Part shown: positions 1-35,652 of the stretch, piece after piece
Layout of the letters: the number at the start of each line of letters is the position of its first letter
Position numbering within the stretch: position 1 is the stretch's first letter
Source: Alistipes sp.
GTDB taxonomy: Bacteria; Bacteroidota; Bacteroidia; Bacteroidales; Rikenellaceae
Assembly: GCA_017501625.1 (NCBI GenBank)
Contig: JAFVWO010000085.1
Location: forward strand, 1-35,652
Reading direction: 5' to 3'
Length of the DNA stretch: 35,652 nucleotides
Made by a program: the position numbers and the translations under genes
Notes under the pieces: generated by a model
Databases searched by the model: none
What the model saw: only the letters and a program-made list of their open reading frames with translations
Told to the model about the DNA's origin: nothing

Positions 1-360
1 GATTTACCAAAAAACAAGCGCGGCGTGATTGGTTTGACCTATATCTATGGTATTGGTCGCAGCACGGCGAGCAAGATTCTAGCAGCAGCTGGAATCAGCG
101 AAGATATTAAAGTAAGCGACTGGACAGACGAGCAGGTAGGTGCAATCCGTTCAACAATCGCAGATATGGGCTTGAAGGTAGAGGGCGAGTGCCGCTCATT
201 GGTTCAGCTCAACATCAAGCGATTGATGGATATCGGTTGCTACCGCGGAATTCGTCACCGTCTTGGTCTTCCTGTTCGTGGTCAGTCAACCAAGAACAAC
301 GCACGTACTCGTAAGGGTCGCAAGAAGACAGTAGCAAACAAGAAAAAGGCAACAAAGTAA
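1..360 (+). CDS. rpsM: 30S ribosomal protein S13 (5' end cut off by window edge)
   Basis: Small-subunit head protein that contacts tRNA and the 5S/L5 bridge. The reading frame is open from base 1 ([19 protein letters not shown]), which corresponds to about residue 8 of S13, so roughly seven codons lie outside the window. The helix-two-turn-helix part (YGIGRSTA) and the basic C-terminus ([18 protein letters not shown]) are intact. An in-frame GTG at 25 is an internal Val codon, not the start. It is the first visible gene of the alpha operon; rpsK follows 19 nt after its stop. Identity is certain. Confidence 0.97.
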
Positions 361-379
361 TAAATAAGGAGTTATTATT

Positions 380-769
380 ATGGCAAAGAAAACTGGAACA
401 GTTAAGAAGAAGGTTGTTAAGGTTTCGGCTCAGGGTATGGCTTTCGTACACTCGACCTTCAACAACGTGATCGTAACCATCACCAACGAGGTGGGTGAGG
501 TCATCAGCTGGTCTTCGGCCGGTAAGATGGGCTTCCGTGGTTCTAAGAAGAATACTCCCTATGCTGCCCAGACAGCTGCTGCTGACTGCGCAAAGGTTGC
601 TTACGATATGGGTTTGCGTAAGGTTAAGGTTTATGTTAAGGGTCCCGGTCAGGGTCGTGAGTCTGCGGTTCGTACCATTCACGGTGCCGGCATCGAGGTA
701 ATGGAGATTATCGACGTTACTCCGCTGCCCCACAATGGCTGCCGCGCTCCTAACCGTCGTCGCGTATAA
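380..769 (+). CDS. rpsK: 30S ribosomal protein S11
   Basis: Platform protein of the 30S subunit that lines the mRNA exit/E-site region. It has 129 residues, the normal length. Family motifs include [13 protein letters not shown] near residues 24-36 and the C-terminal [18 protein letters not shown]. An AAGGAG at 366-371, 8 nt before the ATG, is a real Shine-Dalgarno sequence, unusual among the genes of this window. Second visible gene of the alpha operon, followed by rpsD after 66 nt. Confidence 0.98.
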
Positions 770-835
770 TGTCGCGTGACATTTGGAAGCATAACATAAG
801 AAACACTTAATTTACAGTTAAACAGATTAAAGATT

Positions 836-1444
836 ATGGCAAGATATATAGGACCTAAGTCGAAGATTGCCCGTCGTTTTGGCAAGGCTATTTACGGTGC
901 TGACAAAGTTCTTGAGAAGCGCAACTTCCCTCCCGGTCAGCACGGTCTTGCTCGCAAGCGTAAGAAGAACTCTGAGTATGGCGAGCAGCTTTCTGAGAAG
1001 CAGAAGGCAAAGTACACTTACGGCATTTTGGAGAAGCAGTTTGCACGCACTTACGAGGCTGCCGCACGTATGGGTGGTATCACTGGTGAGAATCTTCTCA
1101 AGTTGTTGGAGTGCCGTCTTGATAATGTTGTTTACCGTTTGGGTATCGCTCCTACACGCGCAGCAGCACGTCAGCTTGTATCACACCGTCACATCTGCGT
1201 AAATGGTAATGTAGTAAACATTCCCTCATACGCGTTGAAGGTTGGCGACGTAGTATCTGTTCGTGAGAAGTCAAAGACTTTGGAGGTTATCACAGAGTCT
1301 CTTTCGGGTGCATCGCGCAGCCGTTACGCATGGTTGGAGTGGGATGGTGCCACTATGAGCGGCAAGTTCCTCCAGACTCCTGAGCGTGAGGAGATTCCCG
1401 AGAACATCAAGGAGCAGCTTATCGTCGAGTTGTACTCTAAGTAG
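836..1444 (+). CDS. rpsD: 30S ribosomal protein S4
   Basis: Primary 16S rRNA-binding protein that nucleates 30S assembly. It has 202 residues. The N-terminal domain ([16 protein letters not shown], then NFPPGQHG at 30-37) lacks the zinc-binding cysteine cluster, so this is the cysteine-free (C-minus) form. The S4 RNA-binding domain lies at about residues 92-155 ([20 protein letters not shown]). The 66-nt gap from rpsK holds a small inverted repeat, ATGTC-gcgt-GACAT, near 769-782. In other bacteria S4 autoregulates the alpha operon; whether that happens here is not visible. Confidence 0.98.
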
Positions 1445-1468
1445 TAAATTACAAACAAATTCAATATT

Positions 1469-2461
1469 ATGGCAATATTAGCATTCCAAAAGCCTGAAAA
1501 GGTCATCATGCTGGAGTCGACTTCATCGTTCGGCAAGTTTGAGTTTCGTCCGTTGGAGCCCGGTTACGGTATGACTGTCGGAAACGCTTTGCGCCGTGTG
1601 TTGCTCTCATCGTTGGAGGGTTATGCTATCACGACCGTGAAGGTTGCCGGCGTGAACAATGAGTTCGCCGCCGTTCCCGGTGTGATGGAGGGTATGATAG
1701 AGATTATCCTTAATCTCAAGCAGGTACGTTTCATCCGCACTGTCGATAACGAGGAGGCCGAGAAGGTCTCTATCAACGTAGCGGGTGTTACGGAGCTTAC
1801 AGCAGGTTACATCTCGAACTACCTCTCATTCTTCAAGGTGCTCAATCCCGAGTTGGTTATTTGCCACCTCGCCCCCGGTACTAAGATGCAGATGACCATT
1901 ACCATCGGTAAGGGTCGTGGCTACGTACCTTCGGAGGAGAATGCCGGCATAGAGAAGGATGTTGATACACTCCCCATCGACTCGATCTTCACTCCCATTA
2001 AGAACGTCAAGTACTCTATCGAGGACTACCGTGTCGAGCAGAAGACCGACTACGAGAAGTTGAATTTGGAGATTACTACAGACGGCTCGATTCATCCGAA
2101 GGATGCGTTGAAGGAGGCTGCCAAGATTCTTATTCAGCACTTTATGCTCTTCTCGGACGAGAAGATTACGCTCGACGAGGAGGAGCAGCAGGGTGTTGAG
2201 GAGTTCGATGAGAGTATCTTGCACATGCGTCAATTGCTTAAGACGAAGCTTGCAGATCAGGATTTGAGTGTACGTGCGCTCAACTGCTTGAAGGCGGCTG
2301 ATGTCGACACTGTTGGCGACCTTGTGAAGCTCCACCGCAACGAGTTGTTGAAGTTCCGCAACTTCGGTAAGAAGTCGCTCACGGAGCTCGACGAGTTGTT
2401 GGCGACACTCAACCTTAAGTTCGGTATGGACGTATCTATCTACAAACTTGATAAAGATTAA
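1469..2461 (+). CDS. rpoA: DNA-directed RNA polymerase subunit alpha
   Basis: Scaffold subunit of RNA polymerase. It has 330 residues, the normal length. The N-terminal dimerisation domain covers about residues 1-230 ([20 protein letters not shown]). An acidic linker ([13 protein letters not shown]) leads to the C-terminal domain at about 255-320, with the helix-hairpin-helix segment [19 protein letters not shown] that binds UP elements and activators. It sits between rpsD and rplQ, the usual bacterial order; rplQ begins 2 nt after the stop, so translation is probably coupled. Confidence 0.98.
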
Positions 2462-2463
2462 TT

Positions 2464-3024
2464 ATGAGACACAATAAGAATTTTAATCATCTTGGCAGAC
2501 AGGCCGGCCACCGCAAGGCTATGCTCTCAAATATGGCATCGTCGCTCGTTCTGCACAAGCGCATTCAGACTACTGTAGCTAAGGCTAAGGCCGTACAGAA
2601 GTTCATCGAGCCCTTAGTAACCAAGTCTAAGGAGGACACCACACACTCACGTCGTGTAGTATTCTCGTACTTGAAACAGAAGGAGGCTGTAACAGAGTTG
2701 TTCCGCACTATCGCTCCTAAGATTATGGAGCGTCCCGGTGGTTACACTCGTATCCTTAAGACCGGTTTCCGTCTTGGTGATGGTGCAGACATGTGTATCA
2801 TCGAGTTCGTTGACTTCAACGAGACTTACACCTTCGGTCGTGAGGCTGCTGTAGCTGCTGAGGCTAAGCCTAAGACACGTCGTTCACGCAAGAAGAGCAC
2901 AGATGCTGCTGAGGATGCAACTGTAGTAGCTGAGAAGAAGGCTGCTAAGGCTGCAGCTCCCAAGGCTGCTAAGGCTTCTGCTGCCAAGGGCGCGAAGAAG
3001 ACTAACGTAGGCAAGAAGATGTAA
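2464..3024 (+). CDS. rplQ: 50S ribosomal protein L17 with basic C-terminal tail
   Basis: Large-subunit protein near the peptide exit tunnel. The L17 core covers about residues 1-125 ([20 protein letters not shown]; later [19 protein letters not shown]). The protein is 186 residues against about 115-130 in many bacteria. The extra part, from about residue 128 on, is a low-complexity Ala/Lys-rich tail ([19 protein letters not shown]). Long L17 tails are, to my knowledge, common in Bacteroidota. Last gene of the operon, followed by a strong terminator at 3094-3145. Confidence 0.97.
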
Positions 3025-3093
3025 TTAATACATTCTCTTTAGTATAGCGCGGGAGAGGAGAGCGTAATTTTTATAAAATCCTTCCTACCGACA

Positions 3094-3145
3094 AAAAATC
3101 CCGATGATGGGCCGTACATCAGGTACACCCATTGTCGGGATTTTT
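3094..3145 (+). terminator. Intrinsic terminator of the ribosomal alpha operon
   Basis: An 18-nt arm, AAAAATCCCGATGATGGG at 3094-3111, pairs with 3128-3145 using two G-U wobbles. The loop contains the short repeat GTAC. The 3' arm ends in a T run. It lies 70 nt after the rplQ stop. The pairing was checked base by base. Confidence 0.88.
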
Positions 3146-3276
3146 GTTTAGTGTAGCTCTCGGTCTCTTTCTATAAACATAGTTTTTTTGTGAGCATCTA
3201 TTCTCTGCCAGATGCTTGCGTGGAGAGCGAAAATCTAAATTCGTCGCACTCTTACGTTTAAAAAGACCTAAAAAAT

Positions 3277-3307
3277 TTTGTCTATACCCAAAAATATTTT
3301 ATTTTTG
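3277..3307 (+). promoter_or_regulatory. Bacteroidota-type promoter for the lipoprotein cluster
   Basis: TTTG at 3277-3280, a 19-nt spacer and TATTTTTG at 3300-3307 match the Bacteroidota consensus TTTG/TAnnTTTG. Transcription should start near 3314, giving a leader of about 200 nt before the ATG at 3513. That is much longer than the leader of the - strand lipoprotein gene ending at 10816 (about 20 nt). The rest of the 3025-3512 gap holds only the terminator and a possible small ORF. Confidence 0.75.
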
Positions 3308-3367
3308 CATCTTAGAATGGTGCTTTTTTATTCAAACGAGTAGTGCGCACCGAGGAGTGTACCGCCG

Positions 3368-3499
3368 ATGGTTGATGATGGCGATAAAGGCGTAGGAATG
3401 AAAAAAGCGATATATCTTGCATCCGACATTGTGCAGGGTCGATGCGTGGTGTGCTATGTAAGTAACAATGAGATATTTAATAGGACGTTAATTTTATAA
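3368..3499 (+). CDS. Possible small leader ORF (43 codons) upstream of a lipoprotein gene
   Basis: An ATG at 3368 opens 43 codons ending in TAA at 3497-3499, 13 nt before the next gene. A second in-frame ATG at 3398 would give a 33-residue peptide beginning MKKAIYLASDIV. It lies wholly in the predicted leader RNA. No family is recognised and there is no clear ribosome binding site. It may be a regulatory upstream ORF, a small protein, or a chance open frame. Confidence 0.25.
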   Translation: MVDDGDKGVGMKKAIYLASDIVQGRCVVCYVSNNEIFNRTLIL

Positions 3500-3512
3500 C
3501 CAAACTACAACT

Positions 3513-6008
3513 ATGAAAAAATTTAATTTGATTTTGATGTTCATGGCAATGCTCACTGTTGCCATGGTGTCATGTACTGAGGACACGACCGAACCTACAC
3601 CGGATTCTCAGTCAGTATTGACAATTACCTCGGAGGCCTCTATGGAGTTCACGGCCGAAGGAGGTGAGGGTGAGATTGTTTATACGATAGAGAATGCTAA
3701 GGAGCATTTGACGCTTTCGGCTGAGTGTGAGGCTGATTGGGTTACCGACATCACTGTGGGTGAGACTATCACCTTCACTGTAGCTGCCAACGATGGCGAT
3801 GTTCGCGACACAAAGATTGTTGTTACCTATGGTGACAATGAGCAGGAGGTTGATATCCTTCAGGCTGCGAAGGGCTCTGATGAGATTCCCGCCATCTTCG
3901 AGGTGACTTTAGGCGAGATTACAAGCTACTCGGCAGCTTATACGGTTACACCTGCAGATGTTGAGGCAGAGTATGTTATTGCTCTCTACGATGCTGCTAC
4001 TGTCGAGGAGTTTAAGCGTGACACCTACCTTATCAATGCTCTCTATGCTGAGCTTGAGGCTGAGGCTGCATCTAAGGGTATGACCTTGACTGAGTATATG
4101 CCTGAGTTTGTAGATAAGGGTGTTGTTGAGGATACCTTCAAAAATCTTGCTTCGGATAGCGACTACTACATCATCGTCTTTGGCGTTGATGCCGAGAATG
4201 GCTATGTAGCCTCTACGGATCTCGTTAAGGTGCCCTTCTCGACATTGCCTATTGATAAGATAGATGTTTCATTCGAGGTTGAGACTACGGTTGATGGCAA
4301 CTCGGCGAAGTTCAAGGTTATGCCTTCGGATGAGGAGGTTATATGGTATTTCTTCGCAGCGCCCAAGGCTACGTATGAGGGTTATACCGATCCCGCGGGT
4401 AACTATCAGATGGACGATACTAAGTTCTTGCTCTACTGCCTCGAGATGCAGATTAATCAGCTTAGTGCTGCCGGCTACACGGCAAATCAGATTATCAATG
4501 CGTTGTTCCACAAGGGCACGTTGACGTTGGAGGGCGCGGATTTCATCGCAAACACGCAGTATGTAAACATGGTTGCAGCCTTCAACATTACGGAGGATGG
4601 CAATGTGCTTATTATCTCGGATGTGACGATCAACGAGTTTGAGACGCGCGATGTTAAGCCTAAGGATCTCACGTTCACCATCTCGGTAAGCGATGTTGAG
4701 ATTAATCGTGCCGCTATCAAGATTACGCCGTCGAATAATAAGGAGACATTCTGCTGGATGTGTGGCGAGTGGGATGGCAAGAAGAGCGCTGAGGAGATTA
4801 TGAACGACATCGTGGGACAGTATGGTCCTATGATGAATAATGGCGCGATGCTTTATACTGGCGTGCAGGATTATACGGGTGGCCCCGGTAGCCCATTCAA
4901 GTATAAGGTCGCAGCACCCGATACGGACTACTACGTTTTGGCCTTTGGTTATGCCGGAGGTATTACAACAGAGCCCGCCATGGAGACTTTCCACACACTC
5001 CCCGCTCCCGATCCCACGACTACGGAGTTTGAGATGAAGGCATCTAACGAGTCGCCCTATGGCTTCACGGTGAATATCACTGCTTCGCACGGGTCTACAT
5101 ACTACGTGGCAGACATCTGCAATGCAGAGGATTATGACGAGGAGAAGTTTATCGAGGAGATAAATGCAGGCTTTGACGAGATGCTCGCTATGCAGCAGAT
5201 GTACAATCCCGAAGCAACGCCGGCAAGCATCCTCTCAAGTTACTACTACAGCGGCAATCAGAGCTTCAATGCTGGTGGCATGCTGCCCGAGTCTACATTC
5301 ATGGGTTACCTCTATGCTCTCGATCCCAAGACTGGTCATGTTGTGAAGGCTCACACGTTCAATCCTTTGGGAACGACGACAGCGTTGGGTAGTGTTACTC
5401 CCGCTATCGAGTTGGTGGGATACTACTCTGGCGATGAGGAGAATGGTGATGTATTCGGCAATGTAGCTGCTACTAAGGGTAAGTCTATCACCGTTGTGAA
5501 GTATACGGGTATTGAAGAAGCACGCAGCCTCTTCACTTGCTCTAGCGAGGGCGATATAGAGAATGCGTTGGGCTACCCCGATACAGAGCTTTGGAATACG
5601 TTCTTCGGTCATTGGAACTCATGTAAGCTGTCTACGCCCTATACGTTCTTTGTATCTGTATGGGAGGAGGATCTTACGGCTCTTGCCTATGCTGTTGATA
5701 AGAGTGGTCTGATTGGTGGTATCAGCCGTCTTAGAACACGTTCTACAGCAGCTGAGAAGGGCGAAATCGCAGACCTCAAGGCGTTGGTTGATGAGCTCAA
5801 TGCTATAGATCAGAGCAGCGTTGCAATGCCAGCATCGTTGGTTGTTCGCGAGGAGCCTGTAGCGCAGCCTTCAGCACGTCCTATGGTGCAGCCTGCTGAG
5901 CGCGAGGAGGTTGTGGCGATGCCTATGATTGAGCAGAGTGTAGTAGAGCTCCCTGTGAACAAGGTTATGCCGCTTAGCTACATTCGTCCTTTCTATATCC
6001 GCAAATAG
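3513..6008 (+). CDS. Large surface lipoprotein with BACON-like domain and repeated beta-sandwich modules
   Basis: 831 residues. A signal peptidase II signal ends in TVAMVSC with the lipidated Cys at 21; the acidic CTED that follows resembles the Bacteroidota surface-export signal. Residues 35-119 look like a BACON domain (ADWVTDI near 75-81, ending VDILQAA). Then come at least four related modules of 120-130 residues, each with a PSD/PAD-type strand and a closing segment such as YYIIVFGVDAENG. The tail (from about 770) is rich in Pro, Val and Glu and ends SYIRPFYIRK. The next gene is a clear paralogue, especially over its last 250 residues. Function is unknown; a role in adhesion or glycan binding is inference from architecture only. 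Confidence 0.85.
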   Translation: MKKFNLILMFMAMLTVAMVSCTEDTTEPTPDSQSVLTITSEASMEFTAEGGEGEIVYTIENAKEHLTLSAECEADWVTDITVGETITFTVAANDGDVRDTKIVVTYGDNEQEVDILQAAKGSDEIPAIFEVTLGEITSYSAAYTVTPADVEAEYVIALYDAATVEEFKRDTYLINALYAELEAEAASKGMTLTEYMPEFVDKGVVEDTFKNLASDSDYYIIVFGVDAENGYVASTDLVKVPFSTLPIDKIDVSFEVETTVDGNSAKFKVMPSDEEVIWYFFAAPKATYEGYTDPAGNYQMDDTKFLLYCLEMQINQLSAAGYTANQIINALFHKGTLTLEGADFIANTQYVNMVAAFNITEDGNVLIISDVTINEFETRDVKPKDLTFTISVSDVEINRAAIKITPSNNKETFCWMCGEWDGKKSAEEIMNDIVGQYGPMMNNGAMLYTGVQDYTGGPGSPFKYKVAAPDTDYYVLAFGYAGGITTEPAMETFHTLPAPDPTTTEFEMKASNESPYGFTVNITASHGSTYYVADICNAEDYDEEKFIEEINAGFDEMLAMQQMYNPEATPASILSSYYYSGNQSFNAGGMLPESTFMGYLYALDPKTGHVVKAHTFNPLGTTTALGSVTPAIELVGYYSGDEENGDVFGNVAATKGKSITVVKYTGIEEARSLFTCSSEGDIENALGYPDTELWNTFFGHWNSCKLSTPYTFFVSVWEEDLTALAYAVDKSGLIGGISRLRTRSTAAEKGEIADLKALVDELNAIDQSSVAMPASLVVREEPVAQPSARPMVQPAEREEVVAMPMIEQSVVELPVNKVMPLSYIRPFYIRK

Positions 6009-6017
6009 ATATCCGAG

Positions 6018-6056
6018 CAAAGGGCGGCTTATCGATAGTGAGCCGCCCCTTGGTAC
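6018..6056 (+). terminator. Stem-loop between the two paralogous lipoprotein genes
   Basis: GGGCGGCT at 6022-6029 pairs with AGCCGCCC at 6041-6048, with further CAA/TTG pairing below one mismatch. Only a weak T run follows (ACATTTT). It may be a leaky terminator or a processing/stability hairpin that sets different expression of the two genes. Confidence 0.5.
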
Positions 6057-6086
6057 ATTTTCAAGCAAAGACTAAAATTGACTATT

Positions 6087-8462
6087 ATGAAGAGATTAAA
6101 TTGGTTGATGATGTTGTTGGCGGCTGGAACCTTAGCCTTCACAGCTTGTGAAGAGGATAAGACAGACCCCAAGCCTGATACGGAGCAGCCCGGTAATGAT
6201 GAGAAGCCTGATGATGGCGAGAAGCCCGATGATGGTGAGAAACCAGATGATGGCGAGAAGCCCGAGGATAAGGCGTTGACCCTCCAGATTACGCGTGGCG
6301 AGGTTACGATGACAAGCGTGACATACTCTATTACCCCGTCGGATCTCGAGGCCGACTACTTCGTTGTTGCTTACGATGCTAAGTCTGTTGAGCAGTGTGA
6401 TACGGATGAGGCTATCGTTACGATGGTCTACGATGCCATGAAGGCGTATGCCGAGTCTGTGAATACGACGTTTGAGGCTATCATGGAGGAGAAGGCTCTT
6501 CGTGGTGTTGTCGAGAACAAGGTTCTTGACGGTCTTAGCCCGGGTGTGGGTTACTACCTCTTGGCCTTCGGCGTAGATGCTGAGAATGGATATGCTGCAA
6601 ACAGCGAGGTGGCACTCTCGCTCTTCATGACTAAGGTGCCTGAGGTTGGTACATGTACCTTCGTGCTTAAGGTTGATGCTTACCTTAACACTGCGGCAAT
6701 TCAGGTTACGCCGAGCGATAATACTCAGGAGTGGAGCCTTGTGAATGTTGATGTCGACACATTCAATACCTATACATCGGCCGATGGCGAGTATCAGTGG
6801 ACAAACGAGCAGTTCTTCGAGTATTATGTTAAGACACAGGTAGATAAGCTTAAGGCTGAGGGTCTCAGCGATGCGCAGATTCGCACGAAGCTCATCTTCA
6901 CGGGCAAGAGAACACTCTATGCCGGTGATCTTAAGCCTAAGACCAAGTACGTAAGTTTAGTTGCCGGCGTTACGCTTGAGGAGGATGCTGTTTGGGTAAG
7001 CACATCGCTTAAGGAGTTGCGCTATAATGCCGGTGAGGCGGCTACGAGCAATCTAACATTAGATGTAGACGTGTTCAACATCGACCAATACTCTGCCGAG
7101 ATTGTTATTACGCCGTCAGATCCCAATGCGGAGTATTACTATTACATCAGCTATATCGACAATCCCAAGAAGGGTTTGAAGCCTATCGAAATTGCTAACC
7201 GTGCCGTTCAGGAGTATATCTACTACTGGGGCGAGAACTCGGAGCTTGTACGTCGCGACCCTGTTAAGGGTGTTGTAAGCCTTACGGGCGATAATAAGGT
7301 TGAGCTTAATATTGCCGAGACGGAGTACTACGTCGTTGCTTTCAGCTTCGATCCTAACCCTACGTATGGCACTGTTATCAACGAGGAGACCGGCGAGTAC
7401 GACTACAACCCCGGTACTATAACCTCTGCCCCCGTATATGTGTCGTTCATGACCTCGGAGCAGGGTGATCCCATGACTGCAGAGTTCGAGTTTAAGGCTT
7501 CGGAGGTTGGTCCTTATGACTTCTATTTGGAGATTGACGCCTCGGATCCCACTATCTACTATCAGCCGGGTGTTGCTTTGGCTGAGGGCTTCGACCCCGA
7601 GGCAGCTATTAACGCTTCAGCATCGCTCCTTGCTCAGGTTATGGAGATGTGTATGACGGGACAGAGCCCCTCGCTCACGGTGCAGGAGGCGTTGGAGACG
7701 AAGTGTAGCCACCTCTATCGTAATGGCGATGGAAAGTTCTATATCGCAAATCTCGTTCCCGAGACGGAGTATATAGGCTATGTTTTGGCTATCGACACTA
7801 AGACACAGAAGTTTGCTCGCTGCGTGTATAGTGAGGTTATTGCTAAGACATGCGCTCCGGGTAGCGTTACACCCACTGTCGAGTTGTTGGGCGAATACAA
7901 TGGTGAGGATGAGAATGGTACCATCTTCGGTGATGCCAAGCTTACAGCCGGACGACCCATTATTGCTGTTAAGTTTAACAACGTCGAGGGTGCCACAGCG
8001 CTTTATAGTGCGCTCACAACGGATGTATACGATGATGTTGTGGTGCTCTCGAACCAGTATATCATCTCTAACTTCCGTGGCTACTGGCAGGAGGTTAACC
8101 TCACTGTTCCCTACCACTTCTTCGTGGCAGAGTGGGATGCTGACCAGACTGTGGTGTCGTATGCTCAGGATGCTAACGGACATGAGGCAGGCGTTGGCTG
8201 CTTGGCTGTTAAGCCCACCACGCCCGGTGATATTGAGGAGCTCAGAGGCTATGTTGATGAGGTAAATGCCGCAACACAGGCACCTCAGGCATTTGCTAAG
8301 TCACTTGTTGTCGCAGAGCCTATGATGCCTACTATCGAGTGCGTATGGAGCGAGAATGTTGGTGCTCCACGTGCTGCGAAGGTTACATATCACCCTGTTG
8401 AGCCTTTGGAGACGAAGAACGATATTGTAGAGGTTGAGGTAATCAAGACCTTCCGTCTATAA
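6087..8462 (+). CDS. Large surface lipoprotein, tandem paralogue of the preceding gene
   Basis: 791 residues from the ATG at 6087; an in-frame TTG at 6078 is possible but would put extra residues before a good signal peptide. The lipobox is LAFTAC (Cys21), followed by EED. A Pro/Asp/Glu linker at residues 22-65 contains four copies of a six-residue unit (EKPDDG type), in place of the BACON domain of its neighbour. Three or four beta-sandwich modules follow, the first closing with GYYLLAFGVDAENGY. The C-terminal 250 residues align with the upstream gene (GSVTP, ENGxxFG, PYxFFVxxW, then NAxxQ). No catalytic motif was recognised. It is probably cotranscribed with its neighbour 78 nt upstream. 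Confidence 0.85.
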   Translation: MKRLNWLMMLLAAGTLAFTACEEDKTDPKPDTEQPGNDEKPDDGEKPDDGEKPDDGEKPEDKALTLQITRGEVTMTSVTYSITPSDLEADYFVVAYDAKSVEQCDTDEAIVTMVYDAMKAYAESVNTTFEAIMEEKALRGVVENKVLDGLSPGVGYYLLAFGVDAENGYAANSEVALSLFMTKVPEVGTCTFVLKVDAYLNTAAIQVTPSDNTQEWSLVNVDVDTFNTYTSADGEYQWTNEQFFEYYVKTQVDKLKAEGLSDAQIRTKLIFTGKRTLYAGDLKPKTKYVSLVAGVTLEEDAVWVSTSLKELRYNAGEAATSNLTLDVDVFNIDQYSAEIVITPSDPNAEYYYYISYIDNPKKGLKPIEIANRAVQEYIYYWGENSELVRRDPVKGVVSLTGDNKVELNIAETEYYVVAFSFDPNPTYGTVINEETGEYDYNPGTITSAPVYVSFMTSEQGDPMTAEFEFKASEVGPYDFYLEIDASDPTIYYQPGVALAEGFDPEAAINASASLLAQVMEMCMTGQSPSLTVQEALETKCSHLYRNGDGKFYIANLVPETEYIGYVLAIDTKTQKFARCVYSEVIAKTCAPGSVTPTVELLGEYNGEDENGTIFGDAKLTAGRPIIAVKFNNVEGATALYSALTTDVYDDVVVLSNQYIISNFRGYWQEVNLTVPYHFFVAEWDADQTVVSYAQDANGHEAGVGCLAVKPTTPGDIEELRGYVDEVNAATQAPQAFAKSLVVAEPMMPTIECVWSENVGAPRAAKVTYHPVEPLETKNDIVEVEVIKTFRL
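6201..6272 (+). repeat. 18-bp coding tandem repeat (4 copies) in lipoprotein linker
   Basis: Four consecutive 18-bp units start at 6201, 6219, 6237 and 6255, each close to GAGAAGCCCGATGATGGC. The last copy diverges after GAGAAGCCCGA. They encode the EKPDDG linker just after the lipid anchor. Being in frame, copy-number change would alter spacer length without breaking the gene. Confidence 0.9.
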
Positions 8463-8477
8463 AGTGTTGATTGATAG

Positions 8478-8513
8478 AGATGGGGTGTCGGCACAACGCT
8501 CGACACCCCATCT
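8478..8513 (+). terminator. Perfect 13-bp hairpin between lipoprotein and GH20 genes
   Basis: AGATGGGGTGTCG at 8478-8490 pairs perfectly with 8501-8513 around a 10-nt loop. The following bases (TATTAGTTAT) are only weakly T-rich. It lies 16 nt after the lipoprotein stop and 24 nt before the GH20 start, so it could partly terminate or separate the messages. Confidence 0.6.
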
Positions 8514-8536
8514 TATTAGTTATATCGAGCATTACG

Positions 8537-10615
8537 ATGAGAATAAAGTGTTTATATACGTTGCTGTTTGCCCTTGCGGTGGTTGGTGTGGGCCATGTTG
8601 CCGCGCAGGAGAATGTCATCACGCCCGTACCTGCAGTTGTCGAGTGGGGTGAGGGTAGCGTAGACCTCGGTCATGACCTTAAGTTGTATGTCGACGCTCC
8701 GAAGGATGATGCTCTGCGCCTTGAGGCTGCAGCAAAGGATACGGGACTACGACTCAGCCGCGTGTGTCGCCCCGCACGTAAAGGATTCGTCAATCTTATG
8801 GTTGTTGAAGAGGGGGATGTTAGTGCGTTGGCTGCGGAGCGCAATGTCGCGGAGGGTTACGTTATGGATATCACCGCTGAGGGTGTTAGCATCAAGGCTA
8901 CATCGCCCGCGGGACTATACTACGGCCTTCAGAGCCTCAAGCAGATATACGAGGCTCATGGTGCGCTTACAACGTGCCATATTGTCGATGCTCCGCGTTT
9001 CGGCTACCGTGGTGTGCTTATCGACGTTTCGCGCCACTTCCGCACCAAGGAGTTTCTCATGCGCCAGATAGACCAGATGGCGGCTATGAAGATGAACCGC
9101 CTGCATCTGCACCTTACGGATGCTGCAGGCTGGCGCTTGCAAGTGGATAGCTACCCACGCCTTACGAGCTATGCAGCATGGCGCGTGCCCCACACGTGGA
9201 AGGAGTGGTGGTATGGCGAGCGCCGCCATGTGGAGGAGGGCACCGAGGGTGCCTATGGTGGTTACCTCACTAAAGCGGAGGCACGTGAGCTTGTGGCCTA
9301 TGCTGCCGATCGCTATATTACCATCATTCCCGAGATTGAGATGCCCGGCCACTCTGACGAGGTGCTTGCTGCCTATCCCGAGCTGCGCTGCACGCAGCTC
9401 CCGGAGCGCCAAGGTGACCTTTGTATAGGTAAGGAGGCTACGTTTGCTATGATGCAGTCCATCCTCGACGAGGTCATCGAGATATTTCCCTCGGAGTATA
9501 TCCATATTGGTGGTGATGAGGCGAGTAAGTCGAGCTGGCAGGAGTGCGACGACTGCCGTCGTAGGATGGCCGAGGAGGGTCTTGAGGATGTCGACGAGCT
9601 CCAGAGCTATATGATTCACCGCATCGAGGGGTATCTCAATGCCCGTGGCCGTCAGATTATTGGCTGGGATGAGATTTTGCAGGGTGGTCTTGCGCCTAAT
9701 GCTACGGTGATGTCGTGGCGTGGCGAGGAGGGAGGTATCGCAGCAGCCGCTGCCGGCCACGATGCTATCATGTCGCCCCATGGCTACTGCTATATTGATG
9801 CACCGCAGGATGCTCCCTACTCTCAGCCCGAGAGTATCGGTGGCTACCTACCGTTGGATAAGGTCTACTCTTACGAGCCTGCGCCCGAGAGTATGGATGC
9901 CGCTGTTCGCGACCATATTATTGGCGTTCAGGCTAACCTGTGGGCTGAGTTTATACCCACCGACGAGCACTACGAGCACATGTTGTGGCCGCGTGCCATT
10001 GCTGTTGCGGAGATTGGCTGGAGCCAGCCCGCGCGCAGGGATTTCGTGCTGTTCCGCGAGCGTGCCGTGAGGATTGTCGATGATATGCTCGAGCGTGGCT
10101 ACACCCCCTTCGACCTTAAGAACGAGATAGGCAACCGCCCCGAGTCGCTTGAGCCTGTCGCTCACCTTGCTGTGGGTAAGAGTGTCACCTACCTCCATCC
10201 TTCGCGCTACTATGCCCCGCAGTATGCTGCTCAGGGCGATGCTACGCTCACGGATGGCCTTCGTGGCACGTGGACATACGCCGACAAGCGTTGGCAGGGC
10301 TTCCTTGGTCGTGGAGGTGTCGATGTCGTTGTGGATATGGGCGAGGTTACGCACGTAGAGAGCATCGCTGCCGACTTTATGCAGATATGTGGCCCGGGAG
10401 TCTTTATGCCGTGTCGTGTGGAGATATGGGGCTCTGTCGATGGGGAGCACTATGAGCCTCTTGCCGACATCGAGCACGAGGTTGTTGTCGACGAGCTGCC
10501 CTCCTTCAAGAGTTTCGGCTGGGAGGGTAGTGCCGATGTGCGGTATATATGCTATAAGGCGCACCGCAGTGCGTACTCAGGCTTCCTCTTTACCGATGAA
10601 ATCGTTGTACGATAA
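8537..10615 (+). CDS. Secreted beta-N-acetylhexosaminidase, glycoside hydrolase family 20
   Basis: Removes terminal beta-linked GlcNAc/GalNAc from glycans by substrate-assisted catalysis. 692 residues from the ATG at 8537; earlier in-frame codons would precede a typical signal peptide (MRIKCLYTLLFALAVVG...VAAQ) whose end suggests signal peptidase I. An N-terminal GH20b-type domain (to about 150) leads to the TIM barrel (FGYRGVLIDVSRHF; MNRLHLHLTDAAGWRL). The catalytic Asp327-Glu328 pair lies in IHIGGDEASKSSW. The C-terminal part (from about 580) resembles a discoidin/F5-8C-type carbohydrate-binding fold (DVVVDMGEVTHVESI). It is the last gene of the + strand surface cluster and has no SusC/SusD partner here. 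Confidence 0.93.
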   Translation: MRIKCLYTLLFALAVVGVGHVAAQENVITPVPAVVEWGEGSVDLGHDLKLYVDAPKDDALRLEAAAKDTGLRLSRVCRPARKGFVNLMVVEEGDVSALAAERNVAEGYVMDITAEGVSIKATSPAGLYYGLQSLKQIYEAHGALTTCHIVDAPRFGYRGVLIDVSRHFRTKEFLMRQIDQMAAMKMNRLHLHLTDAAGWRLQVDSYPRLTSYAAWRVPHTWKEWWYGERRHVEEGTEGAYGGYLTKAEARELVAYAADRYITIIPEIEMPGHSDEVLAAYPELRCTQLPERQGDLCIGKEATFAMMQSILDEVIEIFPSEYIHIGGDEASKSSWQECDDCRRRMAEEGLEDVDELQSYMIHRIEGYLNARGRQIIGWDEILQGGLAPNATVMSWRGEEGGIAAAAAGHDAIMSPHGYCYIDAPQDAPYSQPESIGGYLPLDKVYSYEPAPESMDAAVRDHIIGVQANLWAEFIPTDEHYEHMLWPRAIAVAEIGWSQPARRDFVLFRERAVRIVDDMLERGYTPFDLKNEIGNRPESLEPVAHLAVGKSVTYLHPSRYYAPQYAAQGDATLTDGLRGTWTYADKRWQGFLGRGGVDVVVDMGEVTHVESIAADFMQICGPGVFMPCRVEIWGSVDGEHYEPLADIEHEVVVDELPSFKSFGWEGSADVRYICYKAHRSAYSGFLFTDEIVVR

Positions 10616-10629
10616 GAAAAGTCATCACC

Positions 10630-10753
10630 AAGAGGTTGAATAAAAAGTGTATTTTGTCGTTATACTCGCCCTCAAAATGCTCATTTACGCTAAGTAAACT
10701 CCGCTTTTTCGGGCTTCGCATGCCTAAAACTACATCTTTTTATTCAACCTCTT
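10630..10753 (+). repeat. Interspersed palindromic element, copy A (124 bp)
   Basis: Perfect 18-bp terminal inverted repeats, AAGAGGTTGAATAAAAAG at 10630-10647 and its reverse complement at 10736-10753. The interior is close to copy C at 28794-28915 (for example CTCGCCCTCAAAATGCTCAT and CTTTTTCGGGCTTCGCA). It holds no ORF. It lies 14 nt after the GH20 stop and is followed directly by a terminator hairpin. Confidence 0.85.
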
Positions 10754-10754
10754 A

Positions 10755-10800
10755 ACAAAACGGGGATGACAAATTTACTTTTTCGTCATCCCCGTTTTGT
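10755..10800. terminator. Bidirectional terminator between convergent genes
   Basis: ACAAAACGGGGATGAC at 10755-10770 pairs perfectly with 10785-10800 (16 bp, 14-nt loop). The A/T-rich ends give U runs in both directions. It serves the GH20 gene (+) and the lipoprotein ending at 10816 (-). Closely related hairpins recur at 16375 and 28927. Confidence 0.88.
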
Positions 10801-10815
10801 ATTCTCTCCGCACCT

Positions 10816-12549
10816 CTATTGATGGCGCCAAGCGATGAACTCTGCGGCATCGTCGCGGTTGTCGTACGAGCAGAGTATAGGCTCGCTACGTAGCAGTGAT
10901 GACGGGTTGCCGGCATCGTCGCGTGCTATGGCGAGTATCACGTACTCCTCGCCCCATTTCACGAAGTTTGTGGGGTCGAATGTCGTCTTTATCTGGGTGT
11001 TTACCACCAAATCATATAGCACGTCGTCGCTGAGGCCCTCGATAGAGTAGCTTTTGTAGAGTCCATACTGTATGCTTGCGGCCTGAGGTGTTGTCTTGAA
11101 CTCGTAGCCTAAGAGAGCCTCATAGCCGTAGTTGTCCACGTATGTTTGGTACATGCTGTTCAGCGCTGCCACCTCTGCGAGGTCGAATACTCCGACGATG
11201 TTAAGCTCCACGGTTATGTCGGCGCTCAGCTCCTCGAGTGTTGAGAAGTACTCTTTGAAGAGCTCTGTTGTCACCACGCCACCCTCATAGCCGAATGCTG
11301 CGACAAAATATTCGGTGTTGGGGTTTAGTCCTGTCATTGTGTACGAGAACTCGCCACCTGCGGGTGTTGGGGGGTAATGTGAGAGGTAGTCATCTATAAT
11401 CTCCTTGTCGCTCTTACCTTCGTAGTATGCGCTCTCGAAGAAGGCTACGATGTATGGGTCGTCATTCGAGGGCACAACGGTTATTGTTGCCTCGCGGGGC
11501 TTAATGTCGCTCACCGTTATTGATATTACGTTTGACGAGGCGCCTATCTCTCCTGTTACAAACCTCTTTACCGTGGGGTATGCCGTCATGATACCCTTGT
11601 TGGTATCTACGGGCACAGCTATGACGAAATATTCGGTTTCGGCATCGAGGTCGTACTTGTCGGTATTTATTCCCGTGTATGTTATCTCCTGTAATGCGAG
11701 CTCTACGCTGAAACCAAACTGTAGATAGAGGGCAAGTGAGCGGTAATAAAGCTCTGTTGCCTTCTCTACCATCTGCTCTTCGGTAGGTGTTGTGTCGGGG
11801 AAGTGCAGTGCGAGCTCATCTACAAATATGAAGTATGCTCCGTTGTACTCTCCCGGGTCTGTTGTCACCGTGGCGGTGCCGCCATCCACCTCTACTTTGA
11901 TGTCTATGGGCATCACACCCACCTCTACCTCTAATGTGGTGTCGTGAACAGTCACCACCTCTGTCGAGGGCACGGGCATGCCGTCTACGAACTCTACGCC
12001 GTATACATATATCACAAACTCGTCACCCGGGGGTATGCCGTTCACCTCGACCATGCGCACCTCGCCTGTCGTTATGTAATACGTGCGCACGTGCTCCTCT
12101 ACCGATGTGCCGTAGGCCTCAGCCTCGCGCTTTATGGTCTCGAGGAGGAACGCCGGTATCTCCTCATCTGTCGTCACATTGTTTGCCGCGAGGTTCTTTG
12201 CCGTATCAAAGAGATATATGTACTCCATATTCTCGTCCTTGGGATATACGTTGTACATAAACGACATCTCCGTCTTCTCTATTATCTCTATCTCGAAGGG
12301 TGCCTCTGTTGGCTGCTCGGGATCCTCGGGCTGCTCGGGGTCCTTGGGCTCGTCACCCTCGTTGGGGTCTTCGGGTGTTTCGGGGTCATTGGGTTCGTCA
12401 CCCTCGTTGGGATCTTCGGGTGTCTCAGTGTCGTTGGGATTCTCAGGCGTGGGCTTATCTACCTGAGGGTCAGCCTCCTCGCAGCCTGTCATCACAAGCC
12501 CGAGTGCTGCAACAATCATCATGAGGTAACAAATCTTTCTCATAGACAT
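10816..12549 (-). CDS. Surface lipoprotein with acidic Pro-rich linker and modular ectodomain
   Basis: 577 residues. Start at 12549 (MSMRK) or at the next ATG, 12543 (MRK); the latter puts the lipid Cys at 21 as in the paralogues. The lipobox is VMTGC followed by EEAD. A linker of about 60 residues repeats ETPEDPNEGDEP. Three modules follow with PKDE/PSND strands and closing segments such as EFVIYVYGVE, EYFVIAVPVD and EYFVAAFGYEGG; the first contains a predicted helical insert. The C-terminal part differs from the other paralogues. A strong promoter lies 30 nt upstream and a bidirectional terminator downstream, so it is probably monocistronic. Function unknown. Confidence 0.82.
   Translation of the reverse strand: MSMRKICYLMMIVAALGLVMTGCEEADPQVDKPTPENPNDTETPEDPNEGDEPNDPETPEDPNEGDEPKDPEQPEDPEQPTEAPFEIEIIEKTEMSFMYNVYPKDENMEYIYLFDTAKNLAANNVTTDEEIPAFLLETIKREAEAYGTSVEEHVRTYYITTGEVRMVEVNGIPPGDEFVIYVYGVEFVDGMPVPSTEVVTVHDTTLEVEVGVMPIDIKVEVDGGTATVTTDPGEYNGAYFIFVDELALHFPDTTPTEEQMVEKATELYYRSLALYLQFGFSVELALQEITYTGINTDKYDLDAETEYFVIAVPVDTNKGIMTAYPTVKRFVTGEIGASSNVISITVSDIKPREATITVVPSNDDPYIVAFFESAYYEGKSDKEIIDDYLSHYPPTPAGGEFSYTMTGLNPNTEYFVAAFGYEGGVVTTELFKEYFSTLEELSADITVELNIVGVFDLAEVAALNSMYQTYVDNYGYEALLGYEFKTTPQAASIQYGLYKSYSIEGLSDDVLYDLVVNTQIKTTFDPTNFVKWGEEYVILAIARDDAGNPSSLLRSEPILCSYDNRDDAAEFIAWRHQ
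12338..12427 (-). repeat. Two 45-bp tandem repeats in lipoprotein linker
   Basis: Units at 12338-12382 and 12383-12427 are nearly identical and encode the 15-residue linker unit (NEGDEPNDPETPEDP type). A degenerate partial unit follows. The length is a multiple of three, so changes in copy number keep the frame. Confidence 0.85.
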
Positions 12550-12575
12550 TTAATTTGTAATTAACCTTTCAACCA

Positions 12576-12605
12576 CAAAGATATAAAAATATTTTTATTG
12601 AACAA
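12576..12605 (-). promoter_or_regulatory. Promoter of the 577-residue lipoprotein
   Basis: Read on the - strand: TTG (12603-12605), exactly 19 nt, then TATCTTTG (12576-12583). This is a near-ideal Bacteroidota promoter. The predicted start is near 12569, leaving a leader of about 20 nt. Confidence 0.85.
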
Positions 12606-12744
12606 TTTTTTTTGCTATAGTTTTGAGTGTGGGTAGTATGGGTAGCATGGGTAGTTATCTGATAGCGCTCTCCCCACTCTCCCCATACTCCCCACAGCTA
12701 AAGGCTGGTGCTCCACCGGAGCACACAAACAGCACACACAACCC

Positions 12745-12780
12745 CATAAAAAATCGGAGCCTCCCGATTGGAAGGCTCCG
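12745..12780 (-). terminator. Intrinsic terminator of the 1036-residue lipoprotein gene
   Basis: CGGAGCCT at 12755-12762 pairs with AGGCTCCG at 12773-12780, with extra CC/GG pairing inside. On the - strand the hairpin is followed by a run of six T (12748-12753). It lies 25 nt past the stop codon. The rest of the 12606-12805 gap holds a GGGTAG-type minirepeat (about 12628-12653) and a small hairpin at 12708-12724. Confidence 0.8.
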
Positions 12781-12805
12781 AAAATATTGGTACAATTGAA
12801 ATTCT

Positions 12806-15800
12806 TTACTCACGAACAGTAGCTGCAATCTTCTCTGCATCCAATGTAAACGTATTATCATCCCAAGATGCTGTTACATTGAAGTAGTAGTAACCTGCAT
12901 CTGAAGCAATAGGCTCTTGGAATCTTGTAACTGTAACTGCAACAGCCTCTCCATCAACAGGTGTATATGTGCCTGATACTACTGACTCAGCTGCATCAAT
13001 ATCCCAGTAAGCCTCAAGTGCCAAACAATTGCCAGCCTCGTCGTACAACCAAGCCTCGTAATCTGAGTTACCATCGCCTACACCTGAAATCTCAGCGCGA
13101 ACAGGAACGAATGCACCCTCGGGAACAGGATGCTCAGCCTCTGCATATGCGCAGTTAGAAACAGTACCATCGGTAAATACTACACCAAGAGCAAACTTAT
13201 AGGTATTACCAGCCTTAAATACGTCATATGCTACATCGGTTGGGATAACAACAGGGTTAGAGTTATCGTTAGCTGTGCGATACAACCAATCATCGCTATA
13301 AGATATATTGGCAAGCTCCTCCTGAGTTAAATTCTTGTAGTATGTAGATGTGTTTGTAAGATTCGACGAGTAGAACTTGATGTAATCAATCTCCAAACCA
13401 TCGATGCCTGCGAAGTAAACCAATGCGGTGCCGTCGCCGGGGAATTCTACCTTATCGATTGCAAGAGTAGCATCGTTATAGACTACTGCCTTGCTGGTGT
13501 ACTTTTCATGAACCAATGTGTACTCACCATCGGCGTTAACAATCAAGAGACCCAAATAACGAGCCTCGTCGGCATCATTAGTAGTTGTAGAAGTGCTGAA
13601 TGTATAACCCATCTCAAAGTCTGTGCGATCATAACCATTCTCGATAAGATCAGCCTTAAGCGCTGCAAGATCCAGATACTCCTCCTCGTACCAACGAGTG
13701 TAAGCAACGGCGGTGGTCTCAGGAACAGTAATGTCTACGCCGATAGCAGTGAATGCGCGGCTATCATTGTACTCGATAGTGTACTCTGCGGGAGTTGTTG
13801 CCTCTACGATGTCGGCAGTCGAGAAGTATACATACTTAAGATCCTCGGCACCATACTCAGTCTTACCCTCCTGCTCGGTGAAGATAGCCATTACGTACTC
13901 CGTGTTAGGCTCAATAGCGAAGTAAGGCGCGTAGTCCAAGGTGTAGCCAAGAAGATCCATAAGAGCTATGTTCTCCTCGACAACATCTGTCGATACCTTA
14001 AAGCCGAATGAACTCCACTGCGGCTGAGCAACATACTGCTGCATTGCTTTCAAGAAGTACTCCTCTACTGAAGCATAGTACTCCATATCAATGTACTCCT
14101 GAATCTCTGCAACGGCCATTGGGAACAAGTTATACGCCAAACCACCGCGAAGTGTAACGTCGAAGTATGCATTGTTGAACTTGCGATTATCCTCAATCTC
14201 TACAACATTGATGTTAAGCTGCTTGAAAGGAGCTGCAAGAGCCTGATCAAGAAGGAGTGTGCCATTGTTGTTGACGTCGGTAGGGATAACCAATACCATG
14301 AATGACTCACCCTCGTATGTGAGATTGTCATACCAATCCAAGTAGTCGATAATCTCCTCAACAGTAGCAACTACTGTCCACGACTCAGTAACACCCTCCT
14401 CATAGTAAGTAGGCTGGTTACGGTCGTTGAGGTTCATGTAGAAATTGGTGATCCAACCACCAGCGCAAGGAACATTGAACTCGCCCCAGTTTGCGTTGTA
14501 GATAGACTCAAGATCCTCATTGTATGAGTCAAGAGGCATTACAGCCAAGTAGTAGTTGTTGAACTCTGAAATAAGTTCTGAATTACCCCACCAGTCAGTG
14601 TATTCATATGTGTCAACCAAAGTGTTCACGATAGTTACGTTACCAGCCTTGTCAACATCCAATTTAATCTCAGCCAACTCAACGGCAATCTTACCTACCT
14701 GACATGTGCCATTGTTACCATTGAAGTGAACAACGATCTCGCCCTCCTTCTCTGCAAAACCTGCATTGAGGAACTCCTGCGAGGGACCTGTAATCTTCAA
14801 AACGAGCTCAGTGCCGCCGACAGCCAAGATACCCATACCGGGGTCTACCTCGTCGCCTTCGCCTTCACCCTCCTCAGTAACGGGAGCAAGAGCTACCTCT
14901 GCCTTCCAACCAAGAGGCTGGTTCATCACGTTAACATCGGCAACAGCTGTGTTGATGGTGAAGTATACATCCTTAGTCTCACCAGCCTTAACATAAAGCT
15001 GACCACGTGTAGAGTTGAACTCGATAAGATCAGCCTTAACAACAGTGAACTCGAAGCCTGCGCCAACGAATGTTACAGTGTCGTTACCATTGTCAATAAC
15101 ATTGGTGATGAGCTGTGCGCCAGAATCGGCAGCCGAAAGGCCTGTCTCATGCCATGTAGTACCACCATCAATAGTGAACTCCAAAGCCTTGGTATCAGCA
15201 TTTACACGGAACTCAATCTCAACGGGCTTGCACTCGCAGATAGTGTCGTCGTTGCCATCGTAAACAGCAACCTTCTCACCGTTAACCAAGTACCACTCAA
15301 CGAATTTGTTGTTGTCCTTGCGGTCGAGAACAGCATAGTAGTACTCGCCATCCTCCTCGTTGAGGTAGGGAGCTACGTAAGTGTCGTCGTTGGTGTCAGT
15401 ATCAACGATACCACCATCGCAGATGTTGTCGTCCTGAGTGTCACCGTCGTAAACGGGAACCTTCTCGCCCTCGATAGTAAGCCACTCCTTGAAGTTGCCC
15501 ATCTCGAAGACTGCAAAGTAGAGAACGCCATCCTCATCAGCCTTGATACCGATGTAAGTGTTGGTGTCGGTGTCGGTGTCCTCAACAGTACACTCGGGAT
15601 AAACCTTGAATGACTTGCCGTTAGACAACTCAACAGTAGTAACGCCGTCAGCGTCAGTAGTGAGGTTGGTAACAACAGCCTTGTTGTTGATAAGCTCAGT
15701 CAAAGCCTCAACATCACTCTTCAACTTGTTCTCCAAAGCGGTTACGCGCTCTGTAAGAGCTGCAAGATCCTTCTCAACCTTGTCGACATCCTGCTCGACT

Positions 15801-15916
15801 TGGTCTACGCGATTCTTGATGGCCGTGTCGTCATAAGAACATGACGAAGCCAATGCCATAGATGCCACGATAGCGACAGCTACAACGGACTTGAGGGTAG
15901 TAAATAATTTCCTCAT
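12806..15916 (-). CDS. Very large lipoprotein with N-terminal coiled coil (DUF4988-like) and modular ectodomain
   Basis: 1036 residues. A signal peptide ends ALASSC (Cys26), followed by a heptad-rich helix at about 30-75 (VDQVEQDVDKVEKDLAALTE) that probably forms a coiled-coil stalk. Two related units follow at about 110-225 (WLTIEGEKVPVYDG; WYLVNGEKVAVYDG), each ending near a Cys, then a segment like DUF4988 proteins (FTIDGGTTWHETG). The rest holds beta-sandwich modules, including one with a helical insert that closes at NTEYVMAIFTEQEG. Codon choice looks closer to the ribosomal genes than to its neighbours (my impression, not measured), suggesting high expression. I assign no enzyme activity; a surface-layer or adhesion role is conjecture. 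Confidence 0.82.
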   Translation of the reverse strand: MRKLFTTLKSVVAVAIVASMALASSCSYDDTAIKNRVDQVEQDVDKVEKDLAALTERVTALENKLKSDVEALTELINNKAVVTNLTTDADGVTTVELSNGKSFKVYPECTVEDTDTDTNTYIGIKADEDGVLYFAVFEMGNFKEWLTIEGEKVPVYDGDTQDDNICDGGIVDTDTNDDTYVAPYLNEEDGEYYYAVLDRKDNNKFVEWYLVNGEKVAVYDGNDDTICECKPVEIEFRVNADTKALEFTIDGGTTWHETGLSAADSGAQLITNVIDNGNDTVTFVGAGFEFTVVKADLIEFNSTRGQLYVKAGETKDVYFTINTAVADVNVMNQPLGWKAEVALAPVTEEGEGEGDEVDPGMGILAVGGTELVLKITGPSQEFLNAGFAEKEGEIVVHFNGNNGTCQVGKIAVELAEIKLDVDKAGNVTIVNTLVDTYEYTDWWGNSELISEFNNYYLAVMPLDSYNEDLESIYNANWGEFNVPCAGGWITNFYMNLNDRNQPTYYEEGVTESWTVVATVEEIIDYLDWYDNLTYEGESFMVLVIPTDVNNNGTLLLDQALAAPFKQLNINVVEIEDNRKFNNAYFDVTLRGGLAYNLFPMAVAEIQEYIDMEYYASVEEYFLKAMQQYVAQPQWSSFGFKVSTDVVEENIALMDLLGYTLDYAPYFAIEPNTEYVMAIFTEQEGKTEYGAEDLKYVYFSTADIVEATTPAEYTIEYNDSRAFTAIGVDITVPETTAVAYTRWYEEEYLDLAALKADLIENGYDRTDFEMGYTFSTSTTTNDADEARYLGLLIVNADGEYTLVHEKYTSKAVVYNDATLAIDKVEFPGDGTALVYFAGIDGLEIDYIKFYSSNLTNTSTYYKNLTQEELANISYSDDWLYRTANDNSNPVVIPTDVAYDVFKAGNTYKFALGVVFTDGTVSNCAYAEAEHPVPEGAFVPVRAEISGVGDGNSDYEAWLYDEAGNCLALEAYWDIDAAESVVSGTYTPVDGEAVAVTVTRFQEPIASDAGYYYFNVTASWDDNTFTLDAEKIAATVRE

Positions 15917-16055
15917 AGTGTTAATAATTAATGTGTTAATAAAAATTGAGTGTTAAAAAAATCTTTCTGTTCGGTGTAGTCCCTATGTGCCTCACTCGTA
16001 GCACACAGCGGCCAAAACTACTTCCGCCATAACGACACGGCGGGAATTCGTAATG

Positions 16056-16063
16056 CAAATATA
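16056..16063 (-). promoter_or_regulatory. Candidate -7 box for the 1036-residue lipoprotein gene
   Basis: TATATTTG read on the - strand. No TTG is found at the usual distance, so only half of the consensus is present. Use of it would give a leader of about 135 nt containing a small CCGCC/GGCGG hairpin. Apart from this, the terminator at 16375 and a degraded-looking GTCATGCTGAG...GATGAC stretch (about 16250-16356), I see nothing in the 15917-16445 gap. Confidence 0.4.
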
Positions 16064-16374
16064 TAATAAAAATTTCGAAACAGGAAAAAATTTCGGATGT
16101 TTTTTTGCATAAATTTTACCTATGCGAATATTTATGCGTACAAAATGCAGTTTATGATAGGCTGCAATATCTATTCGTTTAAGGGAAGAGAGTGTCTTGT
16201 ACGGCCGTGCAAGAGGTCGGCCTAAAAAGTCGGTGGAGTATAAATAAACTTGTCATGCTGAGGCGGGGCATCTACCACTGATTATACTTCGGTGTGGAGT
16301 GTGGTATTGTAGGCGAGGGTACCAGCGAGGAACACGATGCAATTCTTCGCGATGACGGCTTGATGTTTATGTCC

Positions 16375-16414
16375 TAACAAAACGGGGATGACAAATTTAT
16401 TTTTTGTCACCCCC
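16375..16414 (-). terminator. Terminator of gcvH, recurring hairpin type
   Basis: GGGGATGAC at 16384-16392 pairs with GTCACCCCC at 16406-16414 with one A-C mismatch. On the - strand it is followed by GTTTTGTT. The left flank and loop (TAACAAAACGGGGATGACAA, then TTTATTTTTT) nearly match the hairpin at 10754-10800. Confidence 0.75.
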
Positions 16415-16445
16415 TTAACTCTTAGATGAGTGGATAGATTTCTAA

Positions 16446-16826
16446 TTAGCCGATAAGAGCCTCGTATGCCGCAGCATCCAAAAGGGCATCAACCTCGGCA
16501 GGGTTAGACATCTTAATCTTAACCAACCAACCCTCGCCATAAGGATCCTTGTTGACAAGTGAAGAGTCAGCCTCGACAGCCTCGTTGAACTCGAGAACCT
16601 CGCCACCAACGGGAGAGAAGGCATCAGATACGGTCTTAACAGCCTCGATAGAGCCGAAAACCTCGTTTGCCTCGATGGTCTCACCTACAGTGGGAACGTC
16701 AACGAAAACGATGTCACCAAGCTGTGACTGAGCATAATCGGTAATGCCGATAACGGCAACATCACCCTCTACACGGCACCACTCGTGGTCGTTAGAGTAC
16801 TTCAAATTAGCAGGTACATTAGCCAT
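16446..16826 (-). CDS. gcvH: Glycine cleavage system H protein
   Basis: Lipoyl carrier that shuttles the aminomethyl group between the P, T and L proteins of the glycine cleavage system. 126 residues from the ATG at 16826 ([16 protein letters not shown]). Upstream in-frame codons are non-homologous leader, so this start is preferred. The lipoylation site is Lys64 in [13 protein letters not shown]; the C-terminal [11 protein letters not shown] is typical. The other cleavage-system genes are not in this window. It has its own promoter 65 nt upstream and a terminator 30 nt downstream, so it is probably transcribed alone. Confidence 0.96.
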
Positions 16827-16890
16827 AATTTCGATAGTATTTAAGTTGTTGTTGTTCTTTCGCAAAGCTGTTATTACACTTCCGCAACCA

Positions 16891-16920
16891 CAAATATAAT
16901 CAGTTTTTTGCTCAAAACAA
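16891..16920 (-). promoter_or_regulatory. Promoter of gcvH
   Basis: Read on the - strand: TTG (16918-16920), exactly 19 nt, then TATATTTG (16891-16898). The predicted leader is about 60 nt. No glycine-riboswitch-like structure was recognised in it. Confidence 0.82.
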
Positions 16921-16996
16921 AAAAATAGCAATTTTTTTTGCTCCCATAAGTTATATCGCCCTATGTAATTTTACCTTTGTGAAGCTGCGCTTCTAT

Positions 16997-17050
16997 TTTA
17001 GTGTAATAGATGCTTTGCAAATAAAATTTGCAGGCGTCTATTACACTAAA
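16997..17050. repeat. Nested inverted repeat (cruciform-like)
   Basis: TTTAGTGTAATAGA (16997-17010) pairs perfectly with 17037-17050. Inside it TGCAAAT (17016-17022) pairs with ATTTGCA (17026-17032). Together they form a long interrupted hairpin downstream of birA that may act as its transcription end. Confidence 0.85.
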
Positions 17051-17123
17051 TAACACCTGCGGTGTCTACAAAAGCAAAATTGTTTACACTGTTAAAATGT
17101 TGATAATCATTATTTAAATAGAT

Positions 17124-17170
17124 ATATTTACATTCCCTCCAAACCTCCCTTTGGCAAAGGGAGGCTTGTG
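17124..17170. repeat. 47-bp interspersed repeat, copy 1 (CCTCCCTTT hairpin)
   Basis: It matches 32614-32660 at 46 of 47 positions. The core hairpin is CCTCCCTTT (17144-17152), loop GGC, AAAGGGAGG (17156-17164). Non-coding. Confidence 0.85.
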
Positions 17171-17259
17171 CCTTGCTCGCCTATGGCGACTGAGGTTGCT
17201 GGATATGCACCATAGGTATTGTACAATATTTCGAGAGGGTGTTATCGCCCTATGTAATT

Positions 17260-17985
17260 TTACTTGTGTGGCAAGACAAACTCCACCTCCTTGAAGGCGT
17301 ACTCTCGTATGGCGCTATCGTCGTGCTCCAAGAGTAGTTCGCCAGAGGGTCGCACACCGCGTATTGTCGCCGTAAACCTCTCACCCGAGGGGTAGGCGTA
17401 GGTGTGGCGCTCGTCGAGGTGGTACATAGTGGCACGGTAGAGCTCCTCGATACCCCTCTTGTCGCCCGCCTCGAGCTGAGAGTAGAGGCGTTGCAGGTGT
17501 GCCATGAATGTGGTTAGCACCTCCTTGCGGTCAAATGTAGTGCCGCGCACCGTAGCCATAGAGGTGGGGTTGGGAAGGTCGTCGGGGAAGGTCGTCTGGT
17601 TGACGTTTAGACCTATGCCCACGATGGTGCGCGCGAGGGTGTCGCCCGCGAGCGCGTGCTCGATAAGCACCCCCACAATCTTTCGGTCACCGGCGTATAT
17701 GTCGTTTGTCCACTTTATGCGGCACGCGATGTCGTAATCCGCAAGTGTGGCGACGAGAGCGAGGGCTACGACCTCGGAGAGAAGAAACTGCTCGACGATA
17801 GGCAGAAAGGTGGGGGTGAGAACAACGGAGAAGGTGAGATTGTCGCCCTCGGTGCTATGCCACGAGTGTCCGCGCTGCCCGCGCCCCGAGGTTTGGTGCT
17901 CAGCCCAGATGATGTCCATATGGCCGTAGCGACGGTCGTGGGCATCGTCGTTAGTGGAAGTCGTTGTCGCCTTATGGTATATCAT
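17260..17985 (-). CDS. birA: Biotin--[biotin carboxyl-carrier protein] ligase
   Basis: Activates biotin with ATP to biotinyl-AMP and transfers it to the carrier lysine of biotin-dependent carboxylases. 241 residues, catalytic and C-terminal domains only. Motifs: TSTND near 9-13, the adenylate loop GRGQRGHSW at 34-42, IKWTNDIY at 90-97, KIVGVLIE at 102-109 and GIGLNVNQ at 123-130. The N-terminal winged-helix domain of the dual-function E. coli BirA is absent, so it should not itself repress biotin genes. It diverges from the cyclotransferase gene across 91 bp with facing -7 boxes. Its stop lies inside a 21-bp direct repeat. Confidence 0.95.
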   Translation of the reverse strand: MIYHKATTTSTNDDAHDRRYGHMDIIWAEHQTSGRGQRGHSWHSTEGDNLTFSVVLTPTFLPIVEQFLLSEVVALALVATLADYDIACRIKWTNDIYAGDRKIVGVLIEHALAGDTLARTIVGIGLNVNQTTFPDDLPNPTSMATVRGTTFDRKEVLTTFMAHLQRLYSQLEAGDKRGIEELYRATMYHLDERHTYAYPSGERFTATIRGVRPSGELLLEHDDSAIREYAFKEVEFVLPHK

Positions 17986-18013
17986 GGTGTTAAAATGGTG
18001 TTAATTTATCGTT

Positions 18014-18021
18014 CAAAGATA
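18014..18021 (-). promoter_or_regulatory. -7 box for birA in divergent promoter
   Basis: TATCTTTG on the - strand, 28 nt before the birA ATG. No TTG lies at the usual upstream distance. It forms one arm of an 11-bp inverted repeat (one mismatch) with the facing box at 18043-18050. Confidence 0.6.
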
Positions 18022-18042
18022 GCCATTTTCCGCTAAAAAGGT

Positions 18043-18050
18043 TATCTTTG
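18043..18050 (+). promoter_or_regulatory. -7 box for the cyclotransferase operon in divergent promoter
   Basis: TATCTTTG on the + strand, 26 nt before the ATG at 18077. The predicted start is near 18056. No good -33 element is visible; that region overlaps the opposing box. Confidence 0.6.
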
Positions 18051-18076
18051 TGCGGTAATTTATTATTATTTAAGGT

Positions 18077-18889
18077 ATGATAGGCTTAAAACACGTTAAT
18101 ATATTGACCCTTCTCGTGGCTGTGGCACTCATGGCTTGTGGCGGAGCCAAGAGTAAGAGCCGCGAGGCCAAGACCGATGCCGATGCCGAGCCACAGCGCG
18201 CAGAGCTCTACGACTACAGCGTGGTTAAGGAGTATCCCCATGCCACGGAGAGCTACACGCAGGGCTTGGAGTATAAGGATGGCGTAATGTGGGAGGGCAC
18301 AGGTCGTGAGAGGCACTCACACCTGCAACGCATAGATATGCTCTCGGGCAGGGTGGACATCGTAGCCTCGCTCCCCGATGATGAGTTTGGTGAGGGCATC
18401 ACGCACTTCCGCGACCGCATATATCAGCTCACATGGCTCTCGCGCCGTGCCCACGTATACGACCTCAGCGGCAAGGAGATTAAAACAATAGCCTATCGTG
18501 GTGAGGGATGGGGCATAACGACAGATGGTAGCAACCTATACCTCTCGGACGGCACCTCGACGATACGTCGCGTAGACCCCGAGACGTTCGATACGTTGGA
18601 GTCGATATGTGTGACCTTCGATGGCGCACCGCTCGACCTTATCAACGAGCTCGAGTGGGTTGATGGCCACATCTGGGCAAACATATACCTCACGGATGCC
18701 ATAGTGGAGATAGACCCCAAGACAGGTATTGTGTTGGGGTATGTCGACCTCCCCGACTTGCGCCTACGACTCAAGGACAACCCCGAGGCCGAGGCGTGCA
18801 ATGGCATAGCATACAACCCCGCAACAGGTCACTTCTACGTCACAGGAAAGCAGTGGAACAGACTCTTCGAGATAGAGATAAAAAAGTAG
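18077..18889 (+). CDS. Glutaminyl-peptide cyclotransferase-like lipoprotein
   Basis: The family converts N-terminal glutamine to pyroglutamate using a five-bladed propeller fold. 270 residues with a lipobox ending ALMAC (Cys21), so it is probably anchored in the outer or periplasmic membrane face. Family motifs: PHATESYTQGLEY near 54-66, GEGWGITTDG, INELEWVDGHIWAN and a closing NGIAYNPATGHFYVTGKQW. First gene of an apparent operon; the methyltransferase-domain gene starts 4 nt after its stop. Substrate in this organism is unknown. Confidence 0.9.
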   Translation: MIGLKHVNILTLLVAVALMACGGAKSKSREAKTDADAEPQRAELYDYSVVKEYPHATESYTQGLEYKDGVMWEGTGRERHSHLQRIDMLSGRVDIVASLPDDEFGEGITHFRDRIYQLTWLSRRAHVYDLSGKEIKTIAYRGEGWGITTDGSNLYLSDGTSTIRRVDPETFDTLESICVTFDGAPLDLINELEWVDGHIWANIYLTDAIVEIDPKTGIVLGYVDLPDLRLRLKDNPEAEACNGIAYNPATGHFYVTGKQWNRLFEIEIKK

Positions 18890-18893
18890 CGAT

Positions 18894-19790
18894 ATGAGCA
18901 GTGTTAAGGAGCGAATTGAGGCGCTATGGGAGCGCCATATAATAGTTAAGGATGCCGCCATAGGCACAACGCTTGTGGGCGCACGTCGCGATGTTGTGGC
19001 CGATGTGCTCTCTATCACCGAGCCTGAGCGCGTGGTGGCGATGTACGAGGCCTCGATAAAGGCCGGAGCTACGATAATTACAACCAACACCTTCCTTTCG
19101 GACCCGCTGATGCTTAAGTCGTGTGGTGTGACGGCAACAACCGACGAGGTTGTGGCGGCGGCTGTTGCTGCGGCACGCCAAGCACGCGAGAAGAGCGAGA
19201 AGGAGGTATTCATCGCAGGCTCTATAGGCCCCTCGACACGCAACATATCGCTTGCCATAGACCTCACGGAGCAGGAGTTGCGTGACTCGTATCGCACGCT
19301 TATCGAGGCCCTCGACCGCGAGGGTGTCGACATCTTCCTCATAGAGAGCATCACCGATGTGCGTAATGCCGAGATTGCTGCGGAGCTATGTCGCGAGATT
19401 GCACCCGCAAGGCCGATAATATTCTCTGCCGTACTCTCAAAGATTGGGGGCTTGCTCATCTCGGGGCGCTCGGTGGAGAAGTATGTCGAGGATGTATCGA
19501 AGTTCGAGCCTTTAGCCATAGGCTTCAACTGCTCGCACGGTGTGAAAAATATTGTCGATAACATCGAGCTGCTTACGCGCTACACCTCGTTGCCTACGTA
19601 TGCCGCACCTTCGGCAGGTCTCCCCGATGCCAAGGGGCGCTATGCCGAGACTGCAAAGAAACATACCGAGACGTTGCGCACGGCTGCCGAGCGTGGCATG
19701 CTAAGCATCGTGGGTGGCTGCTGCGGTACGACAGCGGAGTATACACGCAGCGTAGCACAGATGGCACGCCACTATAAACCACGTAAATAA
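18894..19790 (+). CDS. Stand-alone homocysteine S-methyltransferase domain protein
   Basis: TIM-barrel enzyme of the type that forms the N-terminal module of cobalamin-dependent MetH and the betaine/S-methylmethionine methyltransferases. 298 residues. The three zinc-binding cysteines are present: Cys213 in GFNCSHG and Cys276-Cys277 in GGCCGTT. The early motif is KDAAIGTTL, with NTF at 65-67. No cobalamin- or folate-binding domains follow, so the methyl donor is not revealed. It is tightly coupled (4 nt) to the upstream lipoprotein and 6 nt from the amidohydrolase, implying one transcript. Confidence 0.9.
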   Translation: MSSVKERIEALWERHIIVKDAAIGTTLVGARRDVVADVLSITEPERVVAMYEASIKAGATIITTNTFLSDPLMLKSCGVTATTDEVVAAAVAAARQAREKSEKEVFIAGSIGPSTRNISLAIDLTEQELRDSYRTLIEALDREGVDIFLIESITDVRNAEIAAELCREIAPARPIIFSAVLSKIGGLLISGRSVEKYVEDVSKFEPLAIGFNCSHGVKNIVDNIELLTRYTSLPTYAAPSAGLPDAKGRYAETAKKHTETLRTAAERGMLSIVGGCCGTTAEYTRSVAQMARHYKPRK

Positions 19791-19796
19791 CATGTC

Positions 19797-20903
19797 ATGA
19801 ATAGTATAGAACTACGCCGCGAGTTACATCGCCATCCCGAGCTGTCGTTCGAGGAGCATCGCACGCAGAGAACCATAATGGAGGCTCTTGCTGCCGAGGG
19901 TATCGCTTGTCGTCCTATAGCGGGGACGGGAGTATTGGCTAAGATTGAGGGGGCGCGAGGTAATCATCGTCGCGCTGTGGTGCTTCGTGCCGATATTGAT
20001 GCCCTGCCCGTTACGGAGCAGAATGATGTGTCGTTTCGCTCGGAGAATGAGGGTGTTATGCATGCCTGCGGCCACGATATGCACGCGGCCATGCTCTTTG
20101 GAGTGTTGCAGGCGCTGAGCCGTGAGCGTGACTTCGAGGGTACGCTCTTAGGTATCTTCCAGCCCGGCGAGGAACTTAACCCCGGGGGTGCTTCGTTGGT
20201 ACTCAAGGAGCGACCCTTCGAGGGGTATGACGTAGCAGCAGTTGTAGGTCAACATGTAGATGCGCGTTTGGAGGTTGGAGAAATAGGCATTTGTCCCGGA
20301 AAGTTTATGGCCTCGAACGATGAGTTGCGCTTCTATGTGCGTGGTCGTGGTGGCCATGCGGCACGTCGTGGCGACATTAAGGATACGGTGACGGCCATGT
20401 GTGACCTCGTTGTACGTACCACAGCCCTCAATACGCCTGATGCTGTGGTGTCGGTGGGGCGTGTTATTGCCGAGGGTGCTACGAATGTGATTCCCGATAT
20501 GGTGTCGGCCGAGGGCACGATGCGCACGTTTGATGCTGAGGAGAGGGAGCGCATATATGCACTCCTGCGTGCCAATGCTAAGGCTGTCGAAGAGAGGTAT
20601 GAGGTTGAGGTCGAGGTCGACATAAACCGAGGCTATCCCTCTGTTGTCAATGATGTCATGCTCGCGTATGAGGCTATGATTGTTGCTGCGGACGAGGGTG
20701 TTGCGGTGCGCGAGCTTCAGCGCATACCTATGGCCGAGGATTTCGGCTATTATACGGAGTGTTACCCATCGCTCTTCTATCGCTTGGGTGTAGGTGCTGC
20801 GGCGGGAGGGTCGCATACATCGACATTTCTGCCTGACGAGGATGCTATAGCCGTTGGCGAGAGAGTGATGCGTAGGATGGCGCTCCACATACTTAATAAA
20901 TAA
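19797..20903 (+). CDS. M20-family amidohydrolase (N-acyl-amino-acid / hippurate type)
   Basis: Metal-dependent hydrolase of N-acylated amino acids or short peptides. 368 residues, no signal peptide, so cytoplasmic. Motifs: RRELHRHPELSFEE at 7-20; metal ligands Cys91 and His93 in HACGHDMHAAM; FQPGEE with Glu125/Glu126; His153 in VGQHV; and the C-terminal GGSHTSTF histidine. The Cys-containing motif points to the M20D subgroup (amidohydrolase/hippuricase) rather than DapE. It ends the three-gene cluster; its TAA (20901-20903) overlaps the first bases of repeat element copy B. Confidence 0.9.
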   Translation: MNSIELRRELHRHPELSFEEHRTQRTIMEALAAEGIACRPIAGTGVLAKIEGARGNHRRAVVLRADIDALPVTEQNDVSFRSENEGVMHACGHDMHAAMLFGVLQALSRERDFEGTLLGIFQPGEELNPGGASLVLKERPFEGYDVAAVVGQHVDARLEVGEIGICPGKFMASNDELRFYVRGRGGHAARRGDIKDTVTAMCDLVVRTTALNTPDAVVSVGRVIAEGATNVIPDMVSAEGTMRTFDAEERERIYALLRANAKAVEERYEVEVEVDINRGYPSVVNDVMLAYEAMIVAADEGVAVRELQRIPMAEDFGYYTECYPSLFYRLGVGAAAGGSHTSTFLPDEDAIAVGERVMRRMALHILNK

Positions 20904-21208
20904 GAGGTTGAATAAAAAGTGTATTTCTGCGTTCTTTGTTGTGAAAAGGTAGCATCTACTGCCGCTAACAAATTATCTCGGCAATGGGCAGTACGGTTTA
21001 GTACAGCCCATCGCCTCGAAATTTGCCGAGCGTTGCATCTACTACCTTTTGACAACAAATTATGGGAGTGAAAAGGCATCATCTGCTGCCGCTAACGAAT
21101 TTTCACGGCAATGGACAGTACGGTTTAGTATAGCCCATCGCCTCGAAATTTGCCGAGCGTGAGCAGTGAAAAGGTACTTAAGCCTAAATCTACATCTTTT
21201 TATTCAAC
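20902..21208 (+). repeat. Interspersed palindromic element, copy B (about 307 bp, enlarged interior)
   Basis: The left end, AAGAGGTTGAATAAAAAG (20902-20919), is identical to copy A. The right end, CTTTTTATTCAAC (21196-21208), is followed by a diverged ATCATGG. About 20 further bases next to the right end (CCTAAATCTACAT) match copies A and C, but the interior is different and contains two tandem structured units. It fills most of the 20904-21227 gap before rnr. Confidence 0.82.
20941..21160 (+). repeat. Two structured tandem units inside element copy B
   Basis: Units at 20941-21033 and 21068-21160 are each 93 bp, differ at about 8 positions and are offset by 127 bp. In unit 1, CTCGGCAA pairs with TTGCCGAG, enclosing ATGGGC..GTAC paired with GTAC..GCCCAT around a GGTTTA loop. 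Unit 2 keeps most of this pairing with some changes. Confidence 0.8.
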
Positions 21209-21227
21209 ATCATGGTAATTTGGAAAC

Positions 21228-23378
21228 ATGGGAAAGAAGAGAAATAAGAGGGGAAACAACCGCGATGAACGAGCATCGTTCATTGTAGATATGTTTCGTG
21301 AGTTCCCCGACACGAAATTTTCACTAAAACACCTTGCCGCGGCCTCGGGAGGTGCGGATAGGGATGGTCGCACGATAACCTTCGCTATCGTGCGCCAGCT
21401 TATCGAGGATGGCTATGTCGAGGAGGTAGCGCGTAGCAAGTATCGTCTGTCGCGCTCGGCAATGCCTCGCTATGAGGGTGTCGTTACAAGTGTCTCACCC
21501 GGGATGTTGTACGTAGAGGTTGAGGCGCTGGAGAGTGATGTATATGTTGCGCGTCGCAATGGTGCGGGGGCCTTGGATGGCGACCGTGTTAAGGTTGCCG
21601 TGGCACGTCGCTCGCGCGATGGGGAGCTTGAGGGCACCATCACCGAGGTTGTGGAGCGTAGCCATAGACCCTATATAGGCACGGCGCAGGTGACAACCAA
21701 CTCTATCTTCCTCTCACCCGATACACGCCGTATAGGTGTGGATATACGCCTCGAGCGTAGGCGCTATCCCGAGGTTGAGGATGGCGATAAGATTGCCGTG
21801 AGGGTTGTTTCGTGGGATGATGGCGAGCGCCTCCCCGAGGGAGAGCTTGTCGAGCGCCTCGGTCGTGCCGGTGATAACGACACGGAGATGCATGCCATAC
21901 TTGCGGAGTTCGACCTGCCCTACCGCTTCGAGAGGGATGTGGTGGCCGCGGCTGAGCGCATAGCAGGAGAGATAACCGACGATGAGATAGCCAAACGCCG
22001 AGATATGCGTGCGGTTACGACTATGACGATAGACCCGGCCGATGCTAAGGACTTCGACGATGCGTTGTCGTTGCGTAAGGTTAAGGAGGGTGTATGGGAG
22101 GTAGGTGTGCATATTGCCGACGTGTCGCATTATGTCTTGCCCGGCTCCGTTATCGACGATGAGGCCGTTGAGCGTGCTACGTCGGTATATCTTGTCGACC
22201 GCACGGTGCCTATGTTGCCGGAGAGGTTGTGTAACGACCTGTGTTCGCTACGTCCGAATGAGGATAAACTCTCGTTCTCGGCTGTGTTTACGCTTAACGA
22301 CGATGCCGAGATTTTGGACGAGTGGTTCGGGCGTACCGTTATACATTCCAATCGACGCTTTACGTATGAGGAGGCACAGGAGGTTATCGAGAGGGGTGCA
22401 GGAGAGTATGCCGAGGAGATAACGACACTCAACCGCTTGGCTCAGACACTTCGCAAGGAGCGTTTCCGTCATGGTGCCATCGCCTTTGAGCGCGACGAGG
22501 TACGCTTTCGCTTGGACGAGAAGGGTAGACCTTTAGGTGTTTATATGAAGGTGCAGAAGGAGGCAAATCAGCTTATCGAGGAGTTTATGCTCTTGGCTAA
22601 CCGCCGTGTTGCGGAGTTCTGCGCACACCGCATAGCGAATGGTCGTCGTGTGCCCCGACCTATGGTATATCGTGTTCACGACGAGCCCTCGGAGGATAAG
22701 CTCGGTCGTTTCCGCGACTTCGCCCTGCGCTTCGGTCACTATTTCAAGGCATCGAAGGGTCGCGCTGTGGCTAAGGAGATGAACAAGCTCCTAAAGAGTA
22801 TTGCGGGCAGTGCTGAGGCTAATGCCATAACGACACTCGCCGTGCGCAGCATGGCAAAGGCTGTATATACGACGGATAATATCGGTCACTATGGCTTGGC
22901 ATTCCCCTACTATACGCATTTCACCTCGCCCATACGTCGCTATCCCGACATCATGGTACACCGCATCCTTGCTGCCTACCTTGCTGGCGAGAAACGCATG
23001 GATAAGAAACACTTGGAGCAGCTGTGCCAGCACTCCACTGAGCGCGAGATATTGGCTTCGGATGCCGAGCGTGCGAGCATCAAGTATAAGATGGCTGAGT
23101 TTATGAAGGATCGCATCGGCGAGGAGTTTGAGGGTGTAGTGTCGGGCATGACGGAGTGGGGCTTATACGTGGAACTCGACGATACACATGTTGAGGGCAT
23201 GGCCTTACTGCGCGATATCGACGATGACGACTACTACCGCTTCGACGAGGCTCGCTATGAGGTTGTGGGTCGCTCCTCTGGCATACGTCTAACGCTTGGC
23301 AGCCGTGTGCGCGTGCGTGTCAAGAGCGTAGACCTCAATCGTCGCACTCTGGATTTCAAATTGTTACTGAACAACTAA
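21228..23378 (+). CDS. rnr: Ribonuclease R (RNB-family 3'-5' exoribonuclease)
   Basis: Processive exoribonuclease that degrades structured RNA. 716 residues. A basic N-terminus and winged-helix-like region lie at 1-75, cold-shock domains at about 80-225, the RNB catalytic domain at about 258-585 with the metal-binding Asp cluster DPADAKDFDDAL at 269-280 and HFTSPIRRYPD, and a C-terminal S1 domain at about 630-713 (FEGVVSGMTEWGLYVEL). The ATG at 21228 is used; another ATG at 21212 is in a different frame. mqnC follows 14 nt after its stop. The promoter was not located; the upstream region is repeat element copy B. Confidence 0.96.
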   Translation: MGKKRNKRGNNRDERASFIVDMFREFPDTKFSLKHLAAASGGADRDGRTITFAIVRQLIEDGYVEEVARSKYRLSRSAMPRYEGVVTSVSPGMLYVEVEALESDVYVARRNGAGALDGDRVKVAVARRSRDGELEGTITEVVERSHRPYIGTAQVTTNSIFLSPDTRRIGVDIRLERRRYPEVEDGDKIAVRVVSWDDGERLPEGELVERLGRAGDNDTEMHAILAEFDLPYRFERDVVAAAERIAGEITDDEIAKRRDMRAVTTMTIDPADAKDFDDALSLRKVKEGVWEVGVHIADVSHYVLPGSVIDDEAVERATSVYLVDRTVPMLPERLCNDLCSLRPNEDKLSFSAVFTLNDDAEILDEWFGRTVIHSNRRFTYEEAQEVIERGAGEYAEEITTLNRLAQTLRKERFRHGAIAFERDEVRFRLDEKGRPLGVYMKVQKEANQLIEEFMLLANRRVAEFCAHRIANGRRVPRPMVYRVHDEPSEDKLGRFRDFALRFGHYFKASKGRAVAKEMNKLLKSIAGSAEANAITTLAVRSMAKAVYTTDNIGHYGLAFPYYTHFTSPIRRYPDIMVHRILAAYLAGEKRMDKKHLEQLCQHSTEREILASDAERASIKYKMAEFMKDRIGEEFEGVVSGMTEWGLYVELDDTHVEGMALLRDIDDDDYYRFDEARYEVVGRSSGIRLTLGSRVRVRVKSVDLNRRTLDFKLLLNN

Positions 23379-23392
23379 TAAATCGTGTGGTT

Positions 23393-24484
23393 ATGAGTAG
23401 CATGGATGCAATATTAGAAAAGGCTTTGGAGCGCCAGCCGCTAACACGCGAGGAGGCCTATGAGTTATACGATAATGCTCCGTTGCAGCTGCTGTGTGGT
23501 GTTGCCGATACACTGCGTAGGAGTGCTGTGAGGGATGCTTCGGTGGTGACGTGGCAGATAGACAGAAACGTCAACATCACGAATGTATGTAAGTCGGGGT
23601 GTAAGTTCTGCAACTTCCACTGCAAGCCTCACGAGGAGACGAAGGCCTATATCACGACTATGGCGGAGTATCGCACGAAGATAGATGAAGCCCTCGCTTT
23701 GGGTGCCGATCAACTACTCCTGCAGGGCGGCCTGCACCCGCGTCTTGGTATAGAGTTCTACGAGAAGCTGTTTTCGCAGATAAAGAGGGAGTATCCCGCG
23801 TTGAGACTCAATGCCTTGGGAGCACCCGAGGTGTCACATATAGCCGCCATTAGCGGTATAACAACGCTCGAGGCACTACAGCGCCTCAAGGCTGCGGGCT
23901 TGGACACACTCCCGGGTGCCGGTGCCGAGATTCTCGCTGAGGATGTGCGCAAGCGCATATCTCCTGCGAAACCTACGGCCAAGGAGTGGGTGCTTGTCAT
24001 GCACGAGGCGCATAAGCTCGGCATACCGACGACGGCAACGATGATGTATGGCCATGTGGAGACACCGCATCAGAGGGTTGACCACCTTATAACGATACGC
24101 GACCTTCAGGCGCGTAAACCCGAGGGCTCGCGCGGATTTACTGCCTTCATACCGTGGGTGTTCTGCCCCACGGGTACGCGCCTTGAGGCTGAGGGTGTGG
24201 CCCCGCGCTTCTCGGCCACGGAGTATCTGCGCATCATAGCCATGAGCCGCATTGTGTTGCACAACATCACAAACATCCAAGCATCGTGGCTCACGGTGGG
24301 TAAGGAGGTTGCCGAGATAGCACTGCATAGCGGTGCTAACGATATGGGCTCGATAATGATTGAGGAGAATGTTGTCTCGTCGGCAGGGGCCACTACGCGC
24401 TTCGACCGCGAGGCGATGGAGGCAACCATCCGCCGTGCAGGATTTACACCACAACTGCGCGACCAGCTTTATAACTACCGATAG
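23393..24484 (+). CDS. mqnC: Cyclic dehypoxanthinyl futalosine synthase (radical SAM)
   Basis: Radical-SAM enzyme of the futalosine route to menaquinone that cyclises dehypoxanthine futalosine. 363 residues from the ATG at 23393 (a GTG two codons earlier is less likely). The [4Fe-4S] ligands are Cys66, Cys70 and Cys73 (CKSGCKFC). Other family motifs are LLLQGGLHP, GAGAEIL, TTATMMYGHVE, FIPWVF and GANDMGSIMIEENV. Related CofH/MqnE proteins share the Cys motif, but the conserved C-terminal segment fits MqnC best. It is probably cotranscribed with rnr and ends at a long hairpin shared with the convergent peroxidase gene. Confidence 0.92.
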   Translation: MSSMDAILEKALERQPLTREEAYELYDNAPLQLLCGVADTLRRSAVRDASVVTWQIDRNVNITNVCKSGCKFCNFHCKPHEETKAYITTMAEYRTKIDEALALGADQLLLQGGLHPRLGIEFYEKLFSQIKREYPALRLNALGAPEVSHIAAISGITTLEALQRLKAAGLDTLPGAGAEILAEDVRKRISPAKPTAKEWVLVMHEAHKLGIPTTATMMYGHVETPHQRVDHLITIRDLQARKPEGSRGFTAFIPWVFCPTGTRLEAEGVAPRFSATEYLRIIAMSRIVLHNITNIQASWLTVGKEVAEIALHSGANDMGSIMIEENVVSSAGATTRFDREAMEATIRRAGFTPQLRDQLYNYR

Positions 24485-24489
24485 ATTAG

Positions 24490-24543
24490 GCGTTAAACGA
24501 ATTATGGGCACATCCTAAGATGTGCCCATAATTCGTTTAACGC
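24490..24543. terminator. 25-bp perfect hairpin between convergent genes
   Basis: Left arm 24490-24514 (GCGTTAAACG...GCACATC) and right arm 24519-24543 are exact reverse complements around a CTAA loop. It begins 6 nt after mqnC and ends 9 nt before the peroxidase stop. There is no clear T run, but the length suggests a strong bidirectional barrier or RNA-stabilising end. Confidence 0.8.
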
Positions 24544-24552
24544 TGTTAGCGA

Positions 24553-25974
24553 CTATTCGTGGTCATCGTCGTGAACGTCTACCACACCATACTCGTTGAC
24601 GTTAGTGAGCTTCACGCCGTTATACTCGCCCGTGAGGGTGCGGAGGAACGATACGATGTCGGCAATCTCGCCATCCGTAAGCTCCACATCTGACTGATAG
24701 CGTGCCATGTCGCGCACGGCATCCTCCATCGTCAGGCGTGTACCATCGTGGTAGTAGGGCCATGTGAGCTCGATGTTACGCAAGCCCGGCACCTTGAAGC
24801 GGTGGCGATCGCGCTCATTCTGAGTCTGCTTGAAGCGGCCGTTATCCTCCTCAGTGAGCTCCAAGCCACGATCCTCGAAGTAGTGGCGACGAAGACCCAT
24901 AAGCTCGTAAGACTCGCCACCAAGGTTTACACCTACGTGACATGTTGCGCAGTTGTGCTCCTTGAAGAGGGCATAGCCGTTAAGCTCCGCAGCTGTAAGT
25001 GCCTCGTTGTCACCGAGGAGCCACTTATCGAACTGTGAGTTAGGCGTTGTGAGCGTGCGCTCGAACTCCTCAATAGCATTGGTGATGCTTGCCTCGGTGA
25101 TACCCTCGGGGTAGAGGGCGGCAAACTCCTCCGTGTAGTGCTTATCCTGCGAGAGCTTAGCGATAATCTCGTCGAATGATGTTGAGGCCATCTCTACGGG
25201 GTTAAGCGGGGGACCTGCAGCTTGCTCTGCGAGGGTACGTGCGCGACCATCCCAGAACTGTACGAAATTGTATACGGCGTTATATACCGTAGGAGCATTT
25301 ACTCCACCCATGCGGCCCTCGACACCATACGAGTACTGGTGGTTATCAACACCGCCTGTCTCCAGCCCGTGGCACGAGGCGCACGATATGGTGTTGTCGA
25401 CCGAGAGGCGTGTGTCGTGGTAGAGCTCGAAGCCGAGACGTGCCTTGCGCTCGTCGATATCCGTGGGCGATACTATGGGGCGGATGGGCTCTCCTGCACG
25501 CTCACCCTCGAGTCCATCGTTGTAGTAGGCTGTGCGGTAGTTGCGTGCCCACTCGACGAATATATCAGCCTTAGCTTCGGTCATCTGGCTACCCCAGTGT
25601 ACGAGGTAGTACTTAGCCTCGGGCATGCGGCGGTCGATGGCCACCTTCTCAACCTTGGCAACATCCACAGGATTGGGCGTAGCGCCACTCTTTAGTGCCT
25701 CGTAGAGAGGGGTAATGTCGTAAGCACGGTAGCCCTCCTGGACATCCTCCATAACCAAGTTGCCGGCAAGGGGCCACGAAGCATAGAAGGGCAGGTCGGG
25801 GTCTGCTGTGTGGCAGCTGAGGCAACCGCCATCTTCGAGCATCTCGGTGATACGTGCCTCGGTGGGGAGTTCGTCCGATGGTGGGCTGAGCGTTATGCGG
25901 TATACCAATGCCAGCACAACGGCGATAGCTAATAGCGCTATCCAAATCTTCTGACGTCTCTTTAGATTTTTCAT
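24553..25974 (-). CDS. Membrane-anchored tri-heme cytochrome c peroxidase
   Basis: Reduces hydrogen peroxide in the periplasm using electrons from the respiratory chain. 473 residues. One N-terminal transmembrane helix at 11-27 (WIALLAIAVVLALVYRI) rather than a cleaved signal. Three c-type haem sites: CLSCH at 51-55, CASCH at 198-202 and CATCH at 342-346. The last two belong to the classical di-haem MauG/CcpA peroxidase core (WDGRARTLAEQAAGP near 241-255). The extra N-terminal haem and helix resemble E. coli YhjA, a tri-haem quinol peroxidase, so menaquinol is a likely donor (inference). Last gene of the ResB-CcsA-peroxidase operon, 21 nt after ccsA. Confidence 0.93.
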   Translation of the reverse strand: MKNLKRRQKIWIALLAIAVVLALVYRITLSPPSDELPTEARITEMLEDGGCLSCHTADPDLPFYASWPLAGNLVMEDVQEGYRAYDITPLYEALKSGATPNPVDVAKVEKVAIDRRMPEAKYYLVHWGSQMTEAKADIFVEWARNYRTAYYNDGLEGERAGEPIRPIVSPTDIDERKARLGFELYHDTRLSVDNTISCASCHGLETGGVDNHQYSYGVEGRMGGVNAPTVYNAVYNFVQFWDGRARTLAEQAAGPPLNPVEMASTSFDEIIAKLSQDKHYTEEFAALYPEGITEASITNAIEEFERTLTTPNSQFDKWLLGDNEALTAAELNGYALFKEHNCATCHVGVNLGGESYELMGLRRHYFEDRGLELTEEDNGRFKQTQNERDRHRFKVPGLRNIELTWPYYHDGTRLTMEDAVRDMARYQSDVELTDGEIADIVSFLRTLTGEYNGVKLTNVNEYGVVDVHDDDHE

Positions 25975-25995
25975 AGAGCAGTTGTTTTTGGGTTA

Positions 25996-26781
25996 TTATT
26001 GATTGTATGTATGTACACTTTCTGCTGCCGAGGGTAGGTAGTTTACGCCATACCAGCACATCTGCAAGGCAAGGAAGCCGAGGATGATGACCACGTGGTA
26101 GGCCGTGTTGCGCCCCGTTGCTTTGGTGGGGGCTATGTGCAGCGCCAAGAGGTATAGTCCCCATGTTGCGGCAGCCCATGCCTCCTTGGCATCCCAGCTC
26201 CAGTATGCTCCCCACGCCTCCTTAGCCCATAGCGAGCCTGTGAGCATGCCTATGCTGAGGAAGGCGATGCCCCCGTAGAGGAGGCGCTCAATGGCCGCGT
26301 TGAGGTCGCCACGACGACGTGCGAGAGCAACGACGGATAGTAGCGTGGCACATCCCAAGAGGGCATACGAGAACATATATACCGATACGTGGGGCACGAA
26401 CCATACGCTTTGCAGTGCCGGCATGAGCGACTGGTCGTGAATCTCGGGTTTTAGGATGTTTATAAGCATAAAGACTCCGGCAAGGAGTGTTGCGAAGCTC
26501 ATAATCCAGCGGTAGTGCCAGCGTGCGTAGGTCAATAGACCGGCAACGAGGAGGAAGAATGAGTACCACAGGCGTGTCTCGCCCATGGTGCGTAGCGGCG
26601 GGCGCTGGAGAGTGAACCACAGCATGGCGATGAACGTGAGCATCGCGATGATGGCTGCGCACATCAACCCTATGGCAAGGACGCTACGCTCCCTGCGTAT
26701 AAGTGCCACGACGGCTCCCGCCACAGCAAGTACCGCAACGACAGCAGCAACAAAGGGAAATATGTTCCAACCGAGCATCAT
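25996..26781 (-). CDS. ccsA: Cytochrome c biogenesis protein CcsA/ResC
   Basis: Haem-handling membrane subunit of the system II cytochrome c synthase, which attaches haem to CxxCH proteins. 261 residues with about eight transmembrane segments. The tryptophan-rich haem motif WGAYWSWDAKEAWA (about 191-204) is the family signature; conserved His residues lie in VPHVSVYMFSYA and near the end (ALHI). It overlaps the upstream ResB-like gene by 4 nt (ATGA), so they are translationally coupled. Its obvious client is the tri-haem peroxidase just downstream. Confidence 0.93.
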   Translation of the reverse strand: MMLGWNIFPFVAAVVAVLAVAGAVVALIRRERSVLAIGLMCAAIIAMLTFIAMLWFTLQRPPLRTMGETRLWYSFFLLVAGLLTYARWHYRWIMSFATLLAGVFMLINILKPEIHDQSLMPALQSVWFVPHVSVYMFSYALLGCATLLSVVALARRRGDLNAAIERLLYGGIAFLSIGMLTGSLWAKEAWGAYWSWDAKEAWAAATWGLYLLALHIAPTKATGRNTAYHVVIILGFLALQMCWYGVNYLPSAAESVHTYNQ

Positions 26782-27629
26782 TCTCTCACCGTAGTTTTAT
26801 CGTTATTACTCCTGCGAGGCCCTCCGACGAACATCATCACAGCCCCTGCAATAAGCATCACAATGCCTGTCATCGAGAGCCACTGCCATGGCTCGCGTAC
26901 AATCTCGAGGATGCAATATCTCTCACCCGAGGTATCCTCTCCGATACTTATGAGGTATATCTTCTCCTGCCATGAGCGCTCATAGGGGTGGTTTACACGT
27001 ATCGTGTGGCGCTCGTTATTAATGCCTATCTGCGCCTCATAATGCTCGGGCATGCCACTCTCATCGAGCCTAATGTCGTAATCCTCGAGCGTTAGTGCGT
27101 AGTTCAATATGCGTGGCTTGCCACTCATCGTATATGCCTCATCGTTGGGCTCACTGTCCACGGCTATGCGTAGTTGCTCTCTGTCGGGAGCACCCCAAAA
27201 TCCTGCGCCAAGGGCGAAGATAAGGCCAAGGTGTAGGAGCGTGAAGCGCCAACGTATACCCCGTGCTGTGCGCCAACCGCGCAGCGTTATGAAAATAAGG
27301 TGGCTGAGGATGAAGAGTATCGAGGCAACCACCACCCATGCATCACTCGACGGCTTGCGCTCGAGGCCGAGGGCGATGCCTATAGCGGCGATAAGCGTGA
27401 ACGACAACCATACGGCGCGTTGCGAAAGCATGAAACGAGCGAAACGAGATGTCGCACGCTGCTTATATGCAACAATAAGTAGCGTGAGCCATAGCGCCAT
27501 AGCGAGGATATTTACCGGAAAACGAAAGATGTCGACGGGGAAGCTCCCGATGGCTAACTCCATAACTGCCAAGGCTACAGCGATAACCGTAACCATGATT
27601 GCGACACCTATGTTTGACTTAAATACCAT
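26778..27629 (-). CDS. ResB/Ccs1-like cytochrome c biogenesis membrane protein
   Basis: Partner of CcsA in system II cytochrome c maturation. 283 residues: about five N-terminal transmembrane segments (8-28, 38-55, 72-88, 97-117, 130-146), an extracytoplasmic domain at about 150-250 (ILNYALTLEDYDIRLDESG; HTIRVNHPY) and a last helix at about 252-272. It is shorter than typical ResB (400-plus residues) but has its layout. Identity rests mainly on gene order and topology. First gene of the operon; the upstream 27630-27849 spacer has a possible TATTTTTG (-) box at 27702-27709 without a well-placed TTG. Confidence 0.8.
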   Translation of the reverse strand: MVFKSNIGVAIMVTVIAVALAVMELAIGSFPVDIFRFPVNILAMALWLTLLIVAYKQRATSRFARFMLSQRAVWLSFTLIAAIGIALGLERKPSSDAWVVVASILFILSHLIFITLRGWRTARGIRWRFTLLHLGLIFALGAGFWGAPDREQLRIAVDSEPNDEAYTMSGKPRILNYALTLEDYDIRLDESGMPEHYEAQIGINNERHTIRVNHPYERSWQEKIYLISIGEDTSGERYCILEIVREPWQWLSMTGIVMLIAGAVMMFVGGPRRSNNDKTTVRE

Positions 27630-27795
27630 TCTCTCGCCTATTTAATGCGCATATTCTGCGATAAAGTTACTATTTTTTTCTTAAGTAGCCAAAGGTTGCG
27701 ACAAAAATATTCATATAGTTAACCATAAAAACAACGTAGCAATCTATCACTGAGTCTATTCTTGGGTTAATTCCAGATGTTAATTCAGAACAAAA

Positions 27796-27827
27796 TTTGC
27801 AATTGAATAAGGTTATCGTTATCTTTG
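27796..27827 (+). promoter_or_regulatory. Promoter of the family 2 glycosyltransferase gene
   Basis: TTTG at 27796-27799, a 20-nt spacer, then TATCTTTG at 27820-27827. The predicted start near 27834 leaves a leader of only about 16 nt. Confidence 0.78.
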
Positions 27828-27849
27828 TGGCGCAATCGAATGTTGAGTT

Positions 27850-28776
27850 ATGACTACGCCAAAGATTAGTGTTATTATTCCGGTATACAATGCGGAGCGC
27901 TATATCGCATCATCTATCGAGAGTATACTATGCCAGCATAACTTCTCCGACTTCGAGATTCTGCTTATCAACGATGGTAGTACGGATCGCAGTTTGGAGA
28001 TATGTCGCGAGTATGCCGAGCGTGATGGTCGCATACGGCTCTACGACAAACCTAACGGAGGCGTTAGTTCGGCACGTAATCTCGGCCTCGATAAGGCTAC
28101 GGGTGAGTGGGTAGTATTTTTGGATGCTGATGATTGGCTCGCCCTCGACACCTTCGAGCGTGTAGGCCCTTATATGTCGAATAATGATGTCATACGCTTT
28201 GCTATTCAGGATGTCTTTGCCGATGGCAGCAGTCGTCGCCGCCGCTTGCGCAGAGCATCGGGGCGCGAAGAGACACTGAAGCAGTTGTTGGGCCACCGCA
28301 CAACACTCGGCATTGGTGGTACGATGTATCGTCGCAATATCGTCGAGGAGCACAACGTGCGCTTCGACAACGAGCTCTTCTATGCTGAGGATTGGCTCTT
28401 TCTCACAACCCTTGTATGGCATAGCCGCAGTGTGGTAACGCTCTCAAATGCGTGGTGCTACCTCTACAACCGCTATAACGAGTCGAGTTGTTCGAATACG
28501 CTTAATAGTAGCAAGCTTATACTCTCGCTCGTCGTGCTCAAACGCTTCAGGGATATTGTGGGCGATGGCTACGAGCGACAGATGAGCCGTTCACGTTGCC
28601 GTCGTGTAGATTTGCTACTGCGAAAGTGTGGCGCAGAGGAGTGTTATCGCGTGTTGAACGAGTACCGCTCGATGATTGATATCATAACCCTCCGAGATAT
28701 ACTCTTTGCCGACGTACACCTCAAACTGCGCCTGCGTCTACTGCGTTTCTGGTGGAAATATCGCAAAAGGCTATAG
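27850..28776 (+). CDS. Family 2 glycosyltransferase
   Basis: Transfers a sugar from a nucleotide-sugar to a glycan or lipid acceptor. 308 residues, no transmembrane helix, so cytoplasmic or peripheral. The GT-A fold is evident: ISVIIPVYNAERYI at 6-19, INDGSTD near 40-46, NGGVSSARNLGL at 69-80 and the metal-binding DxD at Asp92-Asp94 (FLDADDWL). A probable acceptor-site acidic segment is ELFYAEDWLF. The C-terminus is Arg/Lys-rich (LRFWWKYRKRL), which could bind the membrane. It stands alone between an operon facing away and a convergent gene, so its pathway is not given by context. Confidence 0.92.
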   Translation: MTTPKISVIIPVYNAERYIASSIESILCQHNFSDFEILLINDGSTDRSLEICREYAERDGRIRLYDKPNGGVSSARNLGLDKATGEWVVFLDADDWLALDTFERVGPYMSNNDVIRFAIQDVFADGSSRRRRLRRASGREETLKQLLGHRTTLGIGGTMYRRNIVEEHNVRFDNELFYAEDWLFLTTLVWHSRSVVTLSNAWCYLYNRYNESSCSNTLNSSKLILSLVVLKRFRDIVGDGYERQMSRSRCRRVDLLLRKCGAEECYRVLNEYRSMIDIITLRDILFADVHLKLRLRLLRFWWKYRKRL

Positions 28777-28793
28777 ATGTGTTATTTATAAGA

Positions 28794-28915
28794 TGAGGCT
28801 GAATAAAAAGTGTATTTTGTCGTTACGCTCGCCCTCAAAATGCTCATTTACGCCAAGTAAACTGCGCTTTTTCGGGCTTCGCAGGCCTAAAACTACATCT
28901 TTTTATTCAACCTCA
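28794..28915 (+). repeat. Interspersed palindromic element, copy C (122 bp)
   Basis: Ends are TGAGGCTGAATAAAAAG (28794-28810) and CTTTTTATTCAACCTCA (28899-28915), inverted repeats with one mismatch. The interior matches copy A at most positions. It lies 18 nt after the glycosyltransferase stop and just before a terminator hairpin. Confidence 0.85.
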
Positions 28916-28926
28916 CTAACAAAAAA

Positions 28927-28960
28927 TGGGGATGAAAAACTTACTTTTTAGTCATCCCCA
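28927..28960. terminator. Terminator hairpin between convergent genes
   Basis: TGGGGATGA (28927-28935) pairs with TCATCCCCA (28952-28960). A-rich and T-rich flanks could support termination both ways. Sequence and loop resemble the hairpins at 10755 and 16375. Confidence 0.75.
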
Positions 28961-28988
28961 CCTTTTACCTTGCCATGAAATCGTAAAA

Positions 28989-30434
28989 TTAGTGTACCGA
29001 CTTTCGCGACGTTAGCCACAGCCCGAGGAGCGTGATGGCGGTATTGAGGATAAGGATGTCGTAGCTGAACGTATACCCCGCGAGCCAAGCCTTGGAGTTG
29101 GATGCTACGATATAGCTTATCGCAGGTGCTGCGATGGCCACTGCGGGAATGGCGCGTGGTCGTGGCGTGCGACGTGTCGCAAGACCGAAGATAAAGAGAC
29201 CGAGTAGAGGGCCATACGTGTAGCTCGCCATCGTAAAGATGAGGGTTATGGCTCCTGCCGTACTCCAATGGTCGAAGGCGATGATTATGAGTGTCATGGC
29301 TACGGTTACAAGTGCGTGTACACGTCTGCGCGTATGCTCAATGTCGTTATTCTGCTTCGCACGGAGGATGTCGAGCGTAAACGATGTTGTCAGTGCCGTG
29401 AGTGCCGAGCCTGCCGATGAGTATGTCGAGGCTACGAGGCCGAGGATAAAGGCTACGCCCACAATCATCGGTAGCCCGCACTGCGTGGCAACATAGCCGA
29501 GGAGGTCGTCACCGCGTGTGATGGCAATATCGCGGCTACCGATATATAAATATAGTAGCGCGCCAAGTCCAAGGAATAGGGTGATTACGACAATCTGTAT
29601 CGCGATGGAACTCATCATGCTACGTTGGGCATCGCGGCGCGAGCGACATGAGAGCATCGTCTGCATCATATCTTGGTCGAGGCCTGTCATTGCCACGACG
29701 AGGAATATGCCTGCGAGGAACTGCTTCCAGAAGTAGCGCCCGTCGAGTGGGTTGTCGAAGAAAAAGACCTCCGAGTAGCTGCTCTGGCGTATGGATGCTA
29801 CGGCAGTTGCCATATTCATGTCGAGGGCATCAACAACATATACGATACACAGCACGATACTTGCCACCATGATGCACGTCTTTAGCATCTCGACCCATAC
29901 CACCGACCTAACACCCCCGCGGCGCGTGTAGAGCCATACGAGTGACATCATAATAGCGGCATTGACGGCAAAGGGAATGTCATACACGTCATACAATAGG
30001 CCTTGCAGTACTACGCAGATGACATAGGCGCGTAGCGATGCCGAGGCTATCTTCGAGATGAAGAAGAACCATGCTCCCGTGTGGTGTGCCACGATGCCGA
30101 AACGATGGTCTAAATATTCGTATAGCGAGACTACGCCAAGGCGAAAATATAGAGGTATGAGGATATATGCGATAATAGCGTAGCCAATGACAAACCCCAT
30201 ACATGTCTGAAGGTAGGAGAATCCATCTGTGGCAACAGAGCCGGGTACGGATATATATGTCACGCCCGACATCGCAGCACCCACCATGGCGATGGCCGCC
30301 ACGACACGTGGTGTTGAGCGCCCACCGGTGAAGAATGTCTTGGCTGTTACGTTGCGTGACGTGTACCATGCTACGACGAAGAGCAGCGTAACATATCCTG
30401 CGAGGGTGAGTATGATGGCTAAGGGTGACACCAA
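28989..30434 (-). CDS. Sodium:solute symporter family transporter
   Basis: Inner-membrane secondary transporter of the SSS family. About 481 residues with roughly 13 hydrophobic segments. Typical features are the N-terminal helix (AIILTLAGYVTLLFVVAW), FFTGGRSTPRVVAAIAMVGAAMSG and the sodium-site-like segment GLVASTYSSAGSALTAL. No ATG is available: a stop (30444-30446) directly precedes the frame. I choose the GTG at 30432-30434 (MSPLAIIL...), which fits the family start; TTG at 30441-30443 is the alternative. It begins right after the FAD-oxidoreductase stop, so translation is probably coupled. Substrate cannot be read from sequence. Confidence 0.9.
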   Translation of the reverse strand: MVSPLAIILTLAGYVTLLFVVAWYTSRNVTAKTFFTGGRSTPRVVAAIAMVGAAMSGVTYISVPGSVATDGFSYLQTCMGFVIGYAIIAYILIPLYFRLGVVSLYEYLDHRFGIVAHHTGAWFFFISKIASASLRAYVICVVLQGLLYDVYDIPFAVNAAIMMSLVWLYTRRGGVRSVVWVEMLKTCIMVASIVLCIVYVVDALDMNMATAVASIRQSSYSEVFFFDNPLDGRYFWKQFLAGIFLVVAMTGLDQDMMQTMLSCRSRRDAQRSMMSSIAIQIVVITLFLGLGALLYLYIGSRDIAITRGDDLLGYVATQCGLPMIVGVAFILGLVASTYSSAGSALTALTTSFTLDILRAKQNNDIEHTRRRVHALVTVAMTLIIIAFDHWSTAGAITLIFTMASYTYGPLLGLFIFGLATRRTPRPRAIPAVAIAAPAISYIVASNSKAWLAGYTFSYDILILNTAITLLGLWLTSRKSVH

Positions 30435-30443
30435 GAGCAACAA

Positions 30444-32009
30444 TTAGAAGTTATGCACCTTGCAGTAGCGAGCCACAGCATCGGCAATGCGCTCACCGTC
30501 GAGCGCTGCCGAGACAATACCTCCGGCATATCCGGCACCCTCACCTGCGGGGAAGAGACCCTCCACCTCGGTGTGCATCAACGTCTCGGGGTCGCGAGGT
30601 ATGCGCACAGGGGTCGACGTGCGCGACTCCACGCCTACGACGATGGCATCGTCCGAAACAAAGCCCTTCATCTTACGCCCGAAGGTGGCGATGCCGCTAC
30701 GCAAACGCTCACCGATAACCTCGGGCATCCACTTATCCAAGCGTGAGGATGTCAAGCCCGGGATGTATGATGTGCGGGGCAGTGTGTGCGACGTGCGACC
30801 ATAGACGAAGTCCGAGACACGCTGTGCCGGAGCAACCTGCCTGTCGCCGCTATGCTGGCGTGCCAACTCCTCGAACTGCTGCTGGTAGCGTAGTCCTGCA
30901 AGCTCGCCCCACTCGGCTTTCAGATGGGCAAAATCTTCAAGACGCACCTCTGTGACGAGGCCCGAGTTGGCAAATGCCGAGTTGCGGCCACTTGGCGACA
31001 TACCATTTACGACCGACTGATTGGTATCCGTCATCGCGGGTACTATAAAACCTCCGGGACACATGCAGAAGGAGTATACGCCACGTCCTGCCTCCTGACT
31101 CACAAGCGAGTAGCTCGCTGCAGGGAGCCATTCGCCACGCTCCTCGCGGTGATACTGTATGCTGTCGATGAGCCTCTGGGGGTGCTCTATGCGCACACCC
31201 ATGGCGAAGGGCTTAGCCTCGATGGCGATGCCCGAGGTGTATAGAAGCTCGTATATGTCGCGTGCCGAGTGCCCTGTTGCGAGCACCACGGCGGCACCCT
31301 CAATGGTGTTGTCGCCAACCTTCACGCCCGTGATGCGCCCCCTCTTCAGCACGAAGCCCGTGACGCGGCTCTCGAAGAGTACTTTGCCGCCATGCTCGGT
31401 GATGGTACGACAGATGTTAGATATGATGCGCGGCAACTTGTCCGTGCCGATATGCGGGTGTGCCTCGTAGAGAATGGTGGGGTTGGCACCATGCCAAACG
31501 AGTGTTTGGAGCGCCTTGTTGTAGTCACCGCGCTTCTTGCTGCGCGTGAAGAGCTTGCCGTCAGAGAAGGTGCCGGCACCGCCCTCGCCAAAGGCGTAGT
31601 TCGAGTCAGGATTGATGTTGCCACCACGATTTATCTGCGCAATGTCGTGCTTGCGCGAGAGTACCGCCTTGCCGCGCTCCAAGAGTATGGGCTTGAAGCC
31701 CAGCTCGATAAGTCGGAGCGAGGCAAAGAGACCCGCAGGACCTGAGCCTACGACGATTACCTCCGTGCCGTTATCCACTGCGGGGTAGTCGAAGTGCAGG
31801 GGCGCAGGCTGTGGCTCGGTGTCGATGTATATCTCGAGCGAGAGGTTTACCTTGGCCATGCGCTGACGTGCATCTATCGAGCGCTTGACGACACGTGCTA
31901 AGGCTATGTCGCTCTGACGTATGCCGAGGCGCTCGGCAGCACGTGCTATGTAAAACTTCTCGTCGGCAGCCTGCTTGGGCGATAGTTGCAGTGTTATGGT
32001 CTTGGGCAT
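30444..32009 (-). CDS. FAD-dependent oxidoreductase
   Basis: Cytoplasmic flavoprotein of a broadly conserved but poorly characterised NAD(P)/FAD-dependent family. 521 residues. An N-terminal domain of about 80 residues (VKRSIDARQR, basic) precedes the Rossmann dinucleotide-binding motif VVGSGPAG at 86-93 with the ribose-binding Glu111 (LLERGK). Further features are NPDSNYAFGEGGAGTFSDGK, a second-half VVLATGHSARD and the C-terminal FAD-contact segment LFPAGEGAGYAGGI. It is transcribed ahead of the symporter with no gap. A TATTTTTG (-) box at 32071-32078 is a possible promoter but lacks a good -33. Confidence 0.88.
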   Translation of the reverse strand: MPKTITLQLSPKQAADEKFYIARAAERLGIRQSDIALARVVKRSIDARQRMAKVNLSLEIYIDTEPQPAPLHFDYPAVDNGTEVIVVGSGPAGLFASLRLIELGFKPILLERGKAVLSRKHDIAQINRGGNINPDSNYAFGEGGAGTFSDGKLFTRSKKRGDYNKALQTLVWHGANPTILYEAHPHIGTDKLPRIISNICRTITEHGGKVLFESRVTGFVLKRGRITGVKVGDNTIEGAAVVLATGHSARDIYELLYTSGIAIEAKPFAMGVRIEHPQRLIDSIQYHREERGEWLPAASYSLVSQEAGRGVYSFCMCPGGFIVPAMTDTNQSVVNGMSPSGRNSAFANSGLVTEVRLEDFAHLKAEWGELAGLRYQQQFEELARQHSGDRQVAPAQRVSDFVYGRTSHTLPRTSYIPGLTSSRLDKWMPEVIGERLRSGIATFGRKMKGFVSDDAIVVGVESRTSTPVRIPRDPETLMHTEVEGLFPAGEGAGYAGGIVSAALDGERIADAVARYCKVHNF

Positions 32010-32108
32010 AATCCTCGTTCTTTATGTTTATCACAGCACCGCCACATATTGTAGCCATGCGTTCAAAATACAAAAATAGAAAAAATTATGCGAAAAAGTG
32101 TAATAATA

Positions 32109-32140
32109 TTGTGGATATTACAAAAAAGTTTATACCTTTG
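32109..32140 (+). promoter_or_regulatory. Promoter of tRNA-Leu
   Basis: TTG at 32109-32111, a 21-nt spacer and TACCTTTG at 32133-32140. The predicted start is about 62 nt before the mature tRNA, and the leader includes a GCCC/GGGC hairpin near 32154-32164. Confidence 0.7.
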
Positions 32141-32208
32141 CACCGCAAAACCCGCCCTTGGGGCGTGTGGTTGAGCCTTCTTGACGGATGTCGAGGAGTA
32201 TGGATCCT

Positions 32209-32290
32209 GCGGATATGGTGTAATTGGTAGCCACGTCAGACTTAGGATCTGATGCCGAGAGGCGTGGGGGTTCGAGTCCCTTTATCCGCA
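32209..32290 (+). tRNA. tRNA-Leu (anticodon UAG)
   Basis: The acceptor stem GCGGATA pairs with TATCCGC, discriminator A. The D loop contains GGTAG. The anticodon stem TCAGA/TCTGA closes the loop CTTAGGA, giving anticodon UAG. A long variable arm (TGCCGAGAGGCG) marks a class II tRNA, and GGTTCGAGT is the T arm. No CCA is encoded. Confidence 0.95.
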
Positions 32291-32292
32291 CG

Positions 32293-32318
32293 AAAGCGAC
32301 CTGTTGAGGGTCGCTTTT
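32293..32318 (+). terminator. Terminator of tRNA-Leu
   Basis: AAAGCGACC (32293-32301) pairs with GGTCGCTTT (32309-32317) around a 7-nt loop, ending in TTTT. It starts 3 nt after the tRNA. Confidence 0.88.
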
Positions 32319-32375
32319 GCGCGTATAAAGGGACTCGCACTCGCTGTGGCGGCTCGGCAGACTTGTCTGCATATC

Positions 32376-32481
32376 TTGGCGGGATATTGCTGTGCAATAT
32401 GCTATGTAGAGCAATAGCCCGATTGAAACGAGTTTCATCGTTCCATTGCTCCACATAGCACTCTGCGAGTTTTCCCGCCAA
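32376..32481. repeat. Long compound inverted repeat
   Basis: The outer arms TTGGCGGGA (32376-32384) and TCCCGCCAA (32473-32481) enclose GCTATGTAGAGCAAT (32401-32415), paired with 32445-32459 with one mismatch, and an apical GAAAC-GA-GTTTC (32425-32436). A separate ATATTGC-TGT-GCAATAT hairpin lies at 32384-32400. It could fold as a branched RNA or cruciform. Confidence 0.8.
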
Positions 32482-32613
32482 TCTATTACGGTTTGCTCTC
32501 GCACTGCTGACCGCAGTTCGAGTCCGGTGTGCTACTCGATGTGTTTGGTAGTGTTGGGTGTCGTGTTTTTGCGTATAAATGGACTCGCGAGGCAAAGCTT
32601 CGCAATTCCTGTC

Positions 32614-32660
32614 ATATTTACAATCCCTCCAAACCTCCCTTTGGCAAAGGGAGGCTTGTG
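32614..32660. repeat. 47-bp interspersed repeat, copy 2 (CCTCCCTTT hairpin)
   Basis: One mismatch to 17124-17170. The hairpin arms are CCTCCCTTT (32634-32642) and AAAGGGAGG (32646-32654). Confidence 0.85.
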
Positions 32661-32810
32661 GCAAGTGTTCCACTTGCTCACCTTGCGGTGAATACATTGT
32701 CGCTGTGGCGGCTTGGCAATAGTTTCGGGTGCGCAGTTGCTTTGCAACCTCGATAAATCAACCATTTTGTTTTCCATGCCTACGTCTATAAGCGAGCTTC
32801 TGCCACAGGC

Positions 32811-32844
32811 ATAAAAAACAAAAGGTGTCGATACTCGACACCTT
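32811..32844 (-). terminator. Terminator of tRNA-Ser
   Basis: AAGGTGTCGA (32822-32831) pairs perfectly with TCGACACCTT (32835-32844) around a 3-nt loop. On the - strand it is followed by TTTTGTTTTTT. It lies 18 nt past the tRNA 3' end. Confidence 0.9.
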
Positions 32845-32862
32845 CTTGCTTCGTTTCGTTTG

Positions 32863-32949
32863 CGGAGAGGGAGGGATTCGAACCCCCGGAACAGTTGCCC
32901 GTTCACCGCATTTCGAGTGCGGCCCGATCGACCACTCCGGCACCTCTCC
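32863..32949 (-). tRNA. tRNA-Ser (anticodon CGA)
   Basis: Read on the - strand: acceptor GGAGAGG/CCTCTCC, D arm with GAGTGGTCGATCGG, anticodon stem CCGCA/TGCGG around CTCGAAA (anticodon CGA), a long variable arm, T arm GGGGGTTCGAATCCC and discriminator G. The 87 nt and long variable arm fit serine tRNA. No CCA is encoded. A TATATTTG (-) box lies upstream at 32979-32986 without a well-placed TTG. Confidence 0.95.
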
Positions 32950-33048
32950 TAAATAACCCTTTGTGGCTTTTCAGCGTGCAAATATAGTAACTTTTTTCTA
33001 ATGTTATACCTCTTTTTATAGCTATTTTTCAAAAAATACACATGTGCA

Positions 33049-33390
33049 TCATCCTCCTGCCCTCTTAGCACGGTAGCCCGCCTTCACCAGAAGGTCGACA
33101 ACACGGTCGCGGTGGTCACCCTGTATGATAATCTCTCCATCCTTGGCCGTACCACCCACGCCACAGCTCTTCTTAAGCTCCTTGCCCAGCGCCTGAAGGT
33201 CGTCGCTACTACCTATAAAGCCTCGCACAACAGTGGCAACACGACCGCCCTTGAGCCTATCAAGCCACACTCTAAGATTTTGTTGTGAAGGAGGTAACGT
33301 AGCCTCGACATCATCCGTCTCGGTAGCATACTTAAAATCGGGGTTTGTAGAAAAAACCACACCAAGTCTATCTTTCCAATCGCTTGCCAT
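33049..33390 (-). CDS. yciH: SUI1/eIF1-like translation factor (YciH family)
   Basis: Bacterial relative of eukaryotic eIF1, thought to influence start-site fidelity on the small subunit. 113 residues from the ATG at 33390; upstream in-frame residues do not resemble the family. The conserved SUI1 fold covers about 38-110: LKGGRVATVVRGFIG at 46-60, then LKKSCGVGGTAKDGEIIIQG at 72-91 and VVDLLVKAGY. It diverges from the DUF4435 gene. A TAATTTTG (-) box at 33442-33449 is a plausible promoter with no clear -33. Confidence 0.92.
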   Translation of the reverse strand: MASDWKDRLGVVFSTNPDFKYATETDDVEATLPPSQQNLRVWLDRLKGGRVATVVRGFIGSSDDLQALGKELKKSCGVGGTAKDGEIIIQGDHRDRVVDLLVKAGYRAKRAGG

Positions 33391-33441
33391 AATATCTGCT
33401 TTATATGTATACGGAGGTGATACATTTCGCCTCACACGATA

Positions 33442-33449
33442 CAAAATTA
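33442..33449 (-). promoter_or_regulatory. Candidate -7 box for the SUI1-like gene
   Basis: TAATTTTG on the - strand fits TAnnTTTG; no TTG lies 19-21 nt upstream. On the + strand a one-mismatch box, TAACTTTA at 33462-33469, lies only 4 nt before the ATG at 33474, so a leaderless or near-leaderless message is possible but weakly supported. Confidence 0.4.
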
Positions 33450-33473
33450 CAAAAAAATTCATAACTTTACGCT

Positions 33474-34538
33474 ATGAAACCGAAGAAACGCAATCGCCGT
33501 GACCTCGCGGCATACAATCCGGCACGTCTCCCCGAGATACTACCCCCCGAGGATGACCGTCACTTGGTGCATGTATATGTCGAGGGCTATGAGGATGTGG
33601 CCTTCTGGCGCACCATCTTCGACAACTTCCACAATCCGTACCTACGCTTCGAGATATCCGTACCCAACCGCGATGACCTGCCCAAGGGTAAGAAGGTACT
33701 TATGTCGATGCTCGGAAGGACACACAAGGAGGAGGTGCTGCTATGCGTGGACTCAGACTTCGACTATCTCTTCGATGGTGCCACGGAGCAGTCGCGCGAG
33801 ATACTTGAGGCGGAGAATATGTTTCATACATACACCTACGCCACAGAGAATTACCTGTGCTACGCGCCCTCGCTCAGGAATGTGTGTGTGCGTGCCACGA
33901 AGAACGACACGCGCATCTTCGACTTTGTGCGCTTCATGGCGGAATACTCCACGACGATATATCCGCTTTTTGTGTGGTATGTATACTCTGCACAGCTGTC
34001 GCACGAGAGTGTCTTTACGCTCGCGGAGTTTCGCGCCTCGGTGCGCCTCGGCTATGTCGACATACGCAATAACGGCGAGAATACCTTAGCATGGCTACAG
34101 CGTAATGTCGAGCGCCGCCTGAGAGCTCTCGAAATGGATAATCCCACAATGTGTGACGACATAAGCGTCATGGAGGAGAAGCTCGCGGAGCGTGGTGTGG
34201 AGCGCGACAACTGCTACCTCTTCATGCACGGGCACACGCTCATGGATAATGTCACGATGCCACTACTATCTGCCGTATGCGACAAGCTGCGCCAACTATC
34301 TGTGGCCAAGATTCATGGCTCGAAGGTTGAGGGTGTGGCACTTAAAAACGAGCTTCAGAACTACACCAACACGCTACGCTCGATACGTGATGTGCTTTTA
34401 GATAATGATAACTACATGTCGTGCCCACAGTATAAGCAACTTCGCGACGACATACAACGATACTTGGACGGCATGATTGCACGCATCAAAGCCGAGCGTC
34501 CTGCGCCCGTAATATTAAGGTGTAACTTCGAGCCATAA
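33474..34538 (+). CDS. DUF4435 (TOPRIM-like) protein, orphan
   Basis: 354 residues. The N-terminal third reads as a TOPRIM-type fold: VHVYVEGYEDVAFW at 32-45 supplies the acidic Glu, and VLLCVDSDFDYLF at 88-100 the DxD cluster (Asp93/Asp95/Asp97). ATENYLCY at 123-130 is another segment typical of DUF4435 proteins. The C-terminal half is helical and uncharacterised. DUF4435 is the family of AriB, the toprim effector of the PARIS anti-phage system, and is related to OLD nucleases. No AAA ATPase partner is next to it, so a defence role is not established. The family call is from memory of motifs. Confidence 0.78.
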   Translation: MKPKKRNRRDLAAYNPARLPEILPPEDDRHLVHVYVEGYEDVAFWRTIFDNFHNPYLRFEISVPNRDDLPKGKKVLMSMLGRTHKEEVLLCVDSDFDYLFDGATEQSREILEAENMFHTYTYATENYLCYAPSLRNVCVRATKNDTRIFDFVRFMAEYSTTIYPLFVWYVYSAQLSHESVFTLAEFRASVRLGYVDIRNNGENTLAWLQRNVERRLRALEMDNPTMCDDISVMEEKLAERGVERDNCYLFMHGHTLMDNVTMPLLSAVCDKLRQLSVAKIHGSKVEGVALKNELQNYTNTLRSIRDVLLDNDNYMSCPQYKQLRDDIQRYLDGMIARIKAERPAPVILRCNFEP

Positions 34539-34574
34539 GTCGCTCTATTTTAGGGTGGTGATAAGTATCTAAAA

Positions 34575-34623
34575 AAAGGTGTTTTAAGGCTTTTTGGCGG
34601 CATAAAAAGACCTTAAAACCTTT
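34575..34623 (+). terminator. Terminator-like hairpin after the DUF4435 gene
   Basis: AAAGGTGTTTTAAGG-CTTTTT (34575-34595) pairs with AAAAAGACCTTAAAACCTTT (34604-34623), leaving one bulge on each side. Few T follow immediately, though the region is very AT-rich. Confidence 0.6.
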
Positions 34624-34662
34624 ACATTTGCATATTTTTTTATTATTTTTAATTCAAAACGC

Positions 34663-34692
34663 TTGGATTATTAAAATTTATGCGTACATTTG
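34663..34692 (+). promoter_or_regulatory. Promoter of the AraC-family regulator gene
   Basis: TTG at 34663-34665, exactly 19 nt, then TACATTTG at 34685-34692. The predicted start near 34699 gives a leader of about 49 nt. Confidence 0.82.
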
Positions 34693-34747
34693 TAATGTGG
34701 ATAAACGCCCAAGACGATATTGAATTAACCTAAAAATAGTAAGAAAT

Positions 34748-35652
34748 ATGTCTAATCAATGTCCGGCAACATGCCATTCATACACATTAGAGCCCGAAGC
34801 TGGCTTTAGTCTTATACGACTGAAGGCGGGTGAGAAGATGGAGATTGAGCGTGGTGATTACAACTGCCTACTCTTCCTTCTATCCGGCAACTTCGAGATA
34901 AGTTCAGAGGAGCGTTGCGAGTATGTTGTGCGCGAAGGTCATTTCGTTTTCTGCTTCCGCGCATACCACTATGAGCTTACGGCACTCTCTGACATAGAGA
35001 TTGTTAGGGCTCACTTTATCGCTGCTGGAGCGGCATGTGACATGATACCGTTCAATAGCATCGCAGGAAAGATAAAGAAGATAAACTACAAGTTCACACA
35101 GGTGGCCGTAAACGAGCCTATGGCGCTATTGTTGCAGTCGGTGAAGATGTACTTGGAGAACTCTATGCGATGCAACCACCTGCACCGTGCGAAGATTCAG
35201 GAGATGTTCGTCATCTTTAAGTTCTTCTATACGCCGCAGATACAGCTACGCACATTCTACAACCTCTTCGACCGTAACCAGTCGTTTGTATCGCTCGTGC
35301 GCAACAATGCACCACGAGTTAAGACCGTTGAGGAGCTTGCCGATATATGTGGATTCAGCATTCAGCACTTCAACAATATGTTCAAGCAGGAGTTCCACGA
35401 TACTCCCTACAGCTGGATGCAGAAGCAGCGCATCATCGAGATTGAGCGCCTTCTGACAGAGACAAACGTGCCGCTCAAGAGCATCATTAAGATGTATAGC
35501 TTCACCAACCATGGTCACTTTGCACTCTTCTGCCGCAAGTATCTGGAGAAGACACCGCTGAAGATTCGCAAGGAGGCGCGCGCCAAGCGCGAGGCACAGG
35601 CTCAGGCACAGGCACAGGCGCAAGCGCAAGCGCAAGCACAGGCTGCGGAGTA
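34748..35652 (+). CDS. AraC-family transcriptional regulator with Ala-Gln tail (runs into window edge)
   Basis: DNA-binding regulator. 301 codons from the ATG at 34748 (MSNQCPATCHSYTLEPEAG); the window ends with TA, the first two bases of the next codon, so the stop (if TAA or TAG) is missed by one base. The N-terminal half (to about 130) looks like a small cupin-type sensing domain (LLFLLSGNFEI; EGHFVFCFRAYHYEL). The C-terminal double helix-turn-helix starts near residue 191 (VEELADICGFSIQHFNNMFK; then FTNHGHFALFCRKYLEKTP). Residues 283-298 are eight Ala-Gln pairs. Own promoter; no adjacent target gene is visible. Confidence 0.9.
   Translation, partial: MSNQCPATCHSYTLEPEAGFSLIRLKAGEKMEIERGDYNCLLFLLSGNFEISSEERCEYVVREGHFVFCFRAYHYELTALSDIEIVRAHFIAAGAACDMIPFNSIAGKIKKINYKFTQVAVNEPMALLLQSVKMYLENSMRCNHLHRAKIQEMFVIFKFFYTPQIQLRTFYNLFDRNQSFVSLVRNNAPRVKTVEELADICGFSIQHFNNMFKQEFHDTPYSWMQKQRIIEIERLLTETNVPLKSIIKMYSFTNHGHFALFCRKYLEKTPLKIRKEARAKREAQAQAQAQAQAQAQAQAAE
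35594..35641 (+). repeat. Hexanucleotide repeat encoding (Ala-Gln)8
   Basis: Eight tandem hexamers of GCN-CAR (GCACAG, GCTCAG, GCGCAA and similar) at the very end of the AraC-type gene. The mixture of codons shows the repeat is not freshly expanded. Confidence 0.9.

Follow-up and report, generated by a model that had tools for sequence, protein, structure and literature searches.

A short mobile hairpin element with a conserved tip at gene 3' ends in an Alistipes sp. genome

INTRODUCTION

Three related copies (A, B and C) lie in a 35,652-nucleotide stretch of the genome of Alistipes sp. (contig JAFVWO010000085.1, hereafter the window). With a probability that we put at about 0.72, they belong to a family of short, non-autonomous mobile elements of the MITE/REP-like kind, each forming a single long hairpin with a conserved tip and a lineage-specific paired stem. 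The family is dispersed, with many recent polymorphic insertions; compensatory changes keep its hairpin, it is enriched at gene 3' ends, and a small hairpin is linked to most copies. The large hairpin element is called F1 here, the small GC-rich hairpin SH, and a second palindromic repeat S2; G and L numbers denote genomes and loci.

The family matters for two reasons. A mobile element brings its own terminator-like hairpin, often to places where relatives have another terminator, and a non-coding tip is kept nearly letter for letter between Bacteroidota and a Pseudomonas group, while the ends drift yet stay paired. With the many polymorphic sites between the own genome (G000) and G443, and with copy-rich genomes in the Pseudomonas group, both the movement and the factor behind it are testable.

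THE THREE COPIES IN THE WINDOW

Terminal inverted repeats, as claimed in the initial annotation, are present on all three copies (Table 1): those of copy A are perfect, each end of copy C has 2 mismatches to the 18-mer, and the right end of copy B diverges after 13 bp. Also as described there, A and C are alike inside, with 5 differing positions in the inner 108 bp (by eye), whereas the 296-bp inner stretch of B is longer and unlike both. Copies A and C start 14 and 16 nt, respectively, after the stop codon of a plus-strand gene, and B starts within the stop codon, so the annotated distance of less than 20 nt holds. The view of a position simply behind a plus-strand gene needs amending for A and C, which lie between convergent genes, so that a gene end faces both ends of the element. 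The neighbours of B, encoding an M20-type amidohydrolase and RNase R, are codirectional. Open reading frames of at least 80 aa (mechanical calls) overlap all three copies and none lies wholly inside any of them, in keeping with the claim that the elements have no ORF. The SH behind A and C is GC-rich and part of the repeated unit.

Table 1. Positions of the elements and hairpins in the window
Feature	Position	Strand	Remarks
Copy A, F1 element	10630..10753	+	124 bp; perfect 18-bp terminal inverted repeat; covariance-model match 150.5 bits; also present in G443
Conserved tip of copy A, AAAATGCTCATTTAC-loop-GTAAACTCCGCTTTTTCG	10674..10711	+	Almost unchanging across the family (alignment and pair counts)
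Small terminator-like hairpin (SH) of copy A	10756..10799	.	Fold -25.5 kcal/mol
Copy B, F1 outer stem with tip replaced by two S2 palindromic units, without SH	20902..21208	+	Between amidohydrolase and RNase R genes
First S2 unit inside copy B	20934..21059	+	Limits by eye
Second, partial palindromic unit inside copy B	21068..21183	+	Limits by eye
Copy C, F1 element, 124 bp	28793..28916	+	Covariance-model match 152.9 bits
SH of copy C	28928..28959	.	GC-rich
Solo SH of the same type, without F1	16384..16414	-	3' end of gene 16446-16931
Plain terminator hairpin at a site where the relative L107 has F1 and SH (allele without the element)	8479..8512	+	

A further palindrome in the window (24486-24547) lies between convergent genes; a plant miRNA model scores both of its strands below the cut-off, and it is probably another terminator palindrome.

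COPY NUMBER AND ARCHITECTURE IN THE OWN GENOME

The own genome (1.62 Mb in 108 contigs, 80% complete) contains 61 matches to the 18-bp end with at most 2 mismatches, mostly pairing into 124-bp elements, against 2 for the reversed pattern, and the number is therefore beyond chance. A search with this end as an inverted pair, as the initial annotation had proposed, thus yields many more copies than the three in the window. By BLAST, 1.14 Mb of non-redundant own DNA gives 29 hits that span at least 70% of the element. Read in one of its two orientations, F1 has a linker and then SH behind it in most copies. Two sub-families prevail in G000: the stem AGAGGYT/ARCCTCT is paired with the hairpin GGGGATGAC, and the stem AGAGAGT/ACTCTCT with the hairpin GGGGCTGAC. 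SH also occurs alone in this genome, once within the window.

Interchangeable interiors had been proposed for the family. Other palindromes do occur inside: copy B has kept the outer arms of F1 and has two S2 units in place of the conserved tip (by eye), L025 has kept the tip and has S2 on the left of its internal loop, and L033, also with its tip, has a third piece on the right of that loop. Both arrangements recur in loci of relatives (L144, L099, L159, L193). Free interchange of interiors is thus not what is seen: F1 is better described by its conserved tip and stem, additional palindromes lying either within the unpaired internal loop or where the tip would be.

Several other arrangements were seen at single loci. 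Behind a gene of L025 resembling infC (by eye), a solo right end of F1 (~3050-3130) is followed by SH with no left half, which is either a remnant or a pre-insertion state. In L390, L398 and L404, a short piece of an F1 end, 5-12 bases long (AAGAGGTTGA, AAGAGAGTGA, AAGAG), follows a solo SH, which suggests that the large hairpin was lost and SH left. Between F1 and SH, the near relatives L404 (~19260-19340) and L312 have a hairpin, TGACCCCAAAAG..CTTTTGGGGTCA, the loop of which is oppositely oriented in the two, as if inverted. The own genome also has a second family of terminator hairpins, with the tip GTAC-loop-GTACTA on very different stems (e.g., L340, L362, L367, L399, L417). Hairpins with this tip and a stem of at least 8 pairs number 23 in 1.14 Mb versus 0 in a reversed control, and the bare motif without a stem 35 versus 27; the tip of the S2 palindrome is a similar GTAC.

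STRUCTURE OF THE HAIRPIN

Each element is one long imperfect hairpin: its outer stem is variable and leads through an internal loop to a tip that hardly changes. RNAalifold gives a single hairpin of 39 pairs, 24 of them with both sides changed, for an alignment of 26 copies, that is, copy A of the window and 25 of 47 representatives (mutually <90% identical, ungapped), the other 22 having large inserts or truncated or odd arms, or being Pseudomonas-type or viral. Paired cells amount to 96.6%, and double-change cells number 123 versus 32.2 (sd 4.4) in shuffled alignments and 16-27 with slid partners, a comparison in which the structure, being derived from the same sequences, is favoured over the slid controls, though hardly to that extent. 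Variation is highest in the outer stem, where both partners have changed in 16 of 17 pairs. There is little variation in the tip, AAAATGCTCATTTAC-loop-GTAAACT[CG]CGCTTTTTCG, where one pair shows a double change from G-C to C-G in 3 copies; for the extraction of tips and flanks, 35 of 214 hits were dropped for want of a clear tip or flanks.

The end stem scores at least 15/18 in 142 of 187 copies, the score being that of the best stem over many offsets, so that low scores (13/18) are near chance, and 23 of 210 hits at locus edges being dropped. The stem ends differ between lineages and the tip does not. Copy A together with its SH has a predicted RNA fold of -61 kcal/mol (z -10.8), and the predicted single-stranded DNA fold of copy A alone has a z of -7.25. 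Rfam 15 has no match at the window elements or at the copies in L105, L149, L184, L206 and L207.

MOBILITY BETWEEN RELATIVES

The family is mobile. The gene pair around copy B is kept in relatives, with a match in 29 of 31 genomes, and 17 loci were viewed, including that of the window. The site is empty in 16/16 relatives viewed; there, no element intervenes, and the next start codon (by eye) overlaps the amidohydrolase stop or lies within ~15 nt of it. For site A, none of the six closest orthologs (66-74% identity) has an element in the stretch viewed after the stop codon, where downstream synteny is mostly lost and the contig of L237 stops ~300 nt further; L107 has a plain terminator hairpin at this site.

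The near relative G443 (Alistipes sp. RGIG6186) has 41 matches. At 10 sites it can be compared with G000: four are shared (L298, L306, L314 and copy A), five have the element in G443 only (L309, L312, L313, L318, L324) and one is rearranged (L296). Copy A is common to both genomes, as two G443 contigs (L302, L305) end in it and are 93-94% identical to the window on either side. The comparison covers 30 copies of G443: 9 with usable pairs, L302 and L305 as the halves of copy A, 5 with short flanks (including L297) and 14 with no usable pair (that of L315 is spurious). Since flank identity at the five polymorphic sites is 84-97%, turnover is fast.

The non-autonomous, MITE/REP-like family that the initial annotation had envisaged is hence supported by dispersed copies, empty sites and polymorphism. 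The opposite case, with only three copies at identical positions in all relatives and no empty sites, is contradicted by the 29 long hits, the 16 empty relatives of site B and the 5 of 10 sites occupied in G443 only. Empty sites, which a comparison of strains had been expected to reveal, were found at site B, and element-free alleles at site A (the plain hairpin of L107) and at the five G443-only sites. The flanking duplications expected with them did not appear in the window's group: among 164 copies, no clear target site duplication was found at the best of 49 boundary offsets. The best offsets gave 14 matches at 3 bases (5.3 expected) and 9 at 4 bases (2.3 expected), and these offsets lie partly within the stem and are inconsistent between lengths.

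GENE 3' ENDS AND TERMINATORS

With both neighbouring genes known, 139 copies fall into 74 convergent, 58 tandem and 7 divergent positions, versus 86, 145 and 61 among 292 intergenic regions of 100-600 bp from the same loci; these counts rest on crude ORF calling, the baseline contains element-bearing regions, 15 of the 139 copies overlap a mechanical ORF, and a few Pseudomonas copies are included. The set is limited to copies of 115-150 bp with at least 13 pairs, without exact duplicates and without 23 copies that lacked flanking ORFs on both sides. Among 107 copies with an upstream gene on the same strand, 78 begin at most 40 nt past the gene end. In tandem pairs, the two orientations number 33 and 25, with no clear bias, and a strand-specific role in RNA therefore finds no support here. 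The impression that all copies point the same way was rejected, as it stems largely from convergent sites, where orientation is meaningless.

The small hairpin is predicted to be terminator-like: five SH stems have predicted energies of -14.9 to -25.5 kcal/mol, and T tracts are present in many, not all, copies (by eye). The large stem itself has no following T tract. Eight sites with F1 and SH can be aligned with an element-free allele. In five of them (window A/L107, L107/window 8479, L112/L026, L318/L405, L072/L132), a plain hairpin of unrelated sequence (-10.7 to -29.4 kcal/mol) takes the place of F1 and SH in the element-free allele; for L318/L405 only the hairpin differs, and the T tract and the downstream sequence are kept. 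In the other three (L309, L312, L324), the allele without the element carries SH, or a hairpin resembling it, together with hairpins from other repeats (by eye). F1 and SH thus often, not always, stand in for the local terminator, and the suggestion of a mobile mRNA 3' end fits as well.

That the element always replaces a terminator was considered and rejected. The occupied allele of L324 retains its plain terminator hairpin beside F1, and a crude scan found a plain hairpin with T tract immediately before 5 of 153 copies, three of them clear (L063, L081, L106). With the three deviating sites, these retained hairpins mean that substitution is not universal, and they favour insertion at some sites at least. 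At the sites compared that carry F1 only (B; L065/L109), the other allele has no hairpin: the L270 allele of site B folds at 0.0, and the rest, with L109, were judged by eye. In L023, F1 and SH stand in place of the S2 palindrome tip (by eye), where L425 has a small hairpin.

DISTRIBUTION AND RELATIVES IN THE PSEUDOMONAS GROUP

A 164-base query matches 17 of 25 genomes of the same genus, including the own genome, and has single weak matches in G026, G034 and G036, which belong to other families. The exact tip is absent from 394 sampled Bacteroidota genomes outside the genus (a sample without congeners). Around G441, a MAG with the title Pseudomonas sp., the tip occurs in 72 of 148 genomes from the same family (G441 included) and in 17 of 398 from the same phylum, 8 of these 17 being in the family set as well; the two groups are taken as Pseudomonadaceae and Pseudomonadota. 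The patchy presence across phyla and the conserved tip point to horizontal spread. Five stretches in IMG/VR have a match. Against plasmid and phage sequences, a window copy has no match; a Pseudomonas copy matches 7 plasmid records (6 Pseudomonas, 1 Halomonas). By far the highest count was seen in G702 (2.0 Mb), one of the 17 genomes from the phylum sample, with 157 exact copies of the tip.

A covariance model (R1) was built from the 26 copies, among which there are no Pseudomonas-titled or viral loci and L091 is an uncultured bacterium of unassigned group. In 20 Pseudomonas-titled or viral loci, preselected for the tip, ends or a BLAST match, R1 has 24 hits: 15 span 1-144 of 144, with E-values of 1e-13 to 1e-6 that are rough owing to short calibration, and 9 are partial. 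Judged by shared sequence and structure over the whole element, the window family and the Pseudomonas-group element count as one family, with outer ends that differ: the Pseudomonas-type ends are CAGGCYGTTGAAAAA, unlike those of the window. Two genomes have ~100 matches each to these ends, and the length from one end to the other is often 140 bp. Exact 4-bp flanking repeats border 7 of 12 Pseudomonas-type copies examined, 6 of them YTAR (raw count).

MOVEMENT OF THE ELEMENT AND COMPETING EXPLANATIONS

A tip that is conserved while paired ends drift suggests that some factor acts in trans and recognises the tip in its folded form. Under the reading that we prefer, the non-autonomous MITE/REP-like element, an enzyme acting in trans would recognise the folded tip and/or the stem and move the element. 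Copies behind genes would survive as promoters are left undisturbed and their own terminator is brought along, and the Alistipes-like genus and the Pseudomonas group would have gained the family by horizontal spread. Copy B would be an insertion of this kind, between genes that are apparently cotranscribed, in which a different palindromic repeat has taken the place of the tip. The tip with its changing ends also counts against this reading, since it is the reverse of an ordinary MITE.

A transposase with matching ends, which the initial annotation had suggested looking for, was not found. Y1_Tnp (PF01797) is found in 0 of 31 congeners, versus 5 of 14 control genomes. DDE_Tnp_1 occurs in 3 of 26 congeners (G014, G015 and G023, with 14, 20 and no F1 matches, respectively), and neither in G000 nor in the copy-rich G001, G004, G011 and G021. 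The 7 DDE_Tnp_1 loci have no F1-like end pair, with one single weak end in L233, and none of the 61 end matches was seen to frame a long, autonomous copy. Because insertion sequences can be lost from MAGs, which are fragmented and incomplete, the absence of an enzyme is weak evidence.

The strongest competitor, which we regard as possible but on balance doubtful, is that an IS5-type transposase moved these elements as its MITEs, as in Pseudomonas; the Alistipes-like genus would have received them, and the enzyme would later have disappeared or be absent from most of the MAGs. It draws on the ends, the frequent 140-bp length and the 4-bp repeats of the Pseudomonas-type copies, on the IS5-like ends of MITEPsy1, which transposes according to PMC3189936, on a loose similarity (by eye) of the window-group ends, GAGGCTGAATAAAAAG, to CAGGCYGTTGAAAAA, and on the DDE_Tnp_1 genes of the copy-rich G014 and G015; set against it are the scarcity of that domain among the congeners and its absence from G000 and the other copy-rich genomes, the DDE_Tnp_1 loci without F1-like end pairs, the lack of a clear target duplication in the window's group, and ends that vary by lineage when the tip does not. 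Movement as single strands by a Y1 (HUH) transposase, as for REP hairpins with their RAYT, would account for the BIME-like mosaics, the position at gene 3' ends and the mismatches that the imperfect hairpins conserve; with no Y1_Tnp in 31 congeners, such an origin is rejected as very improbable.

Hairpins or tips could also be swapped in place by template switching or recombination between palindromes, with no transposase at all. The unrelated plain hairpins in the other allele of five of eight sites suit this idea, as do the T tract kept in L318/L405, the replaced S2 tip of L023 and small hairpin of L425, the third hairpin with its inverted loop in L312/L404, and the F1 arms with S2 tip of copy B. 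However, simple insertion seems to have occurred at site B and at the L065 site, where the other allele shows no hairpin. L324 retains a plain terminator hairpin next to F1 and SH; in L063, L081 and L106 the element is directly behind a plain hairpin with T tract. An exchange would also be mimicked if the old terminator, made redundant by an insertion, decayed afterwards. The retained hairpins lower the odds of this explanation, which we consider unlikely, and equally those of a related one that we hold to be just as improbable: a cross-phylum hairpin family defined by its tip, which would spread by hairpin-for-hairpin exchange at gene ends through a factor reading the folded tip. If true, the latter would amount to a mobile, replaceable mRNA 3' end, with whole terminators or the tips of other palindromes swapped in place. 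Scarcely credible, finally, is that ordinary terminators or 3' UTR structures became alike by convergence without movement. Their strong hairpins at gene 3' ends would agree with it, but near-identical 108-bp cores occur at unrelated loci, sites are empty or polymorphic between near relatives, the tip is common to two phyla and the large stem has no T tract; for the large element, this reading is already refuted.

COMPARISON WITH KNOWN SYSTEMS

Like REP, BIME and REPIN sequences, F1 elements are dispersed intergenic hairpins at gene 3' ends with mosaics of large and small palindromes; unlike them, they measure 124 bp rather than 20-40 bp, and no Y1 transposase corresponding to RAYT occurs in the 31 congeners. 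ERIC/IRU elements of enterobacteria are imperfect palindromes of ~127 bp (RU-1, 127 bp) with internal insertions, intergenic and transcribed, and ERIC makes a TA duplication. By description, F1 is similar in size and in being a palindrome with insertions, and a TA duplication is not seen at F1.

PMC3189936 describes MITEPsy1 of P. syringae as a 100-nt element that was shown to transpose, with IS5-like ends containing GAAAAA, the target CTAG or YTAA, and homologs in P. stutzeri and other genera. Both MITEPsy1 and the F1 family are short (about 100 nt), with terminal inverted repeats and no ORF. The 4-bp CTAG/YTAA duplication is like that of 7 of 12 Pseudomonas-type relatives and unlike the window copies, where none is clear; the window copies also differ in their ends, their linked terminator-like hairpin and the lack of an IS5-type partner in our searches. 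Going by the published description, MITEPsy1 is close in style to the Pseudomonas-type relatives, which have the look of IS5-type MITEs. For P. fluorescens, PMC2718517 describes R0, R2 and R178 as hairpin-forming, several with inverted repeats around a core, R0 and R2 as matching resident insertion sequences, and a convergent ('tail-repeat-tail') bias of the repeats as the 'least worst' place. Hairpins and convergent bias are alike in F1 by description, and no match to a resident insertion sequence was found for F1.

Other candidates were set aside. The F1 ends hold GTTGAAT/ATTCAAC as in integron attC sites, but in inverse arrangement, and these are absent in the GAGGCT or GAGAGT variants (by eye). 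Intrastrand-triplex repeats have, according to the abstract of PMC4666352, a G/C-rich motif. MITEAba12 is described in PMC6382973 with duplications of 9 bp and with resident ISs whose ends are of the GGCTTTGTTGCA type.

A search of the literature by sequence word and topic gave no name for F1, and an earlier description in print may exist. Of the features that mark MITEs, no clear target duplication (in the window's group) and no autonomous partner with matching ends were found; F1 is short, has no ORF, carries terminal inverted repeats, is multicopy and shows insertion polymorphism. In short, F1 is known in kind, as a MITE/REP-like element, and unusual in its conserved tip with drifting paired ends, its linked SH, its frequent occurrence in place of local terminators and its presence in two phyla.
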